Made by a program: the position numbers and the translations under genes
In this document: piece after piece, positions 1 to 64,000 of the stretch
Position numbering within the stretch: position 1 is the stretch's first letter
Layout of the letters: each line of letters opens with the position of its first letter
Source: Idiomarina seosinensis
GTDB taxonomy: Bacteria > Pseudomonadota > Gammaproteobacteria > Enterobacterales > Alteromonadaceae
Length of the DNA stretch: 64,000 nt
NCBI RefSeq assembly: GCF_003987275.1
Contig: NZ_PIQF01000003.1
Coordinates: 171,315-235,314 of the forward strand
Direction: 5' to 3'
The notes under the pieces: generated by a model
Seen by the model: only the letters and a program-made list of their open reading frames with translations
Told to the model about the DNA's origin: nothing
Database searches by the model: none

Positions 1-1404
1 AATAGCACCGGCCGGACAGCGAATATAAAGATCCTGTGGGCAGTCAACATGAACCTGGTGCTGCGTCTTTTTAAGTTGCGGTTGAAGCGATTGAACCAGA
101 TCTTCAATGTAACGCTTGAGATTAATATCGCGGATCGCATCAGAGGCCTGATCGACAGCAACCTGCTTAAAGCTACTAATTAATTCCGAAGCGCGTTGCA
201 GATTACTGTCTAATAATGTCAGGCTTTCTCGGCCTTCGCTGATGAATTTTTTGAGTTGTGCCTGCGTCAGCTGTTTATTCTCTAGCGCGTTATCCAGCTC
301 ATCAAGCTTTTCGATAAGAAAAGAACTGGCAGTAACACTAATGCCGATCGGTGTATTAACGTCATGAGTAATACCCGCAACCAATCCCCCTAACGAAGCC
401 ATTTTCTCCGACTCAACCAGTTGCTGTTGAGTTTCTTTCAGGTGCTGCAGCGATGCCTCTAAGCGCTGATTGGATTGCCGCAGAGTGCTTTCCATAGTAC
501 GGCGCTGACTTATTTCACGCTCCAGTTTCTCCTGTCTTAACTCCAGTTCGTTCTTGCGCTGCTCGAGATCCAGCATGACCTGACTTAAGCGTGATGTTTT
601 ACGGGCTACTTCCTGTTCAAGGATGGCGTTTTGTTCATCCAGCTGGCGGTTAGCCAGTTTCAACTTGTGTTGGGTACGTTGCAGGTCGTCTTGATATTCT
701 TCGATGTTATCAATGAGCTGATTGTACGCCTGCTCAATGAGTACCAGCTCGTTATTGTGCTGATCATGCAGGCGTACCCGCGAAGCGTCTAAATTATCCA
801 GTCGGAAACTGCGAATCTGACGTGTTAAATCGTTAAGTGGCCGATTAAGCATGCGACTAAACGCCAGAGAAAACAGAATCAGTAAAAAGGTGCTTTTTAT
901 GAAGGCGTTACCGACAATAAAGGCCAGGCTCAGTTTGATCCGGTCGATCGCTATATCCCGGGTCGAAAATAACGTCACATCGCCAACGCGGGTCGAATGC
1001 CCTGAAAATTCGAAAATCAGTGTGTCAAAGTAGCCAAATATACCATTCTGCTCGGGCAGCATATAACCATCGGCGGCTTGTTCAGGCAGGTCTTCTACCG
1101 ACAGTGTTTCGCCTAACTGCACGACAATGTTACCGCTGTCGTCGCGAATTAATACACCGGCGATAGCGGGAATACTGATTAAGCCATCGGCAATAGTATC
1201 TATCTGTGGATTATTGAACTCCCACAGCGAACGAGTTAATGACCCGCTAAAAGTACTTTGTTGGTTTTGTAGCTCGGAGATGAGCGCGCGCTTGGTGTCG
1301 AAATATTCAGCGCCTATCTGGATCGCGGTCACCATTAACGTCAACAAAAAGTAGACGGAAAGCACGCGGGTTAACAGCGATGTGGAAATACTTTTATTGG
1401 CCAT
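1..1404 (-). CDS. Sensor histidine kinase, 3' part outside the window
   Basis: The complementary strand is open without a stop from the ATG at 1404 to the window edge, giving 468 codons of an incomplete gene. The N-terminus has a transmembrane segment (about residues 9-27), then a periplasmic-looking domain, a second membrane segment near residues 165-185, a HAMP-like linker, a long Gln/Glu-rich coiled coil, and a histidine-kinase dimerisation segment. The presumed phosphorylated histidine is His347, in the motif GITHDVNTPIG. The ATPase domain would lie beyond position 1. No strong Shine-Dalgarno sequence precedes the ATG. The gene is divergent from the Pho-boxed TonB operon. The signal sensed and the partner regulator cannot be told from this fragment. 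Confidence 0.9.
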   Translation of the reverse strand, partial: MANKSISTSLLTRVLSVYFLLTLMVTAIQIGAEYFDTKRALISELQNQQSTFSGSLTRSLWEFNNPQIDTIADGLISIPAIAGVLIRDDSGNIVVQLGETLSVEDLPEQAADGYMLPEQNGIFGYFDTLIFEFSGHSTRVGDVTLFSTRDIAIDRIKLSLAFIVGNAFIKSTFLLILFSLAFSRMLNRPLNDLTRQIRSFRLDNLDASRVRLHDQHNNELVLIEQAYNQLIDNIEEYQDDLQRTQHKLKLANRQLDEQNAILEQEVARKTSRLSQVMLDLEQRKNELELRQEKLEREISQRRTMESTLRQSNQRLEASLQHLKETQQQLVESEKMASLGGLVAGITHDVNTPIGISVTASSFLIEKLDELDNALENKQLTQAQLKKFISEGRESLTLLDSNLQRASELISSFKQVAVDQASDAIRDINLKRYIEDLVQSLQPQLKKTQHQVHVDCPQDLYIRCPAGAI

Positions 1405-1488
1405 AAGTGCGCAGTAATTGCCAGCTAAGGTGCGTTAAAACGATAGCTCTAAGCTAATTCATTCTGTGTCACAACGCAATAATAACCC

Positions 1489-1544
1489 GTGTCACAAAGC
1501 TGACATAAAGCCGTCATTAAGCTGTCATGAAAAATCACTAAAGT
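1489..1544 (+). promoter_or_regulatory. Pho box array and -10 upstream of the TonB operon
   Basis: Four consecutive 11-bp units run from 1489 to 1532: GTGTCACAAAG, CTGACATAAAG, CCGTCATTAAG, CTGTCATGAAA. They match the known PhoB-binding direct repeat (CTGTCAT followed by an A/T-rich tetramer). A -10-like TAAAGT starts at 1539, six bases after the last unit. The array sits 70 bp before the DUF3450 start codon and is also upstream of the divergent kinase. PhoB control of the operon is inferred from this motif. Confidence 0.8.
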
Positions 1545-1602
1545 TGCAGCATCTCTAATTTAGAGGACGTTAATTGTCCCTCCCAGACCAGAAGGTTACG
1601 TC

Positions 1603-2373
1603 ATGAGGTTGTTAGCAACAGGTACCGCATTAGCACTAGCGTCGTGTTTATCATGGCCGGCTCAGGCACAAGATAAAAGCCTGGATCCGGTTGTCGAAAA
1701 CGCGGCTGAGATTAACCAATCGGCTCGCCAGTCGCAACTCACTATTGATTCTATTTCTGAATCAATGCAACAGCGATTGCAGCAATACAAACAAATTACG
1801 AAAGAGATCGACGGGCTGCAAGTCTACACACAGCAACTGCAGCAGCAAGTCGCGAATCAACAACAGGAAATGACCGATCTTAATGATTCTATCGATCAGG
1901 TTAGCTTTGTTGAGCGACAGGTTACGCCGCTAATGATGCGTATGATCGACTCGCTGGATACCTTTACTGAGCTCGATGTTCCGTTTTTACAGCAAGAGCG
2001 TGAACAACGCATTGCCGGTTTACGGGAACTCATGGAACGCGCCAACGTTGATGTGTCGGAAAAATTCCGCCGGGTCATGGAAGCCTACCAAATTGAAGCC
2101 GATTACGGGCGCAATATCGAAGCTTATACAGCGGAGCACGATGTTAATGGAAACGTACAAGATGTCACCTTCCTGCGCATTGGCCGTGTCGCTCTGCTGT
2201 ATAAAACACGCGATGGCGAGCACTTGGGAATATGGAATCAGGAGCAGCGCCAATGGCAGTCACTGGACAGCAGTCATTTGATTGCAATTGATCAGGCAAT
2301 AAGTATTGCGCGCAAGCAAAAAGCCCCGGATTTATTAATGTTGCCGTTACTGGCTAACAAAACAGCTGAATAA
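1603..2373 (+). CDS. DUF3450 periplasmic coiled-coil protein
   Basis: This 256-residue protein starts with a clear signal peptide (about residues 1-22, ending AQA). A long Gln/Glu/Lys heptad-rich coiled coil follows (about residues 30-95), and a mixed C-terminal domain contains FLRIGRVALLYKT. This layout matches the DUF3450 family, whose genes usually precede TtpC/ExbB genes in marine gammaproteobacteria. It is the first gene of a six-gene operon and ends one or two codons before the next ribosome site. Its likely role is periplasmic, assisting the energy-transduction complex; the biochemical function is not established. Regulation by PhoB is likely from the repeats just upstream. Confidence 0.85.
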   Translation: MRLLATGTALALASCLSWPAQAQDKSLDPVVENAAEINQSARQSQLTIDSISESMQQRLQQYKQITKEIDGLQVYTQQLQQQVANQQQEMTDLNDSIDQVSFVERQVTPLMMRMIDSLDTFTELDVPFLQQEREQRIAGLRELMERANVDVSEKFRRVMEAYQIEADYGRNIEAYTAEHDVNGNVQDVTFLRIGRVALLYKTRDGEHLGIWNQEQRQWQSLDSSHLIAIDQAISIARKQKAPDLLMLPLLANKTAE

Positions 2374-2389
2374 GGTGAAGGAGACATTT

Positions 2390-3766
2390 ATGTTTTTTCG
2401 TACACTGAAACAACTGGCCGTCGCCTTTACTGTCACGGCGTTATTTAATTCTGCCGCGGCTGCTCCAGCGCCGCAGGAACCGATTAATCTCGACGAGCTA
2501 CTGCAACAATTACAACAAGGACAGTTTTCTCAATCTGAGGATAACAAGCAACGAGAGCAACGCTTTCGTCAACAAGAGCAGCAGCAAAAGCAAATTCTTC
2601 GCGAGGCGATTAATCAACGCGATCGGCTGGAGCAACTTGCCGCTGAGTTGGAAACAGAGTTCGAAAATAATGAAACTCAACTCGGTAACCTGGAAGATAA
2701 CCTGACTCAGAGCATGGGGTCACTAAAGGAATTATTCGGGGTGTTGCAGCAAGTCACAAGCGATACTTCAGGCAAGTTTCAGAATTCGGTGATTTCTGCA
2801 CAGTTCCCGGCTCGGGCAGAGGAACTGGCTGAGCTAGCGGAAAAGATGGGCAGTTCGTCAAAGATGCCTTCAATTAATGAAATTGAAAAAGTCTGGTTCG
2901 CGCTGCAACAAGAAATGACGGAGTCGGGAAAAATTGCCGAGTTTACGACGCAAGTTACCGCAGCGGGTGGCGATAAGCAGCAACAACAAGTAGTCCGCGT
3001 AGGCACATTTAATCTGGTCAGCGATGGTAAATACCTGGAATACAATCCCAGTACCGGTAACACGGCAGAGTTAGTGCGTCAGCCGGCCGGGCGTTACTTA
3101 AGTTCGGCAGAGAAAATTCAACAGGTCGAGGGCGGCACAGTTAGCTTTGGTCTGGACCCAACGGGTGGCTCTATTCTGGGACTATTGGTGCAGGCTCCGA
3201 GTTTGAAAGAGCGTATTCAGCAGGGCGGTATCGTTGGTTACATCATTCTTGGTTTGGGCGTCATTGGTCTGTTATTTGCCTTAGAACGCTTTGTGTCGCT
3301 GATGCTGATTGGTAACAAAGTTAAGCGCCAGTTGAAAAAACCGCAGCCAAGTAATGACAACCCGCTGGGCCGCGTGATGTTAATTAAAGACAAATACCCG
3401 CAGGCTGACACCGAAACTCTTGAGCTTAAGTTAAGCGAAGGAATTTTGCGAGAGGTGCCTAAAATCACTCGTAATCTGACCTTCATAAAAATTATTTCCG
3501 TGGTCGCACCGCTAATGGGTCTGCTCGGTACCGTTACCGGTATGATTAACACCTTCCAGGCAATTACGCTGTTTGGTACCGGCGACCCGAAACTAATGGC
3601 CGGTGGTATCTCGCAAGCCTTGGTCACGACTGTGCTTGGCTTGGTTGTTGCCATTCCAATGACGTTGCTATTCGCTATGCTACACACGCGCAGCAAGAAC
3701 ATGATTCACATCCTGCAGGAGCAAGCGTCAGGCATTATTGCGGAGCGCTCTGAGCGAGGAGAATAA
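2390..3766 (+). CDS. MotA/TolQ/ExbB proton channel protein, TtpC-like
   Basis: The start is placed at the ATG at 2390 because AAGGAG at 2378-2383 is correctly spaced for it; an in-frame GTG at 2375 would lie upstream of that site. The protein has about 458 residues: a signal peptide, a long Gln/Glu-rich periplasmic coiled coil (about residues 25-110), a periplasmic domain, and a C-terminal MotA/TolQ/ExbB membrane domain from about residue 285. That domain carries the conserved VAPLMGLLGTVTGMI segment. The coiled-coil-plus-ExbB fusion is characteristic of TtpC, the extra subunit of TonB2 systems described in Vibrio. It would convert proton-motive force together with the ExbB and ExbD encoded next. 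Confidence 0.88.
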   Translation: MFFRTLKQLAVAFTVTALFNSAAAAPAPQEPINLDELLQQLQQGQFSQSEDNKQREQRFRQQEQQQKQILREAINQRDRLEQLAAELETEFENNETQLGNLEDNLTQSMGSLKELFGVLQQVTSDTSGKFQNSVISAQFPARAEELAELAEKMGSSSKMPSINEIEKVWFALQQEMTESGKIAEFTTQVTAAGGDKQQQQVVRVGTFNLVSDGKYLEYNPSTGNTAELVRQPAGRYLSSAEKIQQVEGGTVSFGLDPTGGSILGLLVQAPSLKERIQQGGIVGYIILGLGVIGLLFALERFVSLMLIGNKVKRQLKKPQPSNDNPLGRVMLIKDKYPQADTETLELKLSEGILREVPKITRNLTFIKIISVVAPLMGLLGTVTGMINTFQAITLFGTGDPKLMAGGISQALVTTVLGLVVAIPMTLLFAMLHTRSKNMIHILQEQASGIIAERSERGE

Positions 3767-3768
3767 CC

Positions 3769-4299
3769 ATGTTATTTCTCATCGAGTTTAGTCACGCAAT
3801 ACGTGATTTTATCGAAGCCGGCGGGCAAGTCCTGCTGGTTATCGGAATTTTGATTTTTACCATGTGGCTGATGATTCTGGAACGTATCTTCTACTTTTTG
3901 CGAGGCCATCGTGCGCGAGTAAAAGAGACCATGCAACGCTGGCAGCAGCGCAGCGACAAATCGTCCTGGCGTGCTGAACAGATACGCCAGGCAATGATTT
4001 CACGAGTAGCGCTGGGTCTTGGCGGCAATTTACCGGTAATAAAAGCTCTAGTAGCGCTGTGTCCCTTGCTAGGCCTTATGGGAACGGTAACCGGCATGAT
4101 CGAAGTGTTTGATGTGATGGCAGTAACAGGCACCGGCAGCGCCCGCTCAATGGCATCCGGCGTTTCTAAGGCAACGATTCCAACCATGGCGGGCATGGTC
4201 GGGGCTCTCTCCGGAGTTTTTGCAGCGACCTGGTTACAGCGGACTACACGTCGCGAAAAAATGAAATTAGAAGATCGAATCTTATTGGAGCGTCATTAA
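3769..4299 (+). CDS. exbB: ExbB-type biopolymer transport protein
   Basis: This 176-residue inner-membrane protein starts two bases after the TtpC stop, with GAGGAG just upstream. It has an N-terminal membrane segment (about residues 17-36), a short cytoplasmic loop, and two membrane segments. The MotA/TolQ/ExbB signature CPLLGLMGTVTGMIEVF is present. Its length fits the ExbB2 type. It is expected to form the proton channel with ExbD and drive TonB. The presence of both TtpC and ExbB in one operon is the normal TonB2 arrangement. Confidence 0.92.
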   Translation: MLFLIEFSHAIRDFIEAGGQVLLVIGILIFTMWLMILERIFYFLRGHRARVKETMQRWQQRSDKSSWRAEQIRQAMISRVALGLGGNLPVIKALVALCPLLGLMGTVTGMIEVFDVMAVTGTGSARSMASGVSKATIPTMAGMVGALSGVFAATWLQRTTRREKMKLEDRILLERH

Positions 4300-4300
4300 A

Positions 4301-4708
4301 ATGAAACAGCATTTTGCCAATTTAGTGGAAGAAGAAGAAAGCCAGATTGATATGACGCCAATGTTGGACGTCGTTTTTATCATGTTGATCTTCTTTATTG
4401 TTACGGCGTCGTTCGTTAAAGAGTCTGGTATTGATGTTAACCGTCCCGATGCCGCGACGGCCGTGCAAAAAGACCGGGCTAATATCCTTGTTGCTATCAG
4501 TGAGGGCAATGAAGTCTGGATTAATAAACGTCAAATTGATATCCGTGCGGTACAGGCAAACATTGAACGTTTGTATGCCGAAAACCCGCAAGGTTCAGTG
4601 GTCATTCAAGCCGATGAGCAAGCCAATACTAAAACGTTGATTGAGGTCATGGATGCCGCCCGTTCGGCCGGTGTGTTTGACGTCTCAGTAGCTACCGACG
4701 AGCAGTGA
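4301..4708 (+). CDS. exbD: ExbD-type biopolymer transport protein
   Basis: This 135-residue protein has a short cytoplasmic N-terminus, one membrane helix (about residues 20-42) and a periplasmic domain. The family motif DMTPMLDVVFIMLIFFIV includes the aspartate that carries protons in ExbD/TolR proteins. The gene begins one base after exbB ends and stops just before tonB, so the genes are tightly coupled. The C-terminal part contains the ExbD/TolR element VVIQADEQANTKTLIEVMD. Confidence 0.93.
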   Translation: MKQHFANLVEEEESQIDMTPMLDVVFIMLIFFIVTASFVKESGIDVNRPDAATAVQKDRANILVAISEGNEVWINKRQIDIRAVQANIERLYAENPQGSVVIQADEQANTKTLIEVMDAARSAGVFDVSVATDEQ

Positions 4709-4709
4709 T

Positions 4710-5312
4710 ATGCGATATCTAGCAGCCATTTTAGCCGCCGCCGTCGTCACTATTGGACTGTTTTATCTGATGCAGTCATTGATCAGTAGTGGCGAAGGCG
4801 CGATGTCAGAGCCGGTTCGAGGCAGCGTTCTGGATTTTGTTCGCACGCCCGAGCAGGAGCAGGTACAGGAAAAAGAGCGTAAGCCTGAGCGCCCACCTGA
4901 ACCGGAGCAACCACCAGAAGATTTACCGCAGCCACAGATGGATTCGCAGGTCGATAACGAGGGCAGCAGCAACTATGACTTCTCGGCCAATGTCGATACT
5001 GCAGCAGATATTGGCAACGGCGCCTCGTTGCAATCCTCAGATGGTGAATACTTACCGATTGTTAAAGTACAGGCGACCTATCCAAGACGTGCTATGCAGA
5101 GGGGAATAGAGGGTTTTGTGCTGGTTGAATTTACGGTAACACCTCAGGGTTCGGTGCGCGATCCAGTGGTAGTGCAAGCAGAGCCCGAGGGCGTATTTGA
5201 ACAGGCGGCGTTGGATGCTGTGCTTAAGTTTAAATACAAGCCCCGCGTTATTGATGGCGAGCCAGTAGCAGTTGAAGGTGTTCGTAATCGCATGACATTT
5301 GAGATGAATTAA
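4710..5312 (+). CDS. tonB: TonB family energy transducer
   Basis: The 200-residue protein has an N-terminal membrane anchor (about residues 5-25) and a Pro/Glu-rich linker (about residues 45-75). The C-terminal TonB domain carries the conserved YPRRAMQRGIEGFVLVEFTV element followed by FKYKPRVIDGEPV. The linker is short, as in TonB2 proteins. It should pass ExbB/ExbD energy to outer-membrane TonB-dependent receptors. No receptor gene lies in the window, so the substrate is unknown; the Pho-type promoter upstream suggests a phosphorus-containing ligand, which is inference. Confidence 0.93.
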   Translation: MRYLAAILAAAVVTIGLFYLMQSLISSGEGAMSEPVRGSVLDFVRTPEQEQVQEKERKPERPPEPEQPPEDLPQPQMDSQVDNEGSSNYDFSANVDTAADIGNGASLQSSDGEYLPIVKVQATYPRRAMQRGIEGFVLVEFTVTPQGSVRDPVVVQAEPEGVFEQAALDAVLKFKYKPRVIDGEPVAVEGVRNRMTFEMN

Positions 5313-5324
5313 AGAGGTACGCCC

Positions 5325-6590
5325 ATGAAGACTTTACTAAAAGCAATGGCGTTAACTGGCGTTGTCGCGTGGTCGCTGGCGCAACCTGTGTTGGCGCAAC
5401 AGACAGAGCGCGTTCCTGCTTTGCGAGAGAAAGTATACAGCCAGTTGGCACGGGCTCAGACAGCCGCGGATGAGCAAGGCAACGCCGCGGGCATTAAAGT
5501 TTTAAAAGAAATAGCAGCGCGCGCTGACAGTATGAACAGCTATGAACGAGCGATGCTTTGGAATTACTTTGGCTTTATGTATTACGATCAGGGAGAAACG
5601 GCAAGAGCCATCAATTATTTCGGCAAAGTTGTAGAGCAGCAGCCGATACCAGAGTCCTTGAAAAAGAATACGCTATTCAGCCTTGCTCAACTGGCATTGA
5701 GCGATGGTCAGTACCAGCAAGCGCTCGACTACGTTGATCAGTGGCAGGCGATGGCCAGTGATAAAGAACTGCCTAAGTCTTGGGTATTGCAAGCCCAGGC
5801 ACTTTATCAAAATGAGGATTATCAGCAGGCGCTGGCGGCTATTGATAAGGCTATAGAGTCCACGACCAACAATAATGACGTACCGAAAGAAAATTGGCTG
5901 GTGTTAGCGCGGGCAATTTATTACGAACTTAACCAGACCGCTGGCGTAGCGGCAATGCTGGAGCAGTTGGTGGTCAATTACAGTAAGCCCGAGTATTGGC
6001 TTCAACTCGCTGGTGTCTATGGTCAGCTGGAGCAAACTAAAAAGCAACTTGCGGTACTAGAAGCGGCGCATCAGCAGGGCTTTATAAAAACCGCTGAGCA
6101 ATGGCGTAATTTAGCGCAGGTTTACTATCTGAACGAACTGCCATTTAAAGCCGCGAAGGTCATTGAGCAGGGCCTTAGCAAAAATATATTGGCTGATAAC
6201 TTAAGTAATCGTAAGTTTTATGCACAGAGCCTAATGCAGGCCAAAGAATACCAAAAGGCGATTACAGCCTATCAACAAGCAGCAGACTTGGGCGACAGTG
6301 GCGAGATGCTGGCACAAGCTGCGCAGCTGGCAATTAACAACGACAAAAACGAGCAAGCACTGCAGCTTGCGGACGATTCGCTGGCAGCCGGAGAGTTAAA
6401 AAATCCAGGTAATATGTATCTGGTAAAAGGCATGGTGTATGTCAATTTGCAGCAGTTTGATCAAGCTCTGAATGAGTTTAACACGGCTGCTGAGTTTTCC
6501 GGGAGCAGAGCCGCGGCCCAACAGTGGTCCCGCTATGCGAAGTCGCAACTGGCTTATAAGCGACAACTTGCTGAGAATAAACTCAACTGA
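5325..6590 (+). CDS. Periplasmic TPR-repeat protein of the TonB operon
   Basis: This 421-residue protein has a signal peptide (about residues 1-25, ending VLAQ). Helical pairs with TPR character run over most of its length, for example NYFGFMYYDQGETARAINYF and a C-terminal LVKGMVYVNLQQFDQALNEF. It is the last gene of the operon, 12 bases after tonB, with AGAGG upstream. TPR proteins at this position are common in TonB2 clusters of Shewanella-like bacteria. A scaffolding role for the TonB complex is plausible but not shown by the sequence. Confidence 0.85.
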   Translation: MKTLLKAMALTGVVAWSLAQPVLAQQTERVPALREKVYSQLARAQTAADEQGNAAGIKVLKEIAARADSMNSYERAMLWNYFGFMYYDQGETARAINYFGKVVEQQPIPESLKKNTLFSLAQLALSDGQYQQALDYVDQWQAMASDKELPKSWVLQAQALYQNEDYQQALAAIDKAIESTTNNNDVPKENWLVLARAIYYELNQTAGVAAMLEQLVVNYSKPEYWLQLAGVYGQLEQTKKQLAVLEAAHQQGFIKTAEQWRNLAQVYYLNELPFKAAKVIEQGLSKNILADNLSNRKFYAQSLMQAKEYQKAITAYQQAADLGDSGEMLAQAAQLAINNDKNEQALQLADDSLAAGELKNPGNMYLVKGMVYVNLQQFDQALNEFNTAAEFSGSRAAAQQWSRYAKSQLAYKRQLAENKLN

Positions 6591-6608
6591 CATAAAAAAT
6601 TCACTTTT

Positions 6609-6650
6609 CTGTCACACTGTCACAAAGTTGTCATAAAACAGACATACAAT
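6609..6650 (+). promoter_or_regulatory. Pho box and -10 of the porin gene
   Basis: CTGTCACAAAG (6617-6627) is followed directly by TTGTCATAAAA (6628-6638), two 11-bp PhoB half-repeats. A further TGTCA lies just upstream at 6610. The hexamer TACAAT at 6645-6650 starts six bases after the second unit. The same spacing and hexamer occur upstream of pstC. Confidence 0.8.
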
Positions 6651-6751
6651 AGACACAGGTCATTAATGAATCTGAAAAGATTCCTTAATTGTTTTATAAT
6701 CGCTGTCAGATTTCAGCGTTAAACACTGTGTTAATTGTTTAGGAACGTTTT

Positions 6752-7735
6752 ATGAAACAACTACTTGGGTTAGCTTCTTTAGTCTTGCTGAGTTCGCTTC
6801 CGGTGCAGGCTCAGGGGTCAGACAAAGACGAAAATACGGCACTAACCGTTTACGGTCGTGCCAACGTGTCGTTTCAAAGCAATGACGAGGGCGATGGATC
6901 ATATACTGATTTAGTTAGTAACTCGTCGCGCTTTGGTTTAAAGGGCTTCAACTCGCTTAACGACGATCTTGAAGTGTTTTATCAGATCGAATTTGGTATC
7001 GATCTGGCGGACTTCGATGAGGGCGACGACGCTATTGGTAATCGTAACCAAGTGGTTGGTTTACGCGGCTCTTTTGGCGAGATCATGCTTGGCCGTTACG
7101 ATACGTTCCTAAAAGATTCGCAAGGTAAAATTGATGAGTTTACCGACTACGAAGCGGATCTAAAAAGCCTGTTTCGTGGCGAGAACCGTCCCGATAACAC
7201 AGTGACGTATTACTCACCTTCGTTTAATAACTTTAGTGTGGGTTTAACTTATATTGCGTCTGGTGATGAAAGTGAGGATGACGGTGTCTCCTTCGGCGTG
7301 CTATACGGCGACGCTAAGCTAAAGAAAACCAAGTTCTATGCTGCGCTGGCGATTGATCGTGATGTTGCCAACTATGATATCGAACAGTTTTCTGCTGCTA
7401 CAAAGTTAGGCAATACCCGTATTGGCGCGGCTTTGCAACAGTTCCAGCGGACCGACGGCTTATATGATTCCGATGGTTACTTAATAAGTGCCGCGCACCC
7501 TTATAAAGACTGGGTTTTTAAAGCACAGTACCAAGCTATCGATGATGGCGAGGACCGCGATTCGTCAATTTCCGTCGGAGCAGACTACTTCTTTAATGGC
7601 AACACTCGCGTGTACACTTGGTATACCGGCCGCCAGTGCGATATCGCTTTCTATGAAAGTCGTGGCTGCGGCGCGTCACCGGGCGTAGAGCAAGATTACT
7701 TAGCGATTGGTATTCGCCACGACTTTTCCTGGTAA
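6752..7735 (+). CDS. Outer-membrane porin, general Gram-negative type
   Basis: The 327-residue protein has a signal peptide (about residues 1-20, ending VQAQ). A beta-barrel pattern opens with LTVYGRANVSFQS and carries the motif SRFGLKGFNSLNDDLEVFYQ, typical of porin family 4 (OmpC/PhoE-like). It ends in a terminal aromatic residue (Trp) as expected for BAM-dependent insertion. An acidic stretch and two cysteines near the C-terminus (RQCDIAFYESRGC) may form a loop disulfide. A Pho box precedes it, so it probably serves phosphate-limited growth in the manner of PhoE. Substrate selectivity cannot be read from the sequence. Confidence 0.9.
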   Translation: MKQLLGLASLVLLSSLPVQAQGSDKDENTALTVYGRANVSFQSNDEGDGSYTDLVSNSSRFGLKGFNSLNDDLEVFYQIEFGIDLADFDEGDDAIGNRNQVVGLRGSFGEIMLGRYDTFLKDSQGKIDEFTDYEADLKSLFRGENRPDNTVTYYSPSFNNFSVGLTYIASGDESEDDGVSFGVLYGDAKLKKTKFYAALAIDRDVANYDIEQFSAATKLGNTRIGAALQQFQRTDGLYDSDGYLISAAHPYKDWVFKAQYQAIDDGEDRDSSISVGADYFFNGNTRVYTWYTGRQCDIAFYESRGCGASPGVEQDYLAIGIRHDFSW

Positions 7736-7760
7736 CCAACCGTTAGTACCGTTGCTTACG

Positions 7761-7787
7761 GTAGCCCCTGACAGCGTTAGGGGCTAC
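7761..7787 (+). terminator. Hairpin after the porin gene
   Basis: GTAGCCCCT (7761-7769) pairs perfectly with AGGGGCTAC (7779-7787) around a 9-base loop. The following sequence is not a strong T-run, so this may be a weak intrinsic terminator or an RNA-stabilising hairpin. Confidence 0.5.
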
Positions 7788-7831
7788 ACTACAACTATTT
7801 CGAGCCTTCTGGTTGTAGGAGTATCCAGGCA

Positions 7832-8755
7832 ATGACCAACCTAGTTGTTCTGGCCATCTATTTGTTGATAGGTTTAATTATTAAGCGCGCCGGCAAGTTT
7901 CCTGATAATACCGCGCAAGTTTTAAACCTTTACGTTATTTACGCCGCCTTACCCGGCGTTATCTTTACTAAAGTCCCGTCGCTCGAGTTTTCATCAGAGT
8001 TACTCATTCCGGTTATCATCCCCTGGGTGTTGCTGTTGTGTAGTGCGCTATTTATTTACGCAATCGGTCGCTTATTAAACTGGAGTCGAACGGTTATCGG
8101 CGCCTTGCTGGTGTGCGTGCCGCTCGGTAACACTTCGTTTTTCGGCTTCCCGATGATAGAGGCGTTCTATGGCAGTGATGCCATAGTCTACGGCTTGCTT
8201 TACGATCAATTCGGGTCATTTTTTGGGTTGGCCATCTATTCAACGATTATTATTGCATTGTTTAAAGAACCAAGCGGGGATGAGTCCGCGCGCCCAAGCT
8301 TGTTCGGTATTATTAAGAAAATCTTTGCGTTTCCGCCGTTCATTGCATTGGTTATTGCCTTGCTGGTAAAAGACCTCAGCTACCCCAAAGTGTTTTCAGT
8401 ATTGGTTGAATCGCTGGCTGTAACTTTAGTGCCGGTTATTATGGTAGCGGTCGGTTTCCAACTAAAATTTCGATTACCGAAAGGTAGTAAAACGCCTTTA
8501 TTTGTTGGTTTAACGACCAAACTGTTAATTATGCCGTTGCTTACCATTAGCTTATTATGGAGCTTCGGTTTCGACTCACAGTTGGTGCAGGTAACGGTGT
8601 TCGAAAGTGCGATGCCTCCCATGATTACCGCCGGTGCTGTGGCTATTATGGCGGGGCTGGCGCCGAGCTTATCAGCGGCTATGGTCGGTTATGGAATTCT
8701 TGCTGCTTTTATCACATTGCCGTTGTTTTACCAGCTGTTGCAGTGGCTCAACTAA
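7832..8755 (+). CDS. AEC family transporter (auxin efflux carrier-like permease)
   Basis: This 307-residue, highly hydrophobic protein has about ten predicted membrane helices. It carries the family hallmarks of the AEC/YfdV group: LIIKRAGKFPDNTAQVLNLY near the N-terminus and VFESAMPPMITAGAVAIMAG near the C-terminus. AEC proteins export or import organic anions such as malate or malonate. The gene has a GTAGGAG ribosome site, lies between the porin and phoB, and is the only gene of this block without an obvious Pho box. The substrate is unknown. Confidence 0.85.
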   Translation: MTNLVVLAIYLLIGLIIKRAGKFPDNTAQVLNLYVIYAALPGVIFTKVPSLEFSSELLIPVIIPWVLLLCSALFIYAIGRLLNWSRTVIGALLVCVPLGNTSFFGFPMIEAFYGSDAIVYGLLYDQFGSFFGLAIYSTIIIALFKEPSGDESARPSLFGIIKKIFAFPPFIALVIALLVKDLSYPKVFSVLVESLAVTLVPVIMVAVGFQLKFRLPKGSKTPLFVGLTTKLLIMPLLTISLLWSFGFDSQLVQVTVFESAMPPMITAGAVAIMAGLAPSLSAAMVGYGILAAFITLPLFYQLLQWLN

Positions 8756-8758
8756 GTT

Positions 8759-8811
8759 TTGTCATAAAAGTGACGGAATTTAATAAAAGTGTCATATTAA
8801 TTGGTAATAAT
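8759..8811 (+). promoter_or_regulatory. Degenerate Pho box upstream of phoB
   Basis: TTGTCATAAAA (8759-8769) followed by GTGACGGAATT resembles one PhoB repeat pair. A third unit, GTGTCATATTA (8789-8799), is followed six bases later by AATAAT (8806-8811). The match is weaker than at the other four sites, as is usual for an autoregulated phoB promoter. Confidence 0.55.
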
Positions 8812-8842
8812 CAGGGTATTCAAACATAGCAGGAATCCCTAA

Positions 8843-9529
8843 ATGTCACGCAGAATTCTTATTGTTGAAGATGAAGCACCGATTCGCGAAATGCTCAGTT
8901 TCGTGATGGAGCAACATGGCTACCAGGCGGTAGAAGCCAAGGACTTTGACAGCGCGGTGAGTCGAATTGCCGAGCCTTACCCGGATATGGTGTTACTGGA
9001 CTGGATGTTGCCAGGCGGATCCGGTATTCAGCTGGCGAAAAAGCTTAAAAGTGATGACTTCACCCGTAATATTCCGATCATTATGCTGACCGCTCGCGGT
9101 GAAGAGGAAGATAAAATCAAAGGATTGGAAGTTGGCGCCGATGATTACATTACTAAACCTTTTTCACCGAAAGAGTTGATGGCTCGTATGCGAGCGGTGT
9201 TTCGTCGGGTTGCACCTACAGTGCTTGATGAACCGTTAGATTTTGACGGGCTGAAACTTGATCCTGTATCGCACCGAATATCAGTTAATGACAATAGCGT
9301 TGATATGGGGCCAACGGAATTTAAATTACTGCATTTTTTTATGACTCACCCAGAGCGGGTCTATAGTCGTGAGCAGTTGCTGGATCATGTTTGGGGCACT
9401 AATGTTTATGTGGAAGATCGGACCGTCGATGTTCACATAAGACGCTTGCGCAAAGCGCTAACAGAGTACGGTTTCGACCGTTTAATTCAGACTGTGCGAG
9501 GAGTTGGTTATCGTTTTTCTATGCGTTAA
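8843..9529 (+). CDS. phoB: Phosphate regulon response regulator PhoB
   Basis: The 228-residue protein has an N-terminal receiver domain and a C-terminal OmpR-type winged helix. The receiver carries acidic residues Glu9/Asp10, phospho-acceptor Asp53 in [11 protein letters not shown], and the TKPFSP lysine segment. The winged helix carries [15 protein letters not shown]. Length and motifs are those of PhoB. It lies directly before phoR and is followed by pstS and the pst operon. It is expected to bind the Pho boxes listed in this window when phosphorylated by PhoR. Confidence 0.96.
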
Positions 9530-9566
9530 CCACATTGACCGTAGCATAGAGGAGACGTAGCGACCC

Positions 9567-10865
9567 ATGGATCGTGACTATTCTAACTTGTTAGCATTGC
9601 GTGGGTTGGTGCTGTATTTATTACCTTTCATTATTGTTGGGTGGTTAATTGGTTACTTGTGGCCAGTGCTTACCATTGCCCTGACCGGGCTAATAGTATG
9701 GCATTATTATTATCAGCAAAGACTAACACGTTGGTTGTGGAAAAGCCGCAACCTGCTCCCGCCAACGGCTCCTGGCTCCTGGGGCTATATTTACGACGGT
9801 ATTTATCGTAACCAACGTCGTAGCCAAAGCCGTCGTCGCTCGCTGGCAAAACTATTACGTCGTTTCCGCGAAGCGTCAGAAGCATTGCCTGATGCCGCTA
9901 TCGTGTTTAGAAGCGACGGCTCGTTACTTTGGAGCAACAAGCTCGCCCAATTTTATTTTGGTCTGCGCTGGCCGGAAGATGCCGGTATGCGGCTCTCCAA
10001 CCTAATTCGTTATCCGGAATTTTTCGCGTATTTAAACAATGGCGATTTCAGTGAAGCTTTAACCATTCCATCCCCGATGCGTGAGTCGCTCGATATCGAA
10101 ATTCGAGTGATGCCTTACAGTGACGATCAGTTCTTATTGGTCGCACGTGATGTTACACAAGGAAAACAGCTGGATACTATGCGTCGCGATTTTGTCGCCA
10201 ATGTCTCGCATGAGTTAAAAACCCCCTTAACCGTGTTACAAGGTTATCTGGAAATGCTCACCGATGTTGAAAATGTGCCCCCAGCAATGGCACAGCGGGC
10301 GGTTGATCAAATGCAGCAACAAAGCGATCGAATGAAAAATCTGGTTGATCAATTGTTGCAGTTGTCGCGAATGGAAACACCAAGCCACGATGTGTTTGAG
10401 CAGGTGGTTGATGTTCCGGCCTTGATTGAAGAATTGCGGCTTGAAGGTGAAAAGCTGGCTACCGATAAACAGCTCACTTTAACGGTCGATGTTGAACCTA
10501 TTAAGGTCTATGGCAAAGGTGATCAGTTACGCAGTGCCATGCAAAACTTAATCACCAATGCGGTTCGTTATACAAACGCTGGTGGACAAATTCGGATAAC
10601 CTGGCGTGAAGTTAATAATGAGGTTGAATTTAGTGTTGAGGACGACGGGCCAGGCATTGATAGTGACCATTTGCCCCGGCTGACCGAGCGTTTTTATCGG
10701 GTCGATCCCGATCGTAATAGCGATAGTGGCGGCACCGGACTTGGCTTATCGATTGTTAAACAAGCATTGCAACATCATAACAGCCATCTCGAGGTTAATA
10801 GTAAGCCGGGATTAGGCTCGCGCTTTTGGTTCCGGATGCCGGCGGGGTTGGTCGTTGATAGTTAA
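9567..10865 (+). CDS. phoR: Phosphate regulon sensor kinase PhoR
   Basis: The 432-residue protein begins with two membrane helices (about residues 10-48) and a basic region, followed by a PAS domain (about residues 100-195). The HisKA domain has phospho-acceptor His215 in NVSHELKTPL, and the ATPase domain shows NLITNAVRYTNAGG and GGTGLGLSIVKQAL. This is the E. coli PhoR layout, without a large periplasmic sensor. GAGGAG lies about 12 bases upstream, further than usual. PhoR senses Pst activity through PhoU, whose gene is at the end of this block. Confidence 0.95.
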   Translation: MDRDYSNLLALRGLVLYLLPFIIVGWLIGYLWPVLTIALTGLIVWHYYYQQRLTRWLWKSRNLLPPTAPGSWGYIYDGIYRNQRRSQSRRRSLAKLLRRFREASEALPDAAIVFRSDGSLLWSNKLAQFYFGLRWPEDAGMRLSNLIRYPEFFAYLNNGDFSEALTIPSPMRESLDIEIRVMPYSDDQFLLVARDVTQGKQLDTMRRDFVANVSHELKTPLTVLQGYLEMLTDVENVPPAMAQRAVDQMQQQSDRMKNLVDQLLQLSRMETPSHDVFEQVVDVPALIEELRLEGEKLATDKQLTLTVDVEPIKVYGKGDQLRSAMQNLITNAVRYTNAGGQIRITWREVNNEVEFSVEDDGPGIDSDHLPRLTERFYRVDPDRNSDSGGTGLGLSIVKQALQHHNSHLEVNSKPGLGSRFWFRMPAGLVVDS

Positions 10866-10893
10866 ACTCGCAAATCATAAAAATTTTAAAAAA

Positions 10894-10936
10894 CTGTCAC
10901 ATTTGTCATCAAAGTGTCATATAGCCGTCCTAAACT
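10894..10936 (+). promoter_or_regulatory. Pho box and -10 of pstS
   Basis: TGTCA cores begin at 10895, 10904 and 10915, the last two 11 bp apart, giving CTGTCACAT, TTGTCATCAAA and GTGTCATATAG. A -10-like TAAACT begins at 10931, six bases after the last unit ends. The site is 34 bp upstream of the pstS ATG. Confidence 0.75.
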
Positions 10937-10969
10937 GTTAACTATCAATAAAGCGAAGAGGTGAACGAC

Positions 10970-11959
10970 ATGTTCAAATCAGCAAAAATAGTTAGTAAAT
11001 CATTATCAACTTTCGCCATAGCTGGCGGACTGGCATTTAGTGGTGCTGTGGCAGCAAACACGGATGACCTGCCCGAATATGAAAAAGTCTCTGGCTTGTC
11101 TGGCAATCTATCATCGGTAGGTTCCGACACATTGGCTAACATGATGACTTTCTGGAGCGAAGAGTTTAAGCGCATGTACCCTAGCGTCAATGTGCAAATC
11201 CAGGCAGCTGGTTCATCAACGGCTCCACCCGCTCTTACCGAGGGTACCTCCAGCTTCGGGCCAATGAGCCGGGCAATGAAATCAAAAGAAATTGAATCGT
11301 TTGAAAAGCGTCATGGCTATAAGCCTACCGCGGTTCGTGTAGCAATAGATGCGCTAGCGGTGTTCGTGCATAAAGATAATCCAATCGAAGGTATGTCTAT
11401 TGCTGAAGTTGACGCGGTATTCTCGTCAACTCGCAAGTGTGGTGCCGACAAGCAAGTTAACCGCTGGGGTGATTTAGGCCTGACCGGTTCTTGGGATAAT
11501 CGCGACTTACAGCTGTATGGACGTAACTCGGTATCAGGTACCTACGGTTATTTTAAAGATGCGGCATTGTGCGGCGGTGATTTCCGCTCTAACGTCAATG
11601 AGCAACCCGGTTCTGCTTCGGTGGTTCAGTCTGTTTCAACCTCGCTTAACGCGATTGGTTATTCAGGTATCGGCTATGTTACTTCCGGTGTTAAAACAGT
11701 ACCTCTTGCCAGAGGTACAGGCGATGATTATATCGAAGCAACCCGCGAAAATGCCTTAGCCGGCAAGTATCCGCTCGCTCGCTTCTTATACGTTTATGTG
11801 AATAAGCACCCGAATAAGCCACTAGGTAATGCCGAAGCTGAATTTTTAAAGATGATTTTGTCCAAGCAAGGTCAGGATATCGTTAACAAAGACGGCTACA
11901 TTGGCTTGCCAAAGGCAGTAGTAGATGCAGAGCTGGAAAAATTAGGCTTAAGCCACTAA
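10970..11959 (+). CDS. pstS: Phosphate ABC transporter substrate-binding protein PstS
   Basis: The ATG at 10970 is preferred over an in-frame GTG at 10961 because AGAGGTG lies just before it. The protein has about 329 residues, with a signal peptide ending near VAAN and a periplasmic binding protein fold. Phosphate-binding elements are visible: [31 protein letters not shown] and [13 protein letters not shown]. It is a PBP-like PstS of the PstS/SphX group. It delivers phosphate to PstC/PstA. It forms its own transcription unit, with a Pho box upstream and a terminator downstream. Confidence 0.93.
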
Positions 11960-11977
11960 TTGACCTGGCTATGATTA

Positions 11978-12008
11978 ACCGGCGCGCTCTCATGAGTCGC
12001 CGGTTTTT
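11978..12008 (+). terminator. Rho-independent terminator after pstS
   Basis: ACCGGCG (11978-11984) pairs with CGCCGGT (11998-12004), followed by a T-run. It separates pstS from the pstCAB-phoU operon, which has its own Pho box. Confidence 0.85.
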
Positions 12009-12044
12009 GTATTTTTACAGTTTGGTGAAACAAAAATGACAGCC

Positions 12045-12078
12045 TTGTAACAATACTGTCATAAAAGTTCACTACAAT
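12045..12078 (+). promoter_or_regulatory. Pho box and -10 of the pstCAB-phoU operon
   Basis: TTGTAACAATA (12045-12055) and CTGTCATAAAA (12056-12066) are adjacent 11-bp PhoB units. TACAAT at 12073-12078 starts six bases later, the same hexamer and spacing as at the porin promoter. Confidence 0.8.
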
Positions 12079-12113
12079 TAGCTTCAGTTTCATTATTAAA
12101 GTTTGAGGTCACA

Positions 12114-14381
12114 ATGGCATCACAATCTGCCGAGCAGTTATCTGCTAACCGGATGCGACTCGTTAAAGACCATGCCGCACGCTACGGAGTTACTGCCGGT
12201 GGCATTATGGTACTGGTTGCACTGCTTTTGATCTTTTTCTACCTACTGTATGTGGTTCAGCCTATTTTTGAGTCGGTCGACTTAAAAAAGGTGAACAGCT
12301 TTGAGTTGCCTGAACAAAGCAACGTCGAGGCTGTGGGAATGGAAGAACAAGCGGAAATTGGTTATCGCTTTTTAAGCGATGGAGAACTGCAGTTTTTCTC
12401 GTTGATTGATAAAGATGAACGAAAAGCTGGCGATATTCTGTTGACTGAAACCATAAAAACAGGTGCTGAAATCACTAGTTTTGGCAGCTCGTTACCGGTT
12501 AATTCGCAGTACGTTTATGGCTTCAGCGACGGTAGTGCGGTTGTGGTACAGCCTAAATTTCTAGTGAGCTTTCCCGAAACCGCAGCAACCGCTAAGACCG
12601 ATCGGGTTGAGCGAGTGATCACACCGCGTGTTGAGTATAAAAACCAGGGCGAGCCGTTAACCGTTGATGAGCAGCAACGACCATTGCAGCGTTTGGCCTA
12701 CGAAACTGACGGTGACGGCATGCTATTCGCCGCGGTGGTAGAGCAGAATAAGCTGTTAGTGACTCATTATGTTGCTGAAGAAAACTTTATGACCGGTGAG
12801 GTTTCGTTAACCCCTAAGTATACGGAAATCCCTTTAAACAGCGCTATTGACGATATTGTGGTAACACCGGACTTGCGACAGGTATTGGCACGCCGTGGCA
12901 ATCGGGTGCATGTGTTTGATGTTTCCATTAACGGCGAAGTCAGCGAGCGCGAGCTCATGCCAGCACGGTCACGTGAGCTCGGCAATGCCACTGGTATGTA
13001 TCTGTTAGCAGGTGCATCGTCAATTTTGTTAACACATGACACGGGTAAAGTGTCGCAGTGGTTCGAAGTGCCAGGTGACGAGGGACGTCAGTACCAGTAC
13101 ATTCGCAGCTTTGAAGCCGGCTCTCCGGTGACTAATATCGAAGTCGAATACTATCGCCGAACCTTCTATACCTTGTCAGAAAACGGCGACATGAACATCT
13201 TCCACACCACCGCCGAGGCTGATCTTTATCGCGGGAAACCGAGTGAAGCTACCATTGAAGCGGTGATGGTCGACCCTCGTGCCAACTATCTGTTGATGAA
13301 AACAGACCAGGGTTATGGCATCTATGATGTTGACAATGAACACCCAGAGGTCAGCTGGAGTGCGATCTGGCAGGAAGTTTGGTACGAAGGCTATCCTGAG
13401 CCTGACTATACCTGGCAGTCGACCGGTGGTTCGGATGATTTTGAGTCAAAGTTTAGTCTGGTGCCAATTTCATTCGGGACCATCAAAGCAGCAGCGTATG
13501 CCATGTTGTTTGCAGTTCCGATTGGGTTAGCGGCTGCCGTCTACACGGCGTACTTTATGTCGCCATCAGTGCGCAAGTTTGTTAAGCCGACGGTGGAGAT
13601 TATGGAGGCGCTGCCAACGGTTATTCTTGGCTTCCTTGCCGGCCTATGGTTGGCGCCATTAGCAGAGGCTTATTTACCCGGCTTTATCTCGGTGATTATC
13701 TTAGTACCTCTGGCGGTTATCGTAACGGCTGCTCTGTGGAGCACATTGCCTACTCGAATTCGCAATAAAGTGAGCGACGGCAGAGCCTCACTATTGCTGA
13801 TTCCTGTGGTTCTGTTTATGGGCTGGTTGTCGTTTGAGTTAAGCCCTTGGGTAGAGCAAATCCTGTTCGACGGTGATGCGCGTCGTTATCTGACCAATGA
13901 GTTGGGAGTCACCTTTGACCAGCGCAACTCTTTAGTCGTCGGGATCGCAATGGGCTTTGCCGTTATTCCAACGATTTTCTCAATTGCAGAAGACGCGGTA
14001 TTTAGCGTGCCCAAGCATTTATCAAATGGCTCGCTGGCCTTAGGCGCAACGCCGTGGCAAACCTTGACTAAGGTCGTGTTATTAACCGCCAGTCCGGGAA
14101 TTTTCTCGGCGGTCATGATGGGCCTTGGCCGAGCTGTGGGCGAAACTATGATCGTGCTAATGGCGACCGGTAACACGCCAATCATGGATTGGAACATTTT
14201 TGAAGGTATGCGCACCTTGTCAGCTAATATCGCGGTGGAAATGCCGGAGTCAGAGGTGGGTAGTTCGCACTATCGGATCCTGTTCCTGGCAGCATTTGTA
14301 TTGTTTATTTTCACTTTCTTCTTTAACACTATTGCTGAATTTGTCCGCCAACGCTTGCGTGACAAATACAGCTCAATGTAA
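12114..14381 (+). CDS. pstC: Phosphate ABC transporter permease PstC, long form
   Basis: At 755 residues this is more than twice the length of E. coli PstC. One membrane helix lies near residues 26-47. A large, mainly beta region of about 400 residues follows and probably faces the periplasm; it has propeller-like repeats. The permease domain starts at about residue 455 (FGTIKAAAYAMLFAVP) and carries the ABC-coupling loop GSLALGATPWQTLTKVVL and GLGRAVGETMIVL. Long PstC forms are known in marine gammaproteobacteria. It pairs with the equally extended PstA downstream. Confidence 0.93.
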   Translation: MASQSAEQLSANRMRLVKDHAARYGVTAGGIMVLVALLLIFFYLLYVVQPIFESVDLKKVNSFELPEQSNVEAVGMEEQAEIGYRFLSDGELQFFSLIDKDERKAGDILLTETIKTGAEITSFGSSLPVNSQYVYGFSDGSAVVVQPKFLVSFPETAATAKTDRVERVITPRVEYKNQGEPLTVDEQQRPLQRLAYETDGDGMLFAAVVEQNKLLVTHYVAEENFMTGEVSLTPKYTEIPLNSAIDDIVVTPDLRQVLARRGNRVHVFDVSINGEVSERELMPARSRELGNATGMYLLAGASSILLTHDTGKVSQWFEVPGDEGRQYQYIRSFEAGSPVTNIEVEYYRRTFYTLSENGDMNIFHTTAEADLYRGKPSEATIEAVMVDPRANYLLMKTDQGYGIYDVDNEHPEVSWSAIWQEVWYEGYPEPDYTWQSTGGSDDFESKFSLVPISFGTIKAAAYAMLFAVPIGLAAAVYTAYFMSPSVRKFVKPTVEIMEALPTVILGFLAGLWLAPLAEAYLPGFISVIILVPLAVIVTAALWSTLPTRIRNKVSDGRASLLLIPVVLFMGWLSFELSPWVEQILFDGDARRYLTNELGVTFDQRNSLVVGIAMGFAVIPTIFSIAEDAVFSVPKHLSNGSLALGATPWQTLTKVVLLTASPGIFSAVMMGLGRAVGETMIVLMATGNTPIMDWNIFEGMRTLSANIAVEMPESEVGSSHYRILFLAAFVLFIFTFFFNTIAEFVRQRLRDKYSSM

Positions 14382-14401
14382 TCCGGACTCGAGGTTTAAC
14401 G

Positions 14402-16063
14402 ATGAAAAAGTGGTTCAACACCGGAAAACCCTGGATTTGGTTAACCGCCGGCTCGGTTAGTGTAAGCCTTATCGCGGTCATTGGGCTGGTGCTCATGATT
14501 GGTTGGCGTGGCTTATCGTTCTTTTGGCCGTCGGCGATTCACCAAATGACCGTGCAACAAGTCAATGGCGAAACCGCAGAACTTATTGGTGAAGTGTACG
14601 ATTCTGAATCAGTCCCGACCACCCGTTTAAACGCAGAGACGATTAAATTGGGTAATATTGAGTCAGAAATGGTCACTCGTTATCTGATGAAGATTGGTAA
14701 CCGCGAGTATGTTCCGTTGGATTTTACCTGGGTACTGGAGTCACTGATTGTTGAAGACAAAACTCCAGCAGATATGGCAGTCATTGAGCGGACAAAAGAC
14801 GGTAACTTTTACGGTAAAATCATGGCTATTACCGAAAAAGGTGAGGTCATCGCCAGGCACACCGACGATAACTTTCGTCAGGTGATGTTTGACCGGGTAG
14901 AGCGTGCGGTAGAGCTAAATGATCAGGCGATGGATTTACAAGAAGGTGAAATCAGCGCGATAAACTACCAATTGAGTCAGTTGAATCTGGAGCGCCGTCG
15001 GTTAGAGCTGGAAAATGCACTAACTGACGAAGCGGTCGCTGATCTCCAGCGTCAACGCGAGCAATTGCAGGCCGAGTATCAGGTATACGAGGAACAGTTA
15101 TTCGAATTACGTGAAAAGGCCAAGAAGAACTCGCTATTAGTGAGAGACTTCCGGGGCGAAGAAGTGACAGTGCCAATGTATCGGGTATTGGATGTGAATT
15201 TTCCGAACGACATGGGCTTTTTTGCTAAAACCGGACACTTCTTCCAACAAATTGGCAAGTTCGTTAGCGAGGACCCGCGTGAAGCAAATACTGAAGGCGG
15301 TGTTTTCCCGGCCATCTTTGGTACGGTGTTTATGGTGCTGCTGATGTCTGTAATTGTCACTCCGTTCGGCGTTATTGCGGCGGTGTATCTGCATGAGTAC
15401 GCGGGCAAAAATTCAGTTACTAAGTTAATTCGCATTGCTGTAATTAACTTGGCCGGGGTACCGTCTATTGTTTACGGGGTGTTTGGCTTAGGCTTCTTTG
15501 TTTATATGGTCGGCGGCAGTCTCGACCAGATATTTTATCCAGAAGCATTACCGAACCCGACCTTTGGTACACCGGGCGTACTTTGGTCTGCGGTGACTCT
15601 GGCTATACTGACATTGCCAGTGGTGATTGTCTCGACTGAGGAAGGTCTTAGCCGTATTCCCAGCAGCCTACGTGAAGGTTCGTTGTCGTTAGGTGCCACC
15701 AAATGGGAAACCATCTGGCGGATTATAATCCCAATGGCATCACCCGCTATTATGACCGGTTTAATTTTGGCCGTCGCTCGTGCTGCAGGTGAGGTAGCGC
15801 CGTTGATGCTGGTTGGTGTGGTGAAGGCGGCGCCGATGTTACCGGTAGATGGTAACTTCCCGTACTTCCACTTGGATCGCAAGTTTATGCACCTTGGTTT
15901 CCACATCTATGATGTAGGTTTTCAGAGCCCCAACGTAGAGGCGGCACGACCGCTGGTTTACGCTACTTCGTTCTTGTTGATTACCGTCATCGTGGGTCTT
16001 AATCTCACGGCGATTGGAGTGCGTAACCATTTACGTGAAAAATATCGTTCGCTTGAGCAATAA
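14402..16063 (+). CDS. pstA: Phosphate ABC transporter permease PstA, long form
   Basis: The 553-residue protein has an N-terminal membrane helix (about residues 17-40). An extended periplasmic region contains a Glu/Gln/Leu-rich coiled coil near residues 165-240. The permease domain starts at about residue 298 (GVFPAIFGTVFMVLLM) and carries the coupling loop GSLSLGATKWETIWRIII followed by AVARAAGEVAPLM. The family member in E. coli has about 296 residues, so the N-terminal half is an addition. The gene starts 20 bases after pstC. Confidence 0.93.
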   Translation: MKKWFNTGKPWIWLTAGSVSVSLIAVIGLVLMIGWRGLSFFWPSAIHQMTVQQVNGETAELIGEVYDSESVPTTRLNAETIKLGNIESEMVTRYLMKIGNREYVPLDFTWVLESLIVEDKTPADMAVIERTKDGNFYGKIMAITEKGEVIARHTDDNFRQVMFDRVERAVELNDQAMDLQEGEISAINYQLSQLNLERRRLELENALTDEAVADLQRQREQLQAEYQVYEEQLFELREKAKKNSLLVRDFRGEEVTVPMYRVLDVNFPNDMGFFAKTGHFFQQIGKFVSEDPREANTEGGVFPAIFGTVFMVLLMSVIVTPFGVIAAVYLHEYAGKNSVTKLIRIAVINLAGVPSIVYGVFGLGFFVYMVGGSLDQIFYPEALPNPTFGTPGVLWSAVTLAILTLPVVIVSTEEGLSRIPSSLREGSLSLGATKWETIWRIIIPMASPAIMTGLILAVARAAGEVAPLMLVGVVKAAPMLPVDGNFPYFHLDRKFMHLGFHIYDVGFQSPNVEAARPLVYATSFLLITVIVGLNLTAIGVRNHLREKYRSLEQ

Positions 16064-16096
16064 GCATTGTTTGAATTGTCGAGAAGGTTTTAAATT

Positions 16097-16915
16097 ATGA
16101 TTTCGGTAAACCCGACTAAAAGTACAACAGATAAACTGGATCTGGAAAACTTAAGCCCAGAGCAAACGGCGTTAAGCATTAAGAATCTCGACCTGTTCTA
16201 CGGCGAGGATCAAGCGCTTTACGATGTTTCAATGCACGTGCCTAAGAACCGTGTTACTGCATTTATCGGTCCTTCAGGGTGTGGTAAATCGACCCTATTA
16301 CGTTGCATCAACCGCATGAACGACCTGGTTGAGATCTGTAAGGTACAAGGCGATATCGAACTGCACGGTAAGAACATTTACGATAAAGACGTTGATGTTG
16401 CTGCCCTGCGGCGGCGCATTGGCATGGTGTTTCAGCGTCCTAACCCGTTTCCTAAATCAATTTATGAAAACGTGGTTTACGGCTTGCGACTGCAAGGTGT
16501 CAAAGACCGCCGGGTATTGGACGAAGCGGTAGAAACGTCGCTGCGTGGCGCCGCACTTTGGGACGAAGTGAAAGATCGCTTAAACGCGAGTGCCTTTAGC
16601 TTGTCCGGTGGTCAGCAGCAGCGTCTGGTTATCGCGCGCTCTATCGCCATTGAGCCGGAGATCCTGCTACTGGATGAGCCAACCTCGGCGTTGGACCCAA
16701 TTTCGACGTTAACTATTGAAGAATTGATTACCGACCTTAAGAAAAAATTTACCGTCGTTATTGTTACGCACAACATGCAGCAAGCAGCGCGGGTTTCCGA
16801 TCAAACAGCGTTCTTATACATGGGTAAATTGATCGAATACGCCGATACCGATACGCTGTTTACTACCCCGTCTGAAAAGCAGACAGAAGATTATATTACT
16901 GGCCGTTACGGTTAA
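16097..16915 (+). CDS. pstB: Phosphate ABC transporter ATPase PstB
   Basis: The 272-residue protein has Walker [10 protein letters not shown] (about residues 57-65), a Q-loop, signature LSGGQQQRL, Walker [13 protein letters not shown] and the switch histidine in [15 protein letters not shown]. The [11 protein letters not shown] segment is typical of PstB. The length is normal. It powers phosphate import through PstC/PstA and takes part in phosphate sensing with PhoU and PhoR. Confidence 0.97.
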
Positions 16916-16925
16916 GGAGACAGTG

Positions 16926-17645
16926 ATGGATAAGTTAAATATGGGCAAACACATCTCCGGCAAATTTAACGAAGAGCTGGAAGCTGTCCGTAACCGCGTA
17001 CTGAGTATGGGCGGTCTGGTTGAACAACAAATTAGTGATGCGCTGGAAGCGATTCAAAAAGGCGATGTTGATTTAGCCGATAAGGTGCTAAGCAGTGACC
17101 ATAAAATCAACAAGCTGGAAGTGCAAATTGACGAAGAATGTGTGCACATTATCGCTAAGCGGCAACCGGCCGCCAGTGACTTGCGGCTTGTTATTGCAAT
17201 TATTAAAACCATTGCCGATTTAGAACGAATTGGTGACGAGGCTGAGCGTATTGCTAAGGTTGCTAAAGAAAGCTTTAACAAGGATCAGCAACAACTGTTA
17301 GTGAGCCTGGAAAACCTGGGACAGCACATTTTAAGTATGTTGCGTAAGGTACTGGATGCGTTCGCGCGGATGGATCTGGAAGCGGCGTACGAAGTGCATC
17401 AGCAGGATGAACAGGCGGATCGTCAGTACGAAGCTCTGACCCGTCAGCTAATGACTTATATGATGGAAGATTCCCGCTCGATTCCGAAGATCATGGATGT
17501 ATTGTGGTCGGCGCGCTCATTAGAGCGTATGGGCGACCGTTGTCAAAACATCGCGGAATACATTATCTTTTTCGTGAAAGGTAAAGACGTGCGTCATGTC
17601 TCGCCAGAGAGCATGGAACGCACGGTTTTAGGGCGTAAAGATTAA
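16926..17645 (+). CDS. phoU: Phosphate transport regulator PhoU
   Basis: The start is placed at the ATG at 16926 because AAGGAG at 16914-16919 fits it better than the in-frame GTG at 16923. The protein of 239 residues is all-helical with two PhoU repeats. The metal-binding segments IIKTIADLERIGDEAERIA and SARSLERMGDRCQNIAEYI are present. PhoU connects Pst transport to PhoR and represses the regulon when phosphate is plentiful. It closes the pst operon, as in E. coli. Confidence 0.96.
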   Translation: MDKLNMGKHISGKFNEELEAVRNRVLSMGGLVEQQISDALEAIQKGDVDLADKVLSSDHKINKLEVQIDEECVHIIAKRQPAASDLRLVIAIIKTIADLERIGDEAERIAKVAKESFNKDQQQLLVSLENLGQHILSMLRKVLDAFARMDLEAAYEVHQQDEQADRQYEALTRQLMTYMMEDSRSIPKIMDVLWSARSLERMGDRCQNIAEYIIFFVKGKDVRHVSPESMERTVLGRKD

Positions 17646-17661
17646 CTCAGTATTGAGTTAA
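17642..17661. terminator. Palindrome between convergent phoU and serA
   Basis: TTAACTCA (17642-17649) pairs with TGAGTTAA (17654-17661) around GTAT. It contains both the phoU and serA stop codons and is followed by A/T-rich sequence. It is a possible bidirectional terminator, but the stem is A/T-rich and would be weak. Confidence 0.45.
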
Positions 17662-18893
17662 AATAATTGCCGGGCGCGGATCGTGCCCGGTATTTTTCTC
17701 ATCCGCTGTAAAATTTCGGTACCGTTATCGGTATCAATATCCATCACCACATAACCGACCGCAGAATCGGTCTGCAGATACTGGCCGGCTACGTTGATCT
17801 GATACTCACTTAAAATACTGTTAATCGCATTCAGCATACCCGGTTGGTTTTTATGAATGTGCAGCAAGCGGCGGGCAGTATCATGTGCTGGTAAACTGAC
17901 CTCGGGAAAGTTTACGGCTGATAAGGTGGAACCATTATCGGAGTAACGTACCAGTTTTCCGGCCACTTCCACCCCGATATTTTCCTGAGCTTCCATGGTA
18001 GAACCACCGACATGCGGTGTTAGCAGACAATTGTCGATACCGCGTAATGGCGAGATGAACTCCTCATTATTGCCCTTTGGTTCCTCCGGGAAGACATCAA
18101 TTGCGGCACCGGCCAGGTGACCGGATTTTAACGCCGACGCCAAGGCGTCGATATCGACCACTGTGCCGCGTGAGGCGTTAATAAATAAACTGTGTGGTTT
18201 CATCCGGCTAAACTGACGTGACCCCATCATCCAACGTGTCTGTTCGGTTTCAGGCACATGCAAGGTGACAATATCGGACTCAGCTAACAGGTCATCAAGA
18301 GTATGGGCCGGTTGCGCATTGCCCATCGGCAGCTTGTCTTCAACATCGTAGTAGCGCACCTGCATCCCAAGTTGCTCGGCAAGCACACTCAGTTGGCTAC
18401 CGATGTGGCCGTAACCGACGATGCCCAATACTTTGCCGCGCGCTTCAAAAGAATTTTTAGCCGACTTTAACCAGCCGCCACGGTGGGCCGATGCGTTTTT
18501 AGCCGGGATGCCGCGCAGTAACATGATAACTTCTGCCAGTACCAGCTCTGCCACGCTACGCGTATTCGAGAAAGGCGCGTTGAACACCACCACGCCATGC
18601 TTTTTGGCGGCGGCCAGATCCACTTGATTGGTGCCAATACAGAAACAACCAACCGCAATAAGTTTGTCGGCAGCGGCAAATATTTTATCGGTTAGTTGTG
18701 AGCGTGAACGGATGCCAATAATGTGAACATCTTTTACTTTCTCAACAAGTTCGTCGTCGGACAGCGAGCTAGGCAGAATTTCAAGGTTGGTATAGCCTTG
18801 ACGCTCAAATAACTTGATGGCGCTTTGGTGAACGCCTTCCAGTAACAAAACCTTTATTTTATCTTTTGACAGCGATCGCTTAACTGGTCTCAT
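17658..18893 (-). CDS. serA: D-3-phosphoglycerate dehydrogenase SerA
   Basis: The 411-residue protein has the E. coli SerA length and layout. Its N-terminus LSKDKIKVLLLEGVHQ resembles E. coli SerA. The NAD-binding Rossmann motif is GIVGYGHIGSQL, the catalytic His segment is LLTPHVGGSTMEAQ, and a C-terminal ACT domain of about 80 residues binds serine for feedback inhibition. It catalyses the first step of serine synthesis from 3-phosphoglycerate. It lies 21 bases downstream of rpiA on the same strand, an arrangement close to that of E. coli but with a different relative orientation. Confidence 0.96.
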   Translation of the reverse strand: MRPVKRSLSKDKIKVLLLEGVHQSAIKLFERQGYTNLEILPSSLSDDELVEKVKDVHIIGIRSRSQLTDKIFAAADKLIAVGCFCIGTNQVDLAAAKKHGVVVFNAPFSNTRSVAELVLAEVIMLLRGIPAKNASAHRGGWLKSAKNSFEARGKVLGIVGYGHIGSQLSVLAEQLGMQVRYYDVEDKLPMGNAQPAHTLDDLLAESDIVTLHVPETEQTRWMMGSRQFSRMKPHSLFINASRGTVVDIDALASALKSGHLAGAAIDVFPEEPKGNNEEFISPLRGIDNCLLTPHVGGSTMEAQENIGVEVAGKLVRYSDNGSTLSAVNFPEVSLPAHDTARRLLHIHKNQPGMLNAINSILSEYQINVAGQYLQTDSAVGYVVMDIDTDNGTEILQRMRKIPGTIRARQLF

Positions 18894-18914
18894 GGCAACT
18901 TTTCTTTTGTTATT

Positions 18915-19580
18915 TTAATCAAACTGGTGTTTTTGTACGCCATCATTGGCGCCTAATAAAGCAATATTGGCACCGCGTCGGGCAAATAGACCATTGGTTA
19001 CAACACCGACGATATTATTTAAGCTTTGTTCAAGCTCCATTGGCTTCATAATCTCAAGATTATGCACATCTAATATCCAATTACCGTTATCCGTGGTCAC
19101 TCCCTGTCGCCACACGGGATCTCCACCGAGCTTAACAATTTCGCGGGCGACGTAGGAACGCGCCATGGGAATCACTTCGACCGGTAATGGGAAGCTACCA
19201 AGCACGCCAACCAGTTTACTGTGGTCAGCAATGCAAACGTACTTCTCGGCGACTGCAGCGATGATTTTTTCGCGAGTCAGTGCAGCACCGCCGCCTTTGA
19301 TCATTTGTCCAAACTCGTTAATTTCGTCGGCGCCGTCAATGTATACCGGGATGGGCCCGGCGCCGTTTAAATCAAAAACCGGGATGCCATGTTGCTTTAA
19401 CCGCTCGGTAGACGCTTCAGAACTGGAAACAGCTCCTTCGATGTCATCTCTTTTAGCAGCTAGTGCGTCAATAAAATAGTTAACGGTTGAGCCGGTACCA
19501 ACACCGACAATGGTGCCATCTTCAACATATTCTAACGCCGCTTCCGCCGCTGCTTTCTTCATTACATCACTGTTTGACAT
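18915..19580 (-). CDS. rpiA: Ribose-5-phosphate isomerase A
   Basis: The 221-residue protein carries all RpiA signatures: [15 protein letters not shown] for phosphate binding, [15 protein letters not shown] with the active-site Asp residues, and [14 protein letters not shown] with the catalytic Glu. It interconverts ribose-5-phosphate and ribulose-5-phosphate in the pentose phosphate pathway. GGGAAG precedes the ATG. It is probably co-transcribed with serA. Confidence 0.96.
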
Positions 19581-19661
19581 GAGAGCTTCCCGAAAAATGA
19601 ATTTGGTCCCTCAGTATAGGGTTTTTAGCGCTAACTTGCATCGCTCATTTAGCGAAGATAA

Positions 19662-20252
19662 TTAACAAAAATTCCAGTGTCTGCTGGGTGTAATGACCTG
19701 TTGGATAGGCACATCCCAGGGCTCTACCGGAATTTGCTCTAAGTACTGCTGATCGAAAGCCAGTCCAATTGGTCGCAGTTTTGGTAGCAGACCTTTGCGC
19801 CATTGCACCAGGGTCCGGTCATAGTAGCCACCGCCCATGCCCAGTCGGTTACCATGGTTATCAAAACCAACCAGCGGCATAAACAACCAGTCGATCTGCG
19901 CTAACGGCACTAACTGTTGGCAACTGAGCGCGGGTTCGGAAATGCCGTAGCGATTTTTTACCATCGGCGTATTCGCATCGTAGCGTAAAAATAACAGATG
20001 GCCTGGCGAGAATGGATGCAATACCGGCAGTACCGTCTGCACGCCTTGCTGCCATAATTCCGTAATCGTCGGTTGTGTATTTAGCTCGCCGCGGAAGCTC
20101 TTAAAAACGGCAGCCACTTTGTCGTTTGGTTGGCGAGCTGCAATGTAATTGCCAACACGCTCAGCTACCGCTTTCGCCCCTGCTAAGCGGTTAGCCTCAG
20201 AAAGTTGTGTTCTGGTCTGCAGTAACTTGCGTCTAAGCTCGTCTCGGGTCAT
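19662..20252 (-). CDS. ygfA: 5-formyltetrahydrofolate cyclo-ligase
   Basis: The start is placed at Met (20252, MTRDELRRKL), giving 196 residues. The longer reading frame to 20309 would overlap the divergent amidohydrolase start and adds a non-conserved tail. The family motif GMGGGYYDRTL near the C-terminus binds ATP and phosphate. The enzyme recycles 5-formyl-THF to 5,10-methenyl-THF and fits the nearby glycine-cleavage genes. In E. coli it follows ssrS directly; here a divergent amidohydrolase separates the two. Confidence 0.9.
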   Translation of the reverse strand: MTRDELRRKLLQTRTQLSEANRLAGAKAVAERVGNYIAARQPNDKVAAVFKSFRGELNTQPTITELWQQGVQTVLPVLHPFSPGHLLFLRYDANTPMVKNRYGISEPALSCQQLVPLAQIDWLFMPLVGFDNHGNRLGMGGGYYDRTLVQWRKGLLPKLRPIGLAFDQQYLEQIPVEPWDVPIQQVITPSRHWNFC

Positions 20253-20299
20253 GCTTGGGCAATAAAATAATGATAAAGAATAATAACTAAGGATACCTG

Positions 20300-21868
20300 A
20301 TGAAAACATTAAAAACGATGTTTGTCAGTTTGGCCGTGTTTGTTTTCACTGCCCAGGCTATGGCGCTGCAAACTCCCCCCAAAGCTCCAGAGCGGACTCA
20401 GGGCGACGGACCCTACGAACGGCTTATCTTACGCGGTGGAACAATGATTACCGGTGAGGGTGCGCCGCCACAAGGTCCGGTGGATATTGTTATCGAAGAC
20501 GATCGAATTACGCAGATAGTTAGCGTTGGTAATCCCGGCGTTCCGATTATTGAATCCCGGCGACCTAAAGCCGGGGATAACGACAAAGAGATGGATGTGT
20601 CTGGACATTATATCCTGCCGGGCTTTGTTGACATGCACGCTCATATTGGCGGCTCTGCTGAAGGTATTCCGGCCGAATACGTAATGAAACTGTGGCTGGG
20701 CCATGGCATTACGACAATTCGCGAGCCGGGCAGTTTTAATGGTTTCGACTGGGTGCAATGGCATCAGCAACAAGCCAGTGAGAATGCTATCGCTGCACCA
20801 AGAATAGTTCCCTATGTTGGCTTTGGCCAAGGCTGGGAAGAACCCATTTATGGAGCCGAGCAAGCGCGTGAGTGGGTCCGCTATATCAAGCAGCAAGGCG
20901 CCGAGGGAATTAAGTTTTTCGGGGCTTCGCGCAAGGTCATGGAAGCGGCACTGGACGAGGCTAATAAGCAAGGCTTGGGCACTATGATGCACCATGCGCA
21001 ACTGAATGTGATGTCGATGAACGCGCTTGACTCAGCGCGGCTCGGACTAACCTCGATGGAACATTGGTACGGGTTACCCGAAGCATTGTTTGAAGATAAG
21101 CGAATTCAGGATTATCCGGCGAATTACAATTACAACAACGAACAACATCGTTTTGAGGAAGCCGGGCGCCTATGGAAGCAAGCGGCAGAGCCAGGTTCTG
21201 ACAAGTGGAACGCGGTTCGTGACGAATTGATCCAACTTGATTTTACCATTAACCCGACACTGACTATCTACGAGGCGTCTCGTGACTTAATGCGCGAGCG
21301 GCAGGCTATCTGGCATGACGAATATACCTTGCCACGGTTGTGGGAGTTCTTTGAACCAAGCCGCTACGCTCATGGCTCCTATTGGTTTGACTGGACCACC
21401 GACAACGAGATTGCATGGAAGAAAAATTACCAGACCTGGATGCGCTTCCTGAAAGACTATCACGCTAATGGCGGACGTATTACGCTAGGTTCGGATGCCG
21501 GCTATATCTATAAAATTTATGGGTTCGGCTATATTCGCGAAATGGAGTTGCTGCGTGAAGCGGGACTGAACGCGTTGGAAGTAATTCATGCAGCCACGTT
21601 GGCAGGGGCTGAAGCACTGGGCCTGGATGACGAAATTGGCAGTATTGCGCTGGGTAAAAAAGCCGACATGGTTATTGTTAAAGAAAACCCGCTGGCTAAC
21701 TTTAAAGTGCTTTACGGTACGGGCCATTTCAAATTGGATGATAACAATCAGCCGATGCGCACCGACGGTGTTAAATACACGATTAAAGACGGCATTGTGT
21801 ATGACTCGCAGCAACTGCTGCAGGACGTCAAAAATATCGTTGTTGAAGAAAAAGCATCACGTCAGTGA
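20300..21868 (+). CDS. Secreted amidohydrolase family metal-dependent hydrolase
   Basis: The 522-residue protein has a signal peptide (about residues 1-22, ending AMA). The amidohydrolase fold follows: an N-terminal beta domain (LRGGTMITGEGAPPQGPVDI), the metal-binding HxH in FVDMHAHIGG, the histidine segments MMHHAQLNVMS and LTSMEHWYG, and the C-terminal metal Asp in TLGSDAGYIYK. It then has the domain ALGKKADMVIVKENPL. Periplasmic members of this group are frequent in protein-degrading marine bacteria, often as peptidases or imidazolonepropionase-like enzymes. The substrate is not identifiable. The gene is oriented against its neighbours and interrupts the conserved ssrS-ygfA pair. Confidence 0.88.
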   Translation: MKTLKTMFVSLAVFVFTAQAMALQTPPKAPERTQGDGPYERLILRGGTMITGEGAPPQGPVDIVIEDDRITQIVSVGNPGVPIIESRRPKAGDNDKEMDVSGHYILPGFVDMHAHIGGSAEGIPAEYVMKLWLGHGITTIREPGSFNGFDWVQWHQQQASENAIAAPRIVPYVGFGQGWEEPIYGAEQAREWVRYIKQQGAEGIKFFGASRKVMEAALDEANKQGLGTMMHHAQLNVMSMNALDSARLGLTSMEHWYGLPEALFEDKRIQDYPANYNYNNEQHRFEEAGRLWKQAAEPGSDKWNAVRDELIQLDFTINPTLTIYEASRDLMRERQAIWHDEYTLPRLWEFFEPSRYAHGSYWFDWTTDNEIAWKKNYQTWMRFLKDYHANGGRITLGSDAGYIYKIYGFGYIREMELLREAGLNALEVIHAATLAGAEALGLDDEIGSIALGKKADMVIVKENPLANFKVLYGTGHFKLDDNNQPMRTDGVKYTIKDGIVYDSQQLLQDVKNIVVEEKASRQ

Positions 21869-21874
21869 TGCTTT
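21851..21874 (+). terminator. Hairpin at the 3' end of the amidohydrolase gene
   Basis: AAAGCATCAC (21851-21860) pairs perfectly with GTGATGCTTT (21865-21874). It overlaps the last codons and stop. It could serve the amidohydrolase and the opposing 6S RNA gene in both directions. Confidence 0.6.
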
Positions 21875-21890
21875 GATAACCAATAAATAG

Positions 21891-22082
21891 GGTGGTTTCC
21901 CGGAGGCGCCGTTTACGGCGTTGGCCCTTGAACCCATTGGTCCAAGGCGGGGAGCAAGTGGGATCCGTCGTAGGCTTCCCGGTACATGCCGGGCTTGCTC
22001 ATGACGGGCCAGTGGTCCCCTTTTCTAAAAGCATCGGCTCAGGGACATTCGCCTACTTTCGTACGCCCCAGGAAACCTCAAA
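21891..22082 (-). ncRNA. ssrS: 6S RNA
   Basis: On the complementary strand the segment contains CCCTGAGCCGAT, the conserved 5' element of gammaproteobacterial 6S RNA, and near its 3' half CTTGGACC followed by GGGTTCAAGGG. Its ends can pair: GGTTTCC near 22078 with GGAAACC near 21893, giving the expected closing stem of a rod about 190 nt long. It lies immediately downstream of zapA, as in E. coli. 6S RNA binds sigma70 RNA polymerase in stationary phase. Exact ends are estimated from the pairing. Confidence 0.9.
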
Positions 22083-22095
22083 AAGGTACTGTTGG

Positions 22096-22413
22096 TTATC
22101 GTTGTGAACCACGTTGTGAACGCTGCTCACTCATTGCTTGTTCTATGGTCGCTTGCAGTAATTGGATCTTTTCTTCTAACTTAGCGGTGCGAGCCGCCTG
22201 ATCGTTTTGGTCCTGAATCCACTCGTGGCAAAGGTTTAGCGCTGTCATAACCGCAATCTGCTCGACATTGGTTAATTTCGTGCGCTCTTTGGTATCACGC
22301 AACCGTTCATCTAGCTTGTCTGCCGCGTGCTGTAATGCACCTTCCTGGCCTACCGGACAATTTACCCGATAGTTTCTGTCCAGTAATGTTATATCCATTG
22401 TACGACCAGCCAT
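22096..22413 (-). CDS. zapA: Cell division protein ZapA
   Basis: The 105-residue protein matches ZapA in length and composition. It has an N-terminal beta hairpin (VDITLLD-like element MDITLLDRNYRVNCP, then EGALQHAADKLDERL) and a C-terminal coiled coil. ZapA cross-links FtsZ filaments at midcell. The gene is directly upstream of ssrS and divergent from ygfB, as in E. coli. Confidence 0.94.
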   Translation of the reverse strand: MAGRTMDITLLDRNYRVNCPVGQEGALQHAADKLDERLRDTKERTKLTNVEQIAVMTALNLCHEWIQDQNDQAARTAKLEEKIQLLQATIEQAMSEQRSQRGSQR

Positions 22414-22547
22414 GTGGCGGACTCCCTGCTAATGAATCACTGTTAGCTAACTGACGTTATTATGGCACGAGCGGCCGCTGCTTGTCAGCTAGCGAATTAC
22501 AAAGGCCAGTGTTAGGATGTAAACAAGAATTTTCAAGGACTTTTACA

Positions 22548-23114
22548 ATGCCAACACGATTTAATTACGATCGACTCGCAGAGATGCTCGGACAATATGA
22601 TATGACGCCCTCAGCTGCCGAAGTGCAAGGCATGCTGACCGGGCTAATTGCTTCAGGCACCGCGGCCGATAGCGAAGAACTGATGACCCTGATGACTGAT
22701 TTGGCTTACGATGGTAACCCATTGCCTGCTGAGCTAAAGCATTTGTTGCAGCAACAAGCCGAAGAAGTGCAGGCGTCGTTGAGTGACCGCGATATGGGTT
22801 ATCAATTGTTACTCCCAGAAGACAATGCGCCATTAGCGGATCGGGTACAGGCTCTGGCCGGATGGGTGCAGGCGTTTTTAGTCGGATTTGGTGTCAACCA
22901 GGCCAATGTTGGCAACACCTCGGGCGATTTGCGCGAAGCACTGGATGATATGGTCGAGATCTCGAAGCTGGAATTTGACGTTGAAGAAGGCGACGATGCT
23001 GAGCGAGCGTACTTTGAAGTGGCTGAGTATCTGCGTATTTCGGCGATGATGTGCTTTACTGAACTGGGTCGCCACGAGGCCTCTTCATCGGAAAATAATA
23101 AAACACTTCATTAA
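22548..23114 (+). CDS. ygfB: UPF0149 family protein YgfB
   Basis: The start is placed at the ATG at 22548 (MPTRFNYDRLAEML) with AAGGA at 22535-22539; a longer frame reaches 22482 but lacks a ribosome site. The 188-residue acidic, helical protein shows YgfB family features: PSAAEVQGMLTGLIASG and the C-terminal FLVGFG and YFEVAEYLRISAMM segments. The family is conserved beside pepP. The biochemical role was long unknown; in Pseudomonas it affects AlpA-dependent gene expression. Confidence 0.92.
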   Translation: MPTRFNYDRLAEMLGQYDMTPSAAEVQGMLTGLIASGTAADSEELMTLMTDLAYDGNPLPAELKHLLQQQAEEVQASLSDRDMGYQLLLPEDNAPLADRVQALAGWVQAFLVGFGVNQANVGNTSGDLREALDDMVEISKLEFDVEEGDDAERAYFEVAEYLRISAMMCFTELGRHEASSSENNKTLH

Positions 23115-23141
23115 TGCTTTAGCAACAGGGGAACCAAGCCC

Positions 23142-24464
23142 ATGAAGCCCGTTATACCGCAGGATGAATTTTTACAACGCCGACAGCGAGTACTTAAGCA
23201 GCTGCCTGCTAACGTGGTTGCGTTAGTTGCAGCCAGTGAAGAATTGACGCGCAGCAACGACACCGAGTATCCGTTTCGGCAAAATAGCTATTTTCATTAT
23301 CTAACCGGTTTTAACGAGCCCGATGCGGTTCTGTTGTTAAGTACTTTGAGTGAACACAGCGGCAGCACTCTGTTTTGTCAGGACAAAGATCCTGACGCCG
23401 AAGTCTGGCATGGTTTACGGCTGGGGTATCACAATGCACCCAATGCCCTGGGTATTGACCAGGCCCATGATATTGAACAGCTGGATGAACGCTTGCCAGA
23501 AATGCTCAATGGCGCTGAAAGTGTGTATTTGATTTTAGGTGAGACCGAAGAGCTGGAGCATCAGGTCCATCATGCCATGGCGTATTTGCGGGAAACCGAA
23601 AAGCGTGGCAACAAGGTCCCGCATCGGATTGATGATCTGCGCCCACAGCTCGATCGCATGCGTCAAATTAAGTCAGAGCACGAACTGAGTGTGATGCGCG
23701 AAGCGGCAAAAATTAGTTGCGGTGCCTTTCGTCGTATCATGAAATTCGTTGAGCCTGGTGCCTACGAATATCAATTAGGTGCCGAGCTGCATCACGAATT
23801 TGCCATGAATGGGGCACTGTACCCCGCCTATGGCATGATTTGTGGCGGTGGTGCCAATGCTTGCGTACTGCACTACACCGATAACCGCGATCAATTACAC
23901 GACGGAGAGCTGGTGCTGGTAGATGCCGGTGCCGAATACCAGGGCTATGCCGCCGATATAACTCGTACCTTCCCGGTTAATGGTAAGTTTACCGACGAAC
24001 AAAAGCTATTATATGAACTGGTGTTAGAAGCTCAGCAGGCGGCTTTTAAAGAAATAAAGCCCGGCTCTGACCTAGTGACTGCAACCAAAGCGGCAGCGCG
24101 CGTAATTAACGATGGGCTGACAAAACTTGAAATTTTAACCGGTGATGCGGACGAGAACTTTGAACAGCAGCGCTGGAAAAAATTCTTTATTCACGGGCTG
24201 GGTCACTGGCTTGGCCTGGATGTGCATGACGTAGGGCGTTATAAAGACGCCAATAACGAGTCGATAAAACTGGAGCCGGGCATGGTGATTACCGTGGAGC
24301 CTGGTATTTATATTTCTCGCGAATCGGGCGCCGATGAGCGCTGGCGCGGGATTGGAATTCGCATAGAAGATGACCTGATTATTACCGAGAACGGTTTTGA
24401 AAACATGACCGAGTCGGTCCCGAGAACGGTCGAAGAGATAGAAGCGTGGATGCAAAAGTCGTAA
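23142..24464 (+). CDS. pepP: Xaa-Pro aminopeptidase PepP
   Basis: The 440-residue protein has the creatinase-like N-terminal domain and the pita-bread metallopeptidase domain. Metal ligands are visible: Asp pair in VDAGAEYQGYAADITRTF, His in HGLGHWLGLDVHDVG, Glu in VEPGIYI and Glu in GIRIEDDLII. It removes N-terminal residues preceding proline. The last 19 bases overlap the start of ubiH, as in the E. coli pepP-ubiH operon. Confidence 0.96.
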   Translation: MKPVIPQDEFLQRRQRVLKQLPANVVALVAASEELTRSNDTEYPFRQNSYFHYLTGFNEPDAVLLLSTLSEHSGSTLFCQDKDPDAEVWHGLRLGYHNAPNALGIDQAHDIEQLDERLPEMLNGAESVYLILGETEELEHQVHHAMAYLRETEKRGNKVPHRIDDLRPQLDRMRQIKSEHELSVMREAAKISCGAFRRIMKFVEPGAYEYQLGAELHHEFAMNGALYPAYGMICGGGANACVLHYTDNRDQLHDGELVLVDAGAEYQGYAADITRTFPVNGKFTDEQKLLYELVLEAQQAAFKEIKPGSDLVTATKAAARVINDGLTKLEILTGDADENFEQQRWKKFFIHGLGHWLGLDVHDVGRYKDANNESIKLEPGMVITVEPGIYISRESGADERWRGIGIRIEDDLIITENGFENMTESVPRTVEEIEAWMQKS

Positions 24465-25615
24465 TCGCCGGTGGCGGGCTGGTGGGTGCTTTAACAGCAC
24501 TGATGCTCGCTAAACAACATCCTGACTGGCCGATCGTGGTGGTAGAGCCGCGCGCTGAGGGCCCGCCGGATGACAAACGGATTATTGCGTTAGCGGCAGC
24601 TTCGGCTAAACGGCTAACTGCACTGGGCGTATTAACGGACACTCAGCAACAGACCCCGATCGAACACATTCATATCAGCGATCGTGGCTATATTGGCGCA
24701 ACCGAACTGCATGCGACAACCCAACGAGTGGATGCTTTGGGCGTCGTGGTTCCGGCAGCCGCGTTGGTGCAGACGTTGTATCAACAATGTCAGCAGCTCA
24801 GTAATATTGAATGGTTGAGCGGCAGCCGGGTACACGAGATTGAACAACAGCAGGATTATGTTCAGGTAACAACCTCAGAATCCCGCCAAATAAAGGCGGA
24901 ACTGTTAGTCGGCGCTGATGGGCAAAACTCGTTTGTGCGCGAAACGCTGGGGCTGCCGAGCGATATCGAAGATTATGGTCAGATTGGCTGCATTGCCACG
25001 GTTACCCTGGATCGCTCGCTGGCCGGCTGGGCGTATGAACGGTTTACCGAGGATGGCCCGATAGCCTTGCTGCCAATGCCGAACAATCAGGCGTCACTGG
25101 TCTGGACCTTTAATACAGAGCAGGCGCAGGACGCTAAAAATTGGCACGACGATTATTTTCTGGAAGCCTGCCAAAAAGCCTTTGGTTATCGGGCCGGCGC
25201 GATGCGCTCGGTATCCGAACGAGTGTTTTACCCGCTCCAGCTAAGACGAGCAAAACGTAATATCCATCATCGCTGTGTGATCATCGGTAATGCTTCGCAT
25301 GCACTGCACCCGATTGCCGGACAAGGTTTTAACCTGGGTCTGCGCGATGTCGAAACATTAACGGAGTTGTTGCAGGACAGCTCTGATCCGGGGACATTTC
25401 CGGTTCTGTCGGCCTATCAGCAACAACGCGCTAAGGATTATCAGTCGATTATTAACTTAACCGACTTATTAGTGCGTGGCTTTTCGAATCGCTACTTACC
25501 CATGGTACTGCCACGTAACCTGGCCTTGCTGGGCTTGCAACACCTGGCCCCGGTTAAATCTGAGTTTGCGCGGTTAACGATGGGCATGAAAGCGGGAGGG
25601 CAGATCAATGAGTAA
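24446..25615 (+). CDS. ubiH: 2-octaprenyl-6-methoxyphenol hydroxylase UbiH
   Basis: The 389-residue flavoprotein monooxygenase has the FAD dinucleotide motif VVIAGGGLVGALTALML at the N-terminus, the DG motif LLVGADGQNSFVRE, and the second FAD motif GNASHALHPIAGQGFNLGLRD. Family context (pepP upstream, ubiI downstream) identifies it as UbiH of aerobic ubiquinone synthesis. It overlaps both neighbours, so translation is coupled. Confidence 0.94.
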   Translation: MDAKVVIAGGGLVGALTALMLAKQHPDWPIVVVEPRAEGPPDDKRIIALAAASAKRLTALGVLTDTQQQTPIEHIHISDRGYIGATELHATTQRVDALGVVVPAAALVQTLYQQCQQLSNIEWLSGSRVHEIEQQQDYVQVTTSESRQIKAELLVGADGQNSFVRETLGLPSDIEDYGQIGCIATVTLDRSLAGWAYERFTEDGPIALLPMPNNQASLVWTFNTEQAQDAKNWHDDYFLEACQKAFGYRAGAMRSVSERVFYPLQLRRAKRNIHHRCVIIGNASHALHPIAGQGFNLGLRDVETLTELLQDSSDPGTFPVLSAYQQQRAKDYQSIINLTDLLVRGFSNRYLPMVLPRNLALLGLQHLAPVKSEFARLTMGMKAGGQINE

Positions 25616-26789
25616 ATTGCACCGAGAGCACGTCGACGTATTAATTGTCGGCGGTGGCATGATTGGCCTCAGTTTAAGTATTCTACTGGCACAGCAGGAC
25701 CGAAAGGTCATGGTGCTGGAGCAACACGTGCAGCCACAGTTAACCGATGAGCTGGCGTTGCGGGTTAGTGCGTTGAACGACCGCAGTCGGCAGGTATTAA
25801 AGCAGTGCGGTGTCTGGCAGCGGATAAAGAATCACCGTAGCGGCCCTTACAACAGCATGCAGGTGTGGGATAAGGACAGCTCAGCGCATATTGAATTTAG
25901 TGCAGCCGAAGTTGATGCCGAAGATCTGGGCGCGATTGTTGAAAATAATGTGGTTGAGCATTTTTTATGGCAACGGGCAGAACAGCTGGGTGTAAAAATT
26001 CAGCAGGCCCCGCAGTGGCAATTGCTAACTGCCGGCAATGAATCTCATTCGGCTGAAGTTCAGCTGGAACAGCAGTTAGTAACCGCGGATGTGCTGGTAG
26101 GTGCCGACGGCGGCCGCTCTAAAGTGCGGCACTGGGCGGAGTTACCGCTCACTTTTTGGGATTACCAACAACAAGGAATTGTGGCTAATATTCGCACCGA
26201 GAAGCCACACCAGGGCATTGCCCGCCAGGTATTTTTACCGACAGGTCCACTGGCGTTATTACCAACACCTGAAGCCAATACGGTATCGATTGTCTGGTCG
26301 GCTGACCAGGCATTCGCTGAACAATTATTGGCGGAGTCGCCGGCGCGATTGGCTAAGTGGGTAGAATCAGAATCCGGCCGGGTATTGGGCGAGTGCCGCT
26401 GCGAGTCAGCGGTAAAAGCCTTTCCGCTGCGTATGCAGTATGCCCGGCAATGGCAGCAACAGCGGCTGGTATTGGTCGGCGATGCCGCTCATACCATTCA
26501 TCCGTTAGCCGGGCAGGGTGCTAACCTCGGCTTTGGCGATGTTAAAACTTTAGCCGAGGCATTGGGCTCCGGTCATTTAAAAGCACTGGACGAGCTACAG
26601 CGTAAACTATCGGCTTACCAGCGCAGCCGCAAAGCCGAAACCCAGGTCATGATTGCGGCCATGGAATTGTTTAAACGCGGTTTTGGCACCGCTAATCCTC
26701 TGCTTAAAGGACTGCGCGCAGTGGCTTTTGCAATCCCCAACCGGTTTACTCCGTTAAAACGCAAGCTGGCGGAAATAGCCCTGGGTTAA
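25608..26789 (+). CDS. ubiI: Ubiquinone biosynthesis C5-hydroxylase UbiI
   Basis: The 393-residue protein is a paralogue of UbiH with FAD motif VLIVGGGMIGLSLSILLAQQ, DG motif VLVGADGGRSKVRHWA and GDAAHTIHPLAGQGANLG. It was formerly called VisC. It hydroxylates carbon 5 of the ubiquinone ring precursor. It starts 8 bases before ubiH ends and converges on the LysR gene, overlapping its stop by 4 bases. Confidence 0.93.
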   Translation: MSKLHREHVDVLIVGGGMIGLSLSILLAQQDRKVMVLEQHVQPQLTDELALRVSALNDRSRQVLKQCGVWQRIKNHRSGPYNSMQVWDKDSSAHIEFSAAEVDAEDLGAIVENNVVEHFLWQRAEQLGVKIQQAPQWQLLTAGNESHSAEVQLEQQLVTADVLVGADGGRSKVRHWAELPLTFWDYQQQGIVANIRTEKPHQGIARQVFLPTGPLALLPTPEANTVSIVWSADQAFAEQLLAESPARLAKWVESESGRVLGECRCESAVKAFPLRMQYARQWQQQRLVLVGDAAHTIHPLAGQGANLGFGDVKTLAEALGSGHLKALDELQRKLSAYQRSRKAETQVMIAAMELFKRGFGTANPLLKGLRAVAFAIPNRFTPLKRKLAEIALG

Positions 26790-27628
26790 ATGCGTGCCTG
26801 CAGATAATCGGCAAGTTGCGCGGCGGCACTGGATGCGCCGCCGGCTAAGCGCATAATCACATTAACACTCCCCGGTTGTGGCAGGCGTCTGCCATCGGCT
26901 AAGGTGTCAATAATCGAAATGGTCTCGGGCACTGTGCTTCGGGCCAACACGGTAATCCCCAGACCGCTATGCAGGGCCGCCGTTAAGCCCGAAAAATCGG
27001 TATTGGTATAGGTAATTCGGTAAGGGTGATGAATGCGCTGCAATGACTGCTCCGCGCGCCGTCGATAGATACAGCCCTCGGGTGCCACCACCAGCGGTAA
27101 ACTGGGTTGCTCCATGAGCGCCGAAGACCCTACCCAAACCAACTCTTCGCGTTGTATCAGCACATCGCTTTTATTGGTTTGTTCGCGCAAAGCCAGAATC
27201 ACATCAAATTGCTGCCCCAGACCAGCAAGTAAGTCTTTACTTAACGCAGAGGTAACTTGCAGAGTGACCTGCGGATAAACCTGAGCAAACTGGCCAAGCA
27301 CCTTGGGTAATAGGCTTGAAGCAAATTCACTGGTAATACCCAAGCGCACCTTGCCACTAACTTGCTGTGGCTCAAACTGTGCCCAGGCCTGGTCATTCAG
27401 TGCCAATAGACGCTGAGCATAGTCAAATAGCACACCACCTTCAGCGGTTAGGGCGAAGCCTGAACCGTGGCGGGTCAGTAATTCCACCCCCACTTGCTGC
27501 TCTAACTTCTTTAGCTGCAGGCTAATTGCCGGTTGCGAACGACCCATTCGCTCGCCGGCGGCAGTCATACTGCCCAGCTCGATGACCGCGGTAAAACTGC
27601 GCAAGGCTTCAAGGGATAAGTGTTTCAT
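26786..27628 (-). CDS. LysR family transcriptional regulator
   Basis: The 280-residue protein has the LysR helix-turn-helix at residues 2-60 (LRSFTAVIELGSMTAAGERM, then GRSQPAISLQLKKLEQQVG) and a type-2 periplasmic-binding-like effector domain. It does not match ArgP or GcvA closely. It is divergent from gcvT with 131 bases between them, so it may regulate the glycine-cleavage genes or itself; this is inference from position only. The effector is unknown. Confidence 0.88.
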   Translation of the reverse strand: MKHLSLEALRSFTAVIELGSMTAAGERMGRSQPAISLQLKKLEQQVGVELLTRHGSGFALTAEGGVLFDYAQRLLALNDQAWAQFEPQQVSGKVRLGITSEFASSLLPKVLGQFAQVYPQVTLQVTSALSKDLLAGLGQQFDVILALREQTNKSDVLIQREELVWVGSSALMEQPSLPLVVAPEGCIYRRRAEQSLQRIHHPYRITYTNTDFSGLTAALHSGLGITVLARSTVPETISIIDTLADGRRLPQPGSVNVIMRLAGGASSAAAQLADYLQARI

Positions 27629-27759
27629 TGGTGCGCCTTATAAAGTGCTAAGTCACTATTAGAAAAGTTAATACCATTATAAGCATTATTGATTTTAAAA
27701 TTAAGCCGATCACGCCTATAATTTGCGGCCATCAACCGACGGTAATTAAGGAACGCGTT

Positions 27760-28839
27760 ATGGGCAGCAAAACGCCACTGTACGATGCACACGTAAAAGC
27801 GGGTGCAAAGATGGTCGATTTTCATGGCTGGGACATGCCGTTAAATTACGGTTCGCAAATCGAAGAACACCACGCGGTACGCCGTGATTGTGGAGTTTTC
27901 GATGTGTCACACATGACCATCGTGGACGTTGACGGACCTCAGGCACAAGCTTTTCTGCGCTACCTTTTAGCCAACGACGTGGCTAAATTAAAAACCGAAG
28001 GTAAAGCTCAATACACCAGCATGTTAAATGAAAACGGCGGTGTTATTGACGACTTGATCGTTTATCACTTCTCCGACACCTCCTACCGTATGGTGGTTAA
28101 CTCAGCCACTCGTGATCGGGATCTGGCCTGGATCGAGAAAAACGCCGCAGATTTTGACGTTACCACCAACGAGCGTGACGACATGGGCATGCTGGCGCTG
28201 CAAGGCCCTAATGCTGCAGAAAAAATCCAGCAAGTAATAAGCGCTGATCAATACGCTGAAATCGACGGTATGAAACCGTTTGTCGGTAAACAAGTGGGCG
28301 ATTTCTTTATCGCGACCACGGGCTACACCGGCGAGAAGGGCTACGAAATTGTGGTGCCGGCCGACCAGCTGGAAAGCTTGTGGGACCAATTACTAAAAGC
28401 CAAAGTCGCTCCATGTGGTCTGGGCGCTCGTGATACACTGCGCTTAGAAGCCGGCATGAACCTGTATGGTCAGGATATGGACGAAAAAATCACGCCGTTA
28501 GAAGCCAATATGGGCTGGAGCGTCGCGTTTGAACCGGCCGACCGTGATTTTATCGGGCGCAAGGCGTTAGAAACTCTAAAGCAGCAGGGCCACCATAAGC
28601 TGGTTGGACTGGTGATGGAAGCCAAAGGTGTGTTACGCCACGGTCAAAAAGTGACCATTGAGGGTGGCGAAGGTATCATTACTTCTGGTACATTCTCGCC
28701 TACACTTGGTTTTTCTGTCGCCATGGCACGCGTACCCGCAACGGTAGGTGATACAGCCGAGGTTGAAATGCGTAAGAAGCAAGTGCCGGTCAAAGTGGTT
28801 AAGCCGGGCTTCGTGCGAAACGGCCAATCCGTTTTATAA
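27760..28839 (+). CDS. gcvT: Glycine cleavage system aminomethyltransferase (T protein)
   Basis: The 359-residue protein starts [20 protein letters not shown] and has GcvT hallmarks: folate-binding [22 protein letters not shown] and a C-terminal barrel domain. AAGGAA lies upstream of the ATG. It transfers the methylene group from the H-protein to tetrahydrofolate. A TATAAT occurs at 27717-27722, without a well-placed -35. No glycine riboswitch pattern was seen in the 131-base leader. Confidence 0.96.
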
Positions 28840-28882
28840 ACCTATTTATTAGACTAGTCGATTTGAACTACAGGGACCTATT

Positions 28883-29272
28883 ATGAGCAATATTCCAGCG
28901 GATCTGAAATATGCATCCACCCACGAGTGGGTTCGCGATGAGGGCGATGGCACCTTCACCATCGGTATTACTGAACATGCGCAAGACCTGCTAGGCGATA
29001 TGGTCTTTGTTGAATTGCCGGATGTTGGCGACAAAGTCGAAACCGGTGATGACATCGCGGTTGCAGAATCAGTAAAAGCCGCTTCGGATATCTACGCACC
29101 GATCAGTGGCGAAGTGGTTGCCGTTAACGAAGAGCTGGAAGACTCTCCAGAAACCGTTAACAACGACCCGTTTGGCGACGGATGGCTATTCAAAATAAAG
29201 GCAGAAGACAGCAGCGAGCTGCAGAACTTGTTGGACGCCGACGCGTATGAAGCAACGCTTGATGAAGACTAA
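28883..29272 (+). CDS. gcvH: Glycine cleavage system H protein
   Basis: The 129-residue protein is the lipoyl carrier of the glycine cleavage complex. The lipoylated residue is Lys65 in [15 protein letters not shown]. The N-terminal element [16 protein letters not shown] is typical. It is 43 bases after gcvT with AGGGACC upstream and is followed by a strong terminator rather than running straight into gcvP. Confidence 0.97.
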
Positions 29273-29314
29273 CCGCATCTAAGCATGAACTAATAGCAGA
29301 CATGGAACGTCGCG

Positions 29315-29349
29315 AACCCCGGAACTTTAGCCGGGGTTTGTTGTTTTTC
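29315..29349 (+). terminator. Rho-independent terminator between gcvH and gcvP
   Basis: AACCCCGG (29315-29322) pairs with CCGGGGTT (29331-29338) around an 8-base loop, followed by a T-rich tract to 29349. It stands 43 bases before the gcvP ATG, so gcvP expression needs read-through or its own promoter. Confidence 0.88.
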
Positions 29350-29391
29350 GTTTTAGAAAACTCTCTCTTTTTTTGTACGAGGCCGAGGTAA

Positions 29392-32280
29392 ATGACCAGT
29401 ACTACTTTGACGCAATTAGAATATCACGACGAATTTATTGGCCGCCACATTGGTCCTAGCGCAGAAGAGCAAAAAGCGATGCTCGAAGTGCTGGGTGCCG
29501 ATTCGCTGGAAGCTTTAACCAAGGATACCGTGCCGGGCTCGATACTACGTGACCCGTTCCTGCAGGTCGGTGAACCTAAAACCGAGCGCGAGGCGTTGGC
29601 AGAGATAAAAGCGATTGCCAAGAAGAATCAAATCTTTACCTCGTATATCGGTATGGGTTACTACGACACAGTGACCCCTAACGTGATTTTGCGCAACGTA
29701 CTGGAAAACCCGGGTTGGTACACGGCTTACACGCCTTATCAGCCGGAAATTGCCCAGGGCCGTCTAGAAGCGCTGTTGAACTTCCAGCAAATGACGATGG
29801 ATTTGACCGGCCTTGATCTGGCTAGTGCGTCATTATTGGATGAGGCGACTGCTGCTGCAGAAGCAATGGCGATGGCAAAGCGCGTTTCAAAAAATAAGAA
29901 AGCCAATGCGTTCTATATTGCTGACAACGTTTACCCACAAACCATCGACGTGGTGAAAACCCGTGCGGAATACTTTGGTTTTGACATTATCGTTGGTCCG
30001 GCACGCGAAGCGTCCGATCACGACGTGTTTGGTGCGTTGTTGCAGTATCCGGATAAAACCGGTGAATTGCATAACATCGAGCAACTGATCGGTGAGTTAC
30101 AGGACAAAAAAGCTATTGTTGCTGTCGCCTCCGACCTGATGAGCCTGTTGATGCTGAAAGCTCCGGGCGAGATGGGCGCTGACATGGTGTTTGGTAACGC
30201 CCAGCGATTTGGTGTACCCATGGGCTATGGTGGTCCACACGCGGCATTTTTCGCCACTCGTGACAAGTTTAAGCGCTCGTTGCCGGGTCGTATTATTGGT
30301 GTTTCTAAGGACAGCCGCGGCCGTCCTGCGCTGCGTATGGCAATGCAAACCCGCGAACAGCATATCCGTCGCGAGAAAGCCAACTCCAACATCTGTACCG
30401 CCCAGGTATTGTTAGCCAACATGGCTTCGTTTTACGCGGTCTATCATGGTCCGCAGGGACTGCGCCGCATCGCCAACCGTATTCACCGGTTAACCGACAT
30501 TGTGGCGCTGGGTCTGCAGGACAAAGGCGTAAAAATTGAAAACGGCCATTGGTTCGATACCCTGACCTTTAGCATGACCGAAAACGCCACCGACGTGCTG
30601 GCACGCACAAAAGCTGCGGGCATTAACCTGCGTAACGACGGTGAAGGCGTATTCGGGGTAAGCCTGGACGAAGCAAAAACACGCGATGATGTCGAAGCGC
30701 TATTTGTTGCCTTGTTTGGCGAAGACCACGGCCTGGACGTTGATGTTCTGGACAGCCGTGTCGCCAGTGGTGATGTGGAGTCGATTCCAGCGGCATTAGT
30801 GCGTGAGTCTGAGTACTTAACGCACCCGGTATTCAATGAGTTTCATTCCGAAACCGAAATGCTGCGTTACATTAAAAAGCTGGAAAACAAAGATTTGGCA
30901 TTGAACCATTCGATGATTTCGTTAGGCTCATGCACCATGAAACTAAACGCCACCGCCGAAATGATCCCGGTGACCTGGCCTGAATTTGCTCAGTTGCACC
31001 CGTTCTGTCCAGTAGAACAGGCGCAAGGTTATGCGGAACTGGTATCAACGCTGTCGGACTGGCTGATTGATATTACCGGTTACGATGCGTTGTCGATGCA
31101 GCCGAACTCAGGTGCGCAGGGCGAATACGCAGGACTGCTGGCGATTCAGAAGTACCACGAAAGCCGCGGCGACGCGCATCGTGATATCTGCTTAATTCCA
31201 AGCTCTGCACACGGCACCAACCCGGCGTCGGCGCAGATGATGAATATGAAAGTGGTTGTCGTAGACTGCGATAAGCAGGGCAACGTCGATATGGACGACT
31301 TAAAAGCCAAGGCTGAAGAAGCGGGCGATAATCTGTCGTGCATTATGGTGACCTACCCGTCGACACACGGTGTTTACGAAGAAGGTATCCGTGACATTTG
31401 TGACCTGGTGCACCAATACGGCGGTCAGGTTTATATGGACGGCGCGAATATGAACGCGCAGGTCGGCGTGACTTCGCCGGGTTACATTGGCTCAGACGTA
31501 TCGCACTTAAACCTGCACAAAACGTTCTGTATTCCGCACGGTGGCGGTGGTCCGGGCATGGGACCTATCGGTGTAAAAGACCACTTAAAAGACTTTTTGC
31601 CAAACCACAGTGTGATCAATCTGGATACCACTAAAACCGGCAATGGCGCGGTCTCCGGTGCCCAGTTTGGTAGTGCCAGTATCCTGCCAATTTCGTGGAT
31701 GTACATCGCCATGATGGGCGGACGCGGTCTGCGCGAAGCGTCAGAAACCGCAATCCTGAACGCGAACTATGTAGCTGAGCAACTGAGCAAGCAGTTCAAG
31801 ATATTGTACCGCGGCCGCAATAACCGTGTCGCACACGAATGTATTATTGACTTGCGTCCGTTAAAAGAAGCGGCCGGTATTGCCGAAATCGACGTTGCTA
31901 AACGGTTGCAGGATTATGGCTTCCACTCACCGACCATGAGCTTCCCGGTTGCGGGTACGATCATGGTTGAACCAACGGAGTCCGAGTCTAAAGCCGAGCT
32001 GGATCGCTTTATCGAAGCGATGATCTGCATTAAGCAAGAAGCGGAAAAAGTCGCGGCAGGAGAATGGCCGAAGGATAATAACCCACTAGTGAATGCACCA
32101 CATACATTAGCGGATATTACCGACGCCGAGTGGGATCGTCCCTACGATCGTCATACCGCAACTTATCCGGTTGAAGCCGTCGGCTACGATAAATTCTGGC
32201 CAACGGTAAATCGCATCGACGACGTATTCGGTGACCGTAATCTGATGTGCTCATGCCCGAGTATTGACGAATACCGATAG
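29392..32280 (+). CDS. gcvP: Glycine dehydrogenase (decarboxylating), P protein
   Basis: The 962-residue protein is the full-length single-chain form. The pyridoxal-phosphate lysine is Lys710 in [19 protein letters not shown]. Family elements include [33 protein letters not shown] and [11 protein letters not shown]. It decarboxylates glycine and passes the aminomethyl group to GcvH. GAGG is present just upstream of the ATG. Confidence 0.97.
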
Positions 32281-32304
32281 TTGTTGGTGACAAAAATCAC
32301 ATAA

Positions 32305-32332
32305 AAAAAAGCCCACTTGTGTGGGCTTTTTT
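32305..32332. terminator. Bidirectional terminator after gcvP
   Basis: AAAAAAGCCCAC (32305-32316) and GTGGGCTTTTTT (32321-32332) form a perfect stem with a four-base loop. Flanking A- and T-runs let it act for gcvP and for the convergent MipA-like gene. Confidence 0.92.
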
Positions 32333-32348
32333 ATGCAGCTAAATCGCT

Positions 32349-33176
32349 TTAGAAGATGTAAATAAAACCAATACCCACTTCGGTTTCATAGTTGCTACGA
32401 GCGATTGGGCTATTCCGAACTTCGCTACTGTAGTATTCGTACAGCGCTTCGCCATAAATCTGCCAATTGTCATTAACGTAATGGCGATAATTATAATCAA
32501 TGCCAATCGAGCGTAATCCGCCACTCATTGAAGTTGCCGGTAAACCGGATGCCGCTGCCTGACCGCCGTCTATGCCAAAACCTGTGTTGGCGTATTCGCT
32601 GTCGTGAAAGGTTGCCACTAAGTTAACTTCAGAGCCGGTGCCGTCAAATTGGTCACCAAAACGGCGGCCTACACCAAATAGACCTAAGTTTCCGTCATCA
32701 CCCGTTACGATACGACTCACTAACCAATAGCGCCAATCGGCATCGAGCGCGCGACGCGCTTGAAATACGAGTTCAGCGCCTTCGTCCTGATTGCCGAGCC
32801 CATCCAACCGGCCATCGTCCGAGTCGCTTTCTTCGCGGCCTTCATCGAAGCCAATGGTGGCCTCTAACAGCCAATTCTCAGCGCGAAGACCTCGCCAACC
32901 GAGCGCTTCGCCGGCAAAATAAAAGATATTATCACCGCTACGCCATTGCACGGCGCCGGCAGGCTGAACTTCCAGTCCAAATTCGTCTGAGCCCTCGTAG
33001 GCGGTTTCATACTCAACACCTAAGCCGAGCCCGAAGCTCCAGCCATCCTCGCCTTTGGAGAAATCATTGAGCGAAGGTAAAGGCACCATCGCTGTTTTTT
33101 CGTCCTGCGCTAATGCGGTTTGAAGGGTTAGTCCATTTACGCACAAAGCCAACAGTAAAGCGCTACACTTTTTCAT
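32349..33176 (-). CDS. MipA/OmpV family outer-membrane protein
   Basis: The start is placed at 33176 (MKKCSALLLALC) because GGAGAAG precedes it and a signal peptide follows, ending ALAQ; a longer frame to 33299 adds no signal. The mature 255-residue protein is a predicted beta-barrel with the MipA features GLGVEYETAYEGSDEFG and a C-terminal strand VGIGFIYIF ending in Phe. MipA in E. coli is linked to murein synthesis; many homologues are simply uncharacterised outer-membrane proteins. The function here is open. Confidence 0.85.
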   Translation of the reverse strand: MKKCSALLLALCVNGLTLQTALAQDEKTAMVPLPSLNDFSKGEDGWSFGLGLGVEYETAYEGSDEFGLEVQPAGAVQWRSGDNIFYFAGEALGWRGLRAENWLLEATIGFDEGREESDSDDGRLDGLGNQDEGAELVFQARRALDADWRYWLVSRIVTGDDGNLGLFGVGRRFGDQFDGTGSEVNLVATFHDSEYANTGFGIDGGQAAASGLPATSMSGGLRSIGIDYNYRHYVNDNWQIYGEALYEYYSSEVRNSPIARSNYETEVGIGFIYIF

Positions 33177-33365
33177 TTCAACTTCTCCAGCATGTGTTGG
33201 TGTATAAACAGTTCTTAGAGCATAAGCGTGATACTTACAAGTTATTGTGCGTGGATCACAGACAAATATTTTATATATCACCAGGTCATTGATGACCATC
33301 GGAGTTTAGGATACTGGAAGAGTTCGAAGTTGACAGTGTTTACTTAGAGTCTGTTTTGTAGTTAT

Positions 33366-33395
33366 CCAGGAACGGACCTTAGGGACCGCTCCTGG
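33366..33395. repeat. Imperfect palindrome upstream of the MipA-like gene
   Basis: CCAGGA at 33366-33371 pairs with TCCTGG at 33390-33395, and CGGACC with GGACCG inside it, with one mismatch. It lies 41 bases after the stop codon of the small membrane protein gene on the minus strand, so it may be its terminator, although no T-run follows. Part of it (33369-33383) recurs with one difference at 34183-34197. Confidence 0.45.
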
Positions 33396-33436
33396 CTAGA
33401 CGAAACTGCGGTAGCATGCAAACAGCTGAATAACTG

Positions 33437-33655
33437 TTACTCAGCTTCTGCTTTTGACATGTTTTTTGAAATAAGAAAGAAAGCTAACGACGCCCCCCAT
33501 ACCATAAAGTACGCAAATTGATTGCTTAGAGTTATCAGCATCTGAAATTCACCACCGCGAACGAGGCCAGAGGTGTGATAAGCGATGGTTGCTCCTTTAT
33601 AGAGAAGCGCAATTGAGGTCAACACCAAAAAAACGTTAGCAATTTTGTTAAGCAT
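33437..33655 (-). CDS. Small membrane protein, two helices
   Basis: The 72-residue product has two predicted membrane helices, about residues 5-25 and 44-62, with a polar loop containing HTSGLVRGGEF and a Lys/Glu-rich tail. AAGGAA precedes the ATG at a suitable distance. No family is recognised. It is monocistronic as far as visible. Confidence 0.65.
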   Translation of the reverse strand: MLNKIANVFLVLTSIALLYKGATIAYHTSGLVRGGEFQMLITLSNQFAYFMVWGASLAFFLISKNMSKAEAE

Positions 33656-34017
33656 TTATGTTCCTTGTTTCTTTTATGATTTAGCTGCTCTTTTTACCAT
33701 AAATAGTGTCGGGAAGTCTCGACACCAAGATAGTGAATTAATAAAAAGTCATTCTAATGTTAAAAAAATCAGCATGGCTGATGTTGCTCGGGACATTAGC
33801 CATTGCAAATTTGGAGTTTTCGGAGAGGTTATTAATCCTGTCGCCAGTCGCGAATCGGGTAAGAGAATTGCGGGCAAAAAACGGTGATTTGAAGAAGGTG
33901 AGCTGGAAAACCTGAATATTGACGAATTGGCTCCTAAAATGACTAGAGGTGGTAAGCTAAATACTTACTCACTTTAGTTTGCCAAAACCTAAACTCGAAG
34001 CTTTTAAGGAGGCTGAA
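33656..34017. other. Gap with possible gene remnant
   Basis: No intact conserved gene is visible. The plus-strand frame from 33645 reads to a TGA at 33885 and then stays open to a TAG at 33975. The part after the stop (GELENLNIDELAPKMTRGG) has a natural protein-like composition, so a decayed gene is possible. Another frame, 33757-33915, encodes 52 residues with a hydrophobic N-terminus (MLKKSAWLMLLGTLAIANLE) but lacks a clear ribosome site. Neither is supported strongly. Confidence 0.3.
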
Positions 34018-34131
34018 ATGGAAATAATCGGTTGGATGGCATTTTTTGTCGGATTATACGTAGCCTACAGACTAGAAAAACTCATTCGTGAACTTAAACG
34101 AAAAGGCGTATTGGATAAGGAGTTTAAGTAG
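34018..34131 (+). CDS. 37-residue single-helix membrane protein
   Basis: AAGGAGG at 34006-34012, five bases before the ATG, is one of the strongest ribosome sites in the window. The product (MEIIGWMAFFVGLYVAYRLE at the N-terminus) has one membrane helix followed by a basic cytoplasmic tail ending in KGVLDKEFK. It is too short for routine gene finding. The ribosome site and the positively charged tail argue that it is translated. Function unknown. Confidence 0.6.
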   Translation: MEIIGWMAFFVGLYVAYRLEKLIRELKRKGVLDKEFK

Positions 34132-34230
34132 CCTATTTGGACAATGCTGAAGTGCCGTAATTAAACAGTCAGCCGCGAGTGAGGAACGGACATTAGGTAT
34201 GGTTTTTTGCTTACTATGTGCATAAAGGAT

Positions 34231-34310
34231 ATATAACCCAAGTATTTCCAGTTGGCCCGGCAGGCTACTGGAAAATCAATATATCCGAGCTTGAAGGACT
34301 TGGGTTATAT
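34231..34310. repeat. 80-bp element bounded by a perfect 13-bp inverted repeat
   Basis: ATATAACCCAAGT (34231-34243) is repeated inverted as ACTTGGGTTATAT (34298-34310). A second inverted pair lies inside: TTTCCAGT (34245-34252) and ACTGGAAA (34267-34274). The same bases on the plus strand also read as an open frame from a GTG at 34218 to a stop at 34325 (35 residues, including VFPVGPAGYWKINISELEG), so the segment may be a small mobile element remnant, a structured RNA or a gene fragment. Confidence 0.5.
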
Positions 34311-34376
34311 GGCTTAAAGAGCTAACAAGATAAAACCGAAAGACCTTATAAATCTGTCGGTTTAAATGTCTTAAGG

Positions 34377-36122
34377 CTAATCAAGTTTCGACAATGCACT
34401 GACAAGCTCATCAATTAACCTATCGCTTTCCTGAATGACGTTATTAATTTCAGATGCTGCTTGTGATGAGCTGTTCGCGAGCGCTCTGACTTCGTCTGCA
34501 ACAACGCTAAACCCTCTGCCTGCGTCGCCAGCCCTAGCGGCCTCAATGGCGGCATTCAGCGCTAATAGATTCGTTTGGTCTGATAGGCCATTGATAGTGG
34601 TCACAAACTTTGTAATGCGCTGGGTTGAGTCCACCAGTTGAGTTGAGGTTTCTTTAGTCTTTTCCTGAGCGCGTTGTCGTTCAGTAATATCAACGCCGAA
34701 AAATACCAGCTTAGAAATATTGCCATCTCTATCGTTGATACGGCATAGGCGTCCATCAATTGACCGTTTCACTCCGCCGACTTCGCTGAATTGGACTTTT
34801 TGTTCGGCCAGGCCGTTTTCGATACTCAGCTTTATCACTTCGTCAGTAAGACAGGCCCAGAGGTTCTTAGCAGCCCCTTCGGCATCACCGGAACAAGATT
34901 GTTTAAACAGTTCATTAATTTCTGTGGGCTGTCCTTCTGATGAGAACTCTATAGTGACCAGAGCTGATGCCATTGCATCGGTCTTGGCGTAGTACTCATC
35001 GCGAGCAAGTTTATTTTCTGTGATATCAGTCTGTATTGAAATATAACGGCTTATTTGACCACCCTCAAATACAGGACTGATTGACAGACTTATCCAATAA
35101 GCATTTCCGTGTTTGTCGTAGTTAAGAATTTCTTCATAGATAACCTCGTTTGCGGCGATAGCTTGAGATAAACGACTGACGGTATTGGGGTCGGTATTTC
35201 TTCCTTGCAAAAAGTCACCCGGCTTTCTACCTTTTACTTCATCCATTTCATAGCCAGTCATTTTAGTAAACCCTCGGTTTACGTACTCTATTGCTCCCCG
35301 GTTATCGGTAATCACAACCGCATTGTCGGTCTCGTTGGCTACAAGTGATAGCATTTCGACTTCTTTTCGGCGCTTGACTTCTTCATCGATGTCTCGGAAA
35401 AACGCGACGTAAAATAACTTATCTTCGCCTAAGTCAACTTTAGAAATAGTGACTGATGTCCATACGGTGGAACCATCAGCTCTGTGTACCTCAATCTCGA
35501 CGGGGCGTCCTACTAACCGGTTTTCTCCGGTTCTTCGGTTTCTGTTTACGTAACCGTCGTGACTACCCTGCTCGCTACGCGGCACCAGCATCTTGACATT
35601 GTTGCCGAGAACTTTTTCACGGGGGTAGCCCCATAAGTTCTCAGCAGCTTTGTTAAAGGTGATAACGTTATTTTGCTCATCAATAATAACCACAGCGTCT
35701 AACGTTTGTTCAAACGCCTGATTTAAAATTGCCCGGTTCTGGCGATCCTTACTGACATCGCGAGCAAACGCGGTATAGTGCTTTTTGCCGTCAATAATCA
35801 CCTTGCTTAATGAGAGCTCCGCATAGATGGTGCTACCGTCTTTCTTTTTTATCGGGACTTCCCGTGTTGAGTTGACGATGCGATCCTGATCGGTCTTTCG
35901 ATGTCGGTCAACATAACCGTCATGTCCTGCCGCGACATCTTCATGCATCAATATAGCGACATTTTTACCAAGTACTTCATTAGCTGAATAGCCCCACAAA
36001 CTCTCTGCGGAATCATTAAAAAATGTAATCAAATTATTGTCATCAATATTGACGACAGCAAAAACACTGCTAGCCATTGCATCGGCTAGCTGACGGCGTT
36101 GTTTTTGTTTCTTAAAAAGCAT
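34377..36122 (-). CDS. Soluble multi-PAS protein with short chemoreceptor signalling domain
   Basis: The 581-residue protein has no membrane segment. It contains four PAS domains in a row (about residues 12-125, 128-245, 250-370 and 375-490). The third carries [16 protein letters not shown]-like, but without the flavin-binding cysteine. The C-terminus (about 500-581) is a methyl-accepting chemotaxis signalling tip with [20 protein letters not shown] and VADEVRALA, but the protein stops soon after the hairpin, so the returning methylation helix is nearly absent. It probably senses redox or small ligands through PAS cofactors and talks to CheA/CheW or another partner. No chemotaxis gene is nearby. 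Confidence 0.85.
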
Positions 36123-36584
36123 CTGAACCTCTGGGAAGTAGTCCTACCTAGTTTATCGGCAGCACAAATTCAATCTTAATAGTATTCAATATTTAGTTGC
36201 TTCATAGTCGGGAAGGCTTATCGCGCCAAGTAACATTATATTTCCGCTAGTAACGGACTGGCGCTCTGGCTTTAACTAATGACGTTGAATGAAACGCCGT
36301 AAATACGCTGCGTTATTCTAAGAGGATCAAAATTATCTAGCCAAGAAATAGCTAACGATTAGCATGGTCGGAGCAACCTGAGGTTGTTGATGAAACAGTA
36401 AAAACATGACCCACACGCACGACTGTTCTGGCGAACAGAGGTAATACTTTTAAAAGCCAGTAACGATAAAATAGTAATCTACGAGCGTAGCGTTTAGCCT
36501 AGCGTCCGCTGTCAGGTTTAACCCCCTCGATTCCAAGCCAAAATATCATTGCTGCATAAAGAACCCAGACCCCAGCGCAAGCTT
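36123..36584. other. Gap with no gene recognised
   Basis: About 460 bases without a supported coding frame on either strand, no tRNA-like fold and no clear intrinsic terminator. The sequence is A/T-richer than its surroundings. It would contain the promoter of the PAS gene next to 36122 and the 3' trailer of the TM2 gene. Confidence 0.5.
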
Positions 36585-36965
36585 TCACCCCTCCGACCGC
36601 ACCTCAGCTAAAATCTTCCGCATCTTTTCAATGTTGTGCGCATATACGATCTGCTGTGACTTAAACAGCTGTGGCAACTCGACTACAAAAATGCCGACTA
36701 ACAGAATAATGCCGAGCGGTGCAAACACGGGCAGCATGAGAAAACCAAACAGCATCACGGCTAAATTGAGTATGCCGCGTGGTTTGTTGCCTAAATAAAA
36801 GTGGTGCAGCCCGGCAATAAAAAAGTAGTTCAATACGGCGTAGGTGTCCGGGTCTTTCAGTCGCTGGCGCTCCAGTCGGTGATATTGGCTGCGCTGCTCG
36901 GCAGACAGCTGTCTAATCTCAGTGCGTAATGCTTCTTCTTGATCGCGTAGTTGTTCAATTGACAT
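36585..36965 (-). CDS. TM2 domain-containing membrane protein
   Basis: The 126-residue product has a charged helical N-terminus (about residues 1-40). A TM2-type domain follows: AVLNYFFIAGLHHFYLGNKP matches the conserved pattern with the Tyr-Leu-Gly turn between two helices. It ends with a charged helical tail. TM2 proteins are small inner-membrane proteins of unknown function. The start overlaps the preceding YidD-like gene by 11 bases, so the two are translated together. Confidence 0.8.
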   Translation of the reverse strand: MSIEQLRDQEEALRTEIRQLSAEQRSQYHRLERQRLKDPDTYAVLNYFFIAGLHHFYLGNKPRGILNLAVMLFGFLMLPVFAPLGIILLVGIFVVELPQLFKSQQIVYAHNIEKMRKILAEVRSEG

Positions 36966-37200
36966 GAGGAGGTCCTACTTTGGGCACTGGATCATGGATC
37001 TTATGCGAGCAATCGGGATTGCTGCAGCGCCGGATTCGTTTAAAACCTAATTTTAGACCATCCCATGTACCAAAGTTTGAAATAGCCTGATAGGTATACT
37101 CCGAGCAACTGGGAGTATAGTTACATTCGGTGTTAAAAAAGTGACGCGAGCCACCGCGCTTCTGATACCAGCGGATGGCCGTTAACAGAGGGTTGTTCAT
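36955..37200 (-). CDS. YidD-like membrane protein insertion efficiency factor
   Basis: The 81-residue product carries the YidD/DUF37 signature: an N-terminal amphipathic WYQK segment, the cysteine motif CNYTPSCSEYTYQAI, and RIRRC followed by HDPVP. E. coli yidD lies between rnpA and yidC; this copy is away from that locus, beside DUF4177 and TM2 genes, so it is probably a paralogue. YidD aids membrane protein insertion by YidC in E. coli. The gene starts 5 bases after the DUF4177 stop. Confidence 0.85.
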   Translation of the reverse strand: MNNPLLTAIRWYQKRGGSRHFFNTECNYTPSCSEYTYQAISNFGTWDGLKLGFKRIRRCSNPDCSHKIHDPVPKVGPPHVN

Positions 37201-37205
37201 GGTAC

Positions 37206-37424
37206 TTACTTGCGACCTAGTGTGAGAATCGCTGCTTCACGAGTCCAGAAGAGCCAAAAGCGCTTTTGTTCCAGTACCTGAAACACCATTTGCCAACCGT
37301 TAGCGGCTTCTTCGTTTAATACCGACTCAATACGCTTTAAAGGTAAGCCACTGGAGCCCAGTAACAGCGTTCCACAACCGCCTTCTGCTACGTGAATTAC
37401 TTTATATTCTTTAAAGTCTGACAT
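37206..37424 (-). CDS. DUF4177 domain protein
   Basis: The 72-residue product has the DUF4177 pattern: a first strand EYKVIHV, a helix ending LNEEAANGWQMV, and a final strand ILTLGRK. It is small, soluble and of unknown function. It heads a three-gene run with the YidD-like and TM2 genes, with only 5 bases to the next start. The family is often found beside small membrane proteins. Confidence 0.78.
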   Translation of the reverse strand: MSDFKEYKVIHVAEGGCGTLLLGSSGLPLKRIESVLNEEAANGWQMVFQVLEQKRFWLFWTREAAILTLGRK

Positions 37425-37533
37425 GCGCTAATACCCTGTTTTGTTGTTAATTTTTATAACTTAGAGCATGCCGGGTTAAGCGTCAATTAGAACCATGTGT
37501 AGGATATTTCATAACGCTCGTTTTGCCCTAGGT

Positions 37534-37785
37534 TCAACGTTGTTTATACTGCGTCGGACAATAGCCACGATTGACTGCTTTAGGTCGCAACTTTTGATGT
37601 TTGGTATTGCGGCCATTGACGCGCTGGCGCCACAACCTAAAGCTACTGGGTTTTAGATGTCGACGCATAAAGTTAATGACTTGCTTTTCGTTTAGGTTGA
37701 ACTGCTGTTCAATTGCTTCGAACGGCGTTCGATCCTCCCAGGCCATTTCGATAATGCGAGATTGTTCCGATTCACTGATTGTCAT
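37534..37785 (-). CDS. DUF2805 / TIGR03643 family protein
   Basis: The 83-residue basic product has the family pattern: SRIIEMAWEDRTPFEAIE, NEKQVINFMRRHLKPSSFRL, and a basic tail with RVNGRNTKHQKL. The N-terminal half resembles a helix-turn-helix, so nucleic-acid binding is plausible. It is transcribed on the same strand as the DUF4177 run, 109 bases upstream, and may or may not share its promoter. Function unknown. Confidence 0.82.
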   Translation of the reverse strand: MTISESEQSRIIEMAWEDRTPFEAIEQQFNLNEKQVINFMRRHLKPSSFRLWRQRVNGRNTKHQKLRPKAVNRGYCPTQYKQR

Positions 37786-37901
37786 GGTACCTCCATACTT
37801 TGATATTATGGATACGTCATCAAAACTAAAAACGATCCTGACTTTTATGTTTAACGGACCTGTGACACTATTATGCTTAAAATTAAATCATCGAGATTGT
37901 C

Positions 37902-38960
37902 ATGAATAAGAAGGTTGCCAGACTAGTTTCTTACGGGGTTTTTGCAGTATTTCTGACTGCCTGCTCAGACAATAGCCAAACTGATACGGAAACGACCGCG
38001 ACACCGGTAGCAACGGTTGCGATAGAGACTGCCGAAACGCCCAGTTCCGAGTATACGGCAGCGTTAGTTCCCCGTTATCAGACAGACTTGGGTTTTCAGG
38101 TGAGCGGCAAGGTCAGTAGCCGCCAGGTGGAAGCCGGACAAAAGGTCAGCAAAGGTCAGACACTGGCCACCCTGGATGATGTCGATTACGTGCAGCGCAA
38201 ACAAGCGGCAGAGGCTGCTTTAAAAGCGGCTAAACAGAATTTACAAAAAGCCGAAAACGACTTAAGACGTGGTAAAGAGCTTTACCAGAGCAACGCCATC
38301 GGCGAGCAGCAACTAGAGTCTTATCAGCTGGCCTATGAATCCGCCCAGGACCAGTTCCAGCAAGCGCAGTCACAACAGCAACAGGCGCAAAACGCACTGG
38401 AATACACGCGCTTAAAAGCACCTGAATCCGGTACCGTGGTGGCTATTAATGCCGATCCGGGGCTGGTAGTCAGTGCCGGCCAACCGGTTGTGCAACTTGC
38501 CCAGGGTGAACAACACCAAGTGGTGTTTGATTTGCCCGCTGATAAACCGGTCACTGAATCGGCAACACTGATGCTTAACGGGCAGGAATTGCCGTTGAGT
38601 TTATTCTCTCAATCCGGAGCCTTAGACCCGTTAAGTTTTACCCGGCGGGTAAGATACAACCTCGAACAACCTCTGGATGATGCGTTATTTGGTCAGTTGG
38701 CAACGGTGCTGGTGGTCAATACCGATTATGACAATGGTCAGTTGCTGGCGGTGCCTATTGCCGCCATCGATCAGCGCGGAGAGCACGCTCAAATTTGGCG
38801 TATAGAATCAGGTAAGGCGGCGACTACCGAGGTGCAGGTCATGGAGCTAACCACTCAACAAGCGCTGATTAAAAGCGATAACCTGGCCGTTGGCGACGTT
38901 ATCATCAGTCAGGGAATTAACCGGATTACCGAAGGCCAATCTGTAAAGGCGGTTAACTGA
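37902..38960 (+). CDS. RND efflux periplasmic adaptor (membrane fusion lipoprotein)
   Basis: The 352-residue product begins with a lipoprotein signal (lipobox LTAC, Cys21 region). It then has a barrel-sandwich/lipoyl half (YQTDLGFQVSGKVSSRQVEA), a helical hairpin rich in Gln and Ala (about residues 100-160), a second lipoyl half (LKAPESGTVVAI) and a beta-barrel domain. It links an RND pump to an outer-membrane channel. Its stop codon overlaps the pump start (ATGA), and the channel gene is not in the window. The substrate is unknown. Confidence 0.9.
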   Translation: MNKKVARLVSYGVFAVFLTACSDNSQTDTETTATPVATVAIETAETPSSEYTAALVPRYQTDLGFQVSGKVSSRQVEAGQKVSKGQTLATLDDVDYVQRKQAAEAALKAAKQNLQKAENDLRRGKELYQSNAIGEQQLESYQLAYESAQDQFQQAQSQQQQAQNALEYTRLKAPESGTVVAINADPGLVVSAGQPVVQLAQGEQHQVVFDLPADKPVTESATLMLNGQELPLSLFSQSGALDPLSFTRRVRYNLEQPLDDALFGQLATVLVVNTDYDNGQLLAVPIAAIDQRGEHAQIWRIESGKAATTEVQVMELTTQQALIKSDNLAVGDVIISQGINRITEGQSVKAVN

Positions 38961-41900
38961 TGTCCTCGCTAAATCTCTCAGCGATAGCGGTAAAGCAGCG
39001 CTCGGTTACCTTATTCTTTTTATTGTTAACGTTAATTGCTGGCTTGTACTCTTTTGGCTCTATGGGACGCGCCGAAGATCCCAGTTTTACCGTGCGGGTA
39101 ATGATGGTATCCGCCCAGTGGCCAGGGGCTGAGCCCGAAGTTATTGAACAGCAAGTGGTCGATAAACTCGAGAAAGAAATCCAGGAAGTACCGGATCTAA
39201 AAGCCATCGAGACTACCATCCGACCGGGTGCTGCCTATTTAAAAGTTGAGTTTGAAGACTTTGTTACCTCCAGTGAACTGCCCGATCGTTTTTATCAGGT
39301 GCGACGGCGGATGCAGGATATTCAGGCGCAATTACCTCAGGGTGTTATCGGCCCGCACGTTAATGAAGACTTTTCGGACGTTTATTTCTCGATGATGTCG
39401 TTGACCAGCGAGGAGCAACCGCAACGGGAGCTTATTCCGGTCGCTGAGGCGCTTCGTGATCGGCTGCAGCAGGTAGACGGAGTTAACAAAGCACTGTTAT
39501 TTGGCGAGCGGCAACAGCAAGTTTATATCCGCTTTAACGAAGCCCGGGTGCAGCGGTTGGGGCTAACCAGCCAGCAGTTAGCTGAACAGCTCAGACAATA
39601 CAATCAACTGCTACCCGCCGGCGAGATTCAAAGTGAAGGACCAACGCTCAGGCTGCGTGTAAAAAACGATTTGTCTGATCTCGAACAGCTAAAGCAGCTG
39701 CCGATAATTATTGAAGATAGACAGTTCAAGTTGCAGGATATTGCTACTGTCGAGCGTGGCTACCGCGACCCGCCACAGCAAATCATTAGGGCCTTTGGAG
39801 AACAGGCACTGATTGTTGGCGTGGTGATGCAACAAGGCGAAAACGGCCAGGAGTTTGGTGCCCGTCTAGCTGAGTTCGTCGAAACCGAAAAACAAAACCT
39901 GCCGGCCGGAACTCAGCTACAGGTATTGACCAATCAAGCCGACGCCATCGACGATGCGGTTAACCTCTTCCAGGTGAAGTTTTTGGTCGCCTTGTTAGTG
40001 GTCATGGGGGTCAGTATTCTGGCGATTGGTTTTCGGGCCGGGCTGGTGGTTGGTATTGCGATTCCAGTAACGCTGGCCGCGACCTTTATGGTGATGTTGG
40101 CGATGGGGATGAACCTGGACAGGGTAACCCTGGGCGCGTTGATACTGGCGCTGGGCTTACTGGTGGACGATGCCATTATAGCCATCGAAATGATGCTGGT
40201 AAAAATGGAGCAGGGGGTCGAGCGTACTCAGGCCGCGACCTACGCCTGGACGGTGACTGCGGCGCCAATGCTGTTTGGTACGCTGGTTACGATTTCCGGC
40301 TTTGTGCCAATAGGTTTTGCTAAATCGGCGGTGGGCGAATACGCCGGTAATATCTTTTGGGTGCTGGCAATCTCACTGACTTTATCGTGGATTGTTGCGG
40401 TCGTCTTCACGCCCTATCTGGGGGTTAAGATGCTGCCTAACATCTCCCCGGATAAACACGTTGACCACGATGCCCGCTATCCCAAATTGCGAAGCTGGAT
40501 AACACGTTGCGTGCAATACAAAAAGACAGTTGTGGGAATTACCGCAGCACTTTTGATTGTTGCGATTGCAGGGATGGCCGGGCCGGTAGAAAAGCAGTTT
40601 TTCCCGGCGTCGGACCGGACCGAAGTTATTGTCAGTGTGTACATGCCGGAGGGCACTGCCTTCCATCGCACCAACGGCGCGATGAACAAGCTGGAAAATA
40701 TAGCCGCTGACGCTGAAGGTATTGATTCTGTCTCGGCGTATATTGGTGCAGGTCCGCCCAGATTCTTTATTTCAGCGAATCCGGAACAACCGAACAGCAG
40801 TTTCGGTAAGCTGTTGGTGGTTGCTGACAGCCCTAAAGCCCGCGACAAACTGATGGCAACTTACCGGCAGGCGATTGATGACGGCCAGTTCACCGAAGCA
40901 AGAGTCCGTGTCGAACGGCTCATGTACGGACCGCCTGTGGACTGGCCGGTCGCGTTCCGGGTGTTAGGCTCCGATCCGGTTGAACTGCGCGACTATGCCA
41001 ATGAGGTGCGGGACATAATGGCCAGTAACGAACACACGGTTGAGCCTCATCTGGAGTGGTCGGAACGCATCCCGGCCCTGCATTTACAGTGGAAAAATGG
41101 CGAATTGGCGCGCCACGGGTTAACACCGGCGGCCGTTGCCCAGCAGCTGCAAATGCTCTTAGACGGACAGATGATTACTCAGTTGCGGGATGGTATTCGC
41201 ACGGTACCGTTGCAGGCCATCGGTGGCAGAAGTCGTATTGATCACAGTGATAATGCCGCCCAGCAACAAGACGCACTGGAGCGACTGGAACTGCGTACAG
41301 CCTCGGACAAGGTGATACCGCTTAAGCAAATTGCGGATATTAAAGTAGAGTTTGAAGACCCGGTATTAAAGCGTTACAACCGGCAGCTATCTATTTCTGT
41401 GAACAGCGAAATACAGGGGGCGCAGCCGAAAGATGTAACTACCGCGATATGGTCTGACTTGCAGCAACTGCGAGAGCAAATGCCGTACGGCTATGATATC
41501 GAAATTGGTGGTACCGAAGAACAGTCGTCTAAAGCGCAGGACTCTATTCGGGCATTAATGCCGTTGATGCTGGCCCTGATGCTCATTTTCGTGATGCTGC
41601 AAATGCGTAGCTTTAGCGGCACATTTATGGTGGTGGTAACAGCTCCGTTAGGATTAATTGGTGCGGTAGTGGCGTTACTGCTGTTTAATCAACCGTTTGG
41701 ATTCGTAGCAACGCTGGGGCTTATCGGTCTGGCCGGTATACTCATGCGGAACACATTAATCCTGACGCAGCAGGTCAGCGATAACCTGGCGGACGGCATG
41801 TCCGAGCGTAAAGCTATTATCGAGGCGGCGGTGCAACGTGCCCGGCCGGTACTGCTGACCGCCTTTGCTGCCGTGCTGGCATTTGTGCCATTAACGCTGG

Positions 41901-42013
41901 ATAGCTTCTGGGGGCCGTTGGCCTTTGTTCTAATCGGCGGTGTGAGTGTTGGTACTGTGATCACGCTATTGTTTGTACCGGCGCTTTACGCCCTTTGGTA
42001 TAAAGTATCGTAG
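38960..42013 (+). CDS. RND efflux transporter permease, HAE1-like
   Basis: The 1017-residue product has twelve predicted membrane helices and two large periplasmic loops. RND elements include GRAEDPSFTVRVMMV near the N-terminus, ILALGLLVDDAIIAIEMM (helix 4, acidic proton-relay region) and GLIGLAGILMRNTLIL near helix 10. Length is normal for proton-driven HAE1-type pumps. It would export drugs or cell-envelope compounds with the adaptor encoded just before. It ends four bases before the convergent lipoprotein gene stops. Confidence 0.93.
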   Translation: MSSLNLSAIAVKQRSVTLFFLLLTLIAGLYSFGSMGRAEDPSFTVRVMMVSAQWPGAEPEVIEQQVVDKLEKEIQEVPDLKAIETTIRPGAAYLKVEFEDFVTSSELPDRFYQVRRRMQDIQAQLPQGVIGPHVNEDFSDVYFSMMSLTSEEQPQRELIPVAEALRDRLQQVDGVNKALLFGERQQQVYIRFNEARVQRLGLTSQQLAEQLRQYNQLLPAGEIQSEGPTLRLRVKNDLSDLEQLKQLPIIIEDRQFKLQDIATVERGYRDPPQQIIRAFGEQALIVGVVMQQGENGQEFGARLAEFVETEKQNLPAGTQLQVLTNQADAIDDAVNLFQVKFLVALLVVMGVSILAIGFRAGLVVGIAIPVTLAATFMVMLAMGMNLDRVTLGALILALGLLVDDAIIAIEMMLVKMEQGVERTQAATYAWTVTAAPMLFGTLVTISGFVPIGFAKSAVGEYAGNIFWVLAISLTLSWIVAVVFTPYLGVKMLPNISPDKHVDHDARYPKLRSWITRCVQYKKTVVGITAALLIVAIAGMAGPVEKQFFPASDRTEVIVSVYMPEGTAFHRTNGAMNKLENIAADAEGIDSVSAYIGAGPPRFFISANPEQPNSSFGKLLVVADSPKARDKLMATYRQAIDDGQFTEARVRVERLMYGPPVDWPVAFRVLGSDPVELRDYANEVRDIMASNEHTVEPHLEWSERIPALHLQWKNGELARHGLTPAAVAQQLQMLLDGQMITQLRDGIRTVPLQAIGGRSRIDHSDNAAQQQDALERLELRTASDKVIPLKQIADIKVEFEDPVLKRYNRQLSISVNSEIQGAQPKDVTTAIWSDLQQLREQMPYGYDIEIGGTEEQSSKAQDSIRALMPLMLALMLIFVMLQMRSFSGTFMVVVTAPLGLIGAVVALLLFNQPFGFVATLGLIGLAGILMRNTLILTQQVSDNLADGMSERKAIIEAAVQRARPVLLTAFAAVLAFVPLTLDSFWGPLAFVLIGGVSVGTVITLLFVPALYALWYKVS

Positions 42014-42017
42014 TGCG

Positions 42018-42338
42018 TTAACAGTTATCATCGCCGCGTTTACGAATGACCCTGTTGGCCTGCTCAATGCGGGACACCAGGGCATCAAAGCGGCGCGCCT
42101 CGGCGGGTGTAAATTGGTATTCGAGGTAGGTGTTTTTACCCGGTGCCAGGTAACCGTAGCGCTCTTCCACTTCGCTTATCGAAGACATACAGACCTTAGG
42201 TTGTTCCGCCAACGATTCGACATGCTGAGCCAGGCCTTCCAGCTTCTCCAGGTAGTCGTTAACAATTCTCGGCTGACCGCAGGCGGTCAGCATCACACCA
42301 GCCAGTAACCCTATTGTAACCCGAAGAATCGGCTTCAT
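42018..42338 (-). CDS. Small hypothetical lipoprotein
   Basis: The 106-residue product has a lipoprotein signal with lipobox LTAC (Cys20) and a helical remainder (YLEKLEGLAQHVESLAEQ). It contains CMSSISEVEERYGYL. No family is recognised. It converges on the RND pump gene with a four-base gap. A ribosome site is only weakly visible. Confidence 0.72.
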   Translation of the reverse strand: MKPILRVTIGLLAGVMLTACGQPRIVNDYLEKLEGLAQHVESLAEQPKVCMSSISEVEERYGYLAPGKNTYLEYQFTPAEARRFDALVSRIEQANRVIRKRGDDNC

Positions 42339-42455
42339 AACTGCTCCAGCGACAAGTAACTAAGTTAAGCTTATGCGCTGGAGGCAGCTACGCAAGTTTC
42401 TTTACTTGAATTAACATATGAGGGCGTAAGGGTTTTAACATTATTAAGAAGGTCA

Positions 42456-43238
42456 CTAGAACAATAACAGTTTCGCAACTACACCGATTAGCAATACAAA
42501 CGTAAAACTAGCTAATGTTCCTAGCAGAACGTATTCATTGAGTTGAGTATCTTTAGCTTTGTTCTCACCAAATCTCAGAACTGACTTAGCCGCGATGATA
42601 AAACCAATCGCCGTGTATTGATTTGCAAAAATTAAAGTAAGAGTGATTAAGCGCTCTAGGTATCCAATTAACTTTCCGGCCTTGGGGATCTGACGGTTGT
42701 CGGCTACGTCTCGAGATTGAAGTATAAGTTTTACTAAAATTGATGTTGGCTTTAAGGTTAATAAATAAGCCGCCACAATGATGAGATGCTCCAATGAAAT
42801 TTGCTCAACCCAGTTTAGGTTATTACTAAACAAAATCAGCCAGATAACAATGATCGATAGAATGTGAGCTAATTGGTCAAATAACAGTGTGCTTAGAGCA
42901 TTGGTTTTTAACGACTTAAAAAAACGCTCCGCTACTGCTTTCGCTACGTCTATAACTAAGTGTGTACTGGCTAACCAAATAGTGACCTTATACAATTCAC
43001 TATCGGAAACCCAAATAAGTCCCAGCTTATGTGCAGTAAAAAGTGCTGCTAGGATGAGAAAACCGTGCAAAAGTGCGTGCGATAGCTGTGAGGTTATAAA
43101 ATAGCAATGAAGATAATAACGTCTTTTGGGGCGGTAGAAGACAAAACGTTTGGCTTTAACCCACTTATCGGTTTGTAGATAAAAATCACCTACAATGTGG
43201 GTGATTAGTAGTAAGACGAGGATAAAGTATTCGTTCAT
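42456..43238 (-). CDS. DUF3307 membrane protein
   Basis: The 260-residue product has several predicted membrane helices. The DUF3307 opening VLLLITHIVGDFYLQTDKWV is present, followed by basic segments and histidines (HALLHGFLI). The gene starts 4 bases after the SatD-like gene ends, so the two form an operon. SatD/DUF3307 pairs occur in many bacteria without an established function. The gene is A/T-richer than most of the window, which suggests horizontal acquisition. A proton- or ligand-linked membrane partner for SatD is only a guess. Confidence 0.82.
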   Translation of the reverse strand: MNEYFILVLLLITHIVGDFYLQTDKWVKAKRFVFYRPKRRYYLHCYFITSQLSHALLHGFLILAALFTAHKLGLIWVSDSELYKVTIWLASTHLVIDVAKAVAERFFKSLKTNALSTLLFDQLAHILSIIVIWLILFSNNLNWVEQISLEHLIIVAAYLLTLKPTSILVKLILQSRDVADNRQIPKAGKLIGYLERLITLTLIFANQYTAIGFIIAAKSVLRFGENKAKDTQLNEYVLLGTLASFTFVLLIGVVAKLLLF

Positions 43239-43242
43239 ATTA

Positions 43243-43872
43243 TTATGCTTTAGCCTCGCTTATTAAGTCGCCTGCGTAAGTCAAATACTCTAAGACCGCT
43301 GTGTAATGGCTAGCGTTGAGTAACTTCGTGGTGTTGGCACGGCTTTTTTTAAGTCTATTACCAAGGTTCGCATGGGATTCATTATCGTGTTGCAGAAAGC
43401 AACTTAACACTTCGGCTTCGGTTTTGGTTAACGAAGATAAGTGCGCGTCCAGAATCTTAACCGTTACACCAAGATGTCGATGGAGGCTGCTGTCTGAGGA
43501 TGAGAATATAAATAACTCAGACTTCATTTTGTCTAGATTCCGCCCCGACATCACAAATGCCTCACCGGTAGAACTTTTAACATCATCGCGCATTTTATCA
43601 ATTTCTGCCACTGCAATGCTCTGTCGAACGTCAATCTTAGCTGACTTTAGGGACAAGCGGATGATAGAGGCAACGAATAGCGCTTCTTTAGGAAACGTTA
43701 GAATAATTTGGAATTCATCGCCGCGAAAAACATCGAAATGCATTTCTCGACTCTTCGCGAGCTGCTTTAAAACCTTTGTCAGATGTTCGAGCACGGTATT
43801 ATATGCTTTTACTTCAATCTGACTCGAGTCGACAATATCCCCAGTAATTACGGCTACTAAATTTTTAGACAT
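43243..43872 (-). CDS. SatD-like protein with C-terminal helix-turn-helix
   Basis: The 209-residue product opens with AVITGDIVDSSQIEV, the SatD-family element, followed by an alpha/beta domain with FDVFRGDEFQIIL. This fold is reminiscent of nucleotide-binding or cyclase-like domains. The C-terminal third, SLTKTEAEVLSCFLQHDNES then NLGNRLKKSRANTTKLLNAS, looks like a helix-turn-helix. SatD in Streptococcus mutans was named from an acid-tolerance locus. A DNA-binding tail together with three palindromes in its own promoter suggests autoregulation; this is inference. Confidence 0.82.
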   Translation of the reverse strand: MSKNLVAVITGDIVDSSQIEVKAYNTVLEHLTKVLKQLAKSREMHFDVFRGDEFQIILTFPKEALFVASIIRLSLKSAKIDVRQSIAVAEIDKMRDDVKSSTGEAFVMSGRNLDKMKSELFIFSSSDSSLHRHLGVTVKILDAHLSSLTKTEAEVLSCFLQHDNESHANLGNRLKKSRANTTKLLNASHYTAVLEYLTYAGDLISEAKA

Positions 43873-43902
43873 ATCGAAATCCCTAACTAATAGCGATCAA
43901 GA

Positions 43903-43976
43903 GTAACTACATACAGTTACAATAAGGAATGTAACCGAATTCAGTTACAATTTCAAATGTAACCGTATGTGGTTAC
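43903..43976 (-). promoter_or_regulatory. Three palindromic operators in the satD-like promoter
   Basis: Three 18-bp palindromes of form GTAAC-N8-GTTAC lie at 43903-43920 (GTAACTACATACAGTTAC), 43931-43948 (GTAACCGAATTCAGTTAC) and 43959-43976 (GTAACCGTATGTGGTTAC), exactly 28 bp apart. On the minus strand a -35-like TTGAAA (43951-43956) and a -10-like TACATT (43928-43933) are separated by 17 bases, and the middle palindrome falls in that spacer. This is a typical repressor arrangement. Confidence 0.75.
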
Positions 43977-44028
43977 CTAGTAGCGCTTAGGTTTTTGATA
44001 GTACCGGCATATGACGATGCACATATAG

Positions 44029-44049
44029 CAAATGACCGTTAGTCATTTG
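44029..44049. promoter_or_regulatory. Perfect palindrome in the satD/secreted-protein intergenic region
   Basis: CAAATGAC (44029-44036) is followed after CGTTA by GTCATTTG (44042-44049). No T-run follows, so an operator is as likely as a terminator. It lies 160 bases upstream of the calcium-repeat protein gene. Apart from this and the three operators, the 337-base interval 43873-44209 shows a TATAAT at 44184-44189 but no coding frame. Confidence 0.45.
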
Positions 44050-44209
44050 TCCTAAATCTATTGCTAGTAAATTGGTTGTAAACTATACAAGAATACACTT
44101 CGAGAAAACACGATGTAACTTAAGCTCGAGTAATCACTGCTGAGTTTATGTTGTCCAAGCCCTCGCTTGATGAACTTAGTGCGTATAATTCATTTAAAAG
44201 GTAATAAAA

Positions 44210-45235
44210 ATGTTTCGCCTATCTAAAACTCTTATTGCTGCAGCTGCGTTCACGGCTGCCTCCGCAATGGCTCAACAAACGATCGTTTATACCAGCGACT
44301 CCTCGGTTACGGCCTATGACCCGATACTGCCGTCGACGGCTGATGCTAGCTGGCCAACCAATGCTTGTAAGGTTAACCCCGACGTTAGTCTGCAAGATAA
44401 CTGGGTTAACCCACACGCTGCGACCGAATTTGGCTTGTCAGTTCATCCCTGGCAACCAGCAGCGGGTTTCGGCGCTCAGTGGATCAATGCCTGGAATACT
44501 ATGGATTCGGTGGACTCAGGTGGGCCGGATGGACACAACTGGACACGCTATTCACAAGAAATAACAGGTCAGGGTGAATTTGTTCTGGATCTGTTGGCCG
44601 ACAATTGCTCATGGGTTTATATCGATGGCAACCTTGTTGGTTTTCAGGCCGCTACGAGTTCAGCAGACTCTTATCCTGTCACCCTTAACGGTGATCACAC
44701 ACTAGAGTTTATTATATTTGACGGCGGCGGCTTAGCCGGCGGTATGTTCCGACTGGAAACCAATACGGGTACTACCTTTACTGATAGTGACGACGATGGG
44801 TTAACTGATTCGGAAGAAACACTGACTGAAACCGATCCGCAGAACCCAGACTCGGACGGCGATGGGTTCCTGGACGGTGAAGAGGTAGCCGCGGGTAGCG
44901 ATCCAAATGATCCGAACAGTCGGCCAGTTGAGGATAGTGACGCTGACGGCGTATTCGATGATGTCGATGCTTGTCCAGCTACTGAAGAAGGTGCAGCGGT
45001 CGATCAGTTTGGTTGCTCCGGTGAGCAAAATATTGCTAACGCGTGTAACTGCGCAGGACCTGCAACAGACGTGCCTTGGAAAAATCACGGCAAGTACGTT
45101 AGTTGTGTGGCGAAGGCCTCTAACGCACAGGTTAATAGTGGCCTAATTACCCAGGACCAAGCGTCAGCGCTGATTTCTTCAGCGGCCCGCAGTGACTGCG
45201 GTAAAGCGCCTAAAGGAAAAGGCAAAAACAAATAA
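44210..45235 (+). CDS. Secreted protein with thrombospondin type 3-like calcium repeats
   Basis: The 341-residue product has a signal peptide (ending AMAQ), an N-terminal beta-rich domain of about 170 residues that resembles PEP-CTERM-type ligand domains (SWVYIDGNLVGFQ), then acidic type-3 repeats (DSDDDGLTDSEE, DSDGDGFLDGEE, DSDADGVFDDVDACP) that should bind calcium. A cysteine-containing region and a Lys/Gly-rich tail end the protein. It is probably exported to the periplasm or surface. Its partner and role are unknown. Confidence 0.82.
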   Translation: MFRLSKTLIAAAAFTAASAMAQQTIVYTSDSSVTAYDPILPSTADASWPTNACKVNPDVSLQDNWVNPHAATEFGLSVHPWQPAAGFGAQWINAWNTMDSVDSGGPDGHNWTRYSQEITGQGEFVLDLLADNCSWVYIDGNLVGFQAATSSADSYPVTLNGDHTLEFIIFDGGGLAGGMFRLETNTGTTFTDSDDDGLTDSEETLTETDPQNPDSDGDGFLDGEEVAAGSDPNDPNSRPVEDSDADGVFDDVDACPATEEGAAVDQFGCSGEQNIANACNCAGPATDVPWKNHGKYVSCVAKASNAQVNSGLITQDQASALISSAARSDCGKAPKGKGKNK

Positions 45236-45254
45236 CAGTGTATTCTTCAAAGAC

Positions 45255-45285
45255 AAAGGCGAGTCAGTTTCTGGCTCGCCTTTTT
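45255..45285 (+). terminator. Terminator after the calcium-repeat protein gene
   Basis: AAAGGCGAG (45255-45263) and CTCGCCTTT (45275-45283) form a stem extended inward by CAG/CTG around TTT, followed by T residues. Confidence 0.85.
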
Positions 45286-45368
45286 ACGTTTCTAATGTGT
45301 TTATTTATTACCCAAACGCGTTATGCTGTTAAATAACTAAGGTAAACCAAAGTAAGTCAAAGGATGAC

Positions 45369-45971
45369 ATGCCGAATCAAACCATTCGCTACTACAACGA
45401 TAATGCTGAGCAGTTTCTAGATGACACGCTAAATGTCGATATGTCTGTTGTTTATAATCAATTTTTGGCAATGGTGCCAGCCGGCAGCCGTATCCTGGAT
45501 GCGGGCTGCGGATCAGGTCGTGACGCTCTAGCTTTTTCGGATCAGGGATTTAAAGTGGCGGCTTTTGACGCCAGTGAAAAAATGGTGGAACAAGCACAAA
45601 AGCTGTTGCCAAACGCGGACATTAAACGAGCAACATTTTCTGATTACAGCTCTGATGAAACCTTTGACGCAATTTGGGCCTGTGCCTCCCTGTTACATGT
45701 GCCGGAAGACGAATTACCGGGAGTGCTCAGTCATTTATCGAACTTTTTAGCCCCCGAAGGTGTGTTTTATTGCTCGTTTAAATATGGTGATGAAGAACGC
45801 CATAATCAGGGAAGAGACTTTACCGACCTTAACGAAGAGAGATTGCATCAGGCGGTTCAGGATACACCACTTCATGTCGATGCCTTATGGGTCGATGCGG
45901 ATGCACGACCCGGGCGCGGAGACGAGCAATGGCTAAACGCAATTTTAAAAAAGAGTGCGGATGCTAAATGA
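45369..45971 (+). CDS. Class I SAM-dependent methyltransferase
   Basis: The 200-residue product has a Rossmann methyltransferase fold with motif I ILDAGCGSGRDALAF (about residues 40-54), an acidic motif II (VAAFDASEKMV) and motif IV-like CASLLHVPEDEL. It lacks DNA methyltransferase catalytic motifs, so it probably acts on a small molecule, RNA or protein. The stop codon overlaps the next gene's start (ATGATG), so the methyltransferase and HNH proteins are probably made together. Confidence 0.85.
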   Translation: MPNQTIRYYNDNAEQFLDDTLNVDMSVVYNQFLAMVPAGSRILDAGCGSGRDALAFSDQGFKVAAFDASEKMVEQAQKLLPNADIKRATFSDYSSDETFDAIWACASLLHVPEDELPGVLSHLSNFLAPEGVFYCSFKYGDEERHNQGRDFTDLNEERLHQAVQDTPLHVDALWVDADARPGRGDEQWLNAILKKSADAK

Positions 45972-47404
45972 TGTCGTTAGAACATTCCTTGCGACAGCTG
46001 GTTCAACGTTATCAACCGGTCGATGCCGGTAAGGAATCTTATCTCGGTGAGTCCGCGGCTGGCTATAATGTTGGCTCAAGTCAAATAGCTTCGTCGAACA
46101 TTATTCGTGACCCTTTGGACCGATTTCCTTCCCATGAGCTGTTTCACTTTTTGTCCGATCAGCGGCAGCAATTAAAAACGGATGATTTTCTATTTATTGC
46201 GCAAAACTTTGGGCAGTCAGCTAATAACAATATCGACCAAGGGCCACTGGCGCGGTTAAAGCTATTGTGCTCCAGGCTTGGCTTATCGTCGGTTGAGTCG
46301 AACATAACTGAGCATTATTGGATACTGGTTTTGCGCAAGCGCGCATGGGCTGCACAGCCTCTGGATCGAATAGAGAGTGTGTTGCGTCACGATAAGAAAA
46401 CAGCGACTTACAAGCTGGCGCTACTGCGAGCGTTTTGTGACATTGCGGAGCAGGGCCATGATTCGATGTATTGGTATGCCGATGGACGTGCCGGAGTCTC
46501 GTTAAATCGGTTGGCTGAATGTTGGCTAGAGTATTACTGGCCACTGTTGGTGCACGATATTGCGCAAATTCGCGGCAACGTTAACTTAAAGTTTGAAAAG
46601 GGTTTAAGGCTTTTGATTCAGGAAGCTGCGGAGCTTTACCGTCTGCCGGCTGAATCAATTAACCTATTGTCGGTGTTCTTGACCCAGCGAGAGCAAGATA
46701 GGCTGCCGGAGTCATTGGCGAATCGATATAGCAGGGTTATAAAAGAAATTTCTCAGACCATTATCAGAGGCCCTGTTGACTATACTAAAGGCGAGTTATT
46801 TGAATATGATCAAGCTCAGCAAAAGATTATGGTGGATGGCGATCTTTGGCAGGAGTTTTGTTTGTCTGGCTATTGGGTCAGAGACTCGCTGCTAGTTCGC
46901 TGGGCAGAGCTTTCTGCTTCTTTAGCAGCTGTTGGTGTCCCGACACCGGTGCAAAAAGCGCATGTGTTTGGAGTGTTACTAGAGAGTAGCAACGTCGCCC
47001 GGGATCAGTCGGTTGCGAGTAAATACTACAAGCAGCAAAGCAACCTCTGTTGCGTATGGACAGATGAACAGATATCCGCAAAGACTCTTGCGGTCGATCA
47101 CGTTCTGCCGTTTAGCCTTTGGTTTTCTAATGACCTGTGGAACCTGCAGCCGAGCTTTAAAGCGGTGAATTCAAGAAAAGGTGATAAGGTCCCACTGCCA
47201 GAGCTTTTGCAGCAAAGAAAAGATCCGTTATTGGATAACTGGCGTTACTTATATGAGTGCGAACCAACACAGTTTAAAAGTGAAGTGACTCGAACTATCG
47301 GTCGTTTTGAACAACGTAACTGGCGTGAACAATTGTTCAGCCATTTACTACAAACTGCTGAAATTGCGGTTAATGCCCGGCAACTGCCGGCGTGGGAAGG
47401 GTAA
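45968..47404 (+). CDS. HNH endonuclease domain protein
   Basis: The 478-residue product has a long helical N-terminal region without a recognised family (about residues 1-340) and a C-terminal HNH nuclease domain. There, AVDHVLPFSLWFSNDLWNLQ has the catalytic-type Asp-His (His378), followed by the Asn and Lys of NSRKGDKVP; cysteines in LCCVWTDEQ may contribute to zinc binding or structure. It likely cleaves nucleic acid. Paired with a methyltransferase it could be a defence or repair module, but no helicase or specificity subunit is nearby. Confidence 0.8.
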   Translation: MMSLEHSLRQLVQRYQPVDAGKESYLGESAAGYNVGSSQIASSNIIRDPLDRFPSHELFHFLSDQRQQLKTDDFLFIAQNFGQSANNNIDQGPLARLKLLCSRLGLSSVESNITEHYWILVLRKRAWAAQPLDRIESVLRHDKKTATYKLALLRAFCDIAEQGHDSMYWYADGRAGVSLNRLAECWLEYYWPLLVHDIAQIRGNVNLKFEKGLRLLIQEAAELYRLPAESINLLSVFLTQREQDRLPESLANRYSRVIKEISQTIIRGPVDYTKGELFEYDQAQQKIMVDGDLWQEFCLSGYWVRDSLLVRWAELSASLAAVGVPTPVQKAHVFGVLLESSNVARDQSVASKYYKQQSNLCCVWTDEQISAKTLAVDHVLPFSLWFSNDLWNLQPSFKAVNSRKGDKVPLPELLQQRKDPLLDNWRYLYECEPTQFKSEVTRTIGRFEQRNWREQLFSHLLQTAEIAVNARQLPAWEG

Positions 47405-47422
47405 AGATACAAGGAGGCTATT

Positions 47423-47725
47423 ATGCCAGACGTTTGGCGAGAAAAAGACGAACGGATGTATCAACACATTAAGCAGACCCAGTTGGATGAGGGTAAAAGT
47501 GAGGAAGAGGCTGAAGAAATTGCCAGTCGCACGGTGAATAAGCAGCGGCGAGAGGAAGGTGAAACTGAGAATGTGACGACTCAGGGCACGGGTAATCCTA
47601 ATACGCCGCTGGAAGAGAGGACAAAGAACGAACTTTATAATCGTGCCCAGGAACTCAACATCGATGAGCGAAGCTATATGAGCAAAGACGAGCTCATTCA
47701 GGCAATTAGGCAAAAGCAGTCGTGA
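47423..47725 (+). CDS. Small protein with Rho N-terminal-like (SAP-type) domain
   Basis: The 100-residue acidic product has a charged N-terminal helix (WREKDERMYQHIKQTQLDEG) and a C-terminal segment TKNELYNRAQELNIDERSYM, the pattern of the Rho N-terminal RNA-binding helical bundle. Such small proteins occur in many proteobacteria and are of unknown role. AAGGAGG is placed just before the ATG. It follows the HNH gene by 18 bases, so it could be in that operon. Confidence 0.78.
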   Translation: MPDVWREKDERMYQHIKQTQLDEGKSEEEAEEIASRTVNKQRREEGETENVTTQGTGNPNTPLEERTKNELYNRAQELNIDERSYMSKDELIQAIRQKQS

Positions 47726-47797
47726 ATTGCAGCTGACGTTAACGCGGTTTAATGGTTTAATAACCGCACGTTTAATAGGAAAAATCAGTAGCAGGTC

Positions 47798-48505
47798 ATG
47801 GCCGACACTCAGTACATTACGAAAAATCGCCTTTCTCAAGAAGTAAACCAAGCCCGAAAATGGGTCGCCATTATCGGTGCGCCGATTGCCGCAACCCTTA
47901 TGTTCGCACTGCCACAGCTGTGGTGGGTTATAGCATTCGCCTACTTAATCCTGGTGTTTGGCGCGGCAGCGACTAAGAAGTCGGGTGCCAGCGGCGAGCT
48001 GAAGACCTTGAAACAGCTAGAGAAGCTGCCTGACGATTATGTGCTATTTAACCAAGTTGATGTTCCTAACCCGAAAACAAAGCGTGGTTATACCGAGCTC
48101 GACCTGATTGTGGTAGGGCCTAATGGCGTGTTTGTCATCGAGGTTAAAAACAATAATTCGAAAGTAACTGGTGATGAGCAAGCACCTAACTGGACGGCTC
48201 ACAAGGTGGGACAGAAGGGTGGTCGTTATACCGCTGACGTTCGCAACCCGATAAAACAGCTTAAAAAGCAGGTACACGTGCTGGCAACCTATTTAAAAGG
48301 TAAAAAAGCATCTACCTGGCTCGAGGGCGTGGTGTTTTTCTCTCATCGCAAAGCTCGGGTTAAATTAAGTTCTCCACCGAGTATCCCGGTGCTTGAGCGC
48401 AAAGGGTTGGTCGAACACATCCAGGCTTATCAGCCAAAACGCCCTCCAGCCAATCTGGACAAGGTTATTCAGCAGCTTATCGTCTTAAAGCAAGCAGCGA
48501 GTTAA
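47798..48505 (+). CDS. NERD domain protein (nuclease-related), membrane-anchored
   Basis: The 235-residue product has two N-terminal membrane helices (about residues 22-58), then a NERD domain: ASGELKTLKQLEKLPDDYVL, then the catalytic-type Asp and Glu-X-Lys in YTELDLIVVGPNGVFVIEVK. It ends in a basic tail. NERD domains resemble Holliday-junction-type nucleases and occur with defence or stress genes. The full catalytic pattern (E...D...ExK) is present, so activity is possible. Confidence 0.85.
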   Translation: MADTQYITKNRLSQEVNQARKWVAIIGAPIAATLMFALPQLWWVIAFAYLILVFGAAATKKSGASGELKTLKQLEKLPDDYVLFNQVDVPNPKTKRGYTELDLIVVGPNGVFVIEVKNNNSKVTGDEQAPNWTAHKVGQKGGRYTADVRNPIKQLKKQVHVLATYLKGKKASTWLEGVVFFSHRKARVKLSSPPSIPVLERKGLVEHIQAYQPKRPPANLDKVIQQLIVLKQAAS

Positions 48506-48530
48506 TTACTTAAAGCAGAGCGAGACAGTT

Positions 48531-48725
48531 ATGTCGTTAGCGCACGAAACCAGTTTCAGTTGTCCGTATTGTATGGCGCCGAATTCGCTGGAGGTTGATC
48601 CCGTCAACGATGTTGGGCAACATCAGATCGTTGATTGTCAGGTGTGCTGTCAGCCGATAGAACTGTGGATTCAGGAAACACCGACCGGAGATTTTGAGGT
48701 TCATGCTCAGACCGATGAGGAATAA
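48531..48725 (+). CDS. Small Cys-rich zinc-ribbon-like protein (CPXCG family)
   Basis: The 64-residue product has two cysteine knuckles, CPYC and CQVCC, separated by about 30 residues and an acidic tail. This is the CPXCG-motif family layout, although the first motif here is CPYCM rather than CPYCG. It probably binds zinc. Function unknown. It lies 25 bases after the NERD gene and 3 bases before the APC permease start. Confidence 0.82.
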   Translation: MSLAHETSFSCPYCMAPNSLEVDPVNDVGQHQIVDCQVCCQPIELWIQETPTGDFEVHAQTDEE

Positions 48726-48728
48726 TGC

Positions 48729-49895
48729 ATGAATAAGCAACTGATTCGTGAAACAGGACTTGCCGGAGCCTTAGTCATTGGTCTGGGCTCTATTTTGGGA
48801 ACGGGTGCCTATGTCAGTGTCGGCTTAAGCGCGACCATTGCCGGTGATATGCTGGTGATTGCCATTTTGATAGCGGCCGCGACTGCATTGCTTAATGGCC
48901 TGTCTTCGGCTCAGTTAGCCGCAGCGCATCCGGTCAGTGGTGGTACTTACGAATACGGTTATCAGTTTTTAAACCCGGCCAGCGGTATTGTTGCCGGTGT
49001 TCTGTTCATTATTGCCAAAAGCGCCTCAGCTGCAACAGCGGCGCTGGCAGTAGCGTGGTATATCAGTGCCAGCTTTGGCCTCTCTGAATGGCTGGTGAGT
49101 CTCATTGCCGTTAGTCTGCTATTACTCTTCACTCTATTAGTATTGCTGGGCGTGCGCCGCAGCAATTGGCTGAACCTGTTGCTGGTCGCGGTCAGCATTC
49201 TGGGTTTGTTAGTATTTATCGCAGTATCGTTCAGTCAGCCGCAAACAGCGACAGCGGTTAGGCCGGATTCCGAGTTATCGTTGTTTCATGCGGCGGCACT
49301 TATGTTTGTGGCGTTTACCGGCTATGGCCGTATTGCCACGATGGGTGAAGAAATTACCGAGCCGAGAAAGAATATTCCCAAAGCTGTGGTACTGACTCTG
49401 GGCGTCGTCACCGCGCTATACATTGCAGTTGGTCTGGCCATTTTACATGTGGGCGGGCTGGCTTCGTTTCAGCAAAGCCACTTTAATATTTCTAACTTAG
49501 TGCAGGACTCACCATGGCAATGGCTGGTTATCGTTGGTGGTGCGGTGGCGATGTGCGGTGTGGTTTTGAACCTGCTGCTAGGCGTATCACGGGTGGTGCT
49601 GGCGATGGGACGGCGTGGCGACTTGCCCCGCTTCTTAGCTAATCTTGACCGTGACAGCAAGTCGGCCCCTGCAGCGACCTGGCTGACCTTTTTAATCATG
49701 GCGCTGATTGCCTTATTTGGCGGCATTAAGTCGGCCTGGACACTCAGTGCTTTTACGGTATTGGTGTATTACGGCATTACCAATATCGCGGCACTTAAAG
49801 TGAGTGCCGAACAACGTTTTATTCCGAAAGCTGTTTCTGTGCTGGGCTTGATCAGTTGTTTTGGTTTGGTGATACTGGCAGCAGGATACCAATAA
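48729..49895 (+). CDS. APC family amino acid permease
   Basis: The 388-residue product is a multi-helix inner-membrane protein with the APC opening GLAGALVIGLGSILGTGAYV and the motifs SAQLAAAHPVSGGTYEYGY and MGEEITEPRKNIPKAVVL. It has about eleven to twelve predicted helices and is slightly short for the family (usually about 430 residues). It probably imports an amino acid or polyamine. It starts four bases after the Cys-rich protein gene ends. The substrate is not determined. Confidence 0.87.
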   Translation: MNKQLIRETGLAGALVIGLGSILGTGAYVSVGLSATIAGDMLVIAILIAAATALLNGLSSAQLAAAHPVSGGTYEYGYQFLNPASGIVAGVLFIIAKSASAATAALAVAWYISASFGLSEWLVSLIAVSLLLLFTLLVLLGVRRSNWLNLLLVAVSILGLLVFIAVSFSQPQTATAVRPDSELSLFHAAALMFVAFTGYGRIATMGEEITEPRKNIPKAVVLTLGVVTALYIAVGLAILHVGGLASFQQSHFNISNLVQDSPWQWLVIVGGAVAMCGVVLNLLLGVSRVVLAMGRRGDLPRFLANLDRDSKSAPAATWLTFLIMALIALFGGIKSAWTLSAFTVLVYYGITNIAALKVSAEQRFIPKAVSVLGLISCFGLVILAAGYQ

Positions 49896-49923
49896 TAAGC
49901 TGATACATCAGGCAAGGACGCAG

Positions 49924-50373
49924 ATGGCAATTCAATTACACGAAAATGAACAGGTGCAGCACCGGGCTTGGAAAAGCTACATTATCTTTATGGAGTTAGC
50001 GGGATTTACTCTGCTAGCCATTTTTTTTAACTTGCTTTCTTCTGCGTCGCAATCTTTCCTTTCGATGACGCTGGTTATAGTTATTGGCTTTGATGCGATA
50101 AAAGTTACTTTATTGTACTGGCGAACAAAAATCGCAGTGACTAATCAACGCTTGTTGGCAAAGTACGGTGCTTTTTTTAACCAGGAAGTGGACTTAAAAC
50201 CAAGTGACATTAGCAGTTTTTACGTTCAGCAAAGCTTTTTGGGTCGTCGGTTTAACTATGGCACCCTCACGGTTAATACTAAGCAAGGCGATTTTCATTC
50301 GTTAACACACATCTACAAGCCGCACGAACTCGAGCAAGCGATTAAAGACTTAAGTAACGAATCTGACCAATAA
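49924..50373 (+). CDS. Bacterial PH domain (DUF304-like) membrane protein
   Basis: The 149-residue product has two N-terminal membrane helices and a bacterial PH domain: AVTNQRLLAKYGAFFNQEVD then LKPSDISSFYVQQSFLGRRF and YGTLTV. This is the bPH2/YdbT-type pattern. Its biochemical role is unknown. The last 32 bases overlap the 3' end of the convergent LysR gene. Confidence 0.8.
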   Translation: MAIQLHENEQVQHRAWKSYIIFMELAGFTLLAIFFNLLSSASQSFLSMTLVIVIGFDAIKVTLLYWRTKIAVTNQRLLAKYGAFFNQEVDLKPSDISSFYVQQSFLGRRFNYGTLTVNTKQGDFHSLTHIYKPHELEQAIKDLSNESDQ

Positions 50374-51217
50374 AGCTGCGTGCCACCGGGCCTAAGCTGT
50401 CAGCGTCTTCAAAATTCAGGTAAAAGGGTAATGAACGCTTTGCGCCTCGTTTTAAGGCTAAAGGCACTAACGAACCGTCGTCTAAGTATTGCTGCACGGC
50501 AGGCTTTGGCAGCCAGGCAAACCCCAAACCTTTGCGGATAAGCTCGATGGAGCTGGCTAAATGACTGACGGTCCATCGTTGTTCGGAACCGAGCCAGCCA
50601 ATATCAATGCGTTTTTCAGTGCCAGAATCACGTAATACAATTTGTCGGCAACTTTTTAAGTCTTCCGGGGTAACGGTATTTTTTTGCGCTAATCCGTGTT
50701 GAGCCCCACACACGGCAATAAACTCAACGTCACAGATAACTTCACTGAGTTCGTTATCCAGTACAAACGGCGCCACAGCAACCTGCGCTAAGCCTTTATT
50801 CAACAGCTCGTTGGCACCGGTTAATATGGTTTCTATAATTTCTAAATGGACCAGCGGGTATTCCTCGGAGACTTTTTCCATCGCCTGGTAGAGAATAGGT
50901 TTAGGAAAAGCCTCGTCGACCGCGACGGTTAGTGTCGATTCGACACCCACTTTTAAATTCTGAGCGACGTTTTCAAAACGTTCGGTCTCTGCCAGTAAAT
51001 AATTAACCCGGCGTAGTAGCTGTTTACCCGCATCGGTTAAGGAGGTCTTGCGGCCTTGAATCTCAAACAGCTCAACGCCCAGTTGCTCTTCCATTTTATT
51101 CACTGCATGGTGCACACTGGACTGGCTTTTATGGACGCTTTCTGCCGCCTGCATAAAGCCACCATGTTCGGCGACAGCCTTAAACATACGCCACTGTTCC
51201 AGAGTCGATTTAGCCAT
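50342..51217 (-). CDS. LysR family transcriptional regulator
   Basis: The 291-residue product has a LysR helix-turn-helix (FKAVAEHGGFMQAAESVHKS then QSSVHHAVNKMEEQLGVELF) and a LysR effector domain. It is preceded 15 bases upstream on the same strand by the cyclic-nucleotide phosphodiesterase gene, so both are probably one transcript. The target genes and effector are unknown; the divergent DUF998-copA genes are candidates only by position. Confidence 0.88.
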   Translation of the reverse strand: MAKSTLEQWRMFKAVAEHGGFMQAAESVHKSQSSVHHAVNKMEEQLGVELFEIQGRKTSLTDAGKQLLRRVNYLLAETERFENVAQNLKVGVESTLTVAVDEAFPKPILYQAMEKVSEEYPLVHLEIIETILTGANELLNKGLAQVAVAPFVLDNELSEVICDVEFIAVCGAQHGLAQKNTVTPEDLKSCRQIVLRDSGTEKRIDIGWLGSEQRWTVSHLASSIELIRKGLGFAWLPKPAVQQYLDDGSLVPLALKRGAKRSLPFYLNFEDADSLGPVARSFIGQIRYLSL

Positions 51218-51232
51218 GAAAGTCTCCTTTCG

Positions 51233-51967
51233 TTATAGCACCGTTAAGCGACTGCCATGCAGAACGTTGCGCAGTTCTTTTTCATAGCTTGGCTTTAGGT
51301 GAGTTATCCAGACATGCTTTACGTCCGGGATTTTTGCCAGAGTCCTATGCAACATGCTGGGCGTCATATGCTTTGACTTTTCGGCCACTTCGGTCAGCCG
51401 GTCCGGGAAAGCACATTCAATCATCAGAATATCAATGGGTGCGAGCCGATTTAAATCAGCAGCTAGCTGATCCGATTCAGTGCAGTCAGCGCAAAAAATA
51501 AAGTGTGAGCCTTCGCTTTTTACGGAATAGCCAATAGTAGGAATACTGTGTTCTACAGCAAACAGTTCTAATGTTAAGTTTTGGTGACTAATAATATCGC
51601 CAGCACTAACTTCAACAAGCTCTAACATCGGCACTTCAGACTCTACCAGTTGAGTAAAATCCGGCCAAATCTCGTTATTAAAAATATTGTCTTGCAGACG
51701 CGTTAGGGTTTCTGCCAGCCCATAGACTTTAACGGGTAAATCCTGTTGATCAAATTGGTTACTCAGAAAGGTTGGTAAAGCGGCAATATGGTCCATGTGC
51801 GCATGGGTTAAAAAGATATGCCGAATGCGCTGCATCTCTTCCAGGCTCAAACCTGCTAGCCCTGTTCCTGCGTCTATAAGGGTGGTTTCGTTCAATTGAA
51901 TACAGGTAGAGCCTTGCTGGTTATTACCACTTAATCCGCCACTGCAACCTAAAACCCGAATTGACAC
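51233..51967 (-). CDS. Class II 3',5'-cyclic-nucleotide phosphodiesterase (MBL fold)
   Basis: The 244-residue product has the class II cyclic-nucleotide phosphodiesterase pattern: IRVLGCSGGLSGNNQQG, then the metallo-beta-lactamase motif LTHAHMDHIAALP and the histidine segments AVEHSIPTIGYSV and WITHLKPSYEKEL. It would hydrolyse cAMP or cGMP in the cytoplasm. The start is placed at a GTG at 51967 because GAGGGTG lies just upstream of it; an ATG at 52030 would add 21 residues and has no ribosome site. Confidence 0.85.
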   Translation of the reverse strand: MSIRVLGCSGGLSGNNQQGSTCIQLNETTLIDAGTGLAGLSLEEMQRIRHIFLTHAHMDHIAALPTFLSNQFDQQDLPVKVYGLAETLTRLQDNIFNNEIWPDFTQLVESEVPMLELVEVSAGDIISHQNLTLELFAVEHSIPTIGYSVKSEGSHFIFCADCTESDQLAADLNRLAPIDILMIECAFPDRLTEVAEKSKHMTPSMLHRTLAKIPDVKHVWITHLKPSYEKELRNVLHGSRLTVL

Positions 51968-52108
51968 GTAATCACCCTCGCTGTTCCAATCTGAACTGGT
52001 AATGCCATCATAGCGTGTATAGCTAGACATCGGTAGGGTCAGGATGAACTGTACCCGCTAAAAAGTGTTATGATGAACTAAAACCCAGTGAATTCAGGAG
52101 CGTGCCTT

Positions 52109-52738
52109 TTGCAAACCACATCATCGCAAACATCTCACGGCTTTATTCCTCAACTAATCATTCTGACGGTGTTCTGGTTGGGGCTACAACTGGTCGCAAG
52201 CTGGGTAAAACCGGGCTTTAACCATATTACACAGTACATTAGTGAAATTAACGCAACGGGCACACCCAATGCCGGGGTACTCGGCTGGGTCGGATTTATT
52301 CCGCTGGCAATGGTGGCTTTCAGCGCACTGGTGTCGATGCGCAGCAAACTGCGGGTACAAGGTATCAGCCATATTGGTTGGCTGTTGTTGTTTTTATGGC
52401 CGTTTGGCTATTTGGCCTCAGCGCTGGCACCGTGTGACACAGGCTGCCCTGCCGACGGCAGTAGCTCACAGGCAATTCACAATGTGGTGGCGATTATCAG
52501 TTACTTTGGCTTTGCGTTGGGCGCCGTTTGTCTCGCTTTTACTCCGAAAACCCATTGGGCGGTCAGGATCGCTTTTATTTTATTAGCAGCCATAACGGTA
52601 CTCGGCTTTTTATTGATGACCTCCTATCCGTTAATGGAGATTCGTGGGGCGATACAACGCTATGCCGAAGCCGCGCAGTTGGCGGTATTCTGGTTACTGC
52701 TATTTTTGGTGGAAAAACCCACTAAGGACGTGTCCTAA
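52109..52738 (+). CDS. DUF998 family membrane protein
   Basis: The product of about 209 residues has six predicted membrane helices and the DUF998 elements [16 protein letters not shown] and a cysteine-containing [11 protein letters not shown] loop. The start is placed at a TTG at 52109 because AGGAG at 52096-52100 is properly spaced; a GTG at 52088 has no ribosome site. The family has no assigned function. Its stop overlaps the copA ATG by one base, so it is probably co-expressed with the copper pump. Confidence 0.75.
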
Positions 52739-54990
52739 TGAGTCAGAAAACTATTCGTTTAGGTATCTCAGGCATGAGCTGCGGCTCCTGCGCGAGTCGT
52801 ATCGATAAGGCGTTGTCACAAGTCGACGGTGTTGAACAAGTATCGGTGAATCAGGCGTCGGATTCGGCCGAAGTTCAGTTAAGCCAGTCTCAGGACGTCA
52901 GCATTGAGCAATTAGTCGAGGCGGTCAAAGAAGCCGGCTACGATGCCCATCGGGTGGTCGATCGCGATAAGGAAATGCAGGAGCAACGCGAGCGTCAGCA
53001 GAAAGAGTTTAAGATTTTGCAGGGCGAGTTAATTTTTGCGGCGCTACTTACGTTGCCGGTTTTTATCCTGGCCATGGGCAACCACTTAGTGCCGGTATTT
53101 TCCAGTTGGGTAAACAACTCTCTGGGTTTGCAAACTAGTTGGTGGGTACAGTTAGTACTCACTACGGTTGTACTGTTTGTGCCTGGCCGGAGGTTTTATC
53201 AGATTGGTTTACCGGCCCTAATAAAAGGCGCGCCGGACATGAACTCGCTGGTAGCGCTAGGTGCAACTGCTGCCTGGGGTTATTCGATTGTGGCCACAGT
53301 GGTACCGGAATGGTTACCTGAACAGTCGGTCAGTGTCTATTTTGAAGCGTCCGCGGTTATTGTCACTTTGATCCTGGCTGGGCGTTATATGGAAGCCCGG
53401 GCCAAGAGTCATACATCGGATGCAATACAACGGTTGATGGGCCTGCAAAGCAAAACAGCGCGCATTATCCGGGATGGCAACGCTGAGCAAGTGAACGTTT
53501 CTGAACTGGAAAAGGGTGATGAAATTGAAGTGCGGCCCGGCGAGAAGATTCCGGTCGATGGTCAGGTATTGAGTGGTGATAGCTACGTCAATGAATCAAT
53601 GATTACCGGCGAAGCGGAGCCGGTGCATAAACAACAAGAAGACAAGGTAGTAGGTGGCACGATTAACGAGCGTGGGACCTTGCGTTTTAAAGCCACTGCT
53701 ATTGGAGAAACCACGGTGCTGTCGCAAATCATTCGCATGGTTGAGCAGGCGCAGGGTGCCAAACTGCCGATTCAGGATACGGTTAATAAAATTACTCTGT
53801 GGTTTGTGCCAGCGGTAATGCTGGCGGCCCTGGTTACCTTTGTTGTCTGGTACTTTGCGGCAGGCGAGAGCGCGCTAACCTTTGCGTTGGTCAACGCGGT
53901 GTCTGTGCTGATTATTGCCTGCCCATGCGCGATGGGGCTGGCGACACCGACCTCCATTATGGTTGGTACCGGGCGTGGTGCCGATATGGGCGTGTTATTT
54001 CGCCAGGGGAGTGCACTGCAGGCATTACAGCAGGCCAATGGCGTTATTTTTGATAAAACCGGCACCCTGACTAAAGGCGAACCGGAGCTTGATCAGTGGT
54101 TGACCGTAGACGCTGACGATAAACAAAGCCTGCGGCTGGCAGCGAGCCTGGAGCAAAGGTCTGAGCACCCCACCGCCGAAGCTCTGGTAGACTTCGCCAA
54201 ACAAGAGCATCCATTGAGCGAGGTGGACAAGTTTGAAGCCTTGTCTGGGTTAGGGGTTATCGGCCAAGTCGAAGGTCATGATGTATTGGTGGGCTCTAAA
54301 ACCTTAATGAAAGAGCACGATATTGGTTTGCAAAAGTCGCCAGACGGTGTTGATAAATGGATTGAAAACGGCCTGACACCCATTTATGTCGCTATTGACG
54401 GGCAATTAACGGCGGCTTTCTGCGTCAGTGATCCTATCCGCGATAGCGCGAAAGCATTAATCCAGTCGCTGCACCAACGAGGTCTAAAAACGGCGATGGT
54501 CACCGGCGATGCAGAGAGCACAGCTAAGCGTATTGCCGAGCAGGTTGGAATTGATAAAGTGGTTGCAGAGGTTAAGCCGGACGGCAAAGTCGATGCGGTG
54601 CAACAATTGCAACAACAGTGGGGCAAGGTTGTTTTTGTTGGTGACGGCATAAATGATGCTCCGGCACTGGCAACGGCGGATGTCGGGTTTGCTATTGGTA
54701 CCGGCACTGACGTAGCGATCGAATCCGCTAATGTGGTGCTGATGTCGGATAACCTTAACGTTGTGCAACAGGCGTTTGCGCTGTCAAAAGTGACGATGCG
54801 TAATATTAGCCAAAACTTATTCTGGGCATTTGCCTACAACACAGCGTTAATTCCGGTGGCTGCCGGGCTGCTGTACCCATGGTTTGGGTTGTTGCTATCG
54901 CCAATGCTGGCGGCTGCGGCAATGGCACTATCGAGCGTGTTTGTATTAACCAACGCGCTGCGCTTAAAACGTATCAATCTGGAGAGTTAG
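52738..54990 (+). CDS. copA: Copper-exporting P-type ATPase CopA
   Basis: The 750-residue product has one N-terminal metal-binding domain with GMSCGSC (Cys15, Cys18), eight predicted membrane helices, the transmembrane CPC motif at residues 395-397 (IIACPCAMG), the phosphorylated Asp439 in [10 protein letters not shown], and the HP motif [12 protein letters not shown]. It exports Cu(I) from the cytoplasm using ATP. A CueR-type operator was not seen upstream. A single metal-binding domain is shorter than E. coli CopA, which has two. Confidence 0.95.
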
Positions 54991-54996
54991 ACCGGC

Positions 54997-55743
54997 ATGA
55001 AGCTTGGTATTTTTGATAGTGGGGTGGGCGGTTTAACGGTCGCCAGATCATTGCAGCGCAGCGGCTGTTTTAGTGAACTGCTGTACTACGGCGATACGGC
55101 GCGCGTGCCCTACGGCAGTAAAGATGCAAATACGGTAACCCGCTACGCGTTGGAAGCGGTTGAATTTTTTAACGGGGCTAATGTTGATGCCTTAGTTGTT
55201 GCCTGTAACACCGTCAGTGTCGTTGCCCTGGAACAAATGCAGCGTTTCTCCAACAAACCAGTTTACGGTGTACTAGAACCGGGCGTTATGGTGTTGGAGC
55301 AGTTACCGGAAATTGATAAAAGTGCGCGAGTCCTGGTGATTGCAACGCGTTCGACTATTGGATCCGGCGAATATCAAAGGCGGATCCAACAACTGGGCTA
55401 TAACAATGTCGATGCATTGCCAACGCCATTGTTTGTGCCTATCGTTGAAGAAGAGTTGTATGAAGGGGCAATACTGCAGGAGACTTTTAAACATTATTTT
55501 AAAGCCTTACCTAAGCCGGATGTGGTGCTGTTAGGGTGTACTCACTTTCCGTTGATAGCAGAGCCTATTTCGACCTATTTTGATGGCGCCCAAACGATTC
55601 ATTCCGGTGAGGCAATGCTGCAGTGGTTAAAGCAGCACTTAGATTTGCCCGAACAGTACGCTCAGACACCGATAACCATTTTAGCGTCTGAAAACGTAGA
55701 AGCGGTAAAACGCGTAGCAACACGCTGGCAACTAAACTTATAA
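54997..55743 (+). CDS. murI: Glutamate racemase MurI
   Basis: The 248-residue product opens with IFDSGVGGLTVARSL and has the two catalytic cysteines, Cys70 in VVACNTVS and Cys181 in LLGCTHFPLI, both in standard context. It makes D-glutamate for peptidoglycan. It starts six bases after copA; whether it is regulated with copA is unclear. Confidence 0.96.
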   Translation: MKLGIFDSGVGGLTVARSLQRSGCFSELLYYGDTARVPYGSKDANTVTRYALEAVEFFNGANVDALVVACNTVSVVALEQMQRFSNKPVYGVLEPGVMVLEQLPEIDKSARVLVIATRSTIGSGEYQRRIQQLGYNNVDALPTPLFVPIVEEELYEGAILQETFKHYFKALPKPDVVLLGCTHFPLIAEPISTYFDGAQTIHSGEAMLQWLKQHLDLPEQYAQTPITILASENVEAVKRVATRWQLNL

Positions 55744-55756
55744 AAGGAAATTAAAG

Positions 55757-56176
55757 ATGATATTTAATGACTATCGCGCCACACTTATCTGGATGTCAGT
55801 AATTATTGCAACGGTTTTGCTGCAATGGCTGATTGCCAGCGGTACTAAAGCGAAACAAGAAAATGCCATACCGGGAAAGCAACCCCAGGATCTAAGTCAT
55901 CAGAACTTTGTCTTTCGTGCCTGGCGCACGCACCAGAATTCATTAGAAAACTTAAGCCCCATGCTGGGTACTATTGTGGTGGCAATATTAGCGGGTGTGG
56001 ATCCGCTGTGGACTGCCTCGGTAACGGCGGTTTTCGCCGTTGCCCGGATAGCGCATATGATATTGTATTACGTTATCGCAACGAATAAGAACCCAAGCCC
56101 GCGCAGCTACTTCTTTATGGTCGGCTGGCTGGCTAACATCGTATTATTGGTCATGACGTTTATAAAACTGTTGTAG
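55757..56176 (+). CDS. MAPEG family membrane protein
   Basis: The 139-residue product has four predicted membrane helices and MAPEG features: FVFRAWRTHQNSLENLSPML in the first loop and RIAHMILYYVI in the third helix. MAPEG proteins include microsomal glutathione transferases and related detoxification proteins. The bacterial members are mostly uncharacterised. It starts 13 bases after murI with AAAGGAA upstream. Confidence 0.85.
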   Translation: MIFNDYRATLIWMSVIIATVLLQWLIASGTKAKQENAIPGKQPQDLSHQNFVFRAWRTHQNSLENLSPMLGTIVVAILAGVDPLWTASVTAVFAVARIAHMILYYVIATNKNPSPRSYFFMVGWLANIVLLVMTFIKLL

Positions 56177-56188
56177 GAGTGGTACTGA

Positions 56189-57880
56189 ATGCCGAAAAGT
56201 GAACAACGTCCTTTGTATATCCCTTATGCGGGGCCCTCTTTATTAGAAACTCCGCTGCTAAATAAAGGCAGTGCGTTTTCAAAAGAAGAACGTGCTGCGT
56301 TTAACCTTACCGGCCTGCTTCCGCCTCGCTATGAGTCGATCGAAGAGCAGGTCGAGCGCGCTTACATGCAATACCGAAGTTTTGAAACACCACTGAATAA
56401 ACATATTTATTTGCGCGCTATTCAGGATAACAATGAGACTTTGTTTTACCGGTTGGTTACTGATCATCTGGAAGAGATGATGCCGATTATTTATACCCCG
56501 ACAGTGGGAGATGCCTGCGAGAAGTTCTCTGATATTTATCGCAGTTCCCGCGGTCTGTTTATTTCCTATTCAGAGCGTGATCAGCTGGATGATATTTTGC
56601 GCAATGCCACCAAGCAAAAGGTTAAGGTCATTGTCGTAACCGATGGCGAGCGCATTCTGGGTCTTGGCGATCAGGGCATTGGCGGTATGGGCATTCCAAT
56701 CGGTAAGCTATCGCTTTACACCGCTTGTGGCGGCATCAGCCCAGCTTACACATTGCCGGTGATGCTGGATGTCGGTACCAATAACGAGAAGTTATTGAAC
56801 GATCCAATGTACATGGGCGCACGTCATAAGCGTATTAACCAGGAGCAGTACGACGAGTTTCTGGATAAATTTATTAAAGCGGTGACGCGCCGGTGGCCGG
56901 GTGTTATGTTGCAGTTCGAAGACTTTGCACAGCCGAATGCGATGCCATTGCTGCGTCGTTATCGGGATGAAGTCTGCTGTTTTAATGACGATATCCAGGG
57001 CACTGCTTCAGTAACAGTGGGGACGTTGCTGGCCGCCTGCCGCAAAAAAGGCAAGAAGCTTAGCCAGCAGAAGGTTGTGTTCGTAGGCGCTGGTTCTGCA
57101 GGTTGTGGTATTGCTGAGCAAGTGATGATTCAGATGATGGCTGAGGGGTTGACCGAACAACAAGCCAAACAGAACATCTTTATGGTGGATCGTTTCGGGC
57201 TCGTGGTCGACAGTATGGACGGATTGCGTGACTTCCAACTGGCGCTGGCGCAACCTCAGGAACAAGTCGGTGAATGGCAATACAGTGGTGATTATCCAAC
57301 CTTGTTAGACGTTATTTATTCTGCCAAGCCGGATGTTTTAATTGGTGTTTCGGGACAAGCGGGTCTATTTACCGAGCAAGTGATCGACGCCATGTCACGA
57401 CAGACCGAGAAGCCTATAATTTTCCCGTTAAGTAATCCATCCAAGCATGTCGAAGCCCACCCTCAGGATGTCTTAAAGTGGAGTAATGGAGAGGCTATTG
57501 TCGCCACCGGTAGCCCGTTTGGTGAAGTGGAATATAACGGTCGTGTTTACCCGATTGCACAATGCAATAACAGCTATATTTTCCCGGGAATTGGTTTGGG
57601 AGTACTCTCGGTAAAATCCAGTCGGGTCAGTGACGAAATGTTTCGGGTCGCGAGTAAAACGCTAGCCGACGCTTCCCCCGCAGCGGACGGTAAAAGTGAA
57701 GAGTTGCTGCCAGCATTTAATGACCTTGCTCAGTTGTCCAAAGACATTGCTTTCGCTGTGGGTAAAGTGGCTCAGCAAGAAGGCTCCGCATTAGAGATCG
57801 ATGATGAGCTGTTACGCCAGCGCATCGAAGATAACTTCTGGAAGCCTGAATACCGTTTCTACAAACGCGTCAGTATTTAA
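56189..57880 (+). CDS. maeA: NAD-dependent malic enzyme
   Basis: The 563-residue product has the malic enzyme layout of the SfcA type: [20 protein letters not shown], the catalytic-site segment [20 protein letters not shown], metal ligands in [12 protein letters not shown] and [12 protein letters not shown], and the NAD-binding motif [17 protein letters not shown]. It oxidatively decarboxylates malate to pyruvate. NAD rather than NADP preference is inferred from length and family. It converges on the PLP enzyme gene with one base between. Confidence 0.95.
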
Positions 57881-57881
57881 A

Positions 57882-59042
57882 CTAATCGTTAGCTAAGGCC
57901 TGCTCAAGATCGTGGAGCAGGTCTGCCGCGTTTTCGATGCCGACAGATAACCTCAGTAAATCGTCTGGTACTGGCGTGCCTTCGCCTTCAATGCTGGCGC
58001 GATGTTCAATGAGGCTCTCGACACCACCCAGCGATGTTGCCCGTTTCCACAAATGAGTTTTAGCGGCCGTGCGAATAGCATGCTCTGGCCCGCCATTAAC
58101 CCGTATTGACAACATACCGCCAAAGCCGTTCTGCATCTGTTTTACGGCGACTTGATGGCCATCAAAGTCGGGTAACCCAGGGTACAGTACTTGTTTAATG
58201 TGTTTATTGTGCTGTAACTGCTCGGCAAGCCACTGCGCAGACTGACAGCTTTCCCTGACTCTTAAGAACAAGGTACGCATGCCGCGTAACAGCTGCGCCG
58301 CGTCATTAGGGCCAGGAACACAACCATTTTGCGCCCGTAATTTAACAATACGTTGCCAAAAAGCGTTATCTTCACGGCAGGCTAAAGCGCCGGAAATAAC
58401 ATCGGAGTGACCATTTAAATACTTAGTGGCTGAATGCATGACGATATCAGCACCTAAGGTTAATGGGTTGGTCAGTAATGGGGTGGCAACGGTCGAGTCG
58501 ACAGCCAGCATTGCACCGTGTTGTTGGCAAGCTTCTGTGATAGCGGCAATATCACTTACTGTCCACAGCGGATTACCGGGGGTTTCCAGCCATACTAACC
58601 GCGCTGGCCGGTCGTTTAAAGCTTGTTCAACATGGCCTGGTTTATGGGTATCGACAAACCGAACTTTTAGTCCCATATCTTGCCCAAAGGTGTGCAACCA
58701 ATTTCGCAGCGCCCAGTACATAATGGTAGGTGCTATAACCTCGTCACCCGGTTTTAAGGCAAGAAAAACTGCGGTAGCTGCCGCCATGCCCGAGCTAAAT
58801 AAGCGGGCATCGGCGGCTTGTTCTAACTCCATTAATAAGCTTTCGGGTGCCCGGTAGGTGGGGTTGTCAGCGCGTGAGTAAACTCTTCCGCTGCGATATT
58901 GATTATCCTCATCACGCAGATAGGTTGTGGAGTTATATACTGGAGGGATCAACGATTCTTTTTCGTTGTCAGGGTGAACGTGACTCAACGGAGCACCCTG
59001 TGCCAAAGCCGATTGAGACGTGAACTGCGTTTTTTCTGTCAT
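57882..59042 (-). CDS. Cys/Met metabolism PLP-dependent enzyme (cystathionine lyase/synthase-like)
   Basis: The 386-residue product starts at ATG 59042 with AGGGTTG upstream; a TTG two codons earlier is not favoured. It has the cystathionine gamma-synthase/beta-lyase family pattern: PPVYNSTTYLRDEDN, YSRADNPTYRAPESLLMELE and the PLP-binding lysine in MHSATKYLNGHSDVISG. The substrate (cystathionine, methionine or related thiol) cannot be assigned from the sequence alone. No SAM or T-box riboswitch pattern was seen in the short leader. Confidence 0.9.
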   Translation of the reverse strand: MTEKTQFTSQSALAQGAPLSHVHPDNEKESLIPPVYNSTTYLRDEDNQYRSGRVYSRADNPTYRAPESLLMELEQAADARLFSSGMAAATAVFLALKPGDEVIAPTIMYWALRNWLHTFGQDMGLKVRFVDTHKPGHVEQALNDRPARLVWLETPGNPLWTVSDIAAITEACQQHGAMLAVDSTVATPLLTNPLTLGADIVMHSATKYLNGHSDVISGALACREDNAFWQRIVKLRAQNGCVPGPNDAAQLLRGMRTLFLRVRESCQSAQWLAEQLQHNKHIKQVLYPGLPDFDGHQVAVKQMQNGFGGMLSIRVNGGPEHAIRTAAKTHLWKRATSLGGVESLIEHRASIEGEGTPVPDDLLRLSVGIENAADLLHDLEQALAND

Positions 59043-59122
59043 TGGCAACCCTTTAAGTAATCTAAACGTGGAATTTCACGTATATATGGATGGTATTTGA
59101 TATTAACCGAAGGAGTAAAGCA

Positions 59123-59572
59123 ATGCGTCTTTTAAAAACTTTGTTGTTTGGTTCGTTGTTGTTTGTCGCAAACTCTGCGCTGGCTAACGAATGTGAGCTA
59201 ACAATCGATAGCAATGACAACATGCGTTTTGATACAAAGGAAATGTCAGTGCCTGCAAGTTGCTCAGAGGTCACAGTAACCCTTAACCACTCTGGTGAGT
59301 TGGGTAAGAAAGTGATGGGCCATAACTGGGTGTTAAGTAGCGCATCTGATATGCAATCTATTGTTCAACAGGGCATGTCAGCCGGCTTAGATAACCAGTA
59401 TGTTCCAGACTCTGATGCAGTCATCGCGTCAACGGACGTGATCGGTGGTGGTGAGTCTACCAGCGTAACGTTCTCAACGGACGGTATGAGCGCTGACGGC
59501 AACTACAAGTTCTACTGCACATTCCCTGGGCATTCAGCAATCATGCAGGGTGTTTTCAAAATTACTAAGTAG
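59123..59572 (+). CDS. azu: Azurin (periplasmic blue copper protein)
   Basis: The start is placed at the ATG at 59123 with AGGAG at 59111-59115; the longer frame from 59090 has no ribosome site. The 149-residue product has a signal peptide ending SALAN and a cupredoxin fold. The type I copper ligands are His67 (MGHNWVL), Cys132, His137 and Met141 (YCTFPGHSAIM), with the azurin 5- and 4-residue spacings. A disulfide cysteine pair (CELTID, SCSEV) is present. It carries electrons in the periplasm. It lies within about 4-6 kb of copA. Confidence 0.94.
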   Translation: MRLLKTLLFGSLLFVANSALANECELTIDSNDNMRFDTKEMSVPASCSEVTVTLNHSGELGKKVMGHNWVLSSASDMQSIVQQGMSAGLDNQYVPDSDAVIASTDVIGGGESTSVTFSTDGMSADGNYKFYCTFPGHSAIMQGVFKITK

Positions 59573-59602
59573 TTAGTACTACTTTTTTAACAAGGTAGAG
59601 TC

Positions 59603-59635
59603 AAAGCCCGTGAATGAATACATTCGCGGGTTTTT
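59603..59635 (+). terminator. Rho-independent terminator after azurin
   Basis: AAAGCCCGTGAATG (59603-59616) pairs with CATTCGCGGGTTTT (59621-59634, two G-T pairs), giving a long stem followed by T residues. Confidence 0.85.
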
Positions 59636-59647
59636 AATGGAGAATTC

Positions 59648-60703
59648 ATGAGAAGTTTTGCGGTAATAGGCCTCGGATTATTGGTGATGATGTCGTCGTT
59701 ATTGATGACACCAGCAGAAGCACAAGGCTTTGGTCCACGCGAAGCGTTGGTCATTGTCGAGCCGGTGCAGTTCGAACGAGAACTTAATCGTGTGGAAGCC
59801 GTTGGAACCGCTGAAGCCCGTCGTTCAGTTACTCTTTATCCTGCCGTCGGTGAGCGTGTACTTAATGTAAACTTTGAATCCGGCGACGAGGTTAAGGCCG
59901 GGCAAATACTTGTGCAACTCGATGATCGCCGTCAACAGGTTGCTTTGCGCCAGGCAAAACTTAATTTACGCGATGCTGAACGAACCGTGGAACGGCTCAA
60001 GTCCAGCTTTGACCAGGGCGCAGTGCCGCAATCTGAGCTAGACAACGCAATATTGCTGCGTGATCTAGCTGAGGTTGAAGTAGAGCGCGCCGAAACCGAA
60101 ATTCGCGACCGCAAGGTCATTGCTCCGTTTGATGGCGTGGTCGGTATTAGTGATATCGAAGAGGGTGATCGCATTACCACTCAAACCATGGTTGCGACCA
60201 TCGATGACCGTGAAACTTTACTGATTGACTTCTCGGTGCCGGAAGCGGCAGTCAATTTATTTCAGGAAGGCGTGGAGCTGACGGTGCAGCCATGGCGTTA
60301 TTCAGGCCCCCCGGCAACTGCTGAGATCGTCGAGAAAGACTCCCGTATTGACCCGCAAACCCGTATGTTTCGTGCCAGAGCGGCTATTGACAATAGCAAA
60401 GATGATTTTCTACCGGGTACTAGCTTCCGAACTAATATTCAGTTGCGTGGCAAAGAGTTTGTTGCGATTCCGGAAGCTGCATTGTCCTGGGGCTCACGCA
60501 ATCCTTATATCTGGATCTCAGAGAACAAAACCGCTAAGCGCATAGAGGTGCAAATTGAGCAGCGCCTGGAAGGCCGTGTTTTAGTCTCTGGTGACATCCA
60601 ACGCGATGCTATTTTAATAACTGAAGGAATTCAGAATCTGCGCGATGGACAACAGCTGAAATTTAAAAACAGCGGCGTAGATACCACCGAGGCGCTTGAG
60701 TAA
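59648..60703 (+). CDS. RND efflux periplasmic adaptor (membrane fusion protein)
   Basis: The 351-residue product has a signal peptide ending AEAQ, a lipoyl/barrel-sandwich domain (VNFESGDEVKAGQILVQLDD), a helical hairpin (about residues 100-155), KVIAPFDGVVGISDIEEGDR, and beta-barrel domains. It is not a lipoprotein, unlike the adaptor encoded at 37902. It has a GGAG ribosome site. Its last base overlaps the pump gene's start (TAATG). Confidence 0.92.
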   Translation: MRSFAVIGLGLLVMMSSLLMTPAEAQGFGPREALVIVEPVQFERELNRVEAVGTAEARRSVTLYPAVGERVLNVNFESGDEVKAGQILVQLDDRRQQVALRQAKLNLRDAERTVERLKSSFDQGAVPQSELDNAILLRDLAEVEVERAETEIRDRKVIAPFDGVVGISDIEEGDRITTQTMVATIDDRETLLIDFSVPEAAVNLFQEGVELTVQPWRYSGPPATAEIVEKDSRIDPQTRMFRARAAIDNSKDDFLPGTSFRTNIQLRGKEFVAIPEAALSWGSRNPYIWISENKTAKRIEVQIEQRLEGRVLVSGDIQRDAILITEGIQNLRDGQQLKFKNSGVDTTEALE

Positions 60704-63700
60704 TGTCTGATCAAAAGAACCAACAGGTAACCGAGGCGAATGATCTCCCGTCAGTATCTATCCGTCGCCCGATACTGATCATTGTTTTTAATATACTCAT
60801 CGCACTGGCTGGTGTAGCGGCGATTATGGGCGTTGAAGTCCGCGAACTACCGGATGTTGATCGCCCAGTTGTTACGGTGCGCGCTAACTTGCCGGGGGGT
60901 GCCCCAGAAACTGTCGACTCCGAAGTGACCAGTGTGCTGGAAGGTGCTGCCGCGCGAGTGTCGGGGGTTAAGTCAATTCGCTCGCAATCTGAGGAAAACT
61001 CGGCCCGCACCGTGGTTGAATTTAGGCCAGGCGTTGATATCGACGTGGTTGCCAGTGAAGTCCGTGAATCGGTGAACCAGGTGCGGCGTGAACTTCCGGA
61101 CGAAGTAGAGCAGGTTAACGTGGTCAAAGCAGACTCTGACGCGAGAGCTGTGTTAGATATCGCGGTAAGTAGTGAAACTTTAGGTCTGGAAGAGCTAACC
61201 AGACGTTTGGAAACCGATATTGCACCAGAATTTCTGTCGATAGACGGAGTTGCTGACGTGCGTCTAAATGGCGATCGGGAACGCGTTTTACGGGTAGCTC
61301 TGGATCCGCTCAAACTCAGTAGCTTTGGTTTGTCGGTAACACAGGTTGCGGATGCTTTGCGGCAAGCACCGTTCGATGTGCCTGCGGGCAGCTTACGCTC
61401 CACCGATCAACGGTTGATTATTCGTGCCGATGCAACCTCGGTTAACGCCGAGCAAGTTGAGAATATTATTATCCAGGGTGATACCCGCATTGGTGATGTG
61501 GCACAAGCTTACTTCGCACCCGCCGATGCCAGTAGCTTTGTACGGCTTAACGGTAAACCTGTAGTTGGTGTTGGAGTCATCCGTCAGGCGGGCTCAAATA
61601 CCATAGAGATATCCGATCAAGCACTAGCCATGCTGGAACGTTTGCGTGAGCGCTTCCCGGACATGGAAATGACGGTAACCAACGATGACGCACTGTTTAT
61701 TCGCAAGTCGGTAACCGAGGTGATAACAACCTTAGCGATTACTATTGCACTGGTGGTTGCGACCCTTTGGGTATTTATTGGTTCGTTCCGGGCAACGATC
61801 GTGCCGGCACTTTCTATTCCGGTTGCGTTGTTTGGTGCGGTTGCGGCTATCTGGTTAATGGACTTTTCCATCAATATATTAACACTGCTGGCGTTGGTGC
61901 TCGCAACGGGTCTTATTGTCGATGATGCGATCGTTGTTACCGAGAATATTCAGCGACGCCGAGGCATGGGGTTGGGACCCAGAGCAGCTGCGGTGTTAGC
62001 AACGCGCGAAGTGTTTTTCGCGGTGGTGGCAACCACAGCCGTGTTAGTGGCCGTGTTTGTGCCCATTGCCTTCTTACCATCAACCGCGGGTCGGCTATTC
62101 CGAGAATTTGGTGGAGTACTTGCCGCCGCGGTAGTTATTTCGTCGTTCGTGGCGTTGTCGCTGGTTCCTGCGTTTACCGCAAAACTCCCCAAAGATGCCG
62201 GCCGTAACAATATTTTTCGGCCTATTGGTAATTGGTTTAAGCGTGGCTATCAGCGCACGTTACATCGAGCTTTAAACTGGTCATGGGTAATCGTTGCGGC
62301 TTCTTTAGTCGCAGCGGCAGGAGCCGGCTTTTTGTATGATCGCGTTGCGGCAGAACTATTACCGTCTGAAGACCGAGGCACCGTAAGAGTATTTTCACGC
62401 GGCCCTGATGGTGTTGGTCTTAGCTTTATGGATCGTCAGACGCGACAGCTAGAAGATGTTCTTATTCCTTATCAGGAAGAAGGGGTGTTTGACTCCATCT
62501 ATACAGTCGTTGGTCAGTGGGACGTTAATCTAAGCTTTATCACTGCCAATATGAAACCTTGGGAAGAACGTGATATTTCTCAGCAAGAAGTGATTGAAGA
62601 AATTCGTGAACCGCTGTCCAAGATTCCTGGAGCGCCAGGTCGTGCCTTTGGCTCTAACTCATTAGACGTGCGCGGCGGCCAGGGCGGCGGTGCAGTGGAG
62701 ATGGCGATAACCGGTGAAAACTATACCGAAATTTATCAAGCGGCGCAGGAATTCACCGCAGCTGCGGTAAAGCGCAACTCAAATTTGAGTAACCCGGATA
62801 TTTCGTATCAGCCCACACAGCCACAATTGCGTTTTAAAATTGATCGTCGCCGAGCCGCTGAACTGGGGGTTGAGCTTAGTGATATATCAGCAACGTTAAG
62901 AGCTGCAATAAACGGTGATGATGTTGCCGATCTGAATGTTGGTGACCAGCAGATCCCGGTTATCTTACAAACCCGCGCTGAAGCTATAAAGTCACCGCAG
63001 GATATGCAGAACTTATATGTATCCTCCAGAGACGGCGGTTTAGTGCCGATTTCTAGCGTAGCTGAAATCGTTGAAGAAGGAGTATCTGCAGAGCTTGAGC
63101 GACATGGACAACGTCGTGCCATCGAGGTTGAATTTGAAGTCCCCGAGGACTACCCGCTGTCTGAAGCTACTGATAGCCTTCGTAGCATTGCCCAGGAAAC
63201 TCTGCCCGACAGCATGGGACTGCTCTTCTTGGGCGAGGCGCAAACGTTTGAGGACACCAATCGCGAAGTGGCGATGACCTATATCTTAGCTTTCTTAATT
63301 GTGTTGCTGGTATTAGCGGCTCAGTTTGAGAGCGTGAACAGTGCGGTCGTGGTTATGTTGACGGTGCCGTTTGGTATTGCCGCTGCAATTTATGCGCTGT
63401 TCCTGACCGGGGTTTCACTTAACATCTATTCTCAGATTGGTCTGGTGATGTTGATTGGCCTGCTCGCTAAGAACTCAGTGCTATTGGTTGAGTTTGCTGA
63501 CCAGCTGCGTGATCGCGGCGAATCTGTGCGTGATGCGATTGAGAATGCCGCGTCGATTCGTTTGCGCCCCATCATGATGACATTGGTCTCGACTATACTG
63601 GGTGGTTTACCGCTTATTCTATCGAGTGGGGCAGGTGCCGAGGCACGTAATTCGATTGGTTGGGTTGTATTTGGCGGGCTTGGCTTAGCCACCGTCTTTA

Positions 63701-63810
63701 CGTTGTACCTGACGCCAGTACTGTACTTGTGGTTAGCACGCTTTACTAAACCACGGGCAGATGAATCAGCGCGCTTGGCGCAAGAACTTAGCGAAGCTGA
63801 AAATAACTAA
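60703..63810 (+). CDS. RND efflux transporter permease, HAE1 family
   Basis: The 1035-residue product has twelve predicted membrane helices, large periplasmic loops, and the RND elements DRPVVTVRANLPGGAPETV, LATGLIVDDAIVVTENIQRR and QIGLVMLIGLLAKNSVLLVE (helix 10). It is of the AcrB/MdtB-like HAE1 type. It would expel drugs or lipophilic compounds with the adaptor encoded just before. No outer-membrane channel gene is present. The 3' end overlaps the convergent partial gene by 23 bases. Confidence 0.95.
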   Translation: MSDQKNQQVTEANDLPSVSIRRPILIIVFNILIALAGVAAIMGVEVRELPDVDRPVVTVRANLPGGAPETVDSEVTSVLEGAAARVSGVKSIRSQSEENSARTVVEFRPGVDIDVVASEVRESVNQVRRELPDEVEQVNVVKADSDARAVLDIAVSSETLGLEELTRRLETDIAPEFLSIDGVADVRLNGDRERVLRVALDPLKLSSFGLSVTQVADALRQAPFDVPAGSLRSTDQRLIIRADATSVNAEQVENIIIQGDTRIGDVAQAYFAPADASSFVRLNGKPVVGVGVIRQAGSNTIEISDQALAMLERLRERFPDMEMTVTNDDALFIRKSVTEVITTLAITIALVVATLWVFIGSFRATIVPALSIPVALFGAVAAIWLMDFSINILTLLALVLATGLIVDDAIVVTENIQRRRGMGLGPRAAAVLATREVFFAVVATTAVLVAVFVPIAFLPSTAGRLFREFGGVLAAAVVISSFVALSLVPAFTAKLPKDAGRNNIFRPIGNWFKRGYQRTLHRALNWSWVIVAASLVAAAGAGFLYDRVAAELLPSEDRGTVRVFSRGPDGVGLSFMDRQTRQLEDVLIPYQEEGVFDSIYTVVGQWDVNLSFITANMKPWEERDISQQEVIEEIREPLSKIPGAPGRAFGSNSLDVRGGQGGGAVEMAITGENYTEIYQAAQEFTAAAVKRNSNLSNPDISYQPTQPQLRFKIDRRRAAELGVELSDISATLRAAINGDDVADLNVGDQQIPVILQTRAEAIKSPQDMQNLYVSSRDGGLVPISSVAEIVEEGVSAELERHGQRRAIEVEFEVPEDYPLSEATDSLRSIAQETLPDSMGLLFLGEAQTFEDTNREVAMTYILAFLIVLLVLAAQFESVNSAVVVMLTVPFGIAAAIYALFLTGVSLNIYSQIGLVMLIGLLAKNSVLLVEFADQLRDRGESVRDAIENAASIRLRPIMMTLVSTILGGLPLILSSGAGAEARNSIGWVVFGGLGLATVFTLYLTPVLYLWLARFTKPRADESARLAQELSEAENN

Positions 63811-64000
63811 GATCATTTTCCGGTGGGGTAATATCCCACCGCTTTTTTAATGTCGATAATGTGCCATTTTGCTCGAGTTCGGCTAATGCTTTTTCCAGTC
63901 GCTCGAGCAATGCCTGGTTACCCTTACTGACTGCCATAGCGACGGGGGTTGAGTCGTTTGGCTGCCATAATATATCCAGTTTAATGCCATGCTGTTCCGC
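63788..64000 (-). CDS. Solute-binding protein, type 3 family, C-terminal part
   Basis: On the complementary strand an open frame of 70 codons enters from the right edge and stops at 63788. It contains ILWQPNDSTPVAMAVSKGN and a terminal helix LLERLEKALAELEQNGTLST followed by LKKRW, the pattern of the C-terminal lobe of family 3 extracellular solute-binding proteins (amino acid type). The N-terminal two-thirds lie outside the window. It converges on and overlaps the RND pump gene. Confidence 0.82.
   Translation of the reverse strand, partial: AEQHGIKLDILWQPNDSTPVAMAVSKGNQALLERLEKALAELEQNGTLSTLKKRWDITPPENDLSYFQLR
63821..63848 (+). terminator. Terminator of the RND operon, inside the convergent gene
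   Basis: CGGTGGG (63821-63827) pairs with CCCACCG (63835-63841), followed by CTTTTTT. It stops transcripts from the RND pump and lies within the coding sequence of the opposing solute-binding protein gene. Confidence 0.85.

Follow-up and report, generated by a model that had tools for sequence, protein, structure and literature searches.

In Idiomarina seosinensis, a satD-like gene and the DUF3307 gene that follows it may well form an autoregulated regulator-effector module, a reading held with moderate confidence, in which SatD would serve as a ligand-sensing autorepressor that restrains a potentially harmful membrane effector. The case is carried by conserved pairing of the two genes, by arrays of palindromes in front of satD whose half-sites covary with the helix-turn-helix (HTH) of SatD, and by the cyclase-type fold predicted for its N-terminal domain. 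If the reading is true, two protein families without a mechanism, SatD and DUF3307, would become one testable system of bacteria and haloarchaea, and a nucleotidyl-cyclase fold would have been put to use in a local repressor.

Locus layout and conserved pairing

The pair lies in a 64,000-nucleotide stretch of the I. seosinensis genome, referred to here as the window (Table 1). An initial annotation, made from the letters alone, had described a two-gene unit with a 4-base gap, assigned its products to the SatD and DUF3307 families, and placed three matching palindromes in front of satD, all of which agrees with the present analysis. The open reading frames leave 4 bases between the satD stop and the partner start, the SatD assignment passes narrowly (PF16264, 29.6 bits against a gathering score of 29, residues 9-189), that of the partner passes clearly (PF11750, 62.4 bits against 23), and the palindromes have perfect arms and start-to-start distances of 28 and 28. 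The pair has a G+C content of 40.0%, compared with 48.7% for the window, which is among the lowest 1% of windows, and the region upstream of satD has 35.3%. At 45369-48505 of the window, one gene away from the pair, a methyltransferase gene overlaps an HNH_4 endonuclease gene and is followed by genes for Rho_N and NERD proteins, possibly a restriction-like cluster.

Table 1. Features of the satD-DUF3307 locus, in window coordinates
Feature	Position	Strand	Remarks
SatD-like protein	43243..43872	-	209 aa, cyclase-fold domain and C-terminal HTH
Partner membrane protein (DUF3307)	42456..43238	-	260 aa, 4 bases after satD
SatD residues 5-125, class III nucleotidyl cyclase-like domain	43498..43860	-	Aspartates D12, D52
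SatD residues 150-187, helix-turn-helix	43312..43425	-	Recognition helix 178-187
Partner residues 6-152, Pfam DUF3307 module	42783..43223	-	
Partner residues 185-244, C-terminal module (ER, AAKSxxR, EY, G, S)	42507..42686	-	Kept in short partners
Putative operator 1, GTAAC-N8-GTTAC	43903..43920	.	
Putative operator 2, GTAAC-N8-GTTAC	43931..43948	.	28 bp from operator 1
Putative operator 3, GTAAC-N8-GTTAC	43959..43976	.	28 bp from operator 2
Sigma-70-like promoter TTGAAA-17-TACATT	43928..43956	-	Consensus match only, interleaved with operators

Pairing proved to be conserved across genomes. A scan with a DUF3307 alignment was followed up at 82 loci, comprising the best 80 of 584 confirmed genome matches and two viral contigs, and a SatD reading frame stood directly upstream of DUF3307 on the same strand in 82/82, a figure that applies to close relatives of paired proteins because the scan alignment was itself built from SatD-adjacent DUF3307 proteins. 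With starts chosen by rule, the gap at these loci was 20 nt or less in 78 of the 82, and the genes touched or overlapped in 47, including a 4-nt overlap in 21. Two separate profile searches across the order found SatD in 56/394 genomes and DUF3307 in 56/394, and the genomes were identical, a coincidence whose chance probability would be about 10^-69 for independent genomes, an assumption that does not hold here. These searches are more neutral than the 82-locus scan, but both profiles also derive from paired members, and divergent pairs with short-type partners may be absent from the counts. Relatedness was corrected for in the partial Mantel test described below only, and the other counts are uncorrected.

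Plasmids carry the pair as well. All 16 plasmid records with a SatD match also match the partner, and four further records match the partner only; three of these are haloarchaeal, the partner in each being immediately preceded by a gene annotated as SatD, and a Fusobacterium record has an unannotated SatD reading frame in the same position. The 16 include plasmids of 3.77 and 4.4 kb (L021 and L022; E. coli and Klebsiella), of whose sequence the pair makes up a large share. On a Sphingomonas insulae plasmid (L028), the pair adjoins an annotated Pycsar effector and an adenylate/guanylate cyclase, with a TIR-domain protein upstream. The plasmid pair gave no megablast match in E. coli genomes, neither window protein had a tblastn match in phage records, and a scan of genome contigs with the window SatD alone found no relative.

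Distribution within the genus is patchy, with SatD in 10 of 18 congeners. Long flank matches among Idiomarina copies are confined to two pairs of genomes, a third match spanning 37 bases, and in an empty-site search the upstream flank was common to one of the 18 congeners, a genome that lacks SatD and in which the next genes differ. On a broader scale, pairwise identities of the SatD N-domain and of the partner are correlated (r 0.81, n=80), and the partner tree clusters by genus and phylum, a single branch (support 91/91) setting Pseudomonadota apart from Bacteroidota. This division of the tree suggests that the pair is old in both Pseudomonadota and Bacteroidota.

Counts of SatD depend on the model used. 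PF16264 matches 5/299 Pseudomonadota genomes, four of them over the cut-off, and a 67-row SatD alignment matches 18/299 at E<=0.001, of which 13 at E<1e-20. The union of the five PF16264 genomes and the 13 strong alignment genomes is 15, of which PF16264 finds five and the alignment 13; the two that PF16264 finds and the alignment misses (G275 and G343) have partners of a short type. Four proteins behind weaker alignment matches were checked, and PF00211 was over the cut-off in one and just under it in another, the other two having FHA without PF00211. The one Bacillota relative found, in Aerococcus, has a SatD-like gene that matches Fusobacterium SatD (tblastn 9e-13), has no match to the SatD profile and precedes a DUF975 gene. 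On this Aerococcus tenax plasmid (L164, 2597-6209), the gene order is ribonuclease, barstar, SatD-like and DUF975.

SatD and the palindromes in front of it

The C-terminal HTH read from the sequence by the initial annotation reappears in an AlphaFold2 model made with 67 sequences, as helices 150-161, 167-173 and 178-187 (pLDDT 96.3), with weak profile matches to HTH chains. Of the three outcomes that the initial annotation had named as refuting, a lack of pairing across genomes and a lack of a predicted HTH both came out in the opposite sense. For the N-terminal domain, for which a fold prediction had been proposed as a check, the model predicts a class III nucleotidyl cyclase fold. The best Foldseek hits are the class III adenylyl cyclases Rv1900c (3e-6) and Ma1120 (4e-6), followed by a bacterial cUMP synthase (7r65) at 7e-5, and on structural re-alignment Cas10/Cmr2, GTP cyclohydrolase III and GGDEF domains tie in Z. 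The SatD profile also finds Ma1120 (E 5e-4), with TGDI aligned to FTDI and RGDsFQ to QGDGFM, a match that is weak alone and is outranked in the same list by a designed repeat protein (1.5e-4) aligned via the HTH-like part; the profile further matches a PF00211 protein in another genome.

Both metal aspartates, D12 and D52, are kept in 67/67 SatD rows, as are G51 and G110, and S16, Q55, S109 and G103 are kept in 66/67. Class III nucleotidyl cyclases have Asn-x3-Arg as a catalytic motif, while GGDEF- or Cas10-type synthases work without it, and SatD could be a synthase of that kind. This motif occurs anywhere in residues 95-125 in 0/67 rows and in 1/18 members of a smaller SatD alignment, of which the PF16264 model matches only 9/18 at E<=1. 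Because the motif is absent, SatD is termed here cyclase-like rather than a class III cyclase, and its modelled N-domain more probably senses a nucleotide than acts as a cAMP-type cyclase. The earlier picture of a sensor-regulator thus gains a cyclase-type fold in support of the sensor, and the ligand, the binding to DNA and the action of the membrane protein are parts that we infer.

Upstream of satD, the alternating arms of the three palindromes form a regular, inverted ladder. Without its spacing, the motif occurs no less often than chance predicts, with 33 matches in the window at up to two mismatches versus 25.5 expected, of which only three are exact, all upstream of satD. The compound pattern of motif and spacing, at up to three mismatches, has an expected count of 0.01 in the window and gives four overlapping matches, all at this locus. 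The host genome holds seven exact GTAAC-N8-GTTAC sites, three at this locus, and three sites of a reversed control pattern. The four remaining exact sites are close to the control number, three of them fall within stop-free frames of 220-487 codons, and no regulon was seen among them.

Similar arrays stand in front of most of the satD genes compared. Repeats across 108 upstream regions peak at lags of 28 (z 32), 29 (z 14.5), 56 (z 12.7) and 27 (z 7.5), and no other lag tested within 8-59 exceeds z 5. A palindrome array is significant at p<0.01 in 84/107 upstream regions versus 3/321 control stretches, and at p<0.05 in 93/107 versus 14/321, the controls being random stretches of the same loci, mostly coding, and not other upstream regions; one locus (L081), counted in the repeat analysis, was left out of array scoring for its Ns. 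Spacing is 28 in 55 and 29 in 29 of the 84 significant regions. The 14/107 regions with p of 0.05 or more include L012, L013, L019 (decayed) and L021-L024, the last group having palindromes of a different length that can be made out by eye. Among distant loci 7/8 pass the array test, and three are haloarchaeal, two of these being near-copies; the Fusobacterium locus has an array p of 0.47. The proposal that palindromes accompany the pair therefore stands for the architecture, an 18-bp palindrome at 28/29-bp spacing, which is conserved (84/107 regions), but not for the exact GTAAC-N8-GTTAC, which is lineage-specific.

Half-sites vary by lineage and include GTAAC, TTAGCC, GCAAAC, ATCGGC, TTCGTA and TCAACC, among others. 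They occur with different recognition helices: SRxNvTK with GTAAC, ATASKSLK with TTAGCC, TRQNVxxHLKRSG with GCAAAC, and SEALKRAH with ATCGGC. In a partial Mantel test (n=84), half-site similarity correlates with that of the HTH given the N-domain (r 0.378, reached in 0/999 permutations), compared with 0.048 for the N-domain given the HTH. Among the evidence that the sites are read by SatD itself, this covariation weighs most, and it strongly supports reading of the arrays by SatD. The operator-helix pairs would be a natural series for reading an HTH recognition code.

The arrays likely repress the operon, as judged from their position. Sigma-70 consensus matches in the operator region number four, versus 5.0 expected by shuffling, and in 30/49 array-bearing loci outside Bacteroidota the highest-scoring promoter match overlaps the top two operators, a modest excess over the 43% expected.

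The DUF3307 membrane partner

The AlphaFold2 model of the partner is all helical (pLDDT 89.6). No solved relative was found, and Pfam recognised no ligand-binding domain. Invariant residues in 66 close relatives comprise H14, D18, Q22, H54, H93, D97, D121, Q122 and H125 in the N-terminal module and E195, R196, K218, S219, R222, E235, Y236 and S244 in the C-terminal module. In a diverse set of 16 sequences the invariant residues are F19, Q122, G188, G192, E195, R196, K218, R222, E235, Y236, G240 and S244, and since these lie mostly in the C-terminal part, that part is the steadier of the two.

The protein after SatD matches only the C-terminal module in two Pseudomonadota genomes (G275 and G343), one Agrobacterium plasmid, one Sphingomonas plasmid and a haloarchaeal Natronosalvus plasmid. 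Loci at which such a short protein, without the Pfam DUF3307 domain, follows SatD are L113, L114, L126, L165 and L166. The SatD of L114 led to five plasmid records (four Agrobacterium, one Sphingomonas) whose SatD is more divergent and which have no match in the DUF3307 search; this speaks against DUF3307 as a universal partner, and in the two records that were inspected the next gene encodes the C-terminal module of the partner alone. From these sequences, the C-terminal module looks like the constant partner of SatD, though Pfam defines the family by the other module.

The N-terminal module has possible counterparts in phages. PHROG 2470 matches partner residues 5-137 at 1e-10. Phage DUF3307 proteins include those of Ralstonia phage RP12 (A0A1L7N193), Podoviridae sp. 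ctOAf25 (A0A8S5PQC1) and Serratia phage BF (A0A1S6UAT4). They are 94-128 aa long and their resemblance is confined to the N-terminal module, at target TM values of 0.72-0.80 and E values from 0.11 to 5.2 that are not significant (RP12, 0.80 and 0.11; BF, 0.73 and 5.2). They are possible decoys, or have an unrelated use.

Mechanism, alternatives and known systems

In the proposed mechanism, SatD dimers, probably side by side, would bind tandem 18-bp palindromes 28/29 bp apart around the promoter, and bound SatD would hold the operon off; dimerization, cooperativity and repression are steps that we infer. The N-domain would most likely bind a nucleotide and not form a cAMP-type product; the DNA would be freed either by this ligand or by its loss. 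Release would raise the co-translated membrane protein. The part of it that stays constant is the C-terminal membrane module, which carries invariant charged residues and is in most cases joined to a DUF3307 module rich in His and Asp. This partner is probably a membrane-active, growth-limiting effector, to which SatD would also be the antidote.

Two observations speak for SatD as the guard over a harmful membrane effector. In Streptococcus pyogenes, where 178/249 genomes carry it, satD stands alone among accessory genes in having an essentiality score within the top quarter (PMC11323703), a result that concerns satD itself. Four decayed loci were noticed, not drawn at random. Two genomes have an intact SatD and a broken partner; in a third the partner is likewise broken and SatD seems to have lost its 3' end; in the fourth SatD carries an internal deletion and no partner was found. 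The opposite state, an intact partner next to a broken SatD, occurs in 0/4, too few for statistics. Essentiality and decay pattern together favour the antidote role, and the model offers an explanation for why satD is missing from many S. pyogenes genomes yet essential where present.

A rival account is an ordinary toxin-antitoxin or addiction module, serving chiefly to keep plasmids and sensing no signal, in which SatD would counteract a membrane toxin through autorepression or by direct contact. An operon of two genes that starts with the regulator and has operator arrays, carriage on the 3.77- and 4.4-kb plasmids, an accessory gene that is nonetheless essential in S. pyogenes (PMC11323703), and the retention of the partner alone in none of the decayed loci seen all point this way. 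The invariant metal-binding residues, on the other hand, point to a ligand or catalysis, and a partner tree that clusters by genus and phylum implies that many copies are not short-lived plasmid passengers. Antitoxins are also usually smaller than SatD. On balance this account is unlikely, while keeping some weight.

In a second-messenger system, SatD would produce a nucleotide signal in the manner of Pycsar or Cas10/mCpol palms, the signal would activate or open the partner, and the HTH would only set expression. This reading draws on the cyclase/GGDEF/Cas10 palm fold with both aspartates invariant, the cUMP synthase 7r65 among the Foldseek hits (7e-5), the membrane nature of the partner, and the Sphingomonas plasmid pair beside an annotated Pycsar effector, a cyclase and a TIR protein. 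It has to contend with the absence of the class III Asn-x3-Arg, with a partner in which no ligand-binding domain is recognised, and with PADLOC families, which match neither protein at E up to 1; it is given a rather low probability. The S. mutans sat operon was reportedly the subject of a study by Kremer in 2001. In that operon, from which it takes its name, satD is associated with acid stress tolerance (as cited in PMC11323703). The name, 'secretion and acid tolerance D', would suggest a stress or acid-tolerance regulator whose partner is a membrane transporter with a housekeeping role, a reading that is improbable given the patchy presence (10/18 congeners; 56/394 genomes), low G+C and plasmid carriage, which argue against housekeeping.

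Within the favoured reading of a nucleotide-gated autorepressor and its membrane effector, a defence role is plausible from sequence context, the pair being patchy, partly plasmid-borne and once beside Pycsar and TIR genes. A neighbour scan with PADLOC and Pfam, for which 77/82 loci were parsed (of the best 80 of 584 matches and two viral contigs), counted five NYN genes, four helicases and two type I restriction-modification genes among 132/145 immediate neighbours without a control set, and none of the 25 families listed (of 151 and 128) was a recurrent defence partner. More tentatively, and as a possibility that we would not yet expect to hold, the pair might be a defence or stress-arrest system of bacteria and archaea, in which a cyclase-fold, nucleotide-gated repressor watches a nucleotide pool disturbed by infection or stress and releases a membrane effector; stand-alone phage DUF3307 domains might then be decoys, and operator and recognition helix might co-diversify so that co-resident copies avoid cross-talk.

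In the open-licence literature, DUF3307 is mentioned in one paper and the SatD family in one, no paper naming both SatD and DUF3307 was found, and a description elsewhere is possible; searches of the same literature for SatD with phage and toxin-antitoxin terms gave nothing beyond a Fusobacterium annotation paper. An S. suis paper lists satD as a 'DNA-binding protein' (PMC12005413).

Among known families, SatD shares with PF16264 a near full-length match that reaches into the HTH (29.6 bits), but that family was named from streptococcal acid tolerance and its model matches only 9/18 members. With the class III cyclases Ma1120, Rv1900c and PycC it shares the fold and both metal aspartates, but SatD lacks Asn-x3-Arg and is fused to an HTH. 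The phage DUF3307 proteins of RP12 and BF are like the N-terminal module of the partner, but at 94-119 aa they lack the C-terminal module, and the phage collection has no SatD match. Pycsar likewise combines a cyclase with a membrane effector, as a cyclase-fold gene here adjoins a membrane protein gene; in contrast, neither protein matches PADLOC, and an HTH and an operator array are present. Type II toxin-antitoxin systems share the regulator-first order, close or overlapping genes, upstream palindromes and some plasmid carriage, and their two-gene operon with autoregulatory operators has a counterpart here at the level of sequence; they differ in that the regulator here would have a nucleotidyl-cyclase fold and the partner, a putative toxin, is a polytopic membrane protein.
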